Shown here: positions 1 through 64,000 of the stretch, piece by piece
Numbering within the stretch: position 1 is the first letter of the stretch
Layout: every line of letters begins with the position of its first letter
Assembly: GCF_000400935.1 (NCBI RefSeq)
Contig: NC_021280.1
Location: forward strand, 186,001-250,000
DNA length: 64,000 nucleotides
Source of the DNA: Spiroplasma chrysopicola DF-1
Lineage (GTDB): Bacteria; Bacillota_I; Bacilli_A; Mycoplasmatales; Mycoplasmataceae
Reading direction: 5' to 3'
Program-made: the position numbers and the translations under genes
Notes under the pieces: generated by a model
What the model saw: only the letters and a program-made list of their open reading frames with translations
The model's database searches: none
Told to the model about the DNA's origin: nothing

Positions 1-289
1 TTTAACAACGATTGAAGAGATTAAAATTTGTGTTGGTTATCAATACAATGGTCAAACAATTGATTATATTCCAAGTACGATTAAAGAATATGAAAAATGT
101 GAACCAATTTGAATTACAATGCGTGGGTGAAAGGAAGATATTACTAATGTTACTTCATTTGCCCAATTGCCACTTAATGCTCAGCAATATTTAAATAAAT
201 TAGCAGAAATTGTTGGTGTTCCAATTAGTTTATTTTCAGTTGGTCCCGATCGTAAACAAACAATTTTATTAGATAAGGAGATTTTTTAA
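1..289 (+). CDS. purA: Adenylosuccinate synthetase, C-terminal end (partial)
   Basis: Only the last ~95 residues are inside the window; the gene begins upstream. Read from base 2 with TGA as Trp, the peptide runs through [16 protein letters not shown], a typical PurA C-terminal segment, and ends [17 protein letters not shown], like the conserved nucleotide-base-contact end of the family. PurA joins IMP and aspartate using GTP, the first step from IMP to AMP. The stop TAA shares one base with the purB start (TAATG), so the two AMP-branch genes are translationally coupled. Identification rests on the tail and on the neighbour purB, so it is strong but not absolute. Confidence 0.9.
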
Positions 290-1581
290 TGATTGAACGT
301 TATCAAGTTCCAGAAATTAGCGCCATTTGAAATGATGATTATAAGTATGCGATTTGAGCAAAAATTGAATTTCTTGTTTGTGAAGGGTGAGCTGCGCTGG
401 GGGTAATCCCAGCTAGTGATATTGCCAAAATGCAAAGTAACTTAAAAGTGGATTTACCACGGATGTTAGCCTTAGAAGAAGAAACAAAGCATGATGTTGT
501 TGCTTTTACTCGCATGTTATCAGAATCATTAGGAGCAGAAAAACGCTGAATCCATTTTGGTTTAACTTCAACAGATATTGTTGATACAAGCCAAAACTAT
601 TTAATGATGCAATCAAATTTAATTGTCTTAGAACAATTACAACAGTTAAGCAATATTTTAAAAATTAAAGCCAAACAATATCGCCAACAATTAATTATGG
701 GCCGTACCCACGGGATGTTTGCCGAACCAACATCATTGGGATTAAAGTTTTTATTATGGTATGAGGAATTACAACGTTGTTTACAACATTTTAAACAAGG
801 AGCTAGAAATGTTGAAGTTGTTAAAATTTCTGGTTCTGTTGGGAACTTTGCCCATATTGAACCTGCTGTCGAAGAATTTGTGGCAAAAAAATTAGGAATG
901 CACAGTGATCCAATTACTACCCAAGTTACTTCTCGTGATCGTCATGTTAGTTTATTTACGGCTTTTGGTCAAATTGCTAGTTTATTAGAAAAAATGGCAA
1001 TTGAGTTTCGTCATTTTCAACGCACAGAAGTTGGGGAATTAGCAGAAGGGTTTGGTAAACATCAAAAAGGTTCATCTTCAATGCCCCATAAAAAAAATCC
1101 AATTAGTTCTGAAAATATTTGTGGTTTAGCTCGTTTAATTCGTAGTAATATGCAAGTTACTTTTGAAAATAATTTATTATGACATGAACGAGATATTTCT
1201 CATAGTAGTAATGAGCGAATTATTATTCCTGATACTTATCATTTAGTTGTTTATACAGTAAAACGGATGATAAATGTTATTACTAATATTGTTGTTAATG
1301 AATCACGAATTGCTAATAATATTGCTCAAGCCCGCGGAATTTATTTTAGTCAAGTTATTTTATCGGCAATTATTAAAGAAACAAATTATTCACGCGAAGA
1401 AATTTATGATTTTATTCAAAAATGTACTTTATTAGCGCAAGCAGAACAGCAAGACTTTAAAACAGTCTTAATTACAACTGGGGTTGAAAAATATTATCCG
1501 CTGGCAAAACTAGAAGAATTGTTTGATATTAAATACTTCTTACGAAATCTTGATAAAATTTATCAACGTGTATTAGGATAA
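289..1581 (+). CDS. purB: Adenylosuccinate lyase
   Basis: 430 residues, the usual length of bacterial PurB. It splits adenylosuccinate to AMP and fumarate, and also acts on SAICAR in organisms that make purines de novo; a spiroplasma probably uses only the AMP step. Visible fumarase/lyase superfamily motifs are TSTDIVDT near residue 95, GRTHG at 138-142 and the signature loop SSSMPHKKNP at 262-271 with the catalytic serine region. In-frame TGA codons (for example in the EISAIWNDD start region and before HERDISHSS) are Trp. The start ATG overlaps the purA stop; an AAGGAG site lies ~8 bases upstream inside purA. Confidence 0.97.
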
Positions 1582-1591
1582 GGATGAAAAG

Positions 1592-2161
1592 ATGAAATTA
1601 ATTGTAGGATTAGGAAACCCAGGAGGAGAATATCAACTAACGCGTCATAATGTCGGCTTTTTAGCGGTTGATAAATTAGTGGCAAAGTACCAAGCCCAAG
1701 GTCCAAAACAGGGATTTGATGGGATATATTGGGAAACTAAAATTAATGGTGAAAAAGTATTTTTTCTCCAACCCCAAACTTATATGAATTTAAGTGGTAA
1801 AAGTGTTGGGGCAATGCAGCATTTTTTCAAGATCTCAGCTAGTGATTTATTAATTATTTATGATGACAAAGATATTGAATTTGGCAAAATTAAATTACGA
1901 CCAACAGGATCAAGTGCTGGTCATAATGGGATTAAAGATTTAATTAATAAGTTGGGAACAGAACACTTTTGCCGTATTAAAATTGGGATTGGTAATAATA
2001 AGTTAATTGCCATGCACAATTGAGTTCTTGGAAAGTTTTCACCCCAAGAGTTAGTAACTTTAGAAACTGAAGTTTTAGTTAAAACAACCGAATTGGTGGG
2101 AAAGTATCTTGAACAAAATATTAGTTTTGAAAAGCTAATGAGTGAATATAATGGCAAATAA
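1592..2161 (+). CDS. pth: Peptidyl-tRNA hydrolase
   Basis: 189 residues, normal for Pth, which cleaves the ester bond of peptidyl-tRNA released from stalled ribosomes. The N-terminus MKLIVGLGNPGGEYQLTRHN is diagnostic: the catalytic His is residue 19 (E. coli His20), followed by the YMNLSG substrate-binding loop and the IIYDDKDIEFGKIKLR segment with the conserved Asp. One TGA (Trp) follows AMHN at 2021-2023. The gene starts 11 bases after purB with an AAGGATG-like site and overlaps the next gene by 11 bases, so it belongs to the purA-purB-pth-rsmI transcript. Confidence 0.97.
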
Positions 2162-3062
2162 TGTTAAACAATATAGTTTTAAAAGTGAATTACCAACCGT
2201 TTATTTAGTTGCAACCCCAATTGGTAACTTGGGAGAAATGACACCCCGTGCTGTTGATGTGTTAATGCATCAAGTGGCAAAAATTTATTGTGAAGATACT
2301 CGTAATACCCTTAAACTCTTAAACCATTTTGGGATTCATAAGGAATTAGTTTCATTAAATAAAGATAATGAAAAAGAACGATATGCAAAGATTGTTGGGG
2401 ATTTAACTAATAATCTTTCAATTGCAATTGTTAGTGATGCAGGCTATCCTTTAATTAGTGATCCGGGTTATTATATTATTAATAGTTTAATTGCTGCCCA
2501 GAATTGTAATATTGTGCCACTTTCAGGAGCTAATGCCGCTTTAAATGCTTTAGTTGCTTCGGGGTTAAATCCAACGCATTTTTTGTTTTATGGTTTTTTA
2601 GCCGCTCAAGGAGCAAAGAAAAAAGAACAATTAGCTAGTTTGCGAGAATTACCATACACAACTATTTTTTATGAAAGTCCACACCGTTTATTAGCAACTT
2701 TAGAATCGATTCATCAACAATGAGGCAATCGTTTGTGTTGTGTTGTCAAAGAATTAACGAAAATTCATGAGCAATTTTATCGCGGGACAATTGCAGAATT
2801 ATTAGCATTTTTGCCAAAAGAGGCAAATATTGAACAAGGGGAATATGTTATTGTTGTGGCTGGCTATGATTTGGAAGCCAATAAAGATAGCCCAGCGGAT
2901 TTACAGTTGATCCAGGAAATTGATTTTTTAATTAAAAATAACAATTATCGTATTAAACAAGCAATTGATATTATTGCAAATAAATATGATATTAGTAAAA
3001 ATATTTTATATAATATGTATCATAAAAGTATAGGTGATGAAGACAATGAAACAAAAAGCTAA
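2151..3062 (+). CDS. rsmI: 16S rRNA (cytidine1402-2'-O)-methyltransferase
   Basis: 303 residues, slightly longer than the ~285 of typical RsmI. This SAM-dependent enzyme methylates the ribose of C1402 in the decoding centre. Family motifs are YLVATPIGNLGEMTPRA (residues ~18-32), EDTRNTLKLLNHFGI, VSDAGYPLISDPG and the FYESPHRL segment. A C-terminal helical domain follows. I chose ATG 2151; a GTG at 2142 in the same frame would add three residues. The start overlaps pth. One TGA at 2721-2723 is Trp in HQQWGNRL. The stop overlaps the next gene by 17 bases. Confidence 0.94.
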
Positions 3063-3795
3063 ATTCTCATTTTTAATATTATTCTGTGGTTTAGAATTTG
3101 CTGTTTTATTATCTTCATTTTTATATTATGTTTTGACTTATAAGTTAAATGTAGCGAATTATTTCTTTTATTTTATTAGTTGATGAAGTGTTCAAACCGA
3201 TGTTGTTATTCTTTTATTTGGCTTAATTAATTTACTGGCTTTTTTACCAAAAATTAAGGTTAAATTAGCTGATAGTTATGGGTTTATGCTATATGTCTTA
3301 TTTGCTGCAATTTTAACAATGCTTTTTTTTACTGTTAGTATCATTGTTGGGGTTATTACTAAGGTAAATTTTGTTCCAAAAAATGGCCATTTAGGATTAT
3401 ATTGATTTTTTACAATTGTCCAGCACTGATTATGTCCAATTCTTTTTATCATCTATTATGCGCTATTTGTTGAAAAACAAACTGTTAATGCCAAAAATTT
3501 TTATCGCCATACTTTATATAAATTTTATTTACATCCACTTTTATATACTATTTTAATTGCTATTCGCCAAGCAGTCTTACTAATATTACCCCTTGATAAC
3601 CAGCTATGGGCTTTTACGGAAGGTATTAATTATTATGTGCCATATTTTTTCCAAGATTTTCGTCATCCCGAATATTATATCCTATATTTAGTAACCCTAG
3701 CAATTATGCTCTTTTTCTTAATTAGTATTATTATTAGAATTAATAATTTGATTATTTTAAAAAAAGAATTAAATAACCGCAATTTAATTAATTAA
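3046..3795 (+). CDS. Multi-pass membrane protein, Pr6Pr-like
   Basis: 249 residues, interrupted by several TGA (Trp) codons. About six hydrophobic segments are separated by short loops, starting with FSFLILFCGLEFAVLLSSF near residue 6. The segment FYFISWWSVQTDVVILLFG and the motif FFTIVQHWLCPILFI with a conserved-looking His resemble the Pr6Pr family of six-helix membrane proteins; a clearer member lies at 59576-60442. Function is unknown; the family name is my inference from topology and the S-x-Q-(S/T)-x-(V/I) type motif. It overlaps the rsmI end by 17 bases, so it is probably translated from the same message. Confidence 0.7.
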
Positions 3796-3849
3796 ATCTT
3801 AAAATTACGGTAAAATTAAATCATAACAAGATGAAAGGATTTTAATATA

Positions 3850-4722
3850 ATGGCAGAAAATAATTTTTGAACTGATGTTGAAAAAGGAATGTTAGAATAT
3901 TTAACAAAGTATTTAGATGCTTTTAAAACAAATTATAACAGCAATAATGTGGCAAAAGACCCACGTGTTGATGCCTTTTTAGGAGAAATTGCAAAAAAAG
4001 AGGGATTTGAAGAATTATTTAATTATACAAAGAGTGAAATTAAAAATTTGTTTGATGAGTTAAGAAAAGACTATTTTAATGACAAAAATCCTGAACAAGT
4101 TGAGCAAAAGAAAATAAATACTTTAATTGAAGTAAGTAAATTCTTTAATGCGGTAATTCCATTACCACGCTTTTTAAATGATTTTATGGAAAGTGCCAAA
4201 AAATCAAGTCCAGTTGATTTAAACCAATTATTTGTCACAATGATGAAGTTAGAAGTGGCGGAGTTGGTTAAAATGTATGATGGAAGCATTAAAGGCTTAG
4301 ATCCTTCAGTTGATAAGTGTCTTGAAGATATTAATAAATCAACGGATGCATTAGAAATTTGAAATTTAATTAATCAATTAGGATTATTTTTACAACGAAA
4401 CATCAGTTTAGCTAATTTTTCAGAAGAAAAAGAAACAGAAAAATTAAACGCCCAACTAGCAAATCTTGATAAAATTGAACAAGATTATAAGGCAGGGAAA
4501 GTAAAATTACCGGAATTTAATAAAGAAAAAATTACCGGAGAAATGAAGGCTTACCATGATTTTGTTTTAAAATTAACTGTTGAAAAACGTAATGAAATTG
4601 TTGAAAAAACAACCGAATATCGTAATCGTGTCTTGCCGTTAGTTCAAATTATTCAATGCTTACATGACTTATTAATGTCAATTCTAACTGCAACTAATAT
4701 TATCAATTCAGATAAACAATAA
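3850..4722 (+). CDS. Hypothetical protein, all-helical
   Basis: 290 residues, not recognised. The start MAENNFWTDVEKGMLEYL has an AAAGGA site 8 bases before ATG 3850. The sequence is charged, without signal peptide or long hydrophobic segment, so it should be cytoplasmic; heptad-like Leu/Ile spacing suggests helices, with possible coiled-coil at about 190-255 (EEKETEKLNAQLANLDKIE region). The last ~30 residues (LPLVQIIQCLHDLLMSILTA) are more hydrophobic. Two TGA codons are Trp. It stands alone between the purB group and the arc operon and ends in a clear terminator. The intact frame and ribosome site support a real gene. Confidence 0.75.
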
Positions 4723-4756
4723 AAGGAAAATTTTATTTAATTTTCCTTTTATTTTC
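4721..4756 (+). terminator. Rho-independent terminator
   Basis: Inverted repeat AAAAGGAAAATT / AATTTTCCTTTT around a short TTATTT loop, followed by ATTTT. It lies directly on the stop codon of the helical hypothetical gene and separates it from the arc operon. Confidence 0.85.
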
Positions 4757-4775
4757 GGAATTTTTTAAAAAATTA

Positions 4776-4804
4776 TTGCAAATATAAATAAAAAGGAGTA
4801 TTCT
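4776..4804 (+). promoter_or_regulatory. Probable promoter of the arc operon
   Basis: TTGCAA at 4776-4781 and TATTCT at 4799-4804 are separated by exactly 17 bases. The same -35 box, TTGCAA with a 17-base spacer, stands before the S10 operon at 32117. If used, transcription starts near 4811 and leaves a leader of about 210 nt before arcA. Confidence 0.5.
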
Positions 4805-5019
4805 AAAACTAGAAGGATAAAACCGTAGTATTAGCAAACTAACTTGTACTTACAGTTAGGCAAATTATAAGATAAAATTGAAGATGTGAAACAATTACGT
4901 ATGTAATTTACTTTTTAATATGCCTAATTTTATTCTTTAAATATTTATTGTGTACCAACTAAAGCATTTAGGTATATTAGCTTAGCATTAGTGGTAGTTT
5001 TAGAAGGAGGAATGTATTT
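4805..5019 (+). promoter_or_regulatory. Structured leader upstream of arcA
   Basis: No open reading frame of note. TTAGGCA at 4856-4862 is the exact reverse complement of TGCCTAA at 4921-4927, and between them AATTAC (4893-4898) pairs with GTAATT (4903-4908) around a GTAT loop, giving a nested two-stem element. No U-tract follows, so it is not a simple terminator. The region ends with the strong arcA ribosome site GAAGGAGG. It could be a regulatory leader or operator region for arginine or sugar control; I recognise no known riboswitch class. Confidence 0.35.
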
Positions 5020-6219
5020 ATGGCAGGTAAATACGCTATTAATGTATATTCGGAAATAGGAAATTTAAAAACAGTATTATTACACCGTCCAGGTGATGAG
5101 TTGGCTAATTTGTCTCCTGATCTTTTAGAAAGATTATTATTTGATGACACCCCTGATTTGGTGGTTGCGCAACAAGAACATGATGCTTTTGCAAAAACGC
5201 TAAAAGATAATGGTGTTGAGGTATTATATATTGAAAAGTTGACTGAAGAAACTATTACAGAACATCCACATTTACGTGAAGAATTATTAACAAAATTCTT
5301 AGCAGAATCTGGAGCAAATAAGGAATATTTAGAAGAATTAAAAAAATATTTACAGAAATTATCTAACAAGGACTTAGTAAATAAAATGATTGCTGGGGTA
5401 ACAAAACATGAGCTAGGAGTACCAGTAAAAGATGGTTATCCATTAGTTGTTGATCCCCTTCCAAATATTTTATTCCAACGTGACCCGTTTGCATCAATTG
5501 GAAATGGGGCAACAATTAACCATATGTTTACCGTAACAAGAAGACGGGAAACTTTATTTATTGATCTTGTTTTAAAACATCATTCACGTTTTAAAGATCA
5601 AGTAAAATTTTGATATGATCGTGAAGAAAAACATAGTATTGAAGGGGGAGACATTTTAGTTCTAAATGAAAAAGCCCTAATTATTGGAGTTTCACAACGA
5701 ACAGAATTAGAAGCAATTAAAAAAGTTGCAGAAAGAATCATTGCTGATAGTTCAATTTCATATGAAAAAGTTATTGCCTTAGATTTAAAAACAAAAAACC
5801 GTGCCTTTATGCATTTAGATACTGTTTTTACTAACATTGATTATGATAAATTTATTGCTCACCCTTTAATTTTTGAAAACATCAATGAGTTCCAAATTTT
5901 TGAAATTACAAAAACAGGAATGAATAAAATTGATAAAAAATTAGAAGACTATTTATCAGAACAAGTTGGAAAGCCAGTTCAGTTCTTAAAATGTGGTGGG
6001 GATGACCCAATTGCCCAAGCAAGAGAACAATGAAATGATGGAACAAATGTTTTAACAATTAAACCAGGAGAAGTTATTGCATATTCACGTAATCACATTA
6101 CCGTAGAAATTTTGAAAAAAGCAGGAGTAAAAGTACATGAAATTGCTTCATCAGAATTATCACGTGGTCGTGGAGGACCTCGTTGTATGTCAATGCCAAT
6201 CTGGCGAGAAAATATTTAA
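5020..6219 (+). CDS. arcA: Arginine deiminase
   Basis: 399 residues, close to the ~405 typical of ArcA. It hydrolyses arginine to citrulline and ammonia in the cytoplasm, the first step of the arginine dihydrolase route. Visible active-site motifs are [16 protein letters not shown] (RDP at 154-156), the EGGD segment after residue 205, and the catalytic Cys389 in [11 protein letters not shown] close to the C-terminus. In-frame TGA codons are Trp (for example before YDREEKHS). An AGAAGGAGG site precedes the ATG. First gene of arcA-arcB-transporter-arcC; the 28-base gap to arcB contains only a ribosome site. Confidence 0.98.
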
Positions 6220-6247
6220 AAGAATGAAAAACAAGGAGATTTAGAAA

Positions 6248-7252
6248 ATGGCAGTTAATTTAAAAGGAAGAAGCTTTTTAAAATTATTAGACTTTACCCC
6301 AAGAGAAATTTATTATTTATTAGATTTATCGAAACAATTAAAAGAGGCAAAATATGCCGGAGTTGAACAAAAACCATTAGCAGGAAAATCAGTGGCGTTA
6401 TTATTTCAAAAAGATTCAACAAGAACTCGTTGTGCTTTTGAAGTCGGAGCCTTTGATTTGGGAATGCACCCAGTTTATTTAGGACCAAGTGGTAGCCAAA
6501 TGGGGAAAAAAGAATCAATCGAAGATACAGCAAAAGTTTTAGGTCGTATGTTTGATGGGATTCAATTCCGTGGATATAAACAAGCTGATGTTGAAGATTT
6601 AGCAAAATATTCAGGGGTACCTGTTTGAAATGGTTTAACTGATGAATTTCACCCAACTCAAATGTTAGCTGATATTATGACAATCCAAGAAGCAAAAGGC
6701 ATTCGTAATGTTAAAGGATTAAAATTTGTTTACTTTGGGGATTCACGTTTTAATATGGCTAATAGTTATATGGTAGTTTGTGCCAAATTAGGAATGCATT
6801 TTGTTGGGTGTGCTCCAAAAGACTTATGACCAAATGAAAAATTATTAAAAGAATGTCAAACAATTGCCAAGGAAAATGGGGGATCAATTGTTATGACTGA
6901 TGACCCAAAAAGAGCTGCAATTGACGCTGATGCAATTGCAACGGATGTTTGAGTATCAATGGGAGAAGATCCTGCAGTTTGAGGACAACGAATTAAAGAT
7001 TTAACGCCATATCAAGTAACAATGGATAAAATTAAACAAGGGAAAGAAGATGTTATATTCTTACATTGTTTACCAAGTTTTCACGATGATAAAACCGATA
7101 CTGCCAAAGATGTTATTAAACAATTTGGGGGAACTGGGGAATTAGAAGTAACTGATGAAGTTTTTAATTCACATTATTCACATGTTTTTGAAGAAGCGGA
7201 AAATCGCTTACATACAATTAAAGCTGTAATGTTAGCAACAGTTCGCGGATAA
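6248..7252 (+). CDS. arcB: Ornithine carbamoyltransferase, catabolic
   Basis: 334 residues, standard length. It phosphorolyses citrulline to ornithine and carbamoyl phosphate. The carbamoyl-phosphate loop STRTRC is at 57-62, and the ornithine-binding HCLP motif with the reactive Cys is at 273-276, followed by the loop FHDDKTD. The anabolic and catabolic enzymes are homologous; the operon between arginine deiminase and carbamate kinase indicates the catabolic role. Several TGA codons are Trp ([13 protein letters not shown] region). The ribosome site AAGGAG lies 9 bases before ATG. Confidence 0.97.
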
Positions 7253-7304
7253 TAATGTATACTAATATTACGATTAATTAATAGAAAGGAGAAAAATATT
7301 AATT

Positions 7305-8804
7305 ATGAGTGACTTAAAACCAAAAAATAAAAAGAAGTTTAAGTTTAAATTACCAACCGCCTTTACAATTTTATTAGGAATAACTTTGTTAATTATTATA
7401 ATTTCATGAATTCCTGGGACAACTGGAGCATGAACAGATAGTAATAATGAAATCCATAAAGGTGGAGCCGCTGGGATTTTTGACTTATTCTTAGCACCAA
7501 TGTATGGTTTTCGTGATAAAGTCGATGTCATTGTCTTTATTTTAGTATTAGGAGGCTTTTTAGGAATCGTTATTGAATCAAAAGCCCTTGATGCTGGAAT
7601 TGGTCGTTTAGTTGCGAAAATGAAAGGGCGCGAAGTTTGAATAATTCCAATTATTATGGTGTTATTTTCAATTGGAGGAACAGTTTACGGAATGGGTGAA
7701 GAAACTATTGCCCTGTATCCTGTTATTATTCCAGTTTTATTAGCAGCCGGATTTGATGTTCTAACTGCAATTATGACAATTTTATTAGGAGCAGGATTAG
7801 GAGTTATTGGTTCAACTTTAAACCCCTTTGTTGTGCAAATTGCCGTTGATAATGCCGGAGTTGAAGGATTAACTTCTTCAACTGGAATTGTTTGAAGAAT
7901 TATTTCTTGAGTATTACTTACTGCTGGAGGTGTTAGTTTTGTCATGTGATATGCTTTGCGTGTTCGTCGTGACCCAACAAAATCACCATTATTTAGTCGT
8001 AAAGACTTTTATGAAGGAGAATTTGCGATTGCTGAAAACTTACCAGAGTATACAAAAAAACGTAAAGCAATTATGGGGTTATTTACCATTACCTTTATTT
8101 TAATGATTTTCTCATTAATTGCTTGAAGCCAATTTGGCGTCAGTGCTTTTGAATCAATGACAAAATGAGTCAGTGAACATGCACCATGAATTGCTAATTT
8201 CTATGCCCCAATTGGGAATTGATATTTCTTAGAAATTGCCGCTTTATTCTTTATTGCTTCAATTGTAATTGCAGCATTTGATTGAAAAGGGGAAGAAAAA
8301 TTAGTTAATGGCTTTGTTCGTGGATCAGCTGATATTTTATCAGTTTGTTTAATTATTGCTTTTGCAGCCGGAATTGGTTATATTATGCAAAATACCGGAA
8401 TGCAAACAAAATTAGTTAATGGACTATCATCACCAATGTCAGGTTTAGGAACAACTGGATTTATTATTGTTGCCTTCCTCTTCTTCTTGATTATTTCGTT
8501 TGTTATCCCATCAACATCAGGATTTGCAACCGCTGTTTTCCCAATTTTAGGACCAGTTGCTAATAGTGTTACAACTGGATTAGCGTCAGGTACAATTACC
8601 GCGTTCTCATTTGCGAACGGAATTATTAATTTAGTTTCACCAACAAGTGCGATCTTAATGGCGGCATTGTCAATTTCAAAAGTCTCATATGATAAATTCT
8701 TAAAAGCCGCTTGACCAGTGATTATTGGAATTGTTGGCTTAGCAGTTATTTTATTAGCAACAGGATCATTATTACCAATTTCAAATGGTGGAGTTTGATT
8801 CTAA
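7305..8804 (+). CDS. YfcC-family transporter, probable arginine/ornithine exchanger
   Basis: 499 residues with about twelve hydrophobic segments and many TGA (Trp) codons. The short charged N-terminus MSDLKPKNKKKFKFKLPTAF is followed by the first membrane helix FTILLGITLLIIIIS. The repeated GIIxLVSPTSA and TLNPF-type re-entrant motifs (IGSTLNPFVVQIA near 170, NGIINLVSPTSAILMA near 440) match the YfcC/DcuC-like superfamily, annotated as ArcD in several mollicutes. Position inside the arc operon between arcB and arcC argues for arginine uptake with ornithine release. Substrate is inferred from context, not sequence. Ribosome site AAAGGAG precedes ATG 7305. Confidence 0.88.
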
Positions 8805-8839
8805 TTATTAGTTAATAACGAGAGAAAGGACTTAATATT

Positions 8840-9772
8840 ATGGCTCGAATTGTCGTTGCCTTAGGAGGGAATGCCTTAGGGAATTCTCCTCTTGAACAAC
8901 AAGAAATCGTTAAAGAAACTGCTAAAGCAATGGTTGATATTATTGCTAGTGGCCAAGAATTAATTATTGCCCATGGGAATGGGCCACAAGTTGGGATGAT
9001 TAACAATGCCTTTGAAGAAGCAGCAAAAGTTAATAATAAAATCCCGTTAATGCCATTTCCTGAATGTGGGGCAATGTCACAAGCATATATTGGTTTCCAT
9101 TTGCAAAATGCAATCCTAAACGAATTAACAAAACGTCAAATTAAAAAAAATGTTGTCACAGTTGTGACACAAGTGGAAGTTGATCCAAAAGATCCTGCTT
9201 TCCAAAATCCAACTAAACCAATTGGGGCTTTTTATTCCGAACAAGAGGCCAAAGCGCTAGCGGCAAAAAATAATTTTACCGTTAAAGAAGATGCGGGACG
9301 AGGATGACGACGTGTAATTGCTTCACCCCAACCTTTAAAAATTGTTGAAAAACAAATTATTGAAGATTTAATTGCTGCTGGTCATATTGTTATTACTGTC
9401 GGAGGGGGCGGAATCCCAGTGATTAACTCACCCGACGGTTTACATGGTGTCCCAGCGGTAATTGATAAGGATTTTGCTAGTGCAAAGTTAGCAGAAGTTG
9501 TTAAAGCCGATTATTTAATGATCTTAACAGCTGTTCCCCAAGTTGCAATTAATTATGGTAAACCAGAGCAAAAAATGTTAGATCATTTGACAATTGCCCA
9601 AGCAAATGAGTATATTAGCCAACATCAATTTGCTCCAGGTAGTATGTTGCCAAAAGTCCAGGCTGCAATGCGTTTTGCCCAACTGGGAAAAGATAAAACA
9701 GCAATTATTGCTGATTTAGCGCAAGCAAAAGATGCGATTGCTGGTAAAGCTGGAACAACAATTAAATTATAA
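8840..9772 (+). CDS. arcC: Carbamate kinase
   Basis: 310 residues, typical. It transfers phosphate from carbamoyl phosphate to ADP, giving the ATP of the arginine pathway. The N-terminal MARIVVALGGNALGNS and the HGNGPQVG segment near 50 are signature amino-acid-kinase motifs; VITVGGGGIPVI (around residue 190) and AVIDKDFASAKLA follow the carbamate kinase pattern. Two TGA codons encode Trp. Last gene of the arc operon, 35 bases after the transporter, and followed at once by a terminator. Confidence 0.97.
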
Positions 9773-9800
9773 GAAAAAGGAAGTAATTCCTTTTTTATTT
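9773..9800 (+). terminator. Terminator of the arc operon
   Basis: AAAAAGGAA and TTCCTTTTT form a stem around GTAA, and the run of T continues into TTTTATTTT. It begins two bases after the arcC stop. Confidence 0.85.
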
Positions 9801-9838
9801 TGTTAAATAATGTTGGAATAAGGTTAAAATTATTTTGT

Positions 9839-9866
9839 TTGACTTTTTAAGTAAATAGTATATGAT
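9839..9866 (+). promoter_or_regulatory. Promoter of the DEAD-box helicase gene
   Basis: TTGACT (9839-9844) and TATGAT (9861-9866) are 16 bases apart. The gene starts at 9972, leaving about 100 nt of leader that includes a second TATAAT (9919-9924) and has no obvious ORF. Rather long leaders are common on cold-shock helicase genes, but I cannot show regulation here. Confidence 0.5.
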
Positions 9867-9971
9867 TATAAAAGTTGTCGGGAGTTTTAGACCAGAAATT
9901 ATTAAGGAAGAAGTTTTTTATAATATCGCAGATTTTATTTTCTCTCTACAATATTATATAAAGGAGAAAAA

Positions 9972-11219
9972 ATGGAATTTAATCAATTAAATTTAAAACC
10001 AGAATTGCTTCGTGCAATCGAAAAAGAAGGATATACCAATCCAACTGAAATTCAAGCTAAATCAATTCCAGTGATTTTTGATAATAAAGATTTATTAGGA
10101 AAAAGTCATACTGGAACTGGTAAAACTGCCGCTTTTTTATTACCAATTTTAAGTAATTTACAATTAGAATTTAAACGTCCGCAGGCTATTATTTTATGTC
10201 CAACTCGTGAGTTGGCAATTCAAGTACTTAACCAAATTCGTAAGTTTTCCCAATTCTTACAAGGAGTTAATGCAACATTAATTTGTGGAGGGTCAAACAT
10301 GGCCAACCAAATTTATGGGTTAAAAAAATGTAATATTGTCGTGGGAACACCAGGGCGAGTTATTGACCACTTAAACCGTCGTACTCTAAGATTAAACAAT
10401 ATTAAAACAATTATTTTAGATGAAGCCGATGAAATGTTAAAAATGGGATTCAAAAAGGATATTGACCAAGTTTTTAGCAATATTCCAAATGAACATCAAA
10501 CACTATTATTTTCAGCAACAATGCCAAAAGGGGTCTTAGAAATTGTTGATAAATATCAAAAAGAACCAGTGCAAATTAAAATTAGTCACCAAGATCGTGA
10601 ACAAAATAATATTAAACAATATTATGTTAATGCGCAAGGATACAATAAAAGTGATGCTTTTATTAATTTAATTAAAACAACTAATCCACAATTAAGTATT
10701 ATCTTTGCTAATACAAAAATAATGACAAATCAATTGTCAAAATTATTGTTAGAACAAGGAATTAAAAATACAGTTATTAATGGTGATAAAACACAAGGAG
10801 AACGTGTTCGGGCAATGCGCGAATTCCGCGCAGGAAACGTTAAAGTTTTAATTGCAACCGATGTTGCTGCTCGTGGAATTGATGTTGAAGGAATTGACTA
10901 TGTTTATAACTATGATTTACCGTTAGAACAAGAAGTCTATACGCACCGTATCGGACGAACAGCTCGTGCTGGGGCCGAAGGAGTTGCGATTTCAATTATT
11001 AGTACAAGAAAAGATTTCTTACATTTAAAAAGTATTGAAAAATACCAAAGAAAAGAAACTGAATTATATAATCTTGATTTATCAATGTTGCCACAAGAAA
11101 AATTCCACAGCCCCAATCGTTCAGCTAACCGTGGATGACATTCTAACTTTAAAAAGAATGCTCCTGGTAATTGAAAAAGTGGTGGAAAATCTGGTAAATC
11201 TAACAAAAAATTTCGTTAA
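9972..11219 (+). CDS. DEAD-box ATP-dependent RNA helicase
   Basis: 415 residues. A complete DEAD-box core is visible: Q motif (YTNPTEIQAKSIP, ~21-33), Walker A SHTGTGKTA (45-53), PTRELA (77-82), TPGR, DEAD (150-153), SAT, and in the second RecA domain ATDVAARGIDV and HRIGRTARAG. It unwinds short RNA duplexes in ribosome assembly or mRNA decay. The C-terminal tail after residue 388 (WHSNFKKNAPGNWKSGG) is short and basic, containing two TGA-encoded Trp, so the protein is CshA-like rather than DbpA-like. Ribosome site AAAGGAG. Monocistronic by the look of its own promoter and a downstream hairpin. Confidence 0.94.
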
Positions 11220-11258
11220 TAATTAGTTAAAAAGACTTTAATTTTTTAAATAATATTA

Positions 11259-11336
11259 TATAATGAAAGTAGAGATTAGACCTTAGAGTCTACTCTAGCC
11301 AAAAACGGGTATTCCCGTTTTTATTTTGGCGTTTTT
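11259..11336 (+). ncRNA. Possible small structured RNA or helicase 3' terminator region
   Basis: A TATAAT box at 11259-11264 is followed by a compact structured stretch. AGTAGA (11268-11273) can pair with TCTACT downstream, while TAGAG can pair with CTCTA in the same place, so two stems are mutually exclusive. Then AAAACGGG-TATT-CCCGTTTT (11302-11321) with an outer GCCAAAA/TTTTGGC pairing forms a strong hairpin followed by GTTTTTTAT. This could be a ~70-nt RNA with its own terminator, or merely the helicase terminator. No clear -35 box is present. No known RNA family is recognised. Confidence 0.35.
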
Positions 11337-11337
11337 T
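11298..11337 (+). terminator. Rho-independent terminator
   Basis: Stem AAAACGGG/CCCGTTTT with loop TATT, extended by GCC/GGC flanks, then GTTTTTT. It ends five bases before the next gene's -10 box, isolating the helicase and any small RNA from that gene. Confidence 0.85.
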
Positions 11338-11341
11338 ATGT

Positions 11342-11347
11342 TATAAT
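11342..11347 (+). promoter_or_regulatory. Extended -10 promoter (TGTTATAAT)
   Basis: ATGTTATAAT places TG one base before TATAAT, an extended -10 element; no good -35 is seen. Transcription would begin near 11353, which rules out the ATG at 11350 as a translation start and favours ATG 11383. Confidence 0.5.
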
Positions 11348-11382
11348 ATATGGGTAAAATACAAAGTACGGGTGAAATATTA

Positions 11383-12699
11383 ATGAAGAGCAATTATCCA
11401 CAGCATTACAAACATCAATGTGATAATAACTGTCGCATGCATCATAATCAAATGCAGCATTTTTCATATTATCCATATCCTCCTCAAACCGGTTATTCTT
11501 ATCCTCAACCAGGAGCCCAAAATAATCCGTTAGTTGGTTATTCAATTCCCCAAAATTCGCCAATGATGAATATGGGATATCCATACCAAATACCAATGCA
11601 ATATTATCCCCAACAACATTTACCACCACAAATAATGCCAGTAATTCAACCAATTATTCAACAACCAGTATATCCACCATATAATAATTCATTAGCCGGG
11701 GCAAGTTATTTTGATCATCGGGGGAAAGATTTAAACTTTAGCCTTGATGGGCAACGTAATTTACAAAAACCACTTAATGTTGAAGAAGAATATAATTGAG
11801 CTGTCCATATTTCTGATATTTTAGATGAATTTATTAATCGTGACCGTCATAGTCGCCATGATCGTGATTATCAAAAATTACAAACTAATGTTAAAACTTC
11901 ATTAGCGCGTTTCAAAACGGCGTCAACGTTAACCAATGATTTATTACCACCAGTTAGAGTTAAAGAACCAGTAGCAGAAGGAAAAGAACAAAAATTAGCA
12001 GCTGATTTAAATCCTTCTATCCGTCAAGAAACTTCACCAATTAATAGTGTAATTGCTAATCCAGGTTTAACTGAACCAGTGATTTCAAATAATAGTAGAA
12101 CATCAGAGGTGGATCCAAAAAATAATTTTAATTTCTTAGATTTAAGTGATATGGAAAATGACTTTAATATCGATGAAAATGATAATTTAATTACTAATCC
12201 AGATTTTTTAACCGATATTTCTGATTTTACTAATAGTAATGACCTAAATGAATTTGAAAGTGATTTTATTGATTTATCTGGTCTACAAGGCCAAGTCCTT
12301 GACTCAACCCCAGCTGAACCAACATATCAGGATTATGAACTAAAAACGGCATTGGGGAAAATCTCAGCTAGTGAAATTTATCAAAAAATGTTTGATGAAT
12401 ATGGCGAACAAAAGATTAGTCAGTTTGAAGTAATGGAAAGATTTGGCATAACGGAAAAACAATATAATAAATTATTTGATAATTTTTATAATATTGGTAA
12501 AAAAAGCAAAAAAATTAGTGCGGATGATGTTGAATATGTCAATACTTCGCATAAAACAAAAAAACGGATTGTCTTATATGTCTTTCTAGGTATTTTAGGA
12601 GTTCTAATTATGTTATGTGCTTTGGGGACAATCTTATATTTTACAGTTCCTAGCGTGCATGACCTATTTGAAGAATGATTTAAGACAATATTTAAATAA
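11383..12699 (+). CDS. Pro/Gln/Tyr-rich protein with C-terminal membrane anchor
   Basis: 438 residues from ATG 11383 (449 if ATG 11350 were used, which sits inside the promoter). Residues ~1-105 are low-complexity, rich in Pro, Gln, Tyr, Asn and His, with a Cys/His cluster near the start (HQCDNNCRMHH). An acidic disordered region follows (FLDLSDMENDFNIDEND). Around 310-385 is a compact part (KTALGKISASEIYQKMFDEY, then RFGITEKQYNKLFDNFYNI) that looks like a small helical DNA- or protein-binding fold. A single hydrophobic helix, IVLYVFLGILGVLIMLCALG, lies ~30 residues from the end, so most of the protein should be cytoplasmic and tail-anchored. Function unknown. Proline-rich acidic layout recalls mycoplasma cytoskeletal proteins, but I see no homology. 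Confidence 0.8.
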
Positions 12700-12728
12700 A
12701 AAACAATCAAATTATGATTGTTTTTTTA
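12700..12728 (+). terminator. Rho-independent terminator
   Basis: AAAACAATCA / TGATTGTTTT stem around AATTA, followed by TTTT, immediately after the stop of the tail-anchored protein gene. A TATAAT box at 12738-12743 just downstream probably serves topA. Confidence 0.88.
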
Positions 12729-12790
12729 ATTATTCGGTATAATATGTAATGATATTTAGGTAATGGATAAATTAACAAGGAGACAAGGAC

Positions 12791-14797
12791 ATGTCAAACA
12801 CATTAGTAATTATGGAATCACCAACTAAAACTAAAGCTGTTCAAAAATATTTAGGCGAGGGTTTTATTGTTTTATCATCGGAAGGCCATATTAGAAACTT
12901 AGCAACAACTGGTGATTTTGGTTTAGGAGTTGATATTAATACTTTTGAACCAAAATATAAGATGGAACGTAATAAAAAAGAACTTGTTAAGCAACTAAAA
13001 GGGTTAGCTAAAACAGCACAATTAGTTGTTCTGGCAACTGACCCTGATCGTGAAGGGGAAGCAATTGCTTATCATTTAAATGAAGTATTAGGTTGTCAAG
13101 AAAAATCAAAGCGAGTACGATTTAATGAGATTACCAAAGATGCTGTTTTAACAGCATTTGAAAACCAAACAGAAATTGATATGAATTTAGTAAAATCACA
13201 AGAAGCACGCCGAATTTTAGATCGTTTTATTGGTTTTCGGTTAAGTAAATTATTACAAAAAAAGATTAGATCAAAATCAGCAGGTCGTGTCCAATCTGTT
13301 GCGTTGAAATTAGTTGTTGAACGGGAAAAAGAATGACAAAGTTTTATTCCGGAAGAATACTGAACTATTGAAGGAACATATAAAAAAGCGACCGTTAAAT
13401 TAAGTAAATATAATAATCAAAAACTAGAGTTAAAAACAGAAGCTGAAATTTTAAAAATTAAAACAGAAATTACTAACCAATTCATTGTGACTGAAATTAA
13501 AGAACAAGAACGCCAGCGAAAATCACCAAATCCCCATACAACTTCAACAATGCTACAAGAAGCTAGCAGTAAATTGGGATTTGTTTCAAATAAAACGTCC
13601 TTAATTGCTCAACAATTATATGAAGGAATTAAAGTTAATGATAATATTACTGGGTTTATTACTTACCCGCGAACAGATTCAATTCGTTTAAGTGATAAAT
13701 TTACCCAAGATGCATTTGATTATATTAGCATTAATTATGGCAAAGAATATCTTGGTGAAGTAAAAACTAGTGCAAAAAAGAAAAATATTCAAGATGCCCA
13801 TGAAGCAATTCGCCCAACTGATTTAACAATGACTCCGGAACAAGCAAAAGATTATTTAACACGTGATCAATTACGGTTATATAAAATTATTTATGCTCGT
13901 AGTTTAGCTAGTTTAATGGCAAGTGCGAAATTAATTGGGAAAACAATTTTCCTAACAAATAATGCATATGAATTTAAAATGACGGGAAGTACTGTTGCTT
14001 TTAGCGGGTTTTTAAAATGTTATGTGTTTGATGATGAAAGTGACGATGAAATTATTAAATTACCAAATTTAAAAGTTGATCAAACAATTGAACTGGATGA
14101 TTTATACGGTCTTCGTCATTTTACAAAACCCCCAAGTCGTTATTCGGAAGCAAAACTGATTAAATTGTTAGAAGAAATTGGGGTTGGTCGCCCCTCAACT
14201 TATGCACCAATTATGCGGACATTAAAAGAACGTGGTTATATTATTGTTGAAAATAAAAGCATTAAAGCAACTGAAAAAGGGATTTTAACTAGTGATAAAC
14301 TACAAGAGTTCTTTAATGACATTATTAATGAAAGTTATACTTCTTCAATTGAAGAATCATTAGATGTTATTTCAAATGGAAAGTTAGAGCCAAAACCATT
14401 ATTAAAAGAGTTTTGGGAGCGCTTTGAACCACGAATTGAAGCGGCAATGGAATTAATGGAAGAAATTCCAATTGAAAAGGCAGGAATTGACTGCCCTAAT
14501 TGTGGCCTTGATTTAGTTTATCGTTATGGTAAATATGGTAAATTTATTGCTTGTTCAGGCTTTCCAAAATGTCGTTATATTCATCAAACCGGACCAAAAT
14601 TTGGGCAATGTCCTGCTTGCGGAACTGGGGAAATTATTTTGAAGTTTAATAAACGCCACCAGCGTTTTAAAGCTTGTACGAATTATCCTAATTGTGAATA
14701 TACTGATTCGTATCAAGAACCAAAGAATAGTTCTGGTGAAGAAGATCAAAACGAAGAAACAGACCAAAACGGATTATATCGAATTAAAATTATTTAA
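12791..14797 (+). CDS. topA: DNA topoisomerase I
   Basis: 668 residues. This type IA enzyme relaxes negative supercoils. The N-terminal Toprim domain begins TLVIMESPTKTKAVQKYLG and includes ATDPDREGEAIA; the nucleophilic Tyr292 lies in GFITYPRTDS; EEIGVGRPSTYAPIM is the conserved strand-passage segment. Two C-terminal C4 zinc fingers (CPNCGLD...CSGFPKC and CPACGTG...CTNYPNC) end the protein, fewer than the three of E. coli and typical of mollicutes. Two TGA codons (after ERKE and EEY) are Trp. Ribosome site AAGGAG precedes ATG; the gene lies alone between two promoters. Confidence 0.98.
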
Positions 14798-14877
14798 GAA
14801 AATATTTTATCTTTATGAAAATTATTTTCATTGTTTTAATTATATAATGGGGTTAGTTTAGAAAGGGGATAAGTACT

Positions 14878-15201
14878 ATGTATGATAAAGGACAAATGGT
14901 TACTGCAAAAATAACTAACATTACTCCTTTTGGAGCATTCTGTGAATTACAGAACGCTTCAGGATTAATCCACATTAGTGAATTTTCAGACTTTTTTGTA
15001 CGTGACATTAAAGATTTTGTAAATATTGGAGATTCTGTAGAAGTTGAAGTTCTTGACTTTGATCCAAATAAAAAACAAGTAAAGTTAAGTTATAAGAGTT
15101 GTCGTCCAGAATTGTTGAAAAAGAACAACAATCAGATTCAAGAAACTGGGTCAGGATTTCAACCATTGCGTGATAAATTAAGTTCATTAACTGACAAATA
15201 G
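14878..15201 (+). CDS. S1-domain RNA-binding protein (general stress protein 13-like)
   Basis: 107 residues with one S1 (OB-fold) RNA-binding domain covering ~1-72: KGQMVTAKITNITPFGAFCEL, then GLIHISEFSDFFVRDI and GDSVEVEVLDFDPNKKQVKLSY. The remaining tail is polar. Stand-alone S1 proteins of this size (YugI/GSP13 type) associate with ribosomes or mRNA. A TATAAT box lies in TTAATTATATAATGG about 40 bases upstream, and AGAAAGGGG provides the ribosome site. It precedes pgi by 47 bases and may be co-transcribed with it. Confidence 0.9.
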   Translation: MYDKGQMVTAKITNITPFGAFCELQNASGLIHISEFSDFFVRDIKDFVNIGDSVEVEVLDFDPNKKQVKLSYKSCRPELLKKNNNQIQETGSGFQPLRDKLSSLTDK

Positions 15202-15248
15202 TAATATCAAAGATGTATAAAAATAATGGAAAGTGATGCTTTTAAATT

Positions 15249-16529
15249 ATGATTAAAGTAAATTTAGCAAAGGCAATAGACGAAAAACTGCTTGAAAATT
15301 ATCACCAAGAAGTTAAGAAGATTCATCAAATGATTCATAATAAGACCGGAGCGGGCAGTGAATTTTTAGGGTGAGTTGAATGACCAAAGGATTATCCTCA
15401 TGATGAATTTATGGCAATGGAAAAATTAGGAAAAGCATTACAAACTGAAATTGATGTCTTAGTAGTGATTGGGATTGGGGGCAGTTATCTTGGTGCTCGC
15501 GCGGCAATTGAAATGATTAATGGCCTATCTTCCGAACCAAAAGTTAAGGTAATTTATGTTGGAAATACAATGTCTTCAACATATACGAAACAGGTTTTAG
15601 AATTCCTGGCAAATAAAGAATTTGGAATTTGTGTTGTTTCGAAATCAGGAACAACGACAGAACCAGCAATTGCATTTCGCTTATTTAAAGAGCTGTTAGA
15701 AGCAAAAAAAGGCAAAGCAATTGCCCAACAAAGAATTGTCACTATTACTGACCAACATCGGGGTGCTTTAAAAAAGTTAGCAACAACGGAAGGTTATGCT
15801 AGTTTTGTTATTCCTGATGATATTGGGGGGCGTTTCTCGGTTCTAACACCGGTTGGGATTTTTGCCATGGTTGTTGCTGGCATTGATATTAATTTAGTGA
15901 TGCAAGGAGCGCAACAAGCTTATCAGGAAACCCTAAGTGATGATTTAACGAAAAACGAAGCTTATAAATATGCTGTTGGTCGTTATATCCTAAATCACAA
16001 CCAAAATTATTTAGCAGAAATGCTAGTTACATATGAGTTACAACTACAAATGATTACTGAATGATGAAAACAATTATTTGGTGAATCAGAGGGAAAAGAT
16101 GGTAAAGGATTACTACCATTATCGTGTGTTTTTTCAACTGATTTACATTCATTGGGTCAATTTATTCAAGATGGAACCAAAAAAATCTTTTTTGAAACGG
16201 TAATTAAAGTAAATCAACCAGGCTTGGATTTAACATTAACTGCTGATCAAGATAATCTTGATGGCCTAAATTATTTAGCAGGTAAAACCCTTCATGAAGT
16301 AAACAGTATTGCAATTGATGGGGTTATTAATGCTCATCATGAAACTGGTGGCGTGCCAGTGATTTTATTAGAATTCAAAACAATGGACGCAAAAATGTTT
16401 GGTTACTTATCATATTGATTTATGAAAGCCTGTGCAATGTCGGCATATTTGTTAGGGATTAATCCCTTTGACCAACCAGGTGTGGAAGTTTACAAACTTA
16501 ATATGTTTAAACTATTAGGAAAAAAATAA
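15249..16529 (+). CDS. pgi: Glucose-6-phosphate isomerase
   Basis: 426 residues, the short form common in Firmicutes and mollicutes. It interconverts glucose 6-phosphate and fructose 6-phosphate in glycolysis. Motifs: [18 protein letters not shown] (about 75-92) and [17 protein letters not shown], the sugar-phosphate-binding SIS regions; [14 protein letters not shown], the PGI signature; and the C-terminal [16 protein letters not shown] with the conserved Lys. Five or more TGA codons encode Trp (FLGWVEWPKDYP near the start). The start ATG 15249 has only a weak upstream AAGTGATG site. The stop codon lies in the stem of the terminator shared with coaD. Confidence 0.97.
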
Positions 16530-16556
16530 AGGATTTTTACAATCCTTTATTTTTTT
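16525..16556. terminator. Bidirectional terminator between pgi and coaD
   Basis: Perfect 11-bp stem AATAAAGGATT / AATCCTTTATT around TTTAC, with T-rich flanks in both directions. It contains the stop codons of both convergent genes, pgi (+) and coaD (-). Confidence 0.92.
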
Positions 16557-16969
16557 AATTTATTAATTTGTTTTAAAAAAGTTGATGAAATTTCATTTAA
16601 CCCATAGTCCGCAATTAAGAAAATTGTTTCTAATTGCGGATTTAATTTTTTCATCGCATAAGATAATTCTAATTCATATTTTAAATCATTATTATTTCGT
16701 AGACCACGAATAACATAATTAATACCTAACTGTTCAGCCAAACTACTAGTTAGAATTGTATCATTAATTAAGACAGTAATATTTGGACTAATTTCAGCAC
16801 AAATTGCTTTAACTTTTTCGGCACGTAAGTTAATGTTTGTTTGAACTGTTTTTTCCAAATTATTTGAAACAACAACATATAGCGTTGGAAATAATTTAAT
16901 TGCTTTTTTAATAATATTTAGATGGCCGTCATGGATCGGATCAAAACTGCCAGGGAACATTGCTTTCAT
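16547..16969 (-). CDS. coaD: Phosphopantetheine adenylyltransferase
   Basis: 140 residues from the ATG at 16969. CoaD adenylates 4'-phosphopantetheine to dephospho-CoA. The nucleotidyltransferase motif is GSFDPIHDGH at 7-16 with the catalytic HDGH (His13, His16); YVIRGLRNNNDLKYELEL is the conserved mid segment and ISSTFLKQI corresponds to the ISST(K/R)V motif. An upstream in-frame ATG at 17029 would add 20 residues not found in the family, and a GAAAGG site lies just before 16969. It is one of only two - strand genes here and converges on pgi. Confidence 0.95.
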   Translation of the reverse strand: MKAMFPGSFDPIHDGHLNIIKKAIKLFPTLYVVVSNNLEKTVQTNINLRAEKVKAICAEISPNITVLINDTILTSSLAEQLGINYVIRGLRNNNDLKYELELSYAMKKLNPQLETIFLIADYGLNEISSTFLKQINKLKK

Positions 16970-17175
16970 AAAATTTACGGAACCTTTCTTGTTAAAAATC
17001 ACTATAATTTTGACATAATAAAACTTCAAATTAATTTTTACATTTTATTTTAATAATTTTATAACTTAATGTATAATAAAACAAGATTACATTTATTTAT
17101 TAGAACATTCAATTGTTCACCATGCGACATAATAAATTGTAAATATGAGGAAATAGAGAATAAGGAGCTTATTTT
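16970..17175. promoter_or_regulatory. Divergent promoter region between coaD and the RNase J-like gene
   Basis: About 200 bases without a supported gene. A TATAAT at 17072-17077 on the + strand probably serves the RNase J-like gene, leaving an ~90-nt leader with a weak GAACA/TGTTC inverted repeat in the stretch after 17100. The coaD promoter must lie on the other strand in the T-rich part; I cannot place it with certainty. Confidence 0.45.
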
Positions 17176-18843
17176 ATGGCAAAAATTAATTTTTTCGCCC
17201 TTGGGGGATTAGACGAGAGAGGTAAAAACTTATACTGTGTTGAAGTTGATCAGGATATTTTTATTTTTGATGCAGGGACAAAGAATCCAGAACGTGGAAT
17301 TTTAGGAATTGATGTTGTTATTCCTAATTTTGATTACTTAAAAGAAAATAAACAACGTATTAAAGGGATTTTTATCTCAAAACCATCTGATGAGTGTTCA
17401 GAGGCAATAACATATATTTTAAAAGAATTACCATTACAAGTTTATGGTAGTGATTTGACATGTAGCATTTTAAATTTTCATTTACAACGTTTTAAAGTTA
17501 GAGGGAAAGAAGAATTATTTACCCCAATTTCAGCTAAGCAAATTATTGATTTTGGCCAGTGTCAAATTGAAGTTTTTTTAACAACAACAAGTATGCCAAA
17601 TAGTTTTGGTTTTGCTTTACATACCCCAGATGGAACAATTATTTATACTGGTGATTATATGTTTGATGCAAAAGCTGATACAAATTTTTCAACAGATTTA
17701 CAACATTTACAAAGTATTGTTGCTAAACAAAAAATTTTATTATTTTTATCAGAAGCAACAGCCGCATCACGCCAAGACTATACGGCTCCTAATCATAAAA
17801 TTAATATTTATGTTGAAAGAGCAGTTAAAGAAGCAAAAGGGCGAATTATTTTAGCTTGTTTTGATCAAGATTTACATAAAATTAGTGAATTATTTGATTT
17901 AGTTCGGGAAAATAATATTTCAGCGGGAATTTATGGTCAAACATTATTGGAAGCATTAAAAGTTTTACGCGAAAATAAAAAAATGAATTTAGATGGTATT
18001 AATCTTGTTCCATTGCATGAAGCAGTTAGCCAAGAAAAATCGTTAATTATTGTTACAGGTTCAGGAGAACGCTTATACAGTCGTTTAATTAAAATTGCTG
18101 GGGGTAATGATGATATTTTAGATATTAAAGAAACTGACATGATTATTTTAGCAACCCCACCAACACCAGGGAGTGAATTAAACCATGCTAATGTTTTGGA
18201 TGAATTAGCACGAACAGTCGCTAAAACAATTGCTTTATCAGCAAAAAAAGTTTGAACAATGAATGCTAGTTTTGAAGATGTTAAATTAATGACATCAATT
18301 ATTAAACCAACTTACTTTATTCCCGTTAAAGGATTATATAAAGATTTTGTCTGAGCAAAAACAGCTGCAATTGAAGCAGGTGTTAATCCCGAAAACATCT
18401 TTTTATGTGATAATGGTGAAAATGTTGAATTTGTTGATGGAACTTTTGCCAAAAAAACTAATCGCATCAAAACCGCTGACTTATATGTTGACGGAATTGG
18501 AGTTGGCGACATTGGCGCAGTTGTTTTAAATGAACGAAAACAATTAGCAACTGATGGTGTTGTTATTGTTGGTGTTTCAGTTGATAGTAAAACAAAAGAA
18601 ATTGCTTCTTTGATTGATACCCAAATGCGTGGCGTTATTTATATTCAAGAAAATAATGATATTTTTAAAAAAATGCAAAAGATTATTACTGACATTGTTG
18701 AAAAACATCATGGTCGTGCTGTTGCTGGGGAAATGTATGATATTAACGAAGTAAAAAATGAAATTCGTTCGGTATTAGCAACATTCGTTAAAACTGAAAC
18801 AGGAAAAACACCAATTATTTTAGCAATCGTGAATGAAATCTAA
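17176..18843 (+). CDS. RNase J-like protein with degenerate active site
   Basis: 555 residues, the length and order of RNase J: metallo-beta-lactamase fold (MAKINFFALGGLDERGKNLY at start), beta-CASP insertion, and C-terminal domain (residues ~450-555). The family's metal-binding HxHxDH, expected after GIFIS near residue 68, reads KPSDEC (69-74). The later His-containing motifs are also changed: NASFEDVKLM at 363-372 where SGH is usual, and FIPVKG (381-386) where FIPVHG is usual. The Asp in TGDYMFD is kept. It should therefore be unable to bind two zinc ions and is probably a non-catalytic partner of an active RNase J encoded elsewhere, like RNase J2-type subunits; this role is inferred. Two TGA codons are Trp. 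Ribosome site AAGGAG. Confidence 0.88.
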
Positions 18844-18934
18844 TTTTGTGATATATTTATATTGTAAAGTAGTTTATTTTTTAGTATGGTCATTTAAACT
18901 ACAGAGCTAAAACTTTAATTAGGAGGGCTATTAA
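18844..18934 (+). promoter_or_regulatory. ftsK leader with hairpin
   Basis: GTAGTTTA (18869-18876) and TAAACTAC (18895-18902) are exact reverse complements separated by 18 bases. No U-tract follows, so it is not a standard terminator. A strong AGGAGGG ribosome site lies downstream. It may be a transcript-end or leader structure. Confidence 0.3.
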
Positions 18935-21880
18935 ATGAAGAAAAGAACTTATACTGATCACCCTCTCAATGATCAAAATCAAACGACTGCAATTATTAAA
19001 GTCGAAAAAAAACCGCGCCGTAATGATGCGATTGGTTGAGTTATTGGAGCGTTATTAGTAGTTTTTTTTACAATTATTTCAGTTGGACGGATTACATTAA
19101 TTGGTCAATTTATTGATGATGTTATTTTTACCTTTCTTTTTGGGTGGTTTAAATATTTATTGTATTTCTGTTGTTTAATTGTTGGTTTAACGATTTTTTT
19201 AGGCGTTAAAATTAAGATAAAACGCAGAGTTCGTTGGATGACAATTTGTTTTATTATTTTAACATGTTGACTTGTCAGCGCAATTTTATTAATTTACCAA
19301 TTTTCGCAAAACCAAATGCCATTTTTTGATCAACAATCATTTTTAAATATTATTAAAGCCTATATTAAAAATTGACAGAATGCTTCAATTTTTTCGCCAG
19401 AAGCTTTAAAATCAATTACTTTTGTAGGCTTTAATGGTCAATGAATTACATTAGGAGCTGGAGGCGGAATTATTGGAAACTTTTTAGCTGGGGTTTTTTC
19501 TTATCTAACTATATTTGGTTCAGTTGTTTTATGTTTAATTTTATATCTTGGTTGATTTAGTTGAGTTTTTACCGGAAGTTTTTTAGGGTTGTTTTTACCA
19601 AAACAACGTCGTCGTAATAAAGGAATTCGTGTCACAAGATTATGATCAAACAAGGCAAAAAAAATTAAAAAGCCAGGGAATAACTCAATTTATCAATCGT
19701 TAAATGTTCCTGATGATGAATTTTTTACCCCCCAACAAGTAATGCACACAACAGAATCTTCTGATATTACAATTCAAATGCCTTCATATACTGCTTTGCA
19801 TGATCAACAGTTAATTGAGGATTTAATTGCCGATGATTTTGTTGGTAAGAAAAAAACAAAACAAAATTATGTTAAGTTTGATGACTATAATAGTCAACCT
19901 CCTCAACAACCACGCGATAGTAATTTTGTAGCGCAACAAGATTTTTCATATTCTCGAACAGGAGGGGTTAAAAAACCAGTTGTGCCCCAACCTGATCAGT
20001 ATATTCAACCACGGAATCGTCGTAGTGGGTTAAATTCTGGCTTTGATGATAATCGTAATATTAATGATTTACCAGTTTATTCTTCTGCTTTTGGTCAAAA
20101 TGTTGATTTGAATGAGGCACGCAATAAACTAAATTCACAAGCAAATATTACTCCGTTTGGAAAGATTAAACGGGATGGTGCGCCATCAAACCCACCAACT
20201 GCTGAGCAAACATCGCTTTATGATGATAGTGGGGAAGTAAAAGATTTTAATCAGCCACGAGAACCTCAAACACTTGTTAATAGCACGCCAATCACATCAA
20301 CACCTGAGGTTGAGCGACCAACAAATGATTTTTGAACAGCCCCACCAAAACCGCAACCAAAAGTTGAGATATTTGATCGACCACGCCGTAATGTTGTTAT
20401 TGATAAACGTGAGCCAGTCTTAACAAGCCGCCCACCAGCCTTTAATAATCCCAATTATAAATTACCTAATTTAACATTATTAAATGAAAAACAAGATAAT
20501 GCAAATAATAATGAACAAAATAAAATGGCGGCCCATAATAAGGCTTTAAAAATCAATGAAGTATTCCAACAATTTAATATTGCCGCTAGTGTGCAAGGAG
20601 TTAATATTGGTCCAACAATTACTAAGTTTGAAATTCAAATGCAACCAGGAGTTAAAGTTAATAAAATTATGAGTCTTGAAAATGATTTAAAATATGCTTT
20701 AGCAACACAAACAATTCGAATTGAAGCCCCAATTCAAGGGAAATCAGCGGTTGGGATTGAAATTGCTAACCAAATTAGTAATAAAGTTACTTTACGCGAA
20801 ATTATGGAGCGAATCCCATTGGAAAAACAAGATAAGAAATTACTAGTGGCAATTGGCCGTAGCGTTAATGGCGATATTATTTTTGTTGAATTAGATAAAA
20901 TGCCCCATTTATTAGTGGCAGGTTCAACAGGAAGTGGGAAATCAGTATGTATTAACACAATTCTATCATCGCTATTATTACGTACAAAACCATCAGAAGT
21001 GAAATTATTATTAATTGATCCAAAACAAGTTGAATTAGCAGTATACAATAATTTACCGCACTTATTAACACCCGTTATTTCTGATACTAAATTAGCTAAT
21101 CCAGCATTGAAAAAAGTTATTGCGGAAATGGAACGTCGTTATAGTTTATTATCCACACGGGGAGTACGAAATATTGAAGCCTTTAACTTGAAAGTAACTC
21201 CCGAAGAGAAGTTACCTTATATCGTTATTATCATTGATGAATTAGCTGATTTAATGATGACAGCGGGGAAAGAAATTGAGGATTCAATTATGCGCATTAC
21301 ACAATTAGCGCGAGCAGCTGGAATTCATATGATTATCGCAACACAACGACCTTCAACAGATGTTATTACTGGAGTTATTAAAACAAATATTCCATCCCGA
21401 ATTGCCTTTGCTGTTGCTTCTTCAATTGATTCACGCACAATTTTAGATCAAAGTGGGGCTGAAAAATTAATTGGTTATGGGGATATGTTATACGCCCCCG
21501 CTGGACAAAATATCCCAACTCGCGCGCAAGGAGCTTATATTTCTGATGATGAAATTGAACGCTTAGTTGAATATTGTCAATCACAACAAGAAACTAGCTA
21601 TGATGAAGATTTCTTAAATATTGAAAATAGTCATAATGGTGTTAATAATGGTGATTTAACTAGTGAATTAGATCCCCTTTATCAAGAAATTAAAAACTTT
21701 GTTATTTTAAATCAAAAAGCTTCAACATCATTAATTCAACGGAAATTCTCAATCGGTTATAATCGCGCTAGTCGCTTAATGGATACATTAGAAGAAAATG
21801 GCGTAATTGGCCCACAAAATGGTGCTAAACCACGGGATGTTTATATTCAAAACATTGATTTAGATGATAATGATTATTAA
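18935..21880 (+). CDS. ftsK: DNA translocase FtsK/SpoIIIE
   Basis: 981 residues. FtsK-type motors pump chromosomal DNA during division. The N-terminus carries about four membrane helices (from WVIGALLVVFFTIISVG near 28 to the region before KPGNNSIYQ). A long polar linker rich in Pro, Gln, Asn and Asp follows (~230-520). The motor starts near residue 531: NIGPTITKFEIQM, Walker [10 protein letters not shown] (to 670), DPKQVELAVYNNLPHLL, IIIDELADLMM and IATQRPSTDVITG. A winged-helix gamma domain (IQRKFSIGYNRASRLMD, ~925) reads DNA orientation. TGA codons in the membrane part are Trp. Terminator follows. Confidence 0.97.
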
Positions 21881-21886
21881 GAAAAA

Positions 21887-21918
21887 CAAAAAAAGTTACG
21901 ATAAGTAACTTTTTTAAT
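21887..21918 (+). terminator. Terminator of ftsK
   Basis: AAAAGTTAC (21891-21899) pairs with GTAACTTTT (21905-21913) around GATAA, followed by T residues. It lies ten bases after the ftsK stop. Confidence 0.9.
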
Positions 21919-21944
21919 AAATTTAAAGAAATTAATTTTTTTGA

Positions 21945-22030
21945 TTGTTTATATATCCTTTTTATATATAATTAAAAAAGAAACGGACAAAGGAAAAAAA
22001 TAGTAACTATTTTTTATAATACGATATAAT
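21945..22030 (+). promoter_or_regulatory. Promoter region and short hairpin before ecfA1
   Basis: TTGTTT (21945-21950) and TATAAT (21967-21972) are 16 bases apart. Downstream, AAAAAATAG (21995-22003) and CTATTTTTT (22007-22015) form a stem around TAA that ends in a T run, and two more TATAAT boxes lie at 22015-22020 and 22025-22030. So a transcript from the first promoter could be attenuated at the hairpin, while the later boxes could start transcription after it. Confidence 0.4.
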
Positions 22031-22087
22031 TAAATTATTAATTATATAAATAAGAAGTATAAACGGTTAATAGGGATGAGGCAAACA

Positions 22088-22954
22088 ATGAAAAAGAAAC
22101 ACAAAAAAAACGATAATCATTTAGAGAAAAAAAATAATATTTCTTTAAAATTAACAGATGTTGAGTTTAAATATCGTGAGACTCATCCAAATGCTGTTGA
22201 TGGTGTTAGTTTTGAAATTAATCATGGTGAATATGTTACAATTATTGGCCATAATGGGAGTGGTAAATCAACAATTAGTAAAATTATTATTGGGGTATTA
22301 CGACCACAAAAGGGAAAAATTGAAGTATTTGGTAATGAAATGCATGCGACAACCTTAACTGAAATTCGCCGTTTTTTAGGAATTGTTTTTCAAAATCCAG
22401 ATAATCAATTTATTGGTTCAACTGTTCGTGATGATATTGCTTTTGGCTTAGAAAACCGTTGTATTGCCCAAAAAGATATGCAGGCAATTATCGATGATGC
22501 CGCAAAAAAAGTTGGAATGTTGGATTACTTAGACCATGAACCATTAATGTTATCAGGGGGTCAAAAACAGCGTGTCGCGATTGCTTCAACCTTGGCATTG
22601 CAACCAGATATTATTATATTTGATGAAGCAACAAGTATGTTAGACCCCAAAGGCCGTCAAGAAGTTAAACAAATTATGGTTGATTTAAAAAATACTCGTC
22701 AAAAAACTATTATTTCAATTACCCATGATATGGATGAAATTATTAATGCTGATAAAGTAATTGTGATGAATAAAGGAAAAATGGTAAAGTGTGGTCGCCC
22801 AGAAGAGATTTTATATGATGGGGATTTCCTCAAGGGAATTCACTTGGATGTGCCTTTTATTTCAAGAGTAATTAATAGTTTAAGAGAAAAGGGCCTTAAT
22901 GTTAATAATACTTTAGACATGGGAGAGTTGGTGAAAGACATATGTCAAAAATAG
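22088..22954 (+). CDS. ecfA1: ECF transporter ATPase A1
   Basis: 288 residues from ATG 22088; GATGAGG six bases upstream is a good ribosome site, whereas the in-frame ATG at 22076 has none. ABC ATPase of an energy-coupling factor transporter: Walker [10 protein letters not shown] (54-62), Q-loop [13 protein letters not shown] (the FQNPDNQ form is typical of EcfA1), signature LSGGQKQR, Walker [13 protein letters not shown] and the switch ITHDMDE. With EcfA2 and EcfT it forms the module that powers vitamin- or cofactor-binding S subunits encoded elsewhere. The end overlaps ecfA2 by 13 bases. Confidence 0.96.
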
Positions 22955-23859
22955 CAAAAAAAGCAAAATCAGTTTCAATGCCGGAAAATGATCAAATTAT
23001 TTTTAAAGATGTTTCATATGTTTATGCGCCAAAATCACCGTATGAATACCAATCTTTGACTGATATTAACTTGGAAATTAAACCTGAAAAAATTACGGCA
23101 GTAATTGGTTCAACGGGTAGTGGAAAGTCAACGTTAGTTCAACACATTAATGGTTTATTAACCCCAACTCGGGGAGAAGTTTATGCCAATGGTTTTATAA
23201 TCAAAGCTAAGCAAAAAAAGATTAAAGATATTAAAAAATTACGTAAATCAATTGGTTTAGTTTTCCAGTTTCCTGAATATCAATTATTTGAAGAAACCAT
23301 TGAAAAAGATATTATGTTTGGACCAGTTCATTTAGGGGAAGAAAAAGAAGTTGCCCGAGCTAATGCAAAGAAATATCTTGAAATGGTTGGTTTACCAGAA
23401 AACTATTTACAACGTTCACCATTTGATTTATCAGGAGGTCAAAAACGTCGGGTAGCGATTGCGGGAATTTTAGCAATCGAAGGAAACACCTTAATTTTAG
23501 ATGAACCAACTGCAGGCTTAGACCCTGAAGGGGAAGAAGATTTTATTAAATTATTTAACAATATTAATAAGAATGAGAAAAAACGGATTATTCTTGTTAC
23601 GCATAATATGGATCATGTTTTAGACATTGTTGATGAAGTCGTGGCTTTAAAAGATGGGAAAATTATTAAAATTGGAACACCGTTTGAAATTTTTAAAGAT
23701 AAAACGTTATTACATGAATTACAAATTGAACCACCAAAGATTTATAATTTAATTTATCAATTAGCTGAAAATGGCTTAGATTTACGGGAAGAAAATATCC
23801 GTAATATTAATGAATTAGTTGATAAAATTATTAACATTAAAAAACAAAGAAAGGGGTAA
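22942..23859 (+). CDS. ecfA2: ECF transporter ATPase A2
   Basis: 305 residues. Second ABC ATPase of the ECF module: Walker [10 protein letters not shown] (56-64), Q-loop [18 protein letters not shown] (the FQFPEYQLF form marks EcfA2), signature [13 protein letters not shown], Walker [16 protein letters not shown], switch VTHNMDHV. The N-terminal ~15 residues are basic and poorly conserved. It starts inside ecfA1 (ATG in GACATATGTC) and ecfT begins four bases after its stop, so the three genes are translated as a tight set, giving the A1:A2:T heterotrimer. Confidence 0.96.
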
Positions 23860-23863
23860 AAAT

Positions 23864-24829
23864 ATGAGACTATCGTTTGGTCGTTATATCGCGTATGATT
23901 CAGTTATTCATCGAATGGATCCAAGACTGAAATTATTTATGTTACTAACATTGATGGTTGCGATATTTTTCCCATCAGGTTTTACGGGCTATGCTATTAT
24001 TGGGATTGCCCTTGGTTTAATTTATATTTTATCAAAACTCCCATTTAGAATGCTATTTTCATTATTAAAACCAATTATGTTTATGTTTATTTTTCTATTA
24101 ATTATTAACTGTTTTTTGGTTAAAAGTGGTTATTTAGGTTGGCATTGAGGGGGAAGTCCTGAAGCAATTGGTCCAGTTGCCCCTGGTGGTCAAACATGAT
24201 TTGCTTTTTCAGAAAAGGCAATTTATAGTGCCTTATACATGGCAATTCGGATTTATTTAATGATTACAATTACAACGATTTTAACTTCAACAACCCAACC
24301 ATTAGATTTAACATTAGCGTTAGAAGATTTAATGAGTCCGTTAAAATTAGTTAAATTCCCAGTTCATATTTTATCAACAATTATTTCAATTGCTTTAAGA
24401 ATGATTCCAACTTTAATTGAAGAAGCAAGCCGAATTATGAAAGCGCAAGCTTCGCGGGGAGTTGATTTTAAACATGGTCATTTTAAAGATAAAATTAAAT
24501 CAACAACATCTTTAATTATTCCATTATTAGTATCAGCTTTTCAAAAGTCAGAAGATTTATCATATGCAATGGATGCTAGGGGATATGACCCTCATGCCAA
24601 ACGAACACGCTATCGTGCTTATAAGTTTCATTTTGTTGATGTTATCATTTTCATATTTGGAGTAGGAATTGCTGGTGTTGTGATTGCTCAATCAGCAACA
24701 ATGGGACAATTCACAACCTTTTATGAGGGATGACATTGAAATGGGACAGAGTTAGTTTATGGATATTTTAAAACAGGATTTTTACAAATGAGAATTCCTC
24801 ATCTTGATGATTTTGTTGTAGGTTGATAA
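23864..24829 (+). CDS. ecfT: ECF transporter membrane subunit EcfT
   Basis: 321 residues, start at ATG 23864 after AAGGGG; an earlier in-frame start would lie inside ecfA2. The N-terminus RLSFGRYIAYDSVIHRMDPR with DPR before the first helix is the EcfT pattern. Several membrane helices follow, then the coupling helices with the two Ala-Arg-Gly-type motifs AQASRGVD (about residue 200) and DARGYDP that dock into the ATPases. Longer than the ~265 of many EcfT because of an internal loop (WGGSPEAIGPVAPGG) and a C-terminal extension after TTFYEGW. Four or more TGA codons are Trp; the last codon before TAA is TGA. Confidence 0.94.
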
Positions 24830-24831
24830 TA

Positions 24832-25572
24832 ATGTTAAATCTACTGTTAACTTTAGAATATGATGGCTTTGATTATAAGGGCTGAATTAAACAAAAAAAT
24901 GCTTTAACAATTCAAGGAGAATTAGAAAAAGCCTTTTTTAATGTTTGCCAAATTAAACTTTGAACCCTAGGAGCAAGTAAAACTGATGCGGGTGTCCATG
25001 CATGTGATCAAAAAGTGTTAGTTAAAATTCCTTTTCAACCAAAAGACTTAGTTTTTTTTATTAAAACTGTCAGTTATAGTTTACCGCTTAATATTAATAT
25101 TAAAAATTATGTTGTTGTTGATGAAAATTTTAATGTTCGTGACACAAAAGAAAAAGAATATATTTATACAATTAATGATCAAGACTATGATTTAGTTAAT
25201 CATCGTTACGAATTACGAACTAAGCAACAATATGATGAAGAACGCCTTCACACAATTGCCCAAATTTTTGTTGGCGAACATGATTTTGCCTTTTTTAGTG
25301 GTGTAAAAATTGGCGAAACAATTAAGACAGTTCGAACAATCAATACAATTGATGTTGCCCGTGATAAAACTAAAAAAATAAAAATTCATTTTAAAGGCAA
25401 AGGATTTATTCGTTATCAAATTCGAATGATAGTTCAGAATATTCTTGAGTGTTATCATGGTCGGGTTACGATTGAAACTTTGCAAGAACAGTTAGCAAAT
25501 CCGCCGGCTGGTAAAACAACAATTTTTAGTGCTAAGCCATATGGCTTATGCTTAGCTAAAATTATTTATTAA
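24832..25572 (+). CDS. truA: tRNA pseudouridine synthase A
   Basis: 246 residues, standard. TruA makes pseudouridine at positions 38-40 in the anticodon arm. The catalytic Asp52 lies in GASKTDAGVHA (usually GRTDAGVHA; the Arg before Thr is Lys here), and FVGEHDFAFFS and GKGFIRYQIRMIV are other family motifs. Two TGA codons near the start (KGW and KLW) are Trp. The ATG follows the ecfT stop by two bases, so truA is the fourth gene of the ecf operon; the ecfA-ecfT-truA order is widespread in Firmicutes. Confidence 0.96.
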
Positions 25573-25579
25573 GTAATTA

Positions 25580-25651
25580 CATTAAGCAATTATCATTTCG
25601 CCCCTAACAAAAAGAATTTTTGGGGCAAGGCAGTTAAAATTGCTTTTTTAT
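25580..25651 (+). terminator. Terminator of the ecf-truA operon
   Basis: AAGCAATT (from ~25584) pairs with AATTGCTT (~25638-25645) followed by TTTTT, enclosing an inner hairpin with GCCCC/GGGGC and CAAAAA/TTTTTG arms. The compound structure ends with a T run just before overlapping TATAAT boxes (25654-25665) for the next gene. Confidence 0.8.
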
Positions 25652-25718
25652 GATATAATTATAATGCAAAAAAGTATAGGTCATTACATATAAAAGCGTT
25701 AAAGGGGAGCGAAACAAA

Positions 25719-26642
25719 ATGAATAACGGGTTTTACATTTTACCAAATGATGAGGGCTATTTGGTAAAATCATATGATACAAATGGGGATGTAGCATTAT
25801 TTCGTAGCCGCCGTGATGCGGAAGTTTTTATTAGTGCACTAACAACCCCACAACATGGAATGGGTTATCAAGCCCCATATCCTGGTTATATGCCTGGACA
25901 ACCAATGATGCCAATGTATCCACCACAATCTTCACCACAAGTTTTTTTCATCCAACAACCAGCGGCACAAGCCCCATATCCATCATCAACATATCCTTTT
26001 TATAGTTCTTGTCCAGCCCCAGGAATGATGGTACCACCAATGCCAATCAATGGTTGTGGATGTCAACATGGTTTTGACCATCAACATCAACCAGGTAATA
26101 ATGTCAATAGTGGCAATAATCAAAATAATCGCCAAGGGCAAGGAAATTTTGATAATAGTGTTAATGATAATGTTAATCAAAATGATTATAATTTAAATCA
26201 ACCACCATATTATGAACAAGAATTTATGGCTAATCCAGTTTATCTTGGCCAAGACCAAAATTTTAATCAAAATTATAGTTATAATAATGAAACAGATAAT
26301 AATCAATCACAAGATAGTCAATATTCTCAGCCAGAAGTTGGGTTTGAAAATAATAACATCAATAATTTTGCACAGGAAAATAGTCAATTTCAAGAAAACG
26401 ATAACCAAGATAATAATTTTAAAGATGATAGTGTTAATATGTTTAATTTCATTGACAATGAACCGACAAGTTCAGAATATGGTGAACTTTCAAAACGCCA
26501 ATTGAAAAAATTAGCAAAACAAGAGAAAAAGGCGGCTAAAATACAAAACAAAGTAGAACAAAAAAACGCCAAAAAAATGGCAAAACTAAGCAAATATGAT
26601 CAATATGATAATTTGGAAGATTTAGATAGTTTTGTTGAATAA
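25719..26642 (+). CDS. Pro/Gln/Asn-rich low-complexity protein
   Basis: 307 residues, not assigned. Residues 1-42 form a compact segment (GFYILPNDEGYLVKSYDTNG, ending RSRRDAEVFISAL) that resembles the DUF2188 type of small domain; this is a visual match only. Then a Pro/Met/Tyr-rich stretch (~45-110) with repeated YPPQ/YPG pieces and a Cys/His-rich patch (INGCGCQHGFDHQHQ), an Asn/Gln-rich region (~125-250), and a Lys-rich helical tail (KRQLKKLAKQEKKAAKI) ending in acidic EDLDSFVE. No membrane segment, so likely cytoplasmic. Strong AAAGGGGAG site. Composition resembles the gene at 11383, suggesting a shared structural role. Confidence 0.8.
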   Translation: MNNGFYILPNDEGYLVKSYDTNGDVALFRSRRDAEVFISALTTPQHGMGYQAPYPGYMPGQPMMPMYPPQSSPQVFFIQQPAAQAPYPSSTYPFYSSCPAPGMMVPPMPINGCGCQHGFDHQHQPGNNVNSGNNQNNRQGQGNFDNSVNDNVNQNDYNLNQPPYYEQEFMANPVYLGQDQNFNQNYSYNNETDNNQSQDSQYSQPEVGFENNNINNFAQENSQFQENDNQDNNFKDDSVNMFNFIDNEPTSSEYGELSKRQLKKLAKQEKKAAKIQNKVEQKNAKKMAKLSKYDQYDNLEDLDSFVE

Positions 26643-26689
26643 CGTAAAATTATTTTAAGGAATATTTTTCAAAATAATTTTACTTTTTA

Positions 26690-26719
26690 TTGTTTTTTTA
26701 TTTAATTTAATGTTATAAT
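26690..26719 (+). promoter_or_regulatory. Promoter of the tRNA-Ile/tRNA-Ala unit
   Basis: TTGTTT (26690-26695) and TATAAT (26714-26719) are 18 bases apart; the -10 is in the extended form TGTTATAAT. The tRNA begins 12 bases downstream. Confidence 0.6.
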
Positions 26720-26731
26720 TATTTAGGTTTT

Positions 26732-26808
<77 letters not shown>

Positions 26809-26820
26809 TTTTTATTTTGT

Positions 26821-26896
26821 GGGCCCGTAGCTCAGCTGGGAGAGCACCTGCCTTGCACGCAGGGGGTCGACGGTTCGATCCCGTTCGGGTCCACCA
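26821..26896 (+). tRNA. tRNA-Ala (anticodon TGC)
   Basis: 76 bases with encoded CCA. The acceptor GGGCCCG pairs with CGGGTCC (one G-T pair), the anticodon stem CCTGC/GCAGG encloses CTTGCAC, giving TGC, and GGTTCGATCC is the T arm. Co-transcribed with the preceding tRNA-Ile. Confidence 0.97.
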
Positions 26897-26914
26897 TTTA
26901 GTTTAAAGGTAATA

Positions 26915-26955
26915 TATAAGGGACATTAATTAAAAATTAATGCCTTTTTTATTTT
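26915..26955 (+). terminator. Terminator of the tRNA unit
   Basis: CATTAAT and ATTAATG arms around TAAAA, flanked by AAGG/CCTT with a two-base bulge, followed by TTTTTTATTTT. Confidence 0.8.
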
Positions 26956-27049
26956 ATAAAGATAATTTTGCTTTATGGGGGCTCTTTTTATTTTAGGATT
27001 TTTTTGATATAATTAAAAAAAGAAAAAAGAAAAATATAAGGGGTTCACA

Positions 27050-27919
27050 ATGTCAATTTTTGATAAATCAAATAATAAGAAATATGCGTTTTTTTTAACT
27101 AATTTTGGGGAAATTTTAGATTTATGAAAAGGATTTTTAAAAAATAAAAAAATTGCGATCTTAGCTGATCAGGGATCAATGCTTTTTTTTGGGTTAGATG
27201 TTGAACAGACAATGGAGTTTTTTAGCATTAATTTAGCAAGAAATAAAGCGCTAAAAGAAATTGAAATCGGGAAAGCAAAATCTAAACATAAGTTTTTAAA
27301 AAACTTTAATTTAAATTTAGAGTATCATTTAAAAAATAAAAAGGAACGCGATATTATCCGAGAAGTAATTAGTTTGATTAATGGCTTATTACAAGAAAAC
27401 TCTGATGTATTTAAGTTTTGTGAATTTTCTTATAATATTAGTAAGTATATTCTAGCATTACCAAACTTAGACTTATCGAAGGAAGAAAAGCTTGAATTAG
27501 AAGTATATCTTACTAAATTAGAAGAATTATTTGCTTTATTTAAAATTACAATTACTCCAAAATCAGAAGAGAGCAATGTTCTATATTATTTGAGTTACCA
27601 AAAAGATGTTGTTAATCAAAATGAAACTCCTTTAGTAAATAAGTTAGATAAGGAAGTTATCTTTAATCAGTATTTTAGTAAAAATGGTGATTTAGTTGAA
27701 AAAAATAAAATTCTAGCTAATTTTGCCACTTTATTAGAAGAAAAGCGCCAAGAAATTAAAGATTTTAATCCAAAATTAGAATATGATATTTTTAGTTTTA
27801 TTGAGCACTCAAAACATCGTAATTCATTAACTTTTCAAGAAGATCTTGATTATGAAAGAAGCATGGATAAAATTTTTAAAAAAGCAATTTTATGTTTATA
27901 TTTATTAGAAATTCAATAA
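27050..27919 (+). CDS. Hypothetical protein, charged helical
   Basis: 289 residues, not recognised. It starts MSIFDKSNNKKYAFFLTNFG after AAGGGG, and one TGA at 27126-27128 is Trp (DLWKGFL). The sequence is rich in Lys, Glu, Leu and Asn with predicted long helices (residues 85-125 and 215-260) and no signal peptide or membrane helix, so it is probably cytoplasmic. A strong 14-bp terminator follows; it is monocistronic between the tRNAs and rplI. A TATAAT-like TGATATAATT lies upstream near 27005. Gene reality is well supported, function is not. Confidence 0.75.
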
Positions 27920-27924
27920 GGGAA

Positions 27925-27961
27925 AAGAACTAAATTATCGAAAATAATTTAGTTCTTTTTA
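27925..27961 (+). terminator. Strong rho-independent terminator
   Basis: Perfect 14-bp stem AAGAACTAAATTAT / ATAATTTAGTTCTT around CGAAA, followed by TTT, directly after the helical hypothetical gene. A TATAAT at 27975-27980 just downstream probably drives rplI-dnaB. Confidence 0.95.
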
Positions 27962-27998
27962 ATGATATTTATTATATAATTTTTGGTAGGTGATAAAA

Positions 27999-28448
27999 AT
28001 GAAAGTTATTTTAATTAAAGATGTCAAAGGAAAAGGGAAAGCTAATGATATTATAGAAGTATCTGATGGCTATGCCAAAAACTTTTTACTTAAACAAAAT
28101 TTAGCAATTCCAACAACTAATGCCAATGTTTATAAATTAAATGAAAATTTACGAGAAAACCAAAAAACGATTGATGAAGAAATTGCGAAATTGGGGTTGC
28201 TAAAACTTGAATTAGAAAAATTAACCCTAAATTTTAAGTTAAAGATGCATAATGATAAGGTTTTTGGATCTATTTCATTGGTTCAGATTGTTGATCGTTT
28301 AGAAAAAGAGTTTAAGTTGAAAGTAAATAAAAAAAACTTTGTTGATAAAAATAATTTAGTTGATGTTGGGTTACATTATTTAACAATTAAGTTAAATCAT
28401 CAAGTAACAGCAACATTAAAAGTAATGATTGAAAAAAAGGAGAGTTAG
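27999..28448 (+). CDS. rplI: 50S ribosomal protein L9
   Basis: 149 residues, typical. L9 binds 23S rRNA near the L1 stalk. The N-terminal domain [20 protein letters not shown] and [17 protein letters not shown] are diagnostic; a long connecting helix (residues ~42-74) and the C-terminal domain [13 protein letters not shown] follow. I chose ATG 27999 with AGGTG seven bases upstream; the in-frame GTG at 27990 lies within that site. The stop is one base before the dnaB start, an old rplI-dnaB arrangement kept from Firmicutes. Confidence 0.96.
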
Positions 28449-28449
28449 T

Positions 28450-29817
28450 ATGGCAGAAAATAATAAAGGGATGGAAAGGATTAAAGCTATTAGTGAGGCT
28501 GAGCAAAATATTTTAGCAATTGCCGCTCATTCGCCAATGGCAGCGGAAGAAATATTTTCATTATTATCAGAAGAAGACTTTACTGTAATGAATTACAAAT
28601 CAATTTTTAAAGCATTACAAGAATTATTTATTTCAAAAGTGGCAATTAATATTACAACATTAAGTAATTATATGTTAAAGAATAATGTTTTAACAAAAAT
28701 TGGGGGAATTGAATTTCTAACCGATTTATTTCAAGCTTATACTACTGATGCTAATTTAACAGAATACTTAGATATTATTATTAGAAATACAACTTCACGA
28801 CGATTAAAAGAAGTTGTTGATAATATTAATCGGGAAATCAATTTAAATCAACCAATTGATGAAGTTGTAAGTAGCGCCGAAAAAGCTATTTTAGATGTAA
28901 AAAAAGAGCGAAAAGGGAATTTATTTAAAAGCTCATTTGATGAAGTTGATAATGTTTTAGCTAAGTTAGAAAAGTTAGAAAGTTCAGGGGAACTTTTAAC
29001 AGGAAGTCCGAGTGGTTTTCGTGATTTAGATTATATGACATCAGGTTTTCAAAAGGGTGACTTTATTATTTTAGCGGCTCGTCCTTCGATGGGGAAAACA
29101 GCATTAGCATTAAATTTTGCTGTTAAATGTGCAGAGAAATCAAATAAAGCTGTCGCAATTTTTTCAGTCGAAATGCCTTCTGAGCAATTAATTCAACGGA
29201 TGATTGGGAGTTATTCAACAGTTGATTCATCAAAAGTTCGAACAGGAAAAGGGTTAACAGCAAATGATTGAGAAAAAATTACAAAAGCAGGAGACTTTTT
29301 AAAACATACAAAATTATTTATCGATGATACTCCCGGATTAAAAGTGATTGAATTACAATCAAAATTGCGAAAGCTATGTCGTGATAATGAAGTATCATTA
29401 GTAGTAATTGATTACCTACAGTTATTAAGCGTTGGTGGTAGTTATGGAGAATCACGTCAACAAGAAGTTTCAACAATTTCACGACAATTAAAAGCCCTAG
29501 CGCGGGAATTAGAAGTACCAATTATCTGTTTATCACAGTTATCACGGTCAGTTGAAAAACGGGAAGATAAGCGACCAATTATGTCAGATTTACGTGATTC
29601 AGGAGCGATTGAACAAGATGCTGATATTATTATGTTTTTATATCGGGAAGAGTATTATCATTTAGGTGATAATAATGATAATAACGCAATGGAAACAGAA
29701 AAAGCGCAATTAATTTTATCAAAACACCGGAACGGGCCAACAGGGAATGTTGAATTATTATTTGTAAAAAAACATGGTTCATTTGCCGATTTTGGTTTGC
29801 AAAAACCAGGATTTTAA
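28450..29817 (+). CDS. dnaB: Replicative DNA helicase DnaB
   Basis: 455 residues, normal. DnaB (called DnaC in Bacillus) is the hexameric helicase of the replication fork. N-terminal helical domain (~1-120: EAEQNILAIAAHSPMAAEEI), linker, then RecA-like domain with Walker A ARPSMGKT (210-217), FSVEMPSEQLIQRMIG, Walker B VVIDYLQLL and the SDLRDSGAIEQDADIIMFL motif, ending KHRNGPTGNVELLFVK. One TGA is Trp. The start MAENNKG begins one base after the rplI stop, with AAAAGGAGAG in the end of rplI as ribosome site. Confidence 0.98.
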
Positions 29818-29890
29818 GTTAGTATTATACAATAGTGAAGAAAATATTTAGTTAATATTAAAAGCATAATTATTAACAAGGAGGAAAACA

Positions 29891-31039
29891 ATGCGTAAGT
29901 TATTATCAGTATTAACATCGTTTACAATTGGAACAACATCAATTACATCAGTTGTGGCTTGTGGAGCCGACAAAGGGAGAACAGTCCCAATGTTTATTTA
30001 TAATGGGGACAATGAATTTTTACATGATCCAACCCCTAATGAAGAACTTGGTATTCAAAATGCCTTTGGATCAGGAAAAGATGCTGATGATAAACCTTTT
30101 GAAACAATGTTAAATAATGGGTCATTCTTACCATCAGGGTTATTACAATTAGTATTACCATTAATGTATGGAATTAATTTATCAAAAGATAATTGAACAA
30201 GTCAAAAAGGAGCCCATTGGACCGAAGAACAATTAAATAGTAGTTTATCACAACGCAAAGATGATTTAATTGCTAATGCAGGAAATGATGAACAAAAAGA
30301 ATTGTGAACAAGTTTCTTTAATAATTATTCAACAACAGATGATTCATATTTTACTCAAATTGGGATTGTGGCAAAAGATAATCAAAATCTTGTTAATGAT
30401 GATAAAAGTGTTACACAAACAACCCCTAACTTTACGAGATCAGGGGAAAAAGAATGAGTTAAACCACCAAAAGAAGGGGACAAATTTGTTCAAACACCTA
30501 ATTCATTAAGAGTTTTAGCACCAGTTGCTAATGCAATTGACTGATTAAATGCTAGTGCTGATTATAACCAAGGGAAAGACCAAATTGATAAATCAACAAA
30601 ATATCAATCAACACGTTATGCTTTCATTCAAATGAAAGATGTTAAAGTAACCTTTGAATTTACAAACAAGGATAAAATTTATACCTTTAGTGCTGTTGCT
30701 CATAATTTAACTGGGGTAGCTAACTACATTGCTTATAAAAATCCAAATAATGACAAAGAATATGCCCATCAATGATTCTTTATTGGCTATAGTTTCTATG
30801 ATTTAGCAACTCGTCAAGATGATGATTACCATAAGTTTAATGTTACTGTTCCAAGTTTACAAATTGGAACAGAAGTAGCGTTAGGATATGTCTTAAAAGG
30901 TGATGATAAAGGGATTGTTGATGATGAAACCGAAAAAACAATTAAAGACCAAGGAACATTACCACTACATACAAAAGAATATAGTTTCCCAGAATTTAGT
31001 TGAGAAATTGATCCAACATCAATTAAATCATTTAAATAA
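29891..31039 (+). CDS. Lipoprotein, surface-exposed
   Basis: 382 residues. The first 23 residues MRKLLSVLTSFTIGTTSITS plus VVAC form a signal peptide with lipobox ending at Cys24, so the mature protein should be anchored on the outer face of the membrane. The rest is soluble, acidic and rich in Asn, Asp and Lys, without repeats or known domains that I can name; the end KEYSFPEFSWEIDPTS looks like a beta-rich fold. Many TGA codons are Trp. Strong AAGGAGG site. It is inserted between dnaB and rlmH and the rlmH start follows its stop by two bases, so the two are probably cotranscribed. Confidence 0.88.
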
Positions 31040-31041
31040 AA

Positions 31042-31512
31042 ATGGATATTAAATTGTTAGTCATTGGTAATTTAGATAAACCTTTTTTACAAACGGGATG
31101 TCAACTTTATCTTGAACGCATTAAAATGTATAGCAAAATAGATGTGATTGAAATAAAAGAATTAGTAAACCAACCAGTTAATGTTTTAAAGCAAAATCAA
31201 ACGAAATTAATGATTGAGAAATTGGCGAAAAGTTATCCTGACTACTATAAAGTTTTATTAGATATTAATGGTCAACAAATTGCTAGTGAACAATTAAGTG
31301 CAATGATCAGCGAGATTCAAACTTATCGCCAGGGAAAATTAGTTTTTATAATTGGTCCTAGTCATGGTTTTACTGATGAAATTCATAGTAAGGTTCATAA
31401 AATTATTAGCTTTGGGGCAATTACTTTGCCTCATCAATTATGTCGTTTGATTTTACTAGAACAAGTTTATCGCGCTTTTACAATTATTAATAATGAAAAA
31501 TACCATAAATAA
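31042..31512 (+). CDS. rlmH: 23S rRNA (pseudouridine1915-N3)-methyltransferase
   Basis: 156 residues, typical for this SPOUT methyltransferase that modifies helix 69 of 23S rRNA. Motifs: YLERIKMYSKIDVIEIKE near the N-terminus, LDINGQQIASEQLSAMI, VFIIGPSHGFTDEI (SAM-binding knot) and the C-terminal LPHQLCRLILLEQVYRAF. The last conserved part ends NNEKYHK. Its ribosome site lies in the end of the lipoprotein gene, which suggests translational coupling. It shares a bidirectional terminator with the - strand gene downstream. Confidence 0.96.
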   Translation: MDIKLLVIGNLDKPFLQTGCQLYLERIKMYSKIDVIEIKELVNQPVNVLKQNQTKLMIEKLAKSYPDYYKVLLDINGQQIASEQLSAMISEIQTYRQGKLVFIIGPSHGFTDEIHSKVHKIISFGAITLPHQLCRLILLEQVYRAFTIINNEKYHK

Positions 31513-31513
31513 A

Positions 31514-31540
31514 AATAAAGGGTTATTACCCTTTATTTTT
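31514..31540. terminator. Bidirectional terminator between rlmH and the basic protein gene
   Basis: Perfect 10-bp stem AATAAAGGGT / ACCCTTTATT around TATT, with A and T runs on both sides, between two convergent genes. Confidence 0.93.
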
Positions 31541-32023
31541 TTCTTTTTTTGGTTTATTTGTTTGTGATTTTGCCATTAATTCACGTTTTCGTTGGCGGGC
31601 TAATTCACTTAATCCGCTTGTACTTTTTTCTAATAATAGTTGCCGGTAAAGAGGGTTGTTTTTCTTTTTAGCTAATTTTAAAATTTTAACTCGATCAGCA
31701 ACGCTAAGATTATTAACATCAAGATATTCTGGGTCATTATTTTTGTATGATTTTTTGCGTAATTCTTCATTTCTTTTCTGCGCATTAAGCAAAATTTTAT
31801 ACATTGGATTATTTTTATCAAGGGTTTTTTTACTTTCCTGAACAACTTTTTTTCGCGTTTTTTTATTAACTTCATGGCTTCGTGAGGTACGTTTGGCGAG
31901 ATTATCTAGCTGCATTTTAACCATTTCCTGCCGAAAATTTAGGTATTTTTCATTTAGATTTTTGGCATAGTTTTCTGGTTTTGCTTTTTTAGTTGTTTTT
32001 TGTTTGGTATTTTGTTTGGCCAT
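31526..32023 (-). CDS. Small basic protein with internal repeat
   Basis: 165 residues, Lys/Arg-rich, not recognised. It starts MAKQNTKQKTTKKAKPENYA and has an AGGAGGA site just before ATG on the - strand, so it is real. A short motif recurs: DKNNPMYKILLNAQKR near residue 70 and KKNNPLYRQLLLEKS near 120, with a related NNDPEYLDVNN between them. No membrane segment or signal. The charge and small size suggest nucleic-acid binding, but this is inference. It is transcribed against the flanking operons, and its promoter must share the AT-rich region before rpsJ. Confidence 0.78.
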   Translation of the reverse strand: MAKQNTKQKTTKKAKPENYAKNLNEKYLNFRQEMVKMQLDNLAKRTSRSHEVNKKTRKKVVQESKKTLDKNNPMYKILLNAQKRNEELRKKSYKNNDPEYLDVNNLSVADRVKILKLAKKKNNPLYRQLLLEKSTSGLSELARQRKRELMAKSQTNKPKKEKNKG

Positions 32024-32116
32024 TTTATCCTCCTCGAAAATTGATTTTATTCTTTTTTTTAGTTAAAAATATTATATCGTTAGTTGAAAAAATAATAAAT
32101 ATTTTATTAAAAATGC

Positions 32117-32145
32117 TTGCAATTATTATTAACATTCACTAAAAT
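32117..32145 (+). promoter_or_regulatory. Promoter of the S10 ribosomal protein operon
   Basis: TTGCAA (32117-32122) and TAAAAT (32140-32145) with a 17-base spacer. The -35 box equals that of the arc operon. Transcription would begin near 32152, giving a ~104-nt leader before rpsJ. Confidence 0.55.
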
Positions 32146-32182
32146 TAAATAGCATGTATATTTTGTGCAAACATATTTTGTG

Positions 32183-32207
32183 GCCTATCATTGATACACT
32201 GATAGGC
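32183..32207 (+). promoter_or_regulatory. Leader hairpin upstream of rpsJ
   Basis: GCCTATCA (32183-32190) is the exact complement of TGATAGGC (32200-32207) around a nine-base loop, in the leader of the S10 operon. There is no T run after it, so it is not a terminator. S10 leaders in some bacteria bind L4 for feedback control; whether this one does is unknown. Confidence 0.4.
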
Positions 32208-32255
32208 GTTGTCAATGTTTACGCAAAAAAACCAAATAAATTAGGAGGGAAAATT

Positions 32256-32564
32256 ATGGCTCAAACTAAAATGCGCATTAAATTGAAAGGTTATGACCAC
32301 CGTGTTGTTGACCAATCAATTCAAAAAATTATTGAAGCTGCGAAAGCCGCTGGAGTTGAAGTAAAAGGACCAATTCCTTTACCAACTGATCGTGAAATTA
32401 TTACTATTTTACGTGCGACTCACAAATATAAAGATTCACGCGAACAATTTGAAAAGAGAACACATAAAAGAATAATTGATATTATCAATCCAGATGGACC
32501 AAAAGTAATTGATACTTTAAAAAGGGTCCAACTACCAAGCAGTGTTGAAATTGAAATGAAATAG
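32256..32564 (+). CDS. rpsJ: 30S ribosomal protein S10
   Basis: 102 residues, exactly family length. [20 protein letters not shown] and the central [20 protein letters not shown] loop are diagnostic. An upstream in-frame start at 32154 would add 34 unrelated residues and lies on the transcription start; ATG 32256 has AGGAGGG 6 bases before it. First gene of the S10-spc-alpha cluster. S10 also acts with NusB in antitermination in bacteria that have it. Confidence 0.98.
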
Positions 32565-32629
32565 ATAAATATTCGGACACGAATATTTCCAACAAAATGT
32601 ACATGACGTATTTTCAGGGAGGATAAAAA

Positions 32630-33382
32630 ATGAAAGGAATCTTAGGACGTAAAATTGGTATGACACAAGTTTTCACAACTGAAGGAAAACTAATACCAGT
32701 TACAGTAGTTGAAGTGCAACCAAACAGTGTTTTACAAGTTTTAACAACAGAAAAACATGGTTATGAAGCATTACAACTAGCTGTTGAAGATAAAAAAGTT
32801 AACTTGGTTTCAAAACCAGACCAAGGACAGTTTAAAAAAGCAAACACAACACCTAAGCGCTTCGTAAAAGAAATCAGAGATATGACTGGATATAAAATCG
32901 GTGATACTATTAAAGCTGATATCTTTACCGCTGGGGAATTCGTTGATGTAACAGGAACTTCAAAAGGAAAAGGATTTGCCGGGTCAATTAAACGCCATAA
33001 TTATTCACGTGGACCAATGGGTCATGGATCAGGATACCACCGTGGAGTTGGATCAATGGGTCCAATTGCCCCAAACCGAATCTTTAAATCAAAAAAAATG
33101 CCTGGGCATATGGGAGCTGAAAAAGTAACAATTCAAAATTTAGAAATTATTGCAATTGATACAGCAAAAAATGCCATTTTAGTGAAAGGATCAATTCCTG
33201 GACCAAAAAAACAATTAGTAGTTGTGAAAGAAAGTATTAAAGGATTAGTACCAAGTCAACCAACAACTTTAATTGAAAGAACACCAATTAAAAATGACAC
33301 AAAAGAGGTTTTAGTAAAAGAAGAAGTGGTAACACCAGTTGAAACACCAGCTACTCCTGAAGTAGCAGTTGTGGCTGAGTAA
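32630..33382 (+). CDS. rplC: 50S ribosomal protein L3, C-terminally extended
   Basis: 250 residues against ~210 in most bacteria. The core [20 protein letters not shown] through the [19 protein letters not shown] loop (the finger that reaches the peptidyl transferase centre) is complete, ending near [11 protein letters not shown]. After about residue 205 a ~45-residue tail follows, rich in Val, Thr, Glu and Pro ([17 protein letters not shown]). Such tails are also seen on S5 and L29 in this cluster. Ribosome site AGGGAGG. Confidence 0.97.
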
Positions 33383-33403
33383 TGTGTGGAAGGAATAGAA
33401 CAG

Positions 33404-34030
33404 ATGAAACAACAAGTATTTGATGCTAAGGGAATTAGCGTAAAAGAAATCGTTTTAAACGATACAATTTGAGCAATTGAACCACATAAACAAGCAATGT
33501 TTGATGCAGTTATTGCTCAGCAATCATCAATGCGTCAAGGAACACACAAAACTAAAACAAGAACTGAAGTGTCAGGTGGAGGAAGAAAACCTTGACGACA
33601 AAAAGGGACAGGACGTGCCCGTCAAGGATCAATTCGTGCTCCACAATGAAAAGGTGGGGGAATTGTCTTTGGACCAACACCCGAAAAAAATTATTTAAAA
33701 CATGTTAACAAAAAAGTAAGAAAATTAGCACTGAAATCAGCTTTAAGTTTAAAAGCACAAAGCAAAGATTTAGTGGTAATTGATCAATTCGGGATTGAAA
33801 CACCATCAACAAAGAGCATGGTTGAAGTCCTAAATAACTTAAAAGTAAATAATGAAAAAGTGTTAATCGTGACAACTGATGGCGATGAAGTAAACGTTAA
33901 GTCATCACGTAACATTCAAAAAGTAAATATAATTAGTTCAAGTGGAATTAATATTTATGATTTATTAAATGCAAATAAATTACTTGTAACAGAAGCAGCT
34001 ATAAAAGCAATTGAGGAGGTGTTGGCATAA
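33404..34030 (+). CDS. rplD: 50S ribosomal protein L4
   Basis: 208 residues. The globular part includes the conserved [17 protein letters not shown] loop that lines the exit tunnel, followed by [12 protein letters not shown]. Three TGA codons read as Trp in these conserved positions (TIW, KPW, PQW) are firm evidence for code 4. Start ATG 33404 follows a GGAAGGAA-like site. The stop overlaps the L23 start in TAATG. Confidence 0.97.
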
Positions 34031-34317
34031 TGCATATTACAAATGTGATTAAAAAACCAATTTTATCAGAAAAAACATACCGTAATATGGCAAGTGGTGT
34101 TTACACTTTTGAAGTAGCAATTACTGCGAACAAAGTGCAAATCAAAAAAGCCTTTGAAACAATTTTTGAAGTAAAAGTTGCGAAAGTAAATATTATCAAC
34201 TATGACCCAAAAGAAAAGAAAATGGGAAAATTTGTTGGAGAAACAAAATATACAAAAAGAGCAATTATCACTTTAAAACCAGGAGAACAATTAGATTTAT
34301 TAGGAGAAAATAAATAA
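34030..34317 (+). CDS. rplW: 50S ribosomal protein L23
   Basis: 95 residues, normal. The start [20 protein letters not shown] and the [20 protein letters not shown] segment match L23, which sits at the tunnel exit where trigger factor and SRP dock. It starts on the last base of the L4 stop, so it is coupled to rplD. Confidence 0.97.
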
Positions 34318-34374
34318 TTCCAGGACACAACTATCTGGGACTGTTTATTGGCTTATTAGGGAGGATAAATAACA

Positions 34375-35211
34375 ATGCCAATTAAGAGTTTTAAGCCAGT
34401 AACTGCGAGTCGTCGTAATATGACAACAATGGACTACTCAGTTTTAACAACTGATCGTCCCGAAAAATCATTAACAGAAACTCGTAAAAAACATGCTGGA
34501 CGTAATAACCAAGGGGTTATTACGACAAGACATAAAGGTGGAGGCCATAAAGTTAAATATCGTATTGTTGACTTTAAACGAAATAAAGACAACATTGTTG
34601 GTAAAATTGCCACAATTGAATATGACCCAAACCGTAACGCCTTTATTTGTTTAGTAAATTATATTGATGGAGAAAAAAGATATATTTTAGCTCCAAAAGG
34701 GATCAAAGTTGGAATGGAAGTTATCAGTGGTGAAAAAGCTGATATTAAAGTTGGAAACAACATGAAATTAATGAATATTCCTGAAGGAACAATGATTCAT
34801 AACTTAGAATTACGCCCTGGGAAGGGTGGACAGTTAGCTCGTTCAGCTGGTTCATCAGTCCAATTATTAGGAAAAGATGACGATGGTAAATATGTTACTG
34901 TTCGTTTAACATCAGGAGAGGTACGTAAAGTCTTAGCAGAATGTCGTGCCACAATTGGTGAAGTCGGAAATGAAGACTATGCCTTAATTAATTGAGGTAA
35001 AGCCGGAAGAAACCGTTGACGAGGAATTCGTCCAACTGTTCGTGGGTCAGTAATGAACCCAATTGATCACCCCCATGGTGGTGGAGAAGGAAAAGCTCCA
35101 ATTGGACGAAAAGCACCAATGACACCATGAGGCAAAAAAGCATTAGGAGTAAAAACTCGTAATAAGAAAAAAGCTTCAACTAAATTAATTGTTAGAAGAC
35201 GTCCTAAATAA
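34375..35211 (+). CDS. rplB: 50S ribosomal protein L2
   Basis: 278 residues, standard. [20 protein letters not shown], then [41 protein letters not shown] and the highly conserved [21 protein letters not shown] near the peptidyl transferase centre. TGA encodes Trp in LINWGKAGRNRW and in TPWGKKALG. Ribosome site GGGAGGAT. A 94-base gap to rpsS carries only a good AGGAGGT site and no hairpin that I trust. Confidence 0.98.
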
Positions 35212-35305
35212 TTGTTATGTTAGGAACGCTCTCTATTGTTAAATTATTAGCACAGAAGCGGTTCAATATAAGATAAGGTTATTTAGAAAGTAGGAGGTAG
35301 AAGCA

Positions 35306-35581
35306 ATGTCAAGAAGTCTTAAAAAAGGACCATTTGCTGATCAACACTTAATTAAAAAAGTTGAAGACTTAAATAAAGCAAATAAAAAAGAAGTAATAAA
35401 AACTTGATCAAGAAGAAGTACAATTTTCCCAGATTTTATAGGTCATACCTTTGCGGTGCATAATGGAAAAGAACATATTCCCGTTTATGTTACAGAAGAT
35501 ATGGTTGGACATAAATTAGGAGAATTTTCTCCAACACGTAAATTCGGTGGTCATGGTGACGACAAGAAAAAGAAAAAATAA
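35306..35581 (+). CDS. rpsS: 30S ribosomal protein S19
   Basis: 91 residues. [43 protein letters not shown] and [19 protein letters not shown] are textbook S19. The Trp of KTWSRRS is TGA. S19 binds the 16S head with S13. Good AGGAGGT ribosome site; too short to be seen as a long frame because of the TGA. Confidence 0.97.
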
Positions 35582-35604
35582 GGAAGAAAGCGAGAAAAGA
35601 GTAA

Positions 35605-35943
35605 ATGGAAGTAAAAGCACATTTAAGAAGTATTAGAATTTCTCCTCGTAAAGTCAGATTGGTTACCGATTTAATCCGAAATAAAAAAGTGGGAGAAGCA
35701 ATAGTTATCTTGAACAATATCAACAAAAAATCATCATTACCAGTTCAAAAATTGGTAAAATCAGCTGTTGCAAATGCAGTTAATAATAACGGTTTAGACG
35801 CTGATAAATTATTTATTAAAGAAATCTTCGTTAACGAAGGACCAACATTAAAAAGATTCCGTCCACGAGCACACGGAAGAGCATACGAAATTTTAAAACG
35901 GACAAGTCACGTGGCAATTACGGTCAGTGATGGGCAGAAATAA
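35605..35943 (+). CDS. rplV: 50S ribosomal protein L22
   Basis: 112 residues. [20 protein letters not shown], then [19 protein letters not shown] and the tunnel hairpin [24 protein letters not shown] are diagnostic. L22 lines the exit tunnel at the constriction. No unusual extension, unlike L29 in the same operon. It follows S19 by 23 bases. Confidence 0.98.
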
Positions 35944-35961
35944 GAAAAGGAGATAACAAGA

Positions 35962-36720
35962 ATGGGACATAAAGTAAGTCCAACTGGTTTAAGAGTTGGA
36001 GTCATTAAAAATTGAGATTCAAGATGATATTCAGAAGACATGTATGTTAAATGAGTCCATGATGATATTAATATTCGTAAAGCTTTAATTAAGGTATTAG
36101 GTGATGCTGTTTCAACAATTGAAATAGAGAAAACTAAAAGTACTATTGTTATCTTTATTAGAACTGCTCGTGTTGGGGTTGTTTTAGGACAAGAAGGGAA
36201 AAATATCCCAGAGTTAATTAAGTTAGTTCGTAAAACAATCAAAGACCGTAAAATTGAAGTCAAAATTAATGTTGTTGAAGTTAAAAACCCTGATTTAGAT
36301 GCACAATTAGTAGCAAATACAATTGCTTCACAAATTGTTAACCGGGCATCTTTTAGAACAGTACAAAAAATTGCGATTAAAAAAGCTTTAAAAGCTGGAG
36401 CAAAAGGAATTAAAACTTCAGTTTCAGGACGTTTAGGGGGAGTTGATATGGCCCGCCGTGAAGGTTATATTGAAGGAACAGTACCATTAGCAACATTACG
36501 TAGTGATATTGATTATGGTTTCGCTGAAGCGTTAACAACTTATGGTCAAATCGGAGTTAAAGTTTGAATCTGTAAAGGGGAAATTTTAGGAAAAGACCTA
36601 GTATCATTAAGTACTAGTGATGAAAAATCAAAATTTGATAAACCAAGATTTGATAAACCAAGATTTGAACGCCGTGAATCAAATTACCGTCCAAATAATA
36701 ATTCTAAGGAGGCGAAATAA
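35962..36720 (+). CDS. rpsC: 30S ribosomal protein S3
   Basis: 252 residues. [20 protein letters not shown], the KH domain with [14 protein letters not shown], and the C-terminal [19 protein letters not shown] with [18 protein letters not shown] are conserved; five TGA codons encode Trp. The C-terminal tail has a perfect 15-bp tandem repeat (36634-36648 and 36649-36663) giving [11 protein letters not shown]. Ribosome site AAGGAGA. The last codons contain the AAGGAGG that serves rplP, whose start is two bases past the stop. Confidence 0.97.
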
Positions 36721-36722
36721 AA

Positions 36723-37136
36723 ATGTTATTACCAAAAAGAACTAAATACCGTCGCCCTCATCGAATTAGTTATGAAGGAAAAGCCAAAGGAAATACAACA
36801 GTTGACTTTGGAGAATATGGCCTACAATCACTTGATGGAGCTTGAATTACAAACCGTCAAATTGAAGCAGCTCGTATTGCAATGACACGTTATATGAAAC
36901 GTTGAGGAAAAGTTTGAATTAGAATTTTTCCCCACATGGCAAAGACTAAAAAACCATTAGAAGTACGGATGGGATCAGGAAAAGGGGCCCCAGAAGATTG
37001 AGTAGCAGTAGTTAAAACCGGAACAATTATGTTTGAAGTAGCAGGTGTTTCGGAAGAAATTGCTCGTGAAGCTTTACGTTTGGCAATGCATAAGTTACCA
37101 GTGAGATGTAAAATTGTTAAAAAAGGAGAAGAATAA
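36723..37136 (+). CDS. rplP: 50S ribosomal protein L16
   Basis: 137 residues, standard. [20 protein letters not shown], then [34 protein letters not shown] and [15 protein letters not shown]; four TGA codons are Trp at family-conserved positions. L16 organises the A-site side of the central protuberance. The ribosome site is in the end of rpsC and the next gene starts two bases after the stop. Confidence 0.97.
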
Positions 37137-37138
37137 TT

Positions 37139-38062
37139 ATGATTAGTGATTTAAACAAAAAATCTGTTGAAGAGTTAAAAAAACTTGAAGAAGAATCAAG
37201 AGCAGAATTATTTGCGTTAAAATTCCAATCAGCGATGGGAAACCTAGAAAAACCTGATCGAATTAGCAAATTAAAAAAACAAATTGCTCGTATTCTAACT
37301 ATTCTATCTGCTCGCCGAATTGCTGGAGAAAATACCACAATTAACGTTAAAATTGATCTAAATGAAACTTATGCCAAAATTGAAAAAGAATCACAACAAT
37401 TTGCCAAAGAACGTAAAGCCAAAATTGAAAAAATGATGGCTGAACAAAGTGACGAAGGAACTGGTGATCTTGATTTAATGAATTTATCATTAGATGACGC
37501 AATGGGAGATTTAACAATACCAAGCGAAGATACAACAGTTTCATCAGCACCAGCGATGGAAAAAACACCAAAGGTGGCAGTTAAACCAGCACCAAAAGCG
37601 GCGCTTGCAAAAGCAGCACCAAAAAAGGATGTTAAACCAGCACCAGTTGCGAAAAAACCAGCAAAGGTTGAAAAACCAGTAGCTGCTAAACCAGCAGTGG
37701 AAAAAACACCAAAGGCAGAAACTAAACCAGTTGCAAAAACAACATCAAAAACAGCTGAAATTAAACCAGCAGCTTTAAAAGCAAAAACAGCACCAGCACC
37801 AAAGGCAGCAAAAGTAGCTGCGCCAGCGCAACCTAATGCAAAAGAAAAATTATCAGAATTAAAAAATTCATTAGGATCAAAAACGGCGGTAGGACGTGGA
37901 ACTGGCGTTAAAATTGATTTAAAAACAAAAGATAAAGATCCAAATGCAGAAATGTATACATATGGAACAAATTGACAAGAAAACCGCGATAAAATCATCG
38001 CTGCAACAACAAAAAAACCAACAACCGACAAAAACAAAGATAAGAAAGGGACAGACAAATAA
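37139..38062 (+). CDS. rpmC: 50S ribosomal protein L29 with giant C-terminal extension
   Basis: 307 residues where L29 normally has ~65. Residues 1-65 are recognisable L29: two antiparallel helices with [18 protein letters not shown] and [18 protein letters not shown] charged helical part follows (~66-105), then an acidic patch ([16 protein letters not shown]), then ~140-230 of Lys/Ala/Pro-rich low complexity with repeats such as [15 protein letters not shown] and APAPKAAK. The end (~237-307) is more ordered: [20 protein letters not shown] and [19 protein letters not shown], with one TGA Trp. L29 lies by the tunnel exit, so the tail may reach a membrane or a partner; that is inference. The stop overlaps rpsQ (TAATG), which argues that the long form is the real gene. 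Confidence 0.95.
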
Positions 38063-38319
38063 TGGAAAGAAATAATCGTAAAGTTTTATATGGACGTGTT
38101 GTATCTGACAAAAGTGATAAAACAATTGCTGTCTTAGTTGAAACCTACAAAAATCACCCCCTATATGGAAAACGTGTTAAATATTCAAAAAAATATTTAG
38201 CCCATGATGAACAAAACCAAGCTCACATTGGAGACAAAGTAAGTATTATGGAAACTCGCCCATTATCAAAAATTAAACGCTTCCGTTTAGTTGAAGTTAT
38301 TGAAAAAGCAATTGGCTAA
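38062..38319 (+). CDS. rpsQ: 30S ribosomal protein S17
   Basis: 85 residues. [40 protein letters not shown] and [23 protein letters not shown] are diagnostic. Starts on the last base of the L29 stop, so it is translationally coupled to the long L29. Confidence 0.97.
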
Positions 38320-38339
38320 GCAAAGCGAGGAATTAGAAA

Positions 38340-38708
38340 ATGATTCAACAAGAGTCGCGCTTAAGAGTTGCGGATAATACAGGGGCAAAAGAAGTTTTAG
38401 TAATTAAAAACTTAGGTGGTTCATGACGTAAGTTTACGAATATTGGGGATATTGTAGTATGTACTATTAAAAAAGCTGTACCTGGCGGAATGGTTAAAAA
38501 AGGACAAGTTGTTAAAGCGGTTATTGTGCGAACAAAACGTGGATTGAAAAGAGATGATGGAACTCAAATTCAATTCTCAGAAAATGCAGTTGTAATTATT
38601 AAAGAAGATAAATCACCACGAGGAACACGGATCTTCGGACCAATCGCAAGGGAAGTTAAAGAAGCTGGATTTGTAAAAATCGCTTCATTAGCCCCAGAAG
38701 TATTATAG
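38340..38708 (+). CDS. rplN: 50S ribosomal protein L14
   Basis: 122 residues, exactly the usual length. [43 protein letters not shown] and [18 protein letters not shown] match L14, which contacts 16S rRNA at a subunit bridge. One TGA Trp in GGSWRKF. GCGAGGAA provides a ribosome site after rpsQ. Confidence 0.98.
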
Positions 38709-38718
38709 GAGGCTAAGC

Positions 38719-39039
38719 ATGAATAAATTTAAATTTAAAAAAGGTGACTTAGTTAAAGTTATAAGCGGAAAACATAAAGGTGTTGAAGGCCCAATTATGA
38801 AAGTTTTACGTGAAAAAAATCGTGTGATTATCGAAGGAATTACAAATACAAAGCATGTTAAACCATCACAAGACAATACTGAAGGAGGAATTCAACAAGT
38901 TCCAGCATCAGTTCATATTTCAAATGTTGCATTAATCGACCCAAAAAATAAAAAAGAAATAACAAAAATTGGTTATCAAGTTAATGACAATGGTAAAAAA
39001 ATCCGTGTTGCTCGTAAATCGAAAGCGCACTTAGCTTAA
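38719..39039 (+). CDS. rplX: 50S ribosomal protein L24
   Basis: 106 residues. The KOW motif KKGDLVKVISGKHKGVEGPI is near the N-terminus, followed by NRVIIEGITNTKHVKPSQ and EGGIQQVPASVHISNVALID. L24 is an early assembly protein near the tunnel exit. Ribosome site AGGAGGC overlaps the rplN stop region. Confidence 0.98.
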   Translation: MNKFKFKKGDLVKVISGKHKGVEGPIMKVLREKNRVIIEGITNTKHVKPSQDNTEGGIQQVPASVHISNVALIDPKNKKEITKIGYQVNDNGKKIRVARKSKAHLA

Positions 39040-39058
39040 TAAAGGAGAATAATTAGAG

Positions 39059-39598
39059 ATGATTCGTTTAGAAGAAAAATACAAAAAAACAATTGCCAAA
39101 GAATTATTCAAAGAGCAAGGATATAGTTCAGTAATGGAAGTACCAGTTGTTAAAAAAATTGTTGTTAATATGGGAGCAGGGGATGCAACAAGCAACACAA
39201 AAGTAATCGAAGATATTACAAATGAATTAGGATTAATTACTGGCCAAAAAGCCTTAATTACGAAAGCAAAAAAATCAATCGCATCATTTAAACTACGTGA
39301 AGGAATGCCAATTGGGGCCAAAGTAACTTTGCGTGGTAAAAAAATGTATGAATTTTTAGATAAATTAATTAATATTGCTTTACCACGAGTAAGAGACTTC
39401 CGTGGGGTTAGTTCATCAGGATATGATGGACGAGGAAATTACACATTAGGAATTAAAGAACAAATTATTTTCCCAGAAATTGATTATGATAAAGTAAAAA
39501 GAGTTCGTGGGATGGATATTACAATTGTTACAAATGCCAAAAACAATCAAGATGCACACGCATTATTAGTAAAAATGGGAATGCCATTTAAAAAATAG
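39059..39598 (+). CDS. rplE: 50S ribosomal protein L5
   Basis: 179 residues, standard. [57 protein letters not shown] and [20 protein letters not shown] are conserved. L5 binds 5S rRNA in the central protuberance. AAAGGAG site precedes the start. Confidence 0.98.
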
Positions 39599-39610
39599 GG
39601 GGATCGAGAC

Positions 39611-39796
39611 ATGGCGAAAAAATCATTAAAAGTTAAACAACAACGTCATCCAAAATTTAAAACACGTGGATATACTCGTTGTGGACAATGTGGTCGACCA
39701 CATGCCGTTTTACGTAAATATAACTTATGCCGTATTTGCTTTAGAAATTTAGCATACAAAGGCCAAATTCCTGGGGTAAAGAAAGCTTCATGGTAG
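39611..39796 (+). CDS. rpsN: 30S ribosomal protein S14, zinc type
   Basis: 61 residues, the short zinc-binding form (type Z). The four Cys are in [20 protein letters not shown] (residues ~24-43), followed by [19 protein letters not shown]14 lies in the 30S head. It starts 12 bases after rplE. No non-zinc second copy is seen in the window. Confidence 0.98.
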
Positions 39797-39814
39797 AAAG
39801 AGAGACTGAAAATT

Positions 39815-40204
39815 ATGATGATTGATACTATCGCAGATATGTTAACTAGAATTAGAAATGCAAACCAAAGATTACACAAAAGTGTATCAATGCCTTCAAG
39901 TAAAATGAAAGTAAGAATTGCCGAAATTTTAAAAGAAGAAGGATACATTGAAGATTTCAAAGTTGAAGGGGATGCTAAAAAAGAGTTAACATTATCGCTA
40001 AAATATAAAGGTAAAACAAAAGTTATTTCAGGATTAAAAAGAATTTCAAAACCAGGTTTAAGAGTTTACGTACCCGTTGAAAATGTCCCTCATGTTTTAA
40101 ATGGATTAGGAATTGCAATTATATCTACAAGTAAAGGAATTATGACAGACAAAGCAGCGAAAAAAGCTCACTTAGGTGGCGAAGTAATTGCTTATGTGTG
40201 ATAG
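39815..40204 (+). CDS. rpsH: 30S ribosomal protein S8
   Basis: 129 residues. [20 protein letters not shown], then [21 protein letters not shown] and [31 protein letters not shown]. The last codon is TGA (Trp) followed by TAG; Trp at the very end is usual in mollicute and other S8 proteins, so the stop is TAG at 40202. S8 also binds spc mRNA in E. coli; no such site can be judged here. Two ATGs in a row at 39815 and 39818 are possible starts. Confidence 0.97.
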
Positions 40205-40225
40205 AAAGATACAGGATTAGAGAAA

Positions 40226-40765
40226 ATGTCACGTATTGGTAATCGCGAATTAAAAATTCCAGCAGGAGTAGAAGTAACAATTCAAAATAATAGTGTGATT
40301 GTAAAAGGATCAAAAGGGCAATTAGAACAAACAATTCCAAGTGTAATTAAAGTTGAAAACACTGATGGTGTGATCACAACAAAAAGAAGTAATGAAATTA
40401 AACATACTAAACAACTACATGGAACAATTAACTCATTAATTCAAGGAATGCTTGAAGGAGTAAGTAAAGGGTTCAAAAAAGAATTAGAAATTAATGGGGT
40501 TGGATATAAAGCAGCCTTACAAGGGAATAAAATTACCCTAAACTTAGGATATTCACATCCAATTGAATATAACATTCCGCAAGGAATTACTGTTACAATC
40601 CCAAAACCAACGCAAATTGTGGTGGAAGGAATTTCAAAACAATTAGTCGGAGAAGTTGCTGCAAACATCAGAAGTTATCGTAAACCAGAACCTTACAAAG
40701 GGAAAGGGATTAAATATAAAAATGAATACATTATTCGTAAAGAAGGAAAATCAGCTGGTAAATAA
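40226..40765 (+). CDS. rplF: 50S ribosomal protein L6
   Basis: 179 residues. [53 protein letters not shown] and the C-terminal [28 protein letters not shown] are conserved. L6 lies at the base of the L7/L12 stalk. The ribosome site before ATG 40226 (AGGATTAGAGAAA) is weaker than its neighbours. Confidence 0.98.
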
Positions 40766-40786
40766 CAGCAAAGGAGTAGAAGAAAA

Positions 40787-41140
40787 ATGACAAATTCACG
40801 TAGTAAAAATCGTAAAAGAAGACATTTCCGTGTTAGAGCAAAAATTAGCGGCACAACCTCTATTCCACGTTTGAATGTATTCAAATCAAATGGACATTTT
40901 TATGCCCAATTAATTGATGATGTTAAGCAAACAACTATTGTGTCAGCCTCAACTTTAAAAATGGCTGATTTAAAATCAACAAGCAATATTGCGGCGGCCG
41001 AAAAAGTTGGGCAAGAAATTGCCAAACAAGCGATCGCTAAAAAAATCACAACCGTTGTATTTGACCGTGGAGGGTATTTATACCATGGAAAAGTAAAAGC
41101 ATTTGCTGAAGCTGCTCGTCAAGCAGGACTGAAGTTTTAA
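40787..41140 (+). CDS. rplR: 50S ribosomal protein L18
   Basis: 117 residues. [40 protein letters not shown], and [27 protein letters not shown] are diagnostic. L18 binds 5S rRNA with L5. AAGGAG site before ATG. Confidence 0.98.
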
Positions 41141-41157
41141 GAAGGAGAGTTAAGATA

Positions 41158-41820
41158 ATGGCAGAAAAAAAAGAAAATGTTGTAGAACAAACAACACCAG
41201 TTGAAAATTCACCAGTTAAAGCAGAAGGTAATAGTGTTGGAACAAGAGAAAACAAAAGCGGACAAACAGGATTTACTCCTCGTCGCGACAGTAATCAACG
41301 TTGAGATAAAAACAATGACCGTCGTCGTAACAATTTAGAAGAAAATCCGTTTGAAGAAAAAGTTGTTACAATTAATCGTGTTACAAAAGTTACAAAAGGG
41401 GGGCGTCACTTCCGTTTCGCTGCTGTTGTTGTAATTGGTGATAAAAAAGGCCGTGTTGGCTTTGGAACAGGAAAAGCAAATGAAGTTCCTGACGCGATTA
41501 AAAAAGCAATTAAAGAAGCAAAAAAACAACTTGTTCGTGTCCCAATTGTTGGAACAACAGTTCCTCATGAAGTAATTGGCCACTTTGGTTCATCAAAAGT
41601 TTTAATTAAACCAGCCAAAAAAGGGACTGGAGTTATTGCTGGAGGACCAGCACGAGCAATTATTGAATTAGCAGGATTAGCAGATGTTTATACAAAATCA
41701 CTAGGATCAAATACACCAATTAATATGATTAGAGCAACGCTTGAAGGATTAAGAGAACTACGTACAATTGACCAAATTAGTAAATTACGTAATAAAACCC
41801 CTGAAGAATTAAAAGGATAA
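41158..41820 (+). CDS. rpsE: 30S ribosomal protein S5, N-terminally extended
   Basis: 220 residues, about 55 more than E. coli S5. The first ~60 are low-complexity and charged ([18 protein letters not shown], then [18 protein letters not shown]), with the conserved S5 core from [38 protein letters not shown] and GKGTG-like [20 protein letters not shown] onward. The core alone is full length, so the N-terminus is an added tail. AAGGAGAG ribosome site; the extension begins with ATG 41158, and a shorter start would lack a ribosome site. Confidence 0.96.
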
Positions 41821-41835
41821 GAAGAGGAATTGATC

Positions 41836-42273
41836 ATGAAATTAAATGAATTACAATATACAGAAGGTTCACGTCATAGCAAAAAACGCTTAGGGCGTGG
41901 AACTGGATCAGGAATCGGAAAAACTTCAGGAAAAGGGAATAAAGGACAAAATGCTCGTAGTGGGGGAGGAGTTCGTCCTGGCTTTGAAGGAGGACAAACA
42001 CCAATCTTCCGTCGTTTACCTAAAGTAGGGTTTACAAGCTTAAATAAAAAAGATTATACAATTCTAAACTTAGATGATTTAGAAAAAATTAGTTTAACTG
42101 ATGTAAATCACAAAACTTTAGTTGAAAAAAAAGTAATTAAAAATGAAAAAGCATTAATTAAAATCTTAGGTAATGGTAAAATTACTAAGACAGTTAATGT
42201 AAAAGTTAACAAAATTTCAGTTAGTGCTAAAGATGCAATCGAAAAAGCTGGCGGGAAAGTTGAGGTAGTATAG
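41836..42273 (+). CDS. rplO: 50S ribosomal protein L15
   Basis: 145 residues from ATG 41836; AGAGGA lies 8 bases before, whereas a TTG at 41830 is in the same frame and unlikely. [43 protein letters not shown] and [20 protein letters not shown] are diagnostic. It directly follows rpsE; rpmD (L30), which usually lies between them, is absent, as in other mollicutes. Confidence 0.97.
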
Positions 42274-42275
42274 TT

Positions 42276-43691
42276 GTGAAAACTAAGGCTAAAAAACAAA
42301 AAAAGGAAATAAGTTTGACAAAATCATCGAGTTTCTTTGTTAAAAACAAAGATTTGATTAAAAGAATTTTATTTACAATTATGGTTTTAGTAATTATTCG
42401 TTTGGGTAGTTACTTAACCGTCCCTGGCGTTCAGGTTTCTGATAACTTTAATAGTAATGCAGAATCCGAACAATTCTTTGCGCTAATTTCAATGTTAGGT
42501 GGGGGAACACTAGGACAATTTTCAATTTTAGCCTTAGGGGTATCACCATATATTACCGCCTCAATTATTGTCCAATTATTATCAACTGATGTAATTCCAC
42601 CATTATCGCGCTGAGCAAAAAGTGGGGAAAAAGGTCGAAAAAAATTGGACCGTTTAACAAAATGATTAACAATCCCCTTTGCAATTATGCAGGGGATTGC
42701 GACTATCTTTACCATGGCTAATCAAGGTTTAATTACCCCAAAATGAACATCAAGTGATTTTGGAACAGGGAGCCCAATCTTCTATTATATTTTAATTCCT
42801 TGTGCTTTGATTGCCGGAACAATGTTAATGTTGTGAATGGCTGATCAAATTACCATTAAAGGAATTGGAAATGGGGTTTCGTTAATTATTTTTGCCGGAA
42901 TTGTTGCTAAATTACCAGAAAACTTAGTGACAACTTTCAAATTCTGAATTTCAGGGCAAGAAGATATTAACTTATTGTTTGATGGAATCCTAAAATTCTT
43001 AGGATATGTCATCATGTTCTTATTAGTAATTCTCTTTGTTGTAATGTTAAATGAATCGGAACGAAAACTACCAATTCAACAAACCGGAAGTGGATTATCC
43101 GCGGGGGGTCAAGAAGAGACCAAACCGTTCTTACCATTAAAAATTAACTCTGCCGGAGTTATCCCTGTTATTTTTGCTTCAGCATTAATTTCAGCGCCAA
43201 TTACTGTTGCCCAAATCATTAGTGTTAATAATCCAACAAATGGTTTTGTGTGATTTAGTAATAACTATTTATCATTTAATACGTGACCTGGAATTATTAT
43301 TTATGCTGTTTTAACGATTCTATTTACTTTCTTGTATTCGCAAGTGCAAATGAATCCAGAAAAGATTGCCGAAAACTTTCAAAAAGCGGGAACCTTTATT
43401 CCCGGAGTACGGCCAGGAAAAGAAACAGAAAAATATATTAAAGGGACAATTAATCGTTTAAGTATTTTAGGATCAATTTTCTTAGCGGGAATTGCTGTCT
43501 TACCATACATTATTAGTAAATTAACATCCCTACCAAGTGCCTTAGCAATTGGGGGAACTGGTTTAATTATTATGGTGTCAGTTGCGTTAGAAACTGTCCG
43601 TCAAGTTAAAGGACGGATTACTCAACAAGCCTTTATTGATAAAAAAGCCGAAAATATTATTAATGACAAAAACGATTCATATTTATGATAG
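42276..43691 (+). CDS. secY: Protein translocase subunit SecY
   Basis: 471 residues from a GTG start two bases after the L15 stop, with GAGGT ten bases upstream. SecY forms the Sec channel; ten membrane helices fit the hydrophobic pattern. Typical parts: LIVFRLGSYLTVPGV-like VLVIIRLGSYLTVPGVQ near residue 40, QFSILALGVSPYITASIIVQLL, plug and the C-terminal loop KPGKETEKYI (GVRPGKETEKYIKGTINRL). The N-terminus before the first helix is longer than usual and basic (KTKAKKQKKEISLTKSSS). Last codon before TAG is TGA (Trp). Confidence 0.97.
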
Positions 43692-43709
43692 AGAAGGAAA
43701 AATATTGTA

Positions 43710-44348
43710 ATGAAAAACATTATTTTATTAGGAGCGCCTGGGAGTGGGAAGGGAACACAATCAGAACATTTAATTAAGGAATATGGTTTTCACCATCTTT
43801 CAACCGGAGATATTATTCGTAAAAATATTCACGATAATACGGAATATGGTCAATTGTGTAAAAAATATTCCGAAGAGGGTAAACTAGTTCCCGATGATAT
43901 TATGATTGCAATGGTTGAAGACCATTTAAAAAACTTACAAGGAAGCATCATTTGAGATGGCTTTCCACGAACAATTAATCAAGCGCAAAAATTAGACGAA
44001 TTATTGGCAAAATTAGGGCGTAAGATTAATCATACATTATATTTTGAAATTGATGAAAGTAAGATAATTGCCCGTATTACTGGGCGACGCATTTGTCCAA
44101 AATGTGGTAAAACATACCATTTAACGGCTTTACCACCAAAACAAGCAGGACTTTGTGATTTTGATGGGAGCACTTTAATTCAACGCGCTGATGATAGCGC
44201 CGACAAAATTACAGTTCGCTTAGTAGCCTATCATAAAGATACGGCCCCATTAGTTGCATACTACTTACATCAACAAAATTTAACGGTCATTGATGCTGAT
44301 ATGACGGGAAATGCCGTTTGAGATCAAATCGTGGCGGTACTTAAATAA
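43710..44348 (+). CDS. adk: Adenylate kinase
   Basis: 212 residues. P-loop GAPGSGKGTQSE (8-19), LSTGDIIRKNI, DGFPRT read through TGA as WDGFPRT, and the LID domain with a structural zinc site CPKCGKTYHL...CDFDG (Cys, Cys, Cys, Asp), the Gram-positive form. Converts AMP plus ATP to 2 ADP. Position after secY is ancestral; map, which often follows, has moved to the end of the cluster. Confidence 0.98.
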
Positions 44349-44364
44349 AAGGAGGTAATATTTA

Positions 44365-44583
44365 ATGGCCAAAAGTGATTTATTAGAAGTCCAGGGGACA
44401 ATTTTAGAAGTATTACCAAATACAATGTTTAAGGTGAAATTAGAAAATGGCGCAGTTATTCTTGCCCACGTTTCTGGTAAAATCCGGATGAATTACATTC
44501 GCATTTTACCAGGGGATGCGGTAACTGTTGAAATGTCACCATATGATTTAGAACGTGGGCGTATTATTTTTAGACATAAATAG
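44365..44583 (+). CDS. infA: Translation initiation factor IF-1
   Basis: 72 residues, exactly usual length: [41 protein letters not shown] and [22 protein letters not shown]-1 blocks the A site during initiation. AAAGGAGGT ribosome site after adk. Confidence 0.98.
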
Positions 44584-44606
44584 AAAATGTAAAAGGAGAC
44601 AGCACG

Positions 44607-44720
44607 ATGAAAGTACGATCATCTGTAAAAAAAATTTGTGACAAATGTCGTGTAATTAGACGAAAAAGTCGTGTTATGATAATTTGTCAACAACCAAAAC
44701 ATAAACAAAGACAAGGTTAA
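44607..44720 (+). CDS. rpmJ: 50S ribosomal protein L36
   Basis: 37 residues: [37 protein letters not shown]. Zinc form with Cys11, Cys14, Cys27 and His as ligands. Too short for most gene finders. Strong AAAGGAG site; between infA and rpsM as in most bacteria. Confidence 0.97.
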
Positions 44721-44736
44721 TAAAGGAGGAAGTTAA

Positions 44737-45102
44737 ATGGCACGTATTGGCGGAGTAGATATTCCAAATGATAAGCGAGTAGTTATTGCATTAACTTATA
44801 TCTATGGAATTGGAAAACCATTATCACAAGAAATTTTAAAAGGAGCTAACATCTCAGAAGATGTTCGCGTTAAAGATTTATCAGAAGATGAATTAACAAA
44901 AATCAGAAATGAAATTGCAAAATATAAAACTGAAGGGGACTTACGTCGAGAAGTTGCTCTAAACATTAAAAGATTAATGGAAATTGGAAGTTATCGGGGA
45001 ATGCGTCACCGTAAAGGATTACCAGTGCGGGGACAATCTTCAAAACAAAATGCTCGAACAGTTAAAGGGCCACGTAAGACTGTGGCTAATAAGAAAAAAT
45101 AG
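44737..45102 (+). CDS. rpsM: 30S ribosomal protein S13
   Basis: 121 residues. [34 protein letters not shown], and [20 protein letters not shown] followed by the basic tail [13 protein letters not shown]13 in the 30S head contacts the P-site tRNA. AAAGGAGG site. Confidence 0.98.
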
Positions 45103-45120
45103 GTAGAGAGGAGAATAATT

Positions 45121-45510
45121 ATGGCAGGTAAAAAAACAGTTAGCAAGAAAAAAGCGAAAAAAAATATTCTGAAAGGAATCGCCCATATTCATTCAACTTT
45201 CAATAATACAATTGTGACAATTTCAGATGAAGCAGGAAATGTAATTTCATGATCATCAGCTGGCGCAATGGGATTTAAAGGAAGTAAGAAATCAACACCA
45301 TATGCTGCGCAAATGGTTGCTGAAGCCGCTGCAAAAGCAAGCCAAGAACATGGCATGAATAGTGTTCAAGTTGAAGTTAAAGGTCCGGGACCAGGAAGAG
45401 ATGCTGCGGTACGTAGTATTCAAGCAATTGGGTTAGAAATTACTTCAATTAAAGATGTAACTCCAATTCCTCATAATGGGGCAAGACCACCAAAAAGACC
45501 AAGAGGATAG
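45121..45510 (+). CDS. rpsK: 30S ribosomal protein S11
   Basis: 129 residues. [40 protein letters not shown] (Trp is TGA), [17 protein letters not shown] and the C-terminal [15 protein letters not shown] are diagnostic. Part of the 30S platform. The start ATG 45121 follows GAGAGGAG. Confidence 0.98.
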
Positions 45511-45524
45511 GAGAAAGATACTTA

Positions 45525-46478
45525 ATGAAACAATTTATTAGACCTGAATTTAAATTACAAGCTGAAGATAAAACAAATAATTATGGTAAGTTTTTAGTTG
45601 AACCATTAGAACGAGGTTTTGGAATAACTTTAGGTAATGCTATTCGCCGAACATTATTATCAGCAACACCAGGAGCAGCAGTTTTTGCTGTTCGTATCAA
45701 AGGAGCATCACATGAATTTACCGCAATTCCCGGCGTTGTTGAACATGTAACAAAAATTATTTTAAACATTAAAAATTTAGTGTTAATTATTAACCAAGAT
45801 ATTATTCCTGACGGAGAATCAGTAATCTTAAAAATTTCTTCAACAAAAGAAGGAGAAGTTTTAGCAAAAGATATTATTTTGCCAGCTGGAGTTGAAGTTG
45901 TTAACCAAAATCTTCATATTGCCACAATTTCAAAAGGTGGGAGTTTAGAAATTGAATTACATGCTCGTAATTCACGTGGGTATAAATCATTTAATGACAA
46001 TAAAAAAGAAAAAAAGTATGCTGATTTAATTGTAATTGATTCAAATTATTCACCAATTGAAAAAGTTTCTTATAAAGTAGAACCAACAAAAGTTGGGAAA
46101 AATGCTGATTTAGAAAAATTAGAATTAGAAGTGCAAACAGATAGCTCAATTACTCCGGTTAATGCCGTAGCAATGGCAGCGAAAGTATTAACAGAGCACT
46201 TAGAATTCTTTGTTAACTTAAATGAAGCAATTAAAGCAACGCAAATTATTTCATCGGAAACTGAAACAGAAGAAGATGAATTAGACCGTAGTATTGATGA
46301 GTTAGAGTTTACGCAACGTTCACAAAATTGCTTAAAACGAGCAAAAATTGATACATTACGTGACTTAGTTTCAAAAACAGAAGATGAAATTCAACAAATC
46401 CGTAATTTAGGGAAAAAATCATTAACAGAAATTAAAGAAAAAGTTGCCCAATTAGGGTTACACTTTAGAAGAGATTAG
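45525..46478 (+). CDS. rpoA: RNA polymerase subunit alpha
   Basis: 317 residues, usual. N-terminal dimerisation domain: [20 protein letters not shown] and [15 protein letters not shown]-terminal domain (about 250-317): [40 protein letters not shown], the DNA- and activator-contact helix-hairpin-helix. It follows rpsK by 14 bases in the alpha operon order. Confidence 0.98.
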
Positions 46479-46493
46479 TAAGGAGGAGTTCAA

Positions 46494-46853
46494 ATGTCAT
46501 ATCAACAAAAAAGAGGGAAAAACACTTCATGAAGAAACGGCTTAATGCGTAATTTAGCAACAGAATTAATTATTCATGAACGCCTAGAAGTTACTGAAAC
46601 AAGAGCAAAAGAATTACGTAAACATGTTGATAAACTAGTTACTTTAGGAAAAAGACAAGATTTGCATTCACGTCGTCGTGCGGCAAGTTTCTTACGTAAT
46701 ATTGATGCAAATGAAAAAGAAACAGCATTACAAAAATTATTTGATGGTGTAGCTAAAAAATATAAAAATCGTAACGGTGGATACACTCGAATTCTGAAGT
46801 TAGATAATCGTAAAGGCGATAATGCCCCTATGGTAATTATCGAATTAGTATAA
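46494..46853 (+). CDS. rplQ: 50S ribosomal protein L17
   Basis: 119 residues. [20 protein letters not shown] (Trp is TGA), [22 protein letters not shown] and [21 protein letters not shown] are conserved. Starts after AAGGAGGAG. Ends in a terminator that closes the S10-spc-alpha cluster. Confidence 0.97.
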
Positions 46854-46882
46854 AAACTAATGGCAACATTAGTTTTTTTATT
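46853..46882 (+). terminator. Terminator of the ribosomal protein cluster
   Basis: AAAACTAATG / CATTAGTTTT stem around GCAA, then TTT. It overlaps the rplQ stop. Confidence 0.92.
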
Positions 46883-46913
46883 TTATAATTAGAAGGAGAA
46901 AAGAGGAGAAAAA

Positions 46914-47657
46914 ATGGTAACAATAAAAACCGCGCAAGAAATTAGTTATATCCGTAAAGCATGTGAAACGCTAAAATTAATTCACCAAGAATTAAAAGCA
47001 ATGATTAAACCAGGAGTAACAGGTTTAATGTTAAATCAAAAGGCTGAAGAAATCATGGCCGCCAATGATTGTGTGCCAAATTTTAAAGGCTTATACAATT
47101 TCCCCGCTTCAATTTGTGTTTCGTTAAATGATGTTTTAGTCCATGGGATTCCTGATCATCGCCCATTTCAAAATGGGGATTTAGTATCAGTTGATGCAGG
47201 ATGTGCTTATCAAGGCTATAATTCAGATGGGGCTTTTACCGTAATTGTTGGTAACCCAAAAGATCCAATTGACGAAAAACTAGTTTTCGTAACCAAAACA
47301 TCATTGGAAAAAGCGATTGCGATTTTAAAACCAGGAGTCAGAATTGGTGATATTAGTGCAACAATCCAAAGTTATGTTGAAGAAAATGGCTTTTTTTTGC
47401 CAACAGAGTTTACAGGACACGGTATTGGGCGTAATTTACATGAAGAACCCCATATTCCTAATAGTGGTCCAGTTGGAGTTGGGATGCGTTTACAAGCAGG
47501 TATGACAATTTGTATTGAACCAATGGTCCAAATTGGAACAAAAGAGATTAAAATGCTTAGTGATAACTGAACCCCTGTTTCAAAAAATCGTTTAAATAGT
47601 GCCCATTTTGAGCATACAATTTTAATTACTGACCAAGGTTGTGAAGTATTAACATAA
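46914..47657 (+). CDS. map: Methionine aminopeptidase, type I
   Basis: 247 residues. It removes the initiator Met. Metal ligands in order: Asp in LVSVDAGCAYQGYNSDGAF (both Asp), His in TGHGIGRNLHEEPHI, Glu in MTICIEPMV, and the last Glu in AHFEHTILIT after a TGA Trp. PNFKGLYNFPASICVSLNDVLVHG is the substrate loop. In most Firmicutes map sits between adk and infA; here it is just past rplQ behind a terminator, with its own AAAAGAGGAG site. Confidence 0.97.
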
Positions 47658-47711
47658 TAAAAGATAATTATTAAAATTGCATTCCGCAATAAAAAAATAA
47701 TTTTAAAATGT

Positions 47712-47717
47712 TATAAT
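47712..47717 (+). promoter_or_regulatory. Extended -10 promoter (TGTTATAAT) before the glycosyltransferase
   Basis: AAAATGTTATAATAAAGG: TG one base before TATAAT, no clear -35. The coding start at 47746 follows AAGGAAGG. Confidence 0.5.
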
Positions 47718-47745
47718 AAAGGTATGAAAAAGGAAGGATGTTTAT

Positions 47746-48717
47746 ATGTTTTTATCATTTCTTATTGTCGCGCAGAATAATCCCGTTAAATTAATTAAAA
47801 CGCTTAGTTCAATTCGTGCGCAAACAGAACAAGATTTTGAGGTTATTTTAGTTGACGATACTGGTTTTCAACCAAAATCAGTTGTTTTAGACTTTATGTC
47901 AGAATATTTTTATCAATTTAACAAACAAATCAAAGTAATTACCAATTTACGTAGCCAAGGTTTTTCATATTCAATGAATACAGGAATTAATAAGGCCACT
48001 GGCGAATACATTGTTTTTGTTAAAGAAGGTGAAGTTCTGTATGAAAATCTTGTTGCAACATTGAAAAAAACAGTAGCAGAATTTAGCACTAATAATAAAG
48101 TAATTAATCTTTTAGAATTTGGGATTCGATATGCTAATCTAAAAACAAATAGTTTTAGTCGTTTAGCAACCGAAAAATTATTATCACCAAAAACAAATAA
48201 AGAAGTTTTAGCATATGTGCATCCTTTATTGCATACAAAAGCTTTTAATCGCGAAATGTTAATTAAAAAACAAATTTACTTTGCTAATTACACTCGTAAC
48301 GAAACATTCTTTATTTATAAAGTTTTAGCTTATGCGGATGGAGTTGTTGCAGTTAAAGATATCTTAGCTGACTATGATTTAGGACAAGTTAAATACAGTG
48401 TTTTTGACTTACTAAAACAATGAGTTCATATTTTTAACTTTTATCGTGAACATAATTTGTATAAAGAATATTATGATGAATTAGAATATGCTTATGTTCG
48501 TTTCTGTTTAGTGTCATTTTTACGATTAGTACGTTTACAACATAATAAACAATTAGCAATTAAAGCAATTAATAGTGCGGAAAATAAAGTTGATCGCCGA
48601 ATTAAATCTTTTATGAAAAATAAGTATGCTATAAACATTAGCGAACCTAAATTCCGAATAATTGCTGGAGATATTAAAGGTTATATTAAAGCATGACGTG
48701 CTGAATTTGCTAGATAA
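47746..48717 (+). CDS. Glycosyltransferase family 2-like protein
   Basis: 323 residues. The GT-A fold nucleotide-binding part is clear: FLSFLIVAQNNPVKLIKTLS, IRAQTEQDFEVILVDDTGF, then LRSQGFSYSMNTGINKATGEYIVFVKEGE. The usual DxD (metal-binding) is replaced by VKEGE at that place, so catalysis is not certain. A C-terminal helical part (after ~225) has basic segments but no clear membrane helix. Such proteins in mollicutes decorate glycolipids; substrate unknown. Three TGA Trp. Followed at 17 bases by an RDD membrane protein. Confidence 0.82.
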
Positions 48718-48734
48718 GATTTTTTAATGTTAAT

Positions 48735-49514
48735 ATGAAAATTATTACGAAAAAAACGACTGATAAATCCCCAGAATTTAATGAACAAGTTGTAAAAAGA
48801 CCACTACCATCAACAGAGCCTGAACATTCCGAACTAGATTATTTTCTTTTAGCTTCGCCCTGACGAATTATTTTAGCCCGTTTTTTTGATATTATTATTG
48901 CTAGTATTTTACCGCTAGTCTTATCAATAACAATGGTCAAATGAAATCCAACCTATGCGATTTGGGGTTTGATTCTATTAATTGTCATAACTTTTGTTTT
49001 TTTATTTCTTTATTTTATTGTAATCCCGTATTTGTGGGGTGGCAAAACTTTTTGTAAATGAGTTCTACGGATTAAATTAATTTGTTTAAATCAAAAAATA
49101 ACTTTTTTAGCCCTTTTTGTCCGTGAAGCACTAATTATTTTTATTCCGTGACTAATTGAATTATTATTTGATTTTGCCTGCATTATGATTTTTAAAATAA
49201 ATATTATTGATCTTTTTAAAAATAAAACAATTGATGCCCCAATTGCTGTTATTATCATGAAAATAGTTGTGACCTTTTATTTTCTATGATATTTAGGCTT
49301 AATTTTTGCGGTTATTTTTAATAAAGATCATCAAATTTTACTTGATCGGCAATCAAAATTAATGATTGTTAAAATAAAACCAAAAGAACCCGTATCCCCA
49401 ACCAAACCAATTAAAAAATTGATTAATCGAGATAAAAAACATGTTCATTTAGGAACAGATCAACCAGGGAATTTAACGGATGAAGCGTTAAAAGAAATTG
49501 ATGAACTAACATAA
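48735..49514 (+). CDS. RDD-family membrane protein
   Basis: 259 residues. After a polar N-terminus (~1-40) come the conserved RDD-type pieces RIILARFFDIIIASILPLVL and YLWGGKTFCKWVLRIKLI, with about five hydrophobic helices up to residue ~205, then a charged cytoplasmic tail (RQSKLMIVKIKPKEPVSPTK). RDD proteins are of unknown transport function. TGA codes several Trp. No good ribosome site; the gene may be read from the preceding one. The family call is fairly safe. Confidence 0.82.
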
Positions 49515-49537
49515 TATTATAAAAAGGAGCTTAAAAA

Positions 49538-51745
49538 ATGTTAAATGAATTTATTACAAACTTGAATCCAAATCAACGCGAGGCGGTTTTAGCAATTAAA
49601 GGCCCCGTTCGGATTATTGCGGGGGCGGGAAGCGGCAAAACCCGAGTTATTATTAATAAAATTGCTTATTTAATTAAATATGGTAATTTGAAACCATGAA
49701 GAATTTGTGCTGTAACATTTACCAATAAAGCCGCAAATGAAATGAAAGAACGTATTATTGACTTGATTGGTTCAGATGGTAAACAATGTAGTATTTCAAC
49801 CTATCACGCCTTATGTGTGCGGATTTTGCGAGAAGATATTGATACATTAGGTTATAATCGTAATTTCAATATTATTGATAATCAAGACCAAGATAGTATT
49901 TTTAGAATAATCTATAAAAAAATGGATTATAAGTATGATAATAATGAGGCAAAGTTGTTAAAAAGTGCCTTGTCAAATTGAAAGAATGATTTTATTTCCC
50001 CGGCTAGTGCAAGCGCCAACAACAGCGATAATCCAAATGCGCGTCGCTGAGCCCATGTCTATAAACTATATCAAGAACGGTTGCTAGAATTAAATAGTTT
50101 AGATTTTAATGATTTAATTTTATTAACTTACCAATTATTTCGTGATCATTTAACAGTGTTAGCAAAATGACAAGGTCGTTTTGATTATTTTTTAGTTGAT
50201 GAGTTTCAAGATACAAATGATTTACAATTTAGTATTATTAAGTGATTAACTGGTGAACAACAAAATATTACTGTTGTTGGTGACCCTGATCAAACGATTT
50301 ATTCATGACGAGGAGCAAAAATTAGTTTAATCTTAAACTTTGATCGGGAATTTAAAAATACCGAAACAGTTATTCTTGATCAAAATTATCGTTCAAGTCA
50401 AAATATTTTAAATTTAGCTAATAGTTTAATTGAAAATAATCCAAATCGGATTAAAAAAGAATTGTTTACAGCTAATCAAAGTGGGATTAAACCAATTTTA
50501 TATCATGGTCATAGTGGCGGGGATGAAGCTGAATTTGTTGCTGGGAAAATTCACACCCTTGTTAAAAATGAAGAGGTGCGCTACCAAGACATTTTAATTT
50601 TATATCGTGCTAATTATTTATCACGCGATATTGAAGGTGCCTTAGCTGACTATGGGATTTCTTACCATATTTATGGTGCCTTTAAATTTTATGAACGTAA
50701 AGAAATTAAGGATGCCTTATCTTTTTTACGCTTATTAGTTAATAATGATCCGTTAGCTTTACAACGGGTGTTATTATTATTTCCAAAAGTAGGGGAAAAA
50801 ACTATTGAACATTTTTTTGAACTGATTGCAACAGAACACCTAACAGGTAGTGACTTATTAATTAATCATCATGAACTACTAGGGACAGGTTTAGCAAACA
50901 AATTAGAACCACTAAAAAAAGCCTTAATAGCTGGGCAAAAAGCTCTGCAAGAAGAAAAAACAATTGGGGAAGTGTTAGAACAATTGCTAAAAGAAAGTGG
51001 TTATTTACAACTTTTAAAAGATAACTTTGAAGAGGAACGCGTTGAAAATATTAAAGAATTATTTAATTCAATTAAAAAATTTGATCAACAAAATAGTGAT
51101 TTAAATGGAATTGATTTAGTTAATGAATATCTCCAATTAATGGCGCTGCAAACTGATAATGATAATAATTTAGTATCAGAAGATGCTGTTGCATTAATGA
51201 CAATTCATAATGCGAAGGGATTAGAAAAAAAAGTTGTTTTCATTATTGGCCTAAATGAAGGGATTTTTCCCTCGGCTCAAGCGATTCGCGGAGGGGCAAG
51301 CCAAATGGAAGAAGAAAGACGAACATTTTATGTTGCAATTACAAGAGCAAAAGAGCAATTATTTATTAGTTATGCTGATGGCTTTTCTTATATTACTAAT
51401 AATGAACGGTTCCCATCACGCTTTATTAAAGAACTAAATGAAAATTATTTTGATTTAATAGAAACTGAACATACAAAACCAGAATCAAAATATATTGATA
51501 AGTTTCAAAACTTTAAAAAGGATTGAAGAATTAGCTTAGAGGATTTTGGTTCACAAAAATACTTAAAAAATAAAGAAACAGATGCTGTTAAAAATCAGTG
51601 AAAAATTAATGATACAGTTAACCATGAATTATTTGGAACGGGGGTAGTTGTTAAAATTATTGCTCAAAATATTCAAATTGTCTTTCCGTCCCCAATTGGT
51701 TCAAAGATTATTTCCGCTGATAGTAAGGCAATTACAAAGGGATAA
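49538..51745 (+). CDS. pcrA: ATP-dependent DNA helicase PcrA/UvrD
   Basis: 735 residues, normal. Superfamily 1 motifs: [15 protein letters not shown] (Q motif), GAGSGKT (29-35), [14 protein letters not shown] (Ia), [10 protein letters not shown] (II), [14 protein letters not shown] (III, Trp is TGA), [12 protein letters not shown] (IV), [21 protein letters not shown] (V) and [18 protein letters not shown] (VI). It removes RecA and repairs damage, and limits plasmid-type replication. A C-terminal domain ([20 protein letters not shown]-like) binds RNA polymerase in Bacillus. AAAAGGAGC ribosome site. Confidence 0.98.
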
Positions 51746-51762
51746 AAAAAGAGGTGGTAAAA

Positions 51763-52677
51763 ATGAAAATTCGCAATTATAAAGAGTTAGCAAAAATTGC
51801 TGGTTGTGGGGTTGGGACGATTTCGCGTTATTTTAGTGGTGGTTCAATTAGCCCTCAAATGACCCAACGCATTGAAGCAATTTTAAAGACTAATGAATAT
51901 GAAAAGAAAAGTGAAAATGCGAAAGTAATTTACCTTTTATTACCAACTAATTTAAATCACAGCTATTTTTTGCTTTTTCAGAAATTATTAAATTGTTTGT
52001 TAGATCAGCAGTATGCAATTAATACAATTTTTCTAACATCTAATTGAGAGCAACATGATGAACAACAGTTAAAGTTACTAATTAATAGTAATTTTGAAAA
52101 AATAATTTTATTTTGACCAGTAGCCAATGGCTTTATTACCGAAATTCTTGATTTTTTACAGCCTTGAAAAGAACAATCAATTTTAATTGGCCAAAATTGC
52201 CCTGACTGAACTGCTTTCTTTATTAATAATGAGAGGCTAATGTATGATTTTACAATGCATTTATTGGCAAAGGCTAAAAGTATTTTATTTTTAAACACAA
52301 AAGAAAATGATAATAAAGAGTTTTATCGCGGTTATTATAAAGCTTGTCAAGAAGTTACTATTACTCCCCAACAATTAATATTGCAACAAATTGGGGATGA
52401 AGATGAACTTAACTTAACTAATATAATTATTGACAATAAGATTGAAGCAGTTATTTGTTATGAAGATTATCCACAGTTTTTATTATCAAAACTTGCAAAT
52501 TATCCTGTAGCAGTAGCGACAATTACTTGAAATGATGAAGATATTAATCATCCATGAAAAAGTGCTAAAACAATGGTAATTGATTGAACGGAAATGCTAA
52601 CAAAATTAGTAACAATTCTTAATAACCCGGACCAAAAAGCAGAAACATTAGAATTACGCTATAAAATTAACGATTAA
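51763..52677 (+). CDS. LacI-type transcription regulator
   Basis: 304 residues from ATG 51763, with GAGGTGG seven bases before (GTG 51754 is in that site). The N-terminal helix-turn-helix RNYKELAKIAGCGVGTISRY with FSGGSISPQMTQRIEAILKT is a LacI-family head. The remaining ~245 residues look like a periplasmic-binding-type sensor but are very diverged (KVIYLLLPTNLNHSYF, KIILFWPVANGF), with many Trp (TGA). It may bind a sugar or phosphosugar. It sits between pcrA and ptsH; the ptsH promoter region next door is a candidate target, but no clear operator was found. Confidence 0.82.
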
Positions 52678-52702
52678 AAGGATAAAAAAACGGAATATTT
52701 TA

Positions 52703-52729
52703 TTGAAAATTACATTTCTTTGATATAAT
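52703..52729 (+). promoter_or_regulatory. Promoter of ptsH
   Basis: TTGAAA (52703-52708) and TATAAT (52724-52729), spacer 15 bases, shorter than ideal. ptsH starts at 52771 after AAGGAGGA. Confidence 0.45.
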
Positions 52730-52770
52730 TATTAAGGACATTAAGATTTATATTTAAGGAGGAAATTTGA

Positions 52771-53034
52771 ATGGCATCGTTTAAGGCTATTATTATTGAT
52801 CCAGTTGGTATGCATGCTCGTCCAGCCGCATTAATTGTAGGAGAAGCAGGAAAATACAAATCGGATATTACAATTTTTTCAGGAGGAAAAAGTGGTAATT
52901 TAAAATCAATTATGACAATTATTGCCTTGGGTATTCACAAGGGGGCAGAAGTTGAAATTGTTGCAACTGGTGAAGACGAAGAAGCAGCAATTAGCGGAAT
53001 TGAAAAAATAATGAAAGATAACAAAGTTATATAG
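52771..53034 (+). CDS. ptsH: Phosphocarrier protein HPr
   Basis: 87 residues. His15 in DPVGMHARPAALIV receives phosphate from enzyme I; Ser46 in SGNLKSIMTIIALG is the site of HPr kinase in Gram-positives. FKAIIIDPVGMHARP and EAAISGIEKIMKDNKVI are family-typical. It carries phosphate to all PTS sugar permeases. Strong AAGGAGGA site; single gene with own terminator. Confidence 0.98.
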   Translation: MASFKAIIIDPVGMHARPAALIVGEAGKYKSDITIFSGGKSGNLKSIMTIIALGIHKGAEVEIVATGEDEEAAISGIEKIMKDNKVI

Positions 53035-53048
53035 TTATTACAATTCAT

Positions 53049-53085
53049 AAAAAATTAAAATTTTAGAAATTTTAATTTTTTTTTT
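53049..53085 (+). terminator. Terminator of ptsH
   Basis: AAAATTAAAATTT / AAATTTTAATTTT stem around TAG, followed by a run of T. All A-T pairs but long. Confidence 0.85.
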
Positions 53086-53147
53086 AAATTTTATCAAAAA
53101 GTTTATTGTTTTAATATTTAGTATATAATTAAAATTGAGGTGTAAAT

Positions 53148-54101
53148 ATGGTCATTTTAGCAATTGAGACAAGTTGTGATGAAACAAGTATTGCGATTTT
53201 AGAAGATGGAAAAGTATTGAGTAATGTTATTTCGTCCCAAATCGCTGAACATACAAAATTTGGTGGGGTTGTGCCGGAATTAGCATCACGCCTACATTTA
53301 AAAAATTTAAGTTATGTTTTATCACAAGCACTTCATAACGCCAAAATAGCAATCACAGAGATTAACTATATCGCATATACAGCAAGTCCTGGGTTAATTG
53401 GCGCCTTGCATATTGGTAAAGTTGCTGCTGAGACATTAAGCACTTATTTGGAAATTCCTTTATTACCTCTAAATCATTTGTCAGGTCATATTTATGGGGC
53501 CGCAATTGAACAACAATTTGAATTTCCATTATTAGCATTATTAGTTAGTGGGGGCCATACACAATTAATATTAATGACAAAACATTTAAAATTTGAAATT
53601 CTTGGTTCAACCCTTGATGACGCTGTCGGGGAATGCTACGATAAAGTTGCCCGGATGTTGGGATTAAACTATCCTGGAGGACCAGTAATTGATCAATTAG
53701 CTCAAAAGGGTGACCCTGAACGATACCAATTACCATTACCATTAAAAGATAAAAGCTATAACTTTTCTTTTAGTGGTTTAAAATCAGCTGCTGCTAATTT
53801 AATTGCTAAAATTAAAAATCGGGGCGAAGAACTGCATGTTAATGATTTTTGTGCAACTTTTCAAAAAGTTTGTGTTGATACTTTAATGCAAAAATTAACA
53901 ATGGCAATTAATGATTATCAGCCGAGAATGGTAGTTTTAGCTGGTGGTGTTTCTGCTAATCAAAGTTTACGAAAAGCATTTTTAGGGTTAGAAAACCTAG
54001 GATTACGAGCTGTTGTACCAAAATTAGAATATTGTACTGATAATGGGGCAATGATTGCGAGGTTAGGATATCAAGAAATTTTAAATAATAACAATAAATA
54101 G
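53148..54101 (+). CDS. tsaD: tRNA N6-threonylcarbamoyladenosine transferase TsaD
   Basis: 317 residues. MVILAIETSCDETSIAILED is the ASKHA start; GGVVPELASRLHLKNL, SPGLIGALHIGK, NHLSGHIYGA (metal-binding His pair), LLVSGGHTQLIL and VVLAGGVSANQSLRKAF follow. With TsaB, TsaC and TsaE it makes t6A37 in ANN-decoding tRNAs. TATAAT at 53124-53129 and GAGGTG near the start suggest its own promoter. Two RpiR-like genes follow in the same direction. Confidence 0.97.
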   Translation: MVILAIETSCDETSIAILEDGKVLSNVISSQIAEHTKFGGVVPELASRLHLKNLSYVLSQALHNAKIAITEINYIAYTASPGLIGALHIGKVAAETLSTYLEIPLLPLNHLSGHIYGAAIEQQFEFPLLALLVSGGHTQLILMTKHLKFEILGSTLDDAVGECYDKVARMLGLNYPGGPVIDQLAQKGDPERYQLPLPLKDKSYNFSFSGLKSAAANLIAKIKNRGEELHVNDFCATFQKVCVDTLMQKLTMAINDYQPRMVVLAGGVSANQSLRKAFLGLENLGLRAVVPKLEYCTDNGAMIARLGYQEILNNNNK

Positions 54102-54120
54102 GAAAAGGAGAATTATAACG

Positions 54121-54936
54121 ATGGCATCATTTCTATCGATTTTAGAAACATTTGATTCTAAAAATTTTACAAAAAAAGAAAAAGAAATTATTAAATACAT
54201 CCGTGAAAATATGCGTGATGTAACAACAATGAATATTGAGGTTTTAGCTCAAAAAGTTGATACTGGATACAGTGCAATTTATGGTTTATTAAGAAAAATG
54301 CAAATTAAAGGATATCGAGACTTTTTAATTTCAATTGCTGCGGATGTTGAAATTAAATCATTAGATATGAGTAACATGGAACAGTTAATGAAGAAAACCT
54401 ATTTTGACATTATTAATCAAAATGACACAATGATTGATAATGAATTAGTGCAACAAACTGTTAATGCTATTACTGGAGCATATCGTATTTTTGTGATTGG
54501 AATGGGAACAACAAATTCGTTATCACAAACATTAGCGTTAGAATTATATCGTTTTGGTTTTAATGCCTATAATTTAGATGAAAATGAAGAAGACTTAGTT
54601 GTTCGTGCTCGCTTTATGACAAAAAATGATTTAATTATTGCTTATTCATTATTTGGTGATAATGAAGCAGTTAATAAAGCGTTGGCAATTGCGAAAGATA
54701 ACCAAGCCACAATTGTTGCAATTTCAGGAAAAGATATGTCAAAAGTTGTTAAATTGGCTAATTGAACGCATATTATTTCAACCCCAAATCAAAAATTAAA
54801 TGACAATGAAGTTTATGTTAATAAATTATTACCTTGAATGTATTTTACAGATGATTTAATTAATCGTTTATGGTCTTCAGGCTTTGTTGATCGCGAATTT
54901 GTTTTAGCAAAACAAGAAAATCGTTGAGATTATTAA
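54121..54936 (+). CDS. RpiR-family transcription regulator 1
   Basis: 271 residues. N-terminal winged helix (SFLSILETFDSKNFTKKEKE, then DVTTMNIEVLAQKVDTGYSAIYGLLRKMQ) matches the HTH_6 domain; the C-terminal SIS sugar-phosphate domain is seen in YRIFVIGMGTTNSLSQTLAL and NDLIIAYSLFGDNEAVNKAL. Such regulators sense phosphosugars. AAAGGAG site. It begins 19 bases after tsaD and is three bases from a second, similar gene; it may control the neighbouring deoD. Target unknown. Confidence 0.9.
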
Positions 54937-54939
54937 TTC

Positions 54940-55770
54940 GTGGAAGCAATTTCAATTTTATCAAAATTATCAATGATCCAAGGTAGTTTGACCAAAAAAG
55001 AAACAAAAATTGTTAATTATCTGAAAGCAAATATTAATAACCTACGGACAATTAAAATTGAAGATTTATCAACCGCAACAGGAATTGGTTATTCGCCAAT
55101 TTATTCACTGATTAAAAAGTTGGGTTTCCAAGGTTATCGTAATTTTGTTATTGCGGTAGTTGCTGAACAAGAACGGTTAAATAATAGTAATTTAAATGCG
55201 GATGCGACTGAAAATATTTCCCAGTTTTATCATGATATTATTCAACGTAATAATCAAGTTTTTGATAAACCAGCGTTGCAAAAAATAGTTGGCTGATTTA
55301 AAAAAGCGAAAATAATTTCAATTGCTGGTTTAGGAATAGCAGAATTAGCAGCCCAAGAATTAGCGACACGGTTATTTTATTTTGGTTTTTTTGCAAATGT
55401 TTTAACGGGAACTGACGAAAATATTATTTTAAAAGCAGCGGCATTAAATGAAAATGATGTTTTAATTTGTTTTTGTTTAGACCATCATAATAGTATTTTA
55501 ATCAATGCAACAAAAGAGGCAAAAGCACGTGGGGCATATGTTATTACTGTTACTGCAAAATTAAATACTGATATTAGTCGTTATGCTGATTTAAATTATG
55601 GAATTATTACCTCGGCATTATATGATAAGAGTGAAGTAATGATTTCAAGTTTATTACCGTTAATTTATTGAAATGATACCTTGTTGCAACATATTATGAC
55701 CCTTGATAGTGATAAAGAATATCTTGATAATAAAGCAAAAATGATTAGACTTGTAAAAAAATACCGATAA
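54940..55770 (+). CDS. RpiR-family transcription regulator 2
   Basis: 276 residues from a GTG start (ATG 54973 is a possible later start). It is a paralogue of the gene just before: SLTKKETKIVNYLKANINN and TGIGYSPIYSLIKKLGFQGY align with the HTH there, and KIISIAGLGIAELAAQELAT begins an SIS domain. The GTG start aligns the SIL segments of both proteins, which supports it. The three-base gap indicates translational coupling and a possible heteromer. Three TGA Trp. Ends near a 7-bp inverted repeat before deoD. Confidence 0.88.
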
Positions 55771-55780
55771 TTCTTAAAGA

Positions 55781-55806
55781 ACTATCATTTTTTTCAACTT
55801 GATAGT
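55781..55806 (+). promoter_or_regulatory. Inverted repeat upstream of deoD
   Basis: ACTATCA (55781-55787) and TGATAGT (55800-55806) are exact complements around a T-rich spacer. No T run follows, so terminator use is doubtful; it could be an operator for one of the adjacent RpiR-type regulators or a weak transcript end. Confidence 0.3.
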
Positions 55807-55849
55807 AAAATGATATTAATAAAAATCAAATAAAGAAAGAAGGAACACA

Positions 55850-56560
55850 ATGACACCACATATTAATGCTGAAAAAAAAGATATTGCTAAAATTGTTTTA
55901 ATGCCTGGAGACCCATTACGAGCAAAATTTATTGCTGAAAATTTTTTAGATAATTTTCGATTAGTAAATGATGTTCGTAATATGTATATGTATACAGGAA
56001 CATATCATGGTAAAGAAATTACAATTGCTGGAAGTGGCATGGGTTGTCCTAGTATTGGGATTTATTCATATGAATTATTTAAGTTTTATGATGTTGAATG
56101 TATTATCCGAATTGGTTCGGCAGGAAGTTATGTTAGCGAATTAGATATTTATGATCTAGTTAATGTTACTTCAGCGTATGGGGAAAATAATTATGCTAAA
56201 ATTGTTGCTGGAATTGATGATCAAGTTCTAGAAGCATCCCAAGAAGTTGTTGATTTAATTACAACAACGGCCCAAGGGTTACAGTTAAAACTTAAGAATG
56301 CTCGTGTGCATTCTTCTGATGTTTTCTATCGTCAAAACCCTGATGATTGAAAAAAAATTAATAAAGAGTATGATGCGCTTTGCGTTGAAATGGAATCTTT
56401 CGCCCTATTTGCTAATGCTCGTGCTTTAAATAAAAAAGCTGGTTGTCTATTAACAATTTCTGACTCTTTTATTAGTGGAGTTTTAACAACCGCCGAAGAA
56501 CGCCAAAATAATTTTAAAAAAATGATGGAATTAGCATTAGAAACAATAATTAAATTTTAG
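55850..56560 (+). CDS. deoD: Purine nucleoside phosphorylase, DeoD type
   Basis: 236 residues, standard hexameric PNP. MTPHINAEKKDIAKIVLMPG, DPLRAKFIAENFLDN, GSGMGCPSIGIYSYELF, IRIGSAGSYV and the active-site EMESFALFANARALNKKA followed by TISDSFISG, with Asp of ISDS. It phosphorolyses purine nucleosides for salvage. AAAGAAGGAA site. Fifteen bases before asnS. The two RpiR-type genes upstream may regulate it. Confidence 0.97.
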
Positions 56561-56574
56561 GAAAAAGGAGAAAT

Positions 56575-57942
56575 ATGATTAAAATTGTTGATTTGTTTAA
56601 TAATAAAATAACAAGTGATGAGGTTATTAGTGTTGGGGGTTGAATTAAATCAAACCGTAATAATGGGAAGTTAGGTTTTTTAGTTCTTAATGATGGCTCG
56701 GCTTTTCAAAATGTCCAAGTTGTTTATAAACCAAGTGAAGTCGCAAATTTTGCCAAAATTGAAGGAATTAAACTTTCTTCGGCGGTCAAAGTAACAGGAA
56801 AGTTTATTTTAACTCCAACGGCAAAACAACCATTTGAAATTCAAGCGCAAGCAATTGAAATTTTAGATGAAGCAACCGAAGATAGTCCAGTCCAAAAAAA
56901 AGAACATTCATTTGAATATTTACGAGAAATTGCCCATTTACGTGCCAGAACAAATACTTTTAATGCTGTTTTCCGGATTCGTAGTAGTTGCGCTTTTGCG
57001 ATTCATGAGTTTTTTAATAAGAATAATTTTATTTATGTCCATACTCCAATTATTACAGGTAATGATGCCGAAGGAGCAGGGGAATCTTTTGTTGTTACCA
57101 CTCGCACAGATGGTAATTATGCCGAAGATTTTTTTGGTAAAAAAGCTAGTTTAACAGTTTCAGGCCAATTACATGCTGAAGGGTTTGCCCAAGCTTTTGG
57201 GCAAGTATATACATTTGGCCCAACATTCCGTGCTGAAAATTCAAATACAACAAAGCACTGTGCGGAGTTTTGAATGATTGAGCCAGAAGTAGCATTTAAT
57301 GACCTTAGTCAAAATATGGATTTAGTTGAAGAAATGATTAAAGCAATTATTAATTATTTATTTAACCATAATTTCGTTGAGTTAACTTTTTTAAATGAGA
57401 CAGTTGATAAGACATTATTAGAGCGCTTAACAATTTTGAAAGATAGCTCGTTTACTAGAATGACATATAGTGAAGCAATTAATGTTTTAACAACAGCTTT
57501 AAATAATAATCATCCTTTTGAAAACAAAGATATTTTCTGAGGAATGGACTTACAAACCGAACATGAAAGATTTTTATGTGAAGAAGTCACTAAAAAACCA
57601 ATGTTTTTAACGGATTATCCAAAAGATATTAAAGCTTTTTATATGAAAGTAAATTCGGATAATAAGACAGTTGCAGCGTGTGATTTATTGGTTCCCGGAA
57701 TTGGGGAATTAGTTGGGGGTAGTGAACGGGAAAGTAACTATGACAAAATTGTTGCTCGTTGTCATGAAATGAATGTACCAGTTGAGGAATTAACTTGATA
57801 TTTAGATTTACGCAAATATGGTTACTATAAAAGCGCTGGTTTTGGTCTAGGCTTTGAACGCCTAGTGATGTATGTAACAGGAATCTTAAATATTCGCGAT
57901 GTAATTCCGTTTCCACGGACACCAAAAAACTTATTATTTTAA
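56575..57942 (+). CDS. asnS: Asparaginyl-tRNA synthetase
   Basis: 455 residues, standard. The anticodon-binding OB-fold is at the N-terminus ([20 protein letters not shown]), then class II motifs: [15 protein letters not shown] (1), [21 protein letters not shown] (2, Trp is TGA) and [16 protein letters not shown] (3), with [17 protein letters not shown]-like [15 protein letters not shown]. The alternative AspRS is excluded by the AsnS-type GSERES and NSNTTKH segment. Ribosome site AAAGGAG. Closed by a terminator. Confidence 0.97.
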
Positions 57943-57961
57943 AATTGAAATATGTTGTAAA

Positions 57962-57992
57962 AGAATTTTATTAAATAATAAAATTTTTTTTA
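57962..57992 (+). terminator. Terminator of asnS
   Basis: AATTTTATT (57964-57972) and AATAAAATT (57977-57985) around AAAT, followed by TTTTTT. Just before the -10 of the next gene. Confidence 0.88.
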
Positions 57993-57995
57993 TGC

Positions 57996-58001
57996 TATAA
58001 T
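57996..58001 (+). promoter_or_regulatory. Extended -10 promoter of the XRE regulator
   Basis: TATGCTATAAT: TG one base before TATAAT, in the T-rich stretch after the asnS terminator. It leaves a leader of about 70 nt. Confidence 0.5.
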
Positions 58002-58078
58002 CGGTGTATTGCATAGTTAGGAACGACTTAATTACTTTGCCTTTATCTTGGGACAAAAAGGAAAGAAAGGGGATCTTT

Positions 58079-58396
58079 TTGAACGAAATTATTAAACAAT
58101 TACGGATTACACGAGGTTTGACGCAAAGAGAGTTAGCGGAGATATCAGGGTTACAGCAATCAACAATTTGTCGAATTGAAAATAATTGTTCAGCAACAAG
58201 CTGAAGTAAATTATTGGCCCTATTAATTGCGTTGAAAATTGATGTAAATGACTTTATTACAAAACTAAATTCATTTAATTCGAGAAAAGTATGTGAGTTT
58301 TTATCATTAATTATTGATAATCCTAAAATTAGAAAAGAATTGGCCAATAATCCAAAATTATTGGCCACCAAAATTTTAAGAATTTTTTCAAATTAA
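58079..58396 (+). CDS. Small XRE-family helix-turn-helix regulator
   Basis: 105 residues from a TTG start preceded by AAAGGGG. An upstream GTG at 58004 would lie on the transcript start. The HTH covers residues 4-55: IIKQLRITRGLTQRELAEIS, GLQQSTICRIENNCSATSW (Trp is TGA), SKLLALLIALKIDV. The C-terminal half (DFITKLNSFNSRKVCEFLSL) is alpha-helical and unassigned. Such small regulators often control a neighbouring gene or a mobile element; none is seen here. Its target is unknown. Confidence 0.82.
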
Positions 58397-58461
58397 AATA
58401 ATTTAAATAAATATGTAATAAGGATTTTTCTAGTTATGCAATTAGAAAAAATATGATAAAG

Positions 58462-58490
58462 ATACCCTTTTTTGTAAAGGGTTTTTTCAG
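58462..58490 (+). terminator. Terminator after the XRE gene
   Basis: ACCCTTT (58464-58470) and AAAGGGT (58476-58482) with a TTTGT loop, followed by TTTTTC. Confidence 0.88.
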
Positions 58491-58507
58491 TTTTAACCCC
58501 TTAATGT

Positions 58508-58513
58508 TATAAT
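58508..58513 (+). promoter_or_regulatory. Extended -10 promoter of the zinc-finger gene pair
   Basis: TTAATGTTATAATAAAT: TG one base before TATAAT, no convincing -35. AGGAGGA and the start codon follow. Confidence 0.5.
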
Positions 58514-58548
58514 AAATAAGATAGAGGTTTAAATACCAGGAGGAAAAT

Positions 58549-59034
58549 ATGATCTGAAATTATTATTTTATTTTTGACAGTAATGGAATTAACCAAGAAA
58601 TCCGTTGCATTTGTCGTTCAGCTGAAGATGCTGTTTTAGCTTTACAGGATTGTTATTTGGATAATAAATATAACGAAGACATTGTGAAGCAAATTTCATT
58701 TTGTTTGGTTTATAGTTATGATGATAGCAATGAAAGTTATGAATTTAGCAAACGCTTAACAGGAGAATTTATTAATAGTTTGCTATTATGTAAACAGTGT
58801 AACCGAATTAAACATAAATTAAACGCTGACAAAATTTGTTCAGAATGTGAAAATGAATTAATTGGTTTGGAAACATTTAAATGTGATTTATGTAAAAAAC
58901 AACGTTTAACTCGTGATGATTTTGCTCGTGAATTATATGGGGAATTAATTTATGAAGGTCACAAATATAAAATTTGTTTTAAATGTGCAGAACAAAACTA
59001 TCAAAAAGAACCAAAGAAAAGGGAGATGAAATAA
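58549..59034 (+). CDS. Double zinc-finger protein A
   Basis: 161 residues, not recognised. Residues 1-75 form a globular part (IWNYYFIFDSNGINQEIRC, then YEFSKRL), followed by four CxxC pairs: CKQC (about 81), CSEC (97), CDLC (113) and CFKC (141), consistent with two zinc ribbons. It overlaps protein B by one base (TAATG) and resembles it over its whole length, including YEFSK and the same pattern of CxxC pairs, so the two are tandem paralogues. No membrane segment. Function unknown; nucleic-acid or protein binding by zinc ribbons is possible. Confidence 0.82.
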
Positions 59035-59504
59035 TGAATATGCAAAAAAATTTATATGTTATTTTTTATGTTGAAGACCCCAATAAACGTCGTAGCGAAA
59101 AAGTTGTTAAAGTTTTTACAACTGCTGAACAAACAGTTAAATATTTATTAACAAAAGTAACAATTGAAGGGAAAAAGATCATCAAAGATAATCGTTGAAT
59201 TTTACAAGTCTTTAACTATATTCCTGCTGATGATCGCTATGAATTTTCAAAATGAGAAACAGCACAAGTTAAAAGCGTAGTTGGAATTTGTACTCATTGT
59301 CATGAATACTTTGCTCGGGAAAACAATTTAAATATGTGTGATAGTTGTTTTCTACAAGTTCAAAAAGGATTACAAGAATGTGACGTTTGTCATCAATTCT
59401 TTAACCCAATAGGAACAAAATTTGTTTCAAATGGGGATGTTTTTCCATCATTAGCCTGCTTAGATTGTTCAAAAGATTTAATTAAAAATTTAAAATTAAA
59501 CTAA
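59034..59504 (+). CDS. Double zinc-finger protein B
   Basis: 156 residues. The N-terminal part KNLYVIFYVEDPNKRRSEKV and PADDRYEFSKWETA (Trp is TGA) precedes CTHC, CDSC, CDVC and CLDC, four CxxC pairs as in protein A. Start ATG 59034 shares a base with the stop of A; a second ATG is two codons later. AAGGGAGA in the end of gene A is the ribosome site. The product should be coexpressed with A, possibly as a pair. No homologue is recognised; the domain arrangement is the only clue. Confidence 0.82.
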
Positions 59505-59527
59505 GAATATGGTTTACCATTTTATGT

Positions 59528-59533
59528 TATAAT
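59528..59533 (+). promoter_or_regulatory. Extended -10 promoter of the Pr6Pr-like gene
   Basis: TTTATGTTATAATAACG with TG one base before TATAAT. The ribosome site AGGAGGAG precedes ATG 59576. Confidence 0.5.
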
Positions 59534-59575
59534 AACGACAGAAATTAATATTTTAAAAAATATTAGGAGGAGCAA

Positions 59576-60442
59576 ATGTTAAAGTTAAATAATAAGATAT
59601 TATTTTGATTTAGATTAAGCGCTTTACTAGTAGTGGTATTCTTTTTAATCTCTGATCTAGTTTTAACAATTATCAACCCTGCAGGAATTAATGCTGATTT
59701 AGGATATGCAGAGCGAGTTTCTAATTACTATGCTTTTTTTACAACTCAAAGTAATTATATTGTCGCGGCTTATTTCTTAGGTTATTTATTTGAATCAAAA
59801 TTTCGTAATACGCGCCCATCAGATGTAATTAAATTAGCGGTTGTAACATACATTACAGTAACAATGCTAGTATTCTGATTTGGAATTTTTACCAATACGC
59901 AAACAAATACCTCATATAGTTCTTATGAATGAATTTCAACAATAATTTTACACTTAGTGATTCCATTCTGTATGATTTTGAGTTATATTTTAACGGCGGG
60001 AGAAAGTCAGTATAATATTCGTAACCATTATAAATTATCATTATGATTAATTTTAGCTTATCCGGTCTTATATTTTGTAGTTATTTTAATTCGAGGTATC
60101 TTCCGACAAATGGACCATCGCCCTGAAGGAACGTGGTTTCCATATTTCTTTTTAAATATTTACCAACCAAATGGGATTTTGATTTTGGCGCTAATTTTTA
60201 TTTGTATTCTTGTTTTATTTGTTGGGTTACAATATATTTATCTATGAATAAACAATATGCTATTTAGACGAAATAAAGGAGAAACCTTAAATACAACAGT
60301 TAACAAAAAGGTTTTTGGAATTAATACCAAACCATTACCAATTAAAAATGAAAAAGTATTTATTCCGGCAACATTAATAAATTTAAATAAAAGTTATGTT
60401 AAAAAAATAGCAGATAGTAAAAACGAGAAAAATGTTAAGTAA
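59576..60442 (+). CDS. Pr6Pr-family membrane protein
   Basis: 288 residues with six hydrophobic helices (first LSALLVVVFFLISDLVL near 17), and a basic tail of ~50 residues (VNKKVFGINTKPLPIKNEKV). The segment SNYYAFFTTQSNYIVAAYFL with the TTQSN motif and ILHLVIPFCMIL with a His match the Pr6Pr family of uncharacterised membrane proteins. Several TGA Trp. Strong ribosome site; separate promoter. A weaker paralogue lies at 3046-3795. No transport substrate is known. Confidence 0.82.
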
Positions 60443-60448
60443 AAATAC

Positions 60449-60476
60449 TTGACACTTTTTTTTATTTTGGTAGAAT
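60449..60476 (+). promoter_or_regulatory. Promoter of the rpsP-rimM-trmD-rplS operon
   Basis: TTGACA (60449-60454) and TAGAAT (60471-60476), spacer 16. This is the only perfect consensus -35 found here. About 60 nt of leader precede rpsP. Confidence 0.65.
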
Positions 60477-60536
60477 ATATATTGATGTTAAGTTTTATAG
60501 TTTAACAGCAGAAATTTTTTAGAAAGGATATTTAGT

Positions 60537-60833
60537 ATGGTAAAACTACGTTTAAAAAGAACAGGTAAAAAGAAAACGGCTTTTTATCGCATTGTTGCAA
60601 TTGATGCTCGTGTCAAACGTGATGGTGAATACATTGAATTAATTGGAACATATAACCCAATTAATGGTGATGTTAAAATTGATCAAGAAATTGCTTTTAA
60701 ATGACTACAAAATGGGGCGCAACCAACTGATACTGTTCGTAATTTATTAAGTAAAGAAGGTCTAATGACAAAATTACATAATGAAAAACAAGCAGTTAAA
60801 AAAGATAGTGCCAAACCAAAAAAAGGGGAATAA
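60537..60833 (+). CDS. rpsP: 30S ribosomal protein S16
   Basis: 98 residues. [40 protein letters not shown], and the following [20 protein letters not shown] (Trp is TGA) are S16. A Lys-rich tail ([10 protein letters not shown]) ends the protein. First gene of the rpsP-rimM-trmD-rplS set. Ribosome site AGAAAGGA. Confidence 0.97.
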
Positions 60834-60907
60834 CATTTAATTAAATTCATCAAATTAATTATTATTTTTTAACCAATGTTAAAGTTAATTAGAATAAGGA
60901 CATATTT

Positions 60908-61396
60908 ATGAAAAATTTAATTAAAGTTTTTACAATCAAAAAACCCCATGGCATTAAAGGGGAAGTAAAAGTCGTTGGCTTGATTAATCTTAAAACGTAC
61001 GCAACAGTTGATAATAAATTAGCTTTTATTAAAACAGGTGAAACTTTTATTCCTGTGACAGTTGTGAAAGTTTTTGGAACAATTGACAAATTAGTGATGC
61101 GGTTGAAAGAATATTGTAATATTAATGATGTTATTAAATTCCAAGGTTGTGATGTTTATTTTAAAAAAGATGATGTTGGTGATATCCCAGTCTTAACTTC
61201 GCTGATTGGTTATCAAGTAATCAAAGATGATCAAATAATTGGCACAGTAATTGACCAGTTAGAAACAAAAGCTCATCCGATTCTGCGAATTAAAGATTTA
61301 CAAAGTGATCAGATAATGTTAATCCCAATTGTCAAAGAGTATGTTCAAACAATTGATGAAACAACAAGAAGTGTAATATTAGATAAGGTGATTTAA
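60908..61396 (+). CDS. rimM: Ribosome maturation factor RimM
   Basis: 162 residues. LIKVFTIKKPHGIKGEVKVV is the typical RimM start, and GDIPVLTSLIGYQVIKDDQI plus the PRC-barrel segment HPILRIKDLQSDQIMLIPIV follow. RimM helps assemble the 30S head with S19. The stop is one base before the trmD GTG start. AAGGACA is a weak ribosome site. Confidence 0.95.
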   Translation: MKNLIKVFTIKKPHGIKGEVKVVGLINLKTYATVDNKLAFIKTGETFIPVTVVKVFGTIDKLVMRLKEYCNINDVIKFQGCDVYFKKDDVGDIPVLTSLIGYQVIKDDQIIGTVIDQLETKAHPILRIKDLQSDQIMLIPIVKEYVQTIDETTRSVILDKVI

Positions 61397-61397
61397 T

Positions 61398-62126
61398 GTG
61401 AAAAAATTTACAGTCTTAACTTTATTTCCCGAAATGTTTGAAGGGTTTGTGACAACATCAATTATTAAGAAGGCACTTGAGAGAAATTTAATTACGATTG
61501 AAATTGTTGATATTCGTAATTATAGTGTTGGTAAACATCATCAAGTTGATGATTATCAATATGGTGGGGGACAAGGAATGGTCTTAATGCTTGAACCATT
61601 GGTAAAAGCAATTCATGATCATCAAACAAGCAATAGTCTTGTAATCTTATTAACTCCCCAAGGCGAAACTTACCAGCAAAAATTGGCAGTTAATCTTGCC
61701 AATGATAGTGCTGATTTGATTTTAATTTGTGGTCACTATGAAGGTTTTGATGAACGAATTTTACATTATGTTGATTTAGAACTTTCGTTAGGAGATTATG
61801 TCTTAACGGGAGGAGAATTAGCTAGCATGGTACTAATTGATAGTATTGCGCGATTAGCAAACGATGTTATTAATCCTGATTCTCATCAAAATGATTCTTT
61901 TTCCAACGGTTTATTAGACTATCCGGTTTATACCAAACCAGTTATTTTTGAGGGTCATGAAGTTCCAGCAGTATTATTAAGTGGTCATCATCAAAATATT
62001 GCCCAATGAAGAGAATTTAAAGCTTTTGAGAAAACATTTCACAAAAGACCAGATTTATTAAAACAAAAAAAATTATCACAACTGCAACAACAATGGTTAG
62101 CAGAATTAGAACAAAAAGAAAATTAG
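61398..62126 (+). CDS. trmD: tRNA (guanine37-N1)-methyltransferase
   Basis: 242 residues from a GTG start one base after the rimM stop. SPOUT enzyme: [60 protein letters not shown] (knot, SAM binding) and [19 protein letters not shown]. It makes m1G37 that prevents frameshifts. A TGA Trp at 62007 continues the frame to the C-terminal helix domain. Coupled to rimM. Confidence 0.97.
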
Positions 62127-62142
62127 AAAGGAAACAAAGATT

Positions 62143-62505
62143 ATGAATATGCGTTTAGTAGATGAAGTAACAATCAGTCAACTTCGTAATGATTTACCTG
62201 AATTTTCATCAGGAGATACTATTCAAGTCCATTACAAGATTCAAGAAGGAAATAAATTTAGAATCCAGCTTTTTGAAGGAGTTGTAATTAAATTACAAGG
62301 TAGTGGTATTACAAAATCAGTAACAATTAGAAAAATCAGTAATGGAACTGGTGTTGAAAGAAACTTTCCAATTCATTCGCCTTTAATCGAAAAGATTAAG
62401 GTTGTTAAATATGGGAAAGTACGTCGAGCAAGAATTTACTATATGAGAGATCGTCAAGGAAAAGCTGCTCGTATTAAAGAAATTATTAATCCAAGAAAAA
62501 AATAA
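62143..62505 (+). CDS. rplS: 50S ribosomal protein L19
   Basis: 120 residues. [60 protein letters not shown] and [21 protein letters not shown] are diagnostic. L19 bridges the subunits. ATG 62143 or 62149 could start it; GAAAGGAAA is the ribosome site. The next gene is 69 bases downstream. Confidence 0.97.
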
Positions 62506-62574
62506 TATGTCACGATAAAGAAAAATTGCATATTATCCAACAATAATTTAATAGCACGAGGAGGTATATTAGTT

Positions 62575-63435
62575 ATGCACGCAGAACAAGGTGAATTAGT
62601 GTCCTCTAAATTTATCAAAATTAGTAAAAAGATTTTAGATTTAGCTAAGGAAATGGATGTAGTGGTTGAAATTGTTGATGCCAGAATTCCTTTTTCCGGG
62701 GCAAATTTATTGGATTACCATGCTTTGGGGAATAAAAAACGACTAATATTTTTAACAAATCCACACAGAGCAGACGCCAAGCAAACAGATGCTTGGGTTG
62801 AATTTTATAAAAACAAAGGAATCAAGTGTCAAATTCTTGATTCTGATAAATTATTGCTAGAAGATAACCAAGAATTTCTTAACAGTGATTGAACTGGAGA
62901 ATTAACAAAATTTAAGAATAAAAAAATTTTAATAATTGGATTACCAGATAGTTTACGAACTATGGTTTTGGCAAATTTATTTAATTTACCAGAACTAGTT
63001 ACTGGAATTCCAAGTAATTTATATTGAAAATATAAAGCAACACGTTTTGAAGGAGTTGAAATTATGGTAACTCCTGATATTACTCCCTTTACTCCTTTTG
63101 ACCAAGATGTTTATTGACATACCCAAATGTTAGGAATCTTTAATGTTGATGGTAATGAGGAAAGTGTCGCTGTTAAAATATTTGAATTTTTAGTTAAAAA
63201 ATACAAAAAGAAATTAGAGGAAGGTTATGGTCTGACGCCAAAAGAACCAATGAAGGTTAATGATATTGTTAACTGTTTAATTAAAATTATGGCAATTACC
63301 AAAGCAATCCAAATTAATGAAATTTCTGATTTAACGGTTGCTTGTACTAACTTTTTTAAAGACTTTATTAGTGGTAAACGGATTGATAAAGTAAGCATTG
63401 AATGAGTTAGTGATTATGAAAAAAAATCCTTATAA
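62575..63435 (+). CDS. RbgA-like paralogue with degenerate GTPase motifs
   Basis: 286 residues. Built like RbgA/YlqF: the central VVEIVDARIPFSGANLLDYH aligns with [20 protein letters not shown] of the true RbgA at 63493. But the G4 motif NKxD is LTNPHRAD (residues 60-67), the P-loop expected as GxPNVGKST reads GLPDSLRTM (122-130), and the N-terminal HWFPGHM is missing. GTP binding should therefore be lost. The C-terminal helical region (FEFLVKKYKKKLEEGYGL) resembles the RbgA tail. Ribosome site GAGGAGG, then a strong terminator. Its position after rplS, before true rbgA, suggests an old duplication. A role in 50S assembly is inference. Confidence 0.85.
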
Positions 63436-63453
63436 TTTTGTAAGGATTTTTTT
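63420..63453 (+). terminator. Terminator of the rpsP operon and RbgA-like gene
   Basis: AAAAATCCTTA and TAAGGATTTTT form a stem around TAATTTTG, overlapping the stop codon, with a T run after it. A TATAAT box at 63461-63466 then serves rbgA. Confidence 0.93.
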
Positions 63454-63492
63454 ATTTCGTTATAATTAAAGTAAGAAAGTTTGAGGGGTAAT

Positions 63493-64000
63493 ATGAAAGC
63501 AAATATCCATTGGTTTCCTGGTCATATGGCGAAAACAATTCGCCAATTAGATGAACAGAATAAGTTAATAGATTTAGTTATTGAAATTGTTGATAGTCGT
63601 ATCCCAATTTCATCACGTAACCCCTTAGTTGATAAGATTTTTGCCAATAAACCAAAGTTGATTATTTTAAATAAAAAAGATCTTGCTGATCCCAAAATTA
63701 CGGGACAATGAATTAACTATTATAAACAACAAGGTCAAACAGCAATTACTTTAAATAGTAAAGATTTACAAATTAAAAAAGAAATAATTGCTAAGATTTA
63801 CGAAGTTTTGGCCCCAAAAATTGAAAAAGCGCTTACAAGGGGAATTAAAAACCCTAAACTAAAAGTTTTAATTATTGGAATTCCAAATGTTGGTAAGTCA
63901 ACTTTTATTAATGCTTTAATTAAACGTCAGTCAGCAAAAGTTGGGAATAAGCCAGGAGTAACAAAGGGACAGCAATGATTAAAATTAAACGATCAAATTG
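63493..64000 (+). CDS. rbgA: Ribosome biogenesis GTPase RbgA (partial)
   Basis: The first 169 residues are in the window; the gene continues beyond the end. This circularly permuted GTPase completes late 50S assembly with L6. [20 protein letters not shown] is the family start. The permuted motif order is seen: LNKKDLADP (G4), then [15 protein letters not shown] (G1) and [10 protein letters not shown] (G2/switch, Trp is TGA). I start at ATG 63493 with GAGGGG five bases before; a TTG at 63481 is in that site. All key residues are intact, unlike the upstream paralogue. Confidence 0.96.

Follow-up and report, generated by a model that had tools for sequence, protein, structure and literature searches.

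Why do two small overlapping genes remain intact in Spiroplasma genomes in which the genes beside them fall apart? The genus, which includes plant pathogens and insect symbionts, has reduced genomes, and a two-gene unit that stays intact amid decaying neighbours is a promising place to look for a lineage-specific function. The two genes, called A and B here, lie in a stretch of 64,000 nucleotides from Spiroplasma chrysopicola DF-1 (contig NC_021280.1, positions 186,001 to 250,000; hereafter the window, to whose first base all coordinates refer). A and B are a lineage-specific, co-retained orphan pair that is zinc-finger-like and matches no family in the libraries searched. At a probability of roughly four in ten, the favoured reading is that A and B form an obligate heteromer, which would have four structural zinc sites and serve as an adaptor for nucleic acid or a ribonucleoprotein.

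Two overlapping genes and their paired cysteines

Open reading frames were translated with genetic code table 4. Gene A (58549-59034, forward strand) encodes 161 amino acids plus a stop and gene B (59034-59504, forward strand) 156 amino acids plus a stop, as the preliminary description of overlapping genes for proteins of these lengths had it. The overlap is a single base, since the TAA stop codon of A (59032-59034) ends on the base with which the ATG start codon of B begins (59034). This arrangement is kept in 11 of 11 genomes with both genes, as TAA with ATG in four and as TAG with GTG in seven.

Each protein consists of an N-terminal domain (N-domain) of about 80 residues followed by four CxxC pairs in the same order, as described earlier. 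The N-domain of A (residues 1-79; 58549-58785, forward strand) is acidic, has a predicted beta-beta-alpha-beta-beta-alpha order and contains the invariant cysteines C20, C22, C35 and C52. The cysteine domain of A (58786-59031, forward strand) carries CKQC (C81/C84), CSEC (C97/C100), CDLC (C112/C115) and CFKC (C143/C146) and ends in a variable C-terminal tail. The N-domain of B (residues 1-84; 59034-59285, forward strand) is basic, is cysteine-free in the window protein and has the same predicted order with a hairpin inserted before the second beta-beta-alpha unit. The cysteine domain of B (59286-59501, forward strand) carries CTHC (C86/C89), CDSC (C102/C105), CDVC (C116/C119) and CLDC (C142/C145); the first and third pairs read CxxCH (C86-H90 and C116-H120), and H90 and H120 are invariant. 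Successive pairs are separated by 12, 11 and 27 residues in A and by 12, 10 and 22 residues in B.

The eight cysteines of the CxxC pairs are invariant in the 11 A and 11 B sequences from intact copies. The pairs had been counted correctly, but the total of eight for A was too low, since 12 cysteines of A are invariant across the 11 sequences, four of them in the N-domain. No conserved cysteine was found in the B N-domain among 11 sequences, one of which has a lone C61. Among 53 nonoverlapping window ORFs of at least 150 amino acids, only A and B have at least four CxxC pairs. Cysteine makes up 0.85% of window residues, from which about 0.01 CxxC would be expected per 161 amino acids, so the pattern is not a product of chance.

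A and B are homologous to each other (BLASTP E 1e-5 over 65 residues). Profile-profile alignment with hhalign gives E 2e-7 and a probability of 93.7 over 62 columns, which begin at the final strand pair of the N-domain and end at the third CxxC. A joint alignment of A and B keeps all eight CxxC-pair cysteines, a Y-E-x-x-K motif and a few other columns. The motif had been given as YEFSK, a form that does not hold across the 11 species: A proteins have YEFSK, YEFNK or YELNK and B proteins YEFSK or YEYSK. Identity to the window protein is 58-94% for A proteins and 60-96% for B proteins whereas A and B share 22-31%, which places the duplication before the sampled species. A and B are ancient, distantly related paralogues.

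Both genes are under purifying selection, with dN below dS in 14 of 14 comparisons (NG86; seven species pairs, two genes each). The dN/dS ratio is 0.05-0.10 in four species pairs, and 0.14-0.19 in G017/G019. Two very close pairs, which differ by few changes, range from 0.07 to 0.52, with the maximum in B of G019/G016. Invariant columns account for about 51% of the A N-domain and about 42% of the B N-domain; in the cysteine domain they account for 56% in A and 62% in B, and the last 11 residues of A contain none. Pairwise distances of A and B run in parallel (r 0.96), as common descent alone would also lead one to expect.

The pair had been assigned one promoter. A promoter-like site upstream of A (58484-58513, forward strand; TTTTCA, a spacer of 18 and TATAAT, with 10 of 12 matches) has a TG before its TATAAT, and by eye a TATAAT-like box stands upstream of A in other species too. 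The TG-preceded box speaks for the assignment, but promoter-like matches overall are no more common than in shuffled sequence (18 versus 18.3), so the box taken alone is weak evidence. A terminator-like hairpin (58464-58482, forward strand) stands between XRE and A; counting it once per strand, the stretch has four such sites where 0.6 would be expected.

Retention of the pair and decay of its neighbours

A and B are both intact in 11 of the 14 genomes of their own genus, and neither an intact A nor an intact B was found alone in the 60 family genomes searched. A matches 12 of the 14 genus genomes and B matches 11. In G020 the A gene has an in-frame stop and has lost one CxxC cysteine, and B was not found. 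This decayed A (L013 / L090:2224-2706) lies amid transposase-like ORFs, with rpsP still downstream. In the genus genomes G024 and G025 neither A nor B was found; by eye, transposase-like ORFs follow asnS in both, and rpsP lies some kilobases on in G025 and was not found within the 8 kb read of G024.

Searches beyond the genus gave no convincing relative. The 46 family genomes of other genera yielded one weak A match (G050:C1:212039), which was rejected because it crosses the end of a 304-amino-acid ORF, J-domain-like by eye, and a stop. An extra A match within the genus (G021:C1:1559811) was also rejected; it falls inside a 417-amino-acid ORF that by eye is transposase-like. In 320 genomes of the order, a set that overlaps the 60 family genomes, the A profile found four scraps outside the genus (33-40 positions, E 0.002-0.01) and the B profile none. 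A combined profile run against a class sample of 395 genomes returned five genus genomes and one 42-position scrap in an 864-amino-acid frame. Profile searches of genome contigs matched only S. poulsonii (MSRO_BK) and S. phoeniceum (P40) with B and nothing with A. Among open-licence work on Spiroplasma zinc proteins and on the S. chrysopicola and S. syrphidicola genomes, no literature was found that points to the pair.

The locus is ordered as an rpiR-type regulator, a purine nucleoside phosphorylase-like gene, asnS, XRE, A, B, Pr6Pr, rpsP, rimM, trmD and rplS, where the phosphorylase, asnS, rpsP, rimM, trmD and rplS are provisional assignments judged by sequence. The XRE-type HTH regulator gene (58082-58396, forward strand) is just upstream of A; this is an association, which does not imply that the regulator acts on A-B. 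Ten of the 60 family genomes contain a relative of the regulator at E 1e-12 or better, and all ten have intact A-B. The gene is broken in G016 and was not found at E 1e-12 in G018, where the ORF upstream of A is by eye without a recognisable HTH start. A co-occurrence of XRE with the pair, which had been proposed for survey, therefore holds in one direction, as XRE was found among the 60 only in pair-bearing genomes, but not in the other, as among the 11 it is broken in one and was not found in another.

The proposed link with Pr6Pr proved weak, since relatives of that gene are found in 50 of the 60 family genomes, often several per genome. In G014, G016, G017 and G021 the copy beside B carries interrupting TAA or TAG codons. 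The window encodes a Pr6Pr-type membrane protein at 59576-60442, and three further relatives are present in the same genome.

A third gene, of 163-167 amino acids, stands between B and Pr6Pr in G015, G022 and G023 (copies at L006:2459-2950, L004:2481-2984 and L008:504-995), overlapping B by one base in L006 and L008. It is broken in G018, leaves a remnant in S. poulsonii by eye, has distant relatives in G051 and G028 and was not found in the window genome. Comparison with Pfam, NCBIfam, PHROGs and PADLOC gave no match for it. By eye, the start of its product resembles MazF/PemK-type proteins. With the XRE gene, the Pr6Pr copy and the third gene decayed in sister genomes that keep A-B intact, the pair outlives its neighbours.

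Such surroundings raise the alternative that the XRE repressor, the small Cys-rich proteins and the third gene are what is left of a domesticated phage or mobile cassette that now helps to control phages or provides immunity. Profiles of phage repressors match the XRE neighbour (phrog_8, 1.2e-11), the third gene is patchy, and the viral fold list of B contains small phage proteins, none of them at E 0.001 or better. However, B has no relative in viral contigs, phage records or plasmid records, and when phage records were searched with A and B, A gave one match to an unannotated record (E 0.1) that was taken as chance. PADLOC yields nothing for the three genes, A still precedes rpsP in G020, and the purifying selection on A and B argues in the same direction. 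We consider this origin unlikely.

Profile echoes and predicted folds

No family exceeded its cut-off when A and B were compared with Pfam and NCBIfam and their halves with Pfam, and comparison with PHROGs and PADLOC gave nothing better than E 0.04 (for PADLOC, 0 families at E up to 1). The statement that the pair belongs to no known family thus agrees with all four libraries, none of which holds a convincing match. The result named beforehand as speaking against a novel pair, that a known zinc-ribbon family would match by profile, was looked for and did not appear. The best double zinc ribbon scores, 14.9 bits for DZR (PF12773; cut-off 27.3) and 13.9 bits for DZR_2 (PF18912; cut-off 27), are far below threshold.

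Several fragmentary matches were set aside. DUF1588 (PSCyt3) for B (E 0.011, 16.5 of 27 bits) and a methyl-CoM-reductase component for A (E 0.016, 13.8 of 517 bits) cover a fragment only and were taken as chance. Two multi-haem cytochrome c families reached E 0.026 and 0.029 with B (PF13447, 14.2 of 21.9 bits; PF14537, 15.3 of 25 bits), below their cut-offs; these echoes stem from the two CxxCH motifs. The haem c of multi-haem cytochromes is attached outside the cytosol and no attachment pathway is known from Spiroplasma, so a haem c reading of B was rejected. A sequence search of the PDB with both profiles gave unrelated molecules (best E 0.43 for A and 0.15 for B).

Two other echoes suggest an alternative function. 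Fin and Gin are small anti-sigma zinc proteins with CxxC pairs, and A/B might, like Bacillus Gin/CsfB and Fin, regulate RNA polymerase or a sigma factor by sequestering a protein and not nucleic acid. Fin (NF053765) matches B residues 60-104 (E 0.081) and Gin (PF10764) the C-terminal half of A (E 3), and a regulator gene adjoins the pair. These scores, 13.4 of 95 bits for Fin and 8.4 of 27 bits for Gin, are far below the curated cut-offs, and the models have only 76 and 45 positions, so neither spans the N-domain and the four CxxC pairs. A regulator of this kind is a doubtful identity for A and B.

Alignments of 22 sequences were used to build structural models of A and B. The model of A is poor (mean pLDDT 54.7, pTM 0.47; 41.5-54.7 over five models) and the B model moderate (mean pLDDT 72.6, pTM 0.60; 59.4-72.6 over five models), with pLDDT of 73-90 in the N-domain blocks of B and about 44-70 in its cysteine part. 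Both models show an N-domain of strand-strand-helix-strand-strand-helix, to which B adds a small hairpin, and two C-terminal modules, each with its second CxxC placed where a helix begins, as in treble clefs. In B these modules run from strands 83-94 to helix 103-114 at C102/C105 and from strands 129-138 to helix 143-152 at C142/C145, all within the part with pLDDT of about 44-70. The models suggest, at low confidence, that the cysteine half of each protein is made of two treble-clef-like modules. The paired zinc-ribbon unit proposed for these genes is partly supported: the paired operon is real and without a known family, but the modelled modules look, with the same low confidence, more like treble clefs than ribbons.

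In fold searches with these models, no row for A or B reached E 0.001 or Z 5. For A the first 11 Foldseek rows are ERH (enhancer of rudimentary homologue) chains (E 0.04-0.58), while for B a ZIC3 zinc-finger chain ranks first (E 0.044), ERH follows from rank 2 (E 0.14) and many eIF4E rows are present. VIA aligned chiefly residues 1-82 of A and 1-101 of B. ERH is on top for A (Z 4.7, rmsd 4.2, 76 aligned), tied with a Rubisco small-subunit-like fold (Z 4.3), AcrIIC5 (4.2), Top7 (4.0) and PII (3.9). It is also on top for B (Z 4.6, rmsd 4.2, 78 aligned), where 11 of the top 12 rows are ERH and AcrIIC5 (Z 3.8) is tied with it. VIA Z values below 8 may reflect a common arrangement, and the results for A and B are not independent, since both models come from the same sequences. 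The Pfam ER profile (PF01133) has no match at the locus, its sole match in the genome lying elsewhere and below cut-off (E 0.07), and it is absent from the hmmscan matches of the A and B N-domains at E up to 10. The resemblance to ERH is therefore a hint about shape and not about kinship.

A candidate two-part complex and its known counterparts

A and B most likely form one two-part complex, as their co-retention and the fixed one-base overlap suggest, and both are probably zinc-binding proteins, judged by their sequences. A possible course of events and of action can be outlined. The two copies would stem from a duplication that preceded the divergence of the sampled species in the genus. Translation of A and B would be coupled, with B starting on the last base of the A stop, and would probably yield similar amounts of both proteins. 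The beta-beta-alpha-beta-beta-alpha sheets of the acidic A and the basic B N-domain might then pair with each other. In all 11 species the N-domain carries a net charge of -5 to -9 in A and of +4 to +6 in B, but these opposite charges are weak evidence for pairing because, among 185 stretches of 80 residues from other window proteins, 12% are at -5 or below and 27% at +4 or above, and because the 11 species are not independent.

Each C-terminal half would fold round two zinc ions, each bound by CxxC + CxxC, probably as tandem treble-clef fingers, and H90 and H120 of B could serve as extra metal ligands. Zinc is the metal one would naturally expect at such sites in a cytosolic protein. Once assembled, the complex would be a cytosolic adaptor that binds nucleic acid or ribonucleoproteins. 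The choice of nucleic acid or a ribonucleoprotein as candidate target is a guess drawn from general knowledge of such fingers. The C-terminal half of B is about neutral (net charge -2 to +2), which counts against direct binding of nucleic acid by B.

The cysteines of the A N-domain (C20, C22, C35 and C52) may coordinate an additional metal or act as a thiol sensor; they may form a third site or merely belong to the core. They also bear on a further alternative, in which the pair is a metal or thiol sensor or store whose 20 invariant cysteines buffer zinc or sense oxidation, with those of the A N-domain as the switch. The 12 invariant cysteines of A fit such a role, as do the two invariant CxxCH motifs of B with H90 and H120 as possible further ligands; at least four cysteines occur in only 1 of 185 stretches of 80 residues in other window proteins. 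However, no recognisable metal regulator or thiol enzyme was seen by eye among the ORFs at 55-64 kb, and the regular CxxC spacing is of the kind typical of structural zinc. A sensor or store is thus improbable. Less probable still is a bacterial analogue of the ERH module that arose within this lineage, as an asymmetric ERH-shaped heterodimer with four treble-clef fingers and a metal/thiol site in A that gates RNA or DNA binding. Nothing here shows A/B to be a new kind of system.

The favoured A:B adaptor can be set beside several known proteins. The double zinc ribbons DZR and DZR_2 share with A and B consecutive CxxC pairs, and their weak matches run across the first three pairs; the best matches, DZR with B and DZR_2 with A, omit the last CxxC and the N-domain. 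A phage protein with DUF7336 (PF24024), a small phage and bacterial domain, stands at rank 24 (E 0.19) in the viral fold list of B; the DUF7336 profile matches nothing in the genome up to E 10.

The leading, though weak, fold match is ERH, whose fold is classified as SCOPe d.330 and also called the RAGNYA fold, and which is not known to have a zinc part. The modelled A and B N-domains resemble it in their beta-beta-alpha-beta-beta-alpha order but differ in sequence, with 2-16% identity in the fold alignments. The ERH fold (b1-b2-a1-a2-b3-b4-a3) has between strands 2 and 3 a second helix that is not seen in the A and B models. ERH pairs through a sheet face, according to an excerpt of one study (PMC3755989), and is stated in a passage of another not to be found in bacteria (PMC10605862). 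A real A:B heteromer would illustrate compactly how a duplicated zinc protein can be split into two halves that depend on each other, and might extend to bacteria a fold that has been described as eukaryotic.
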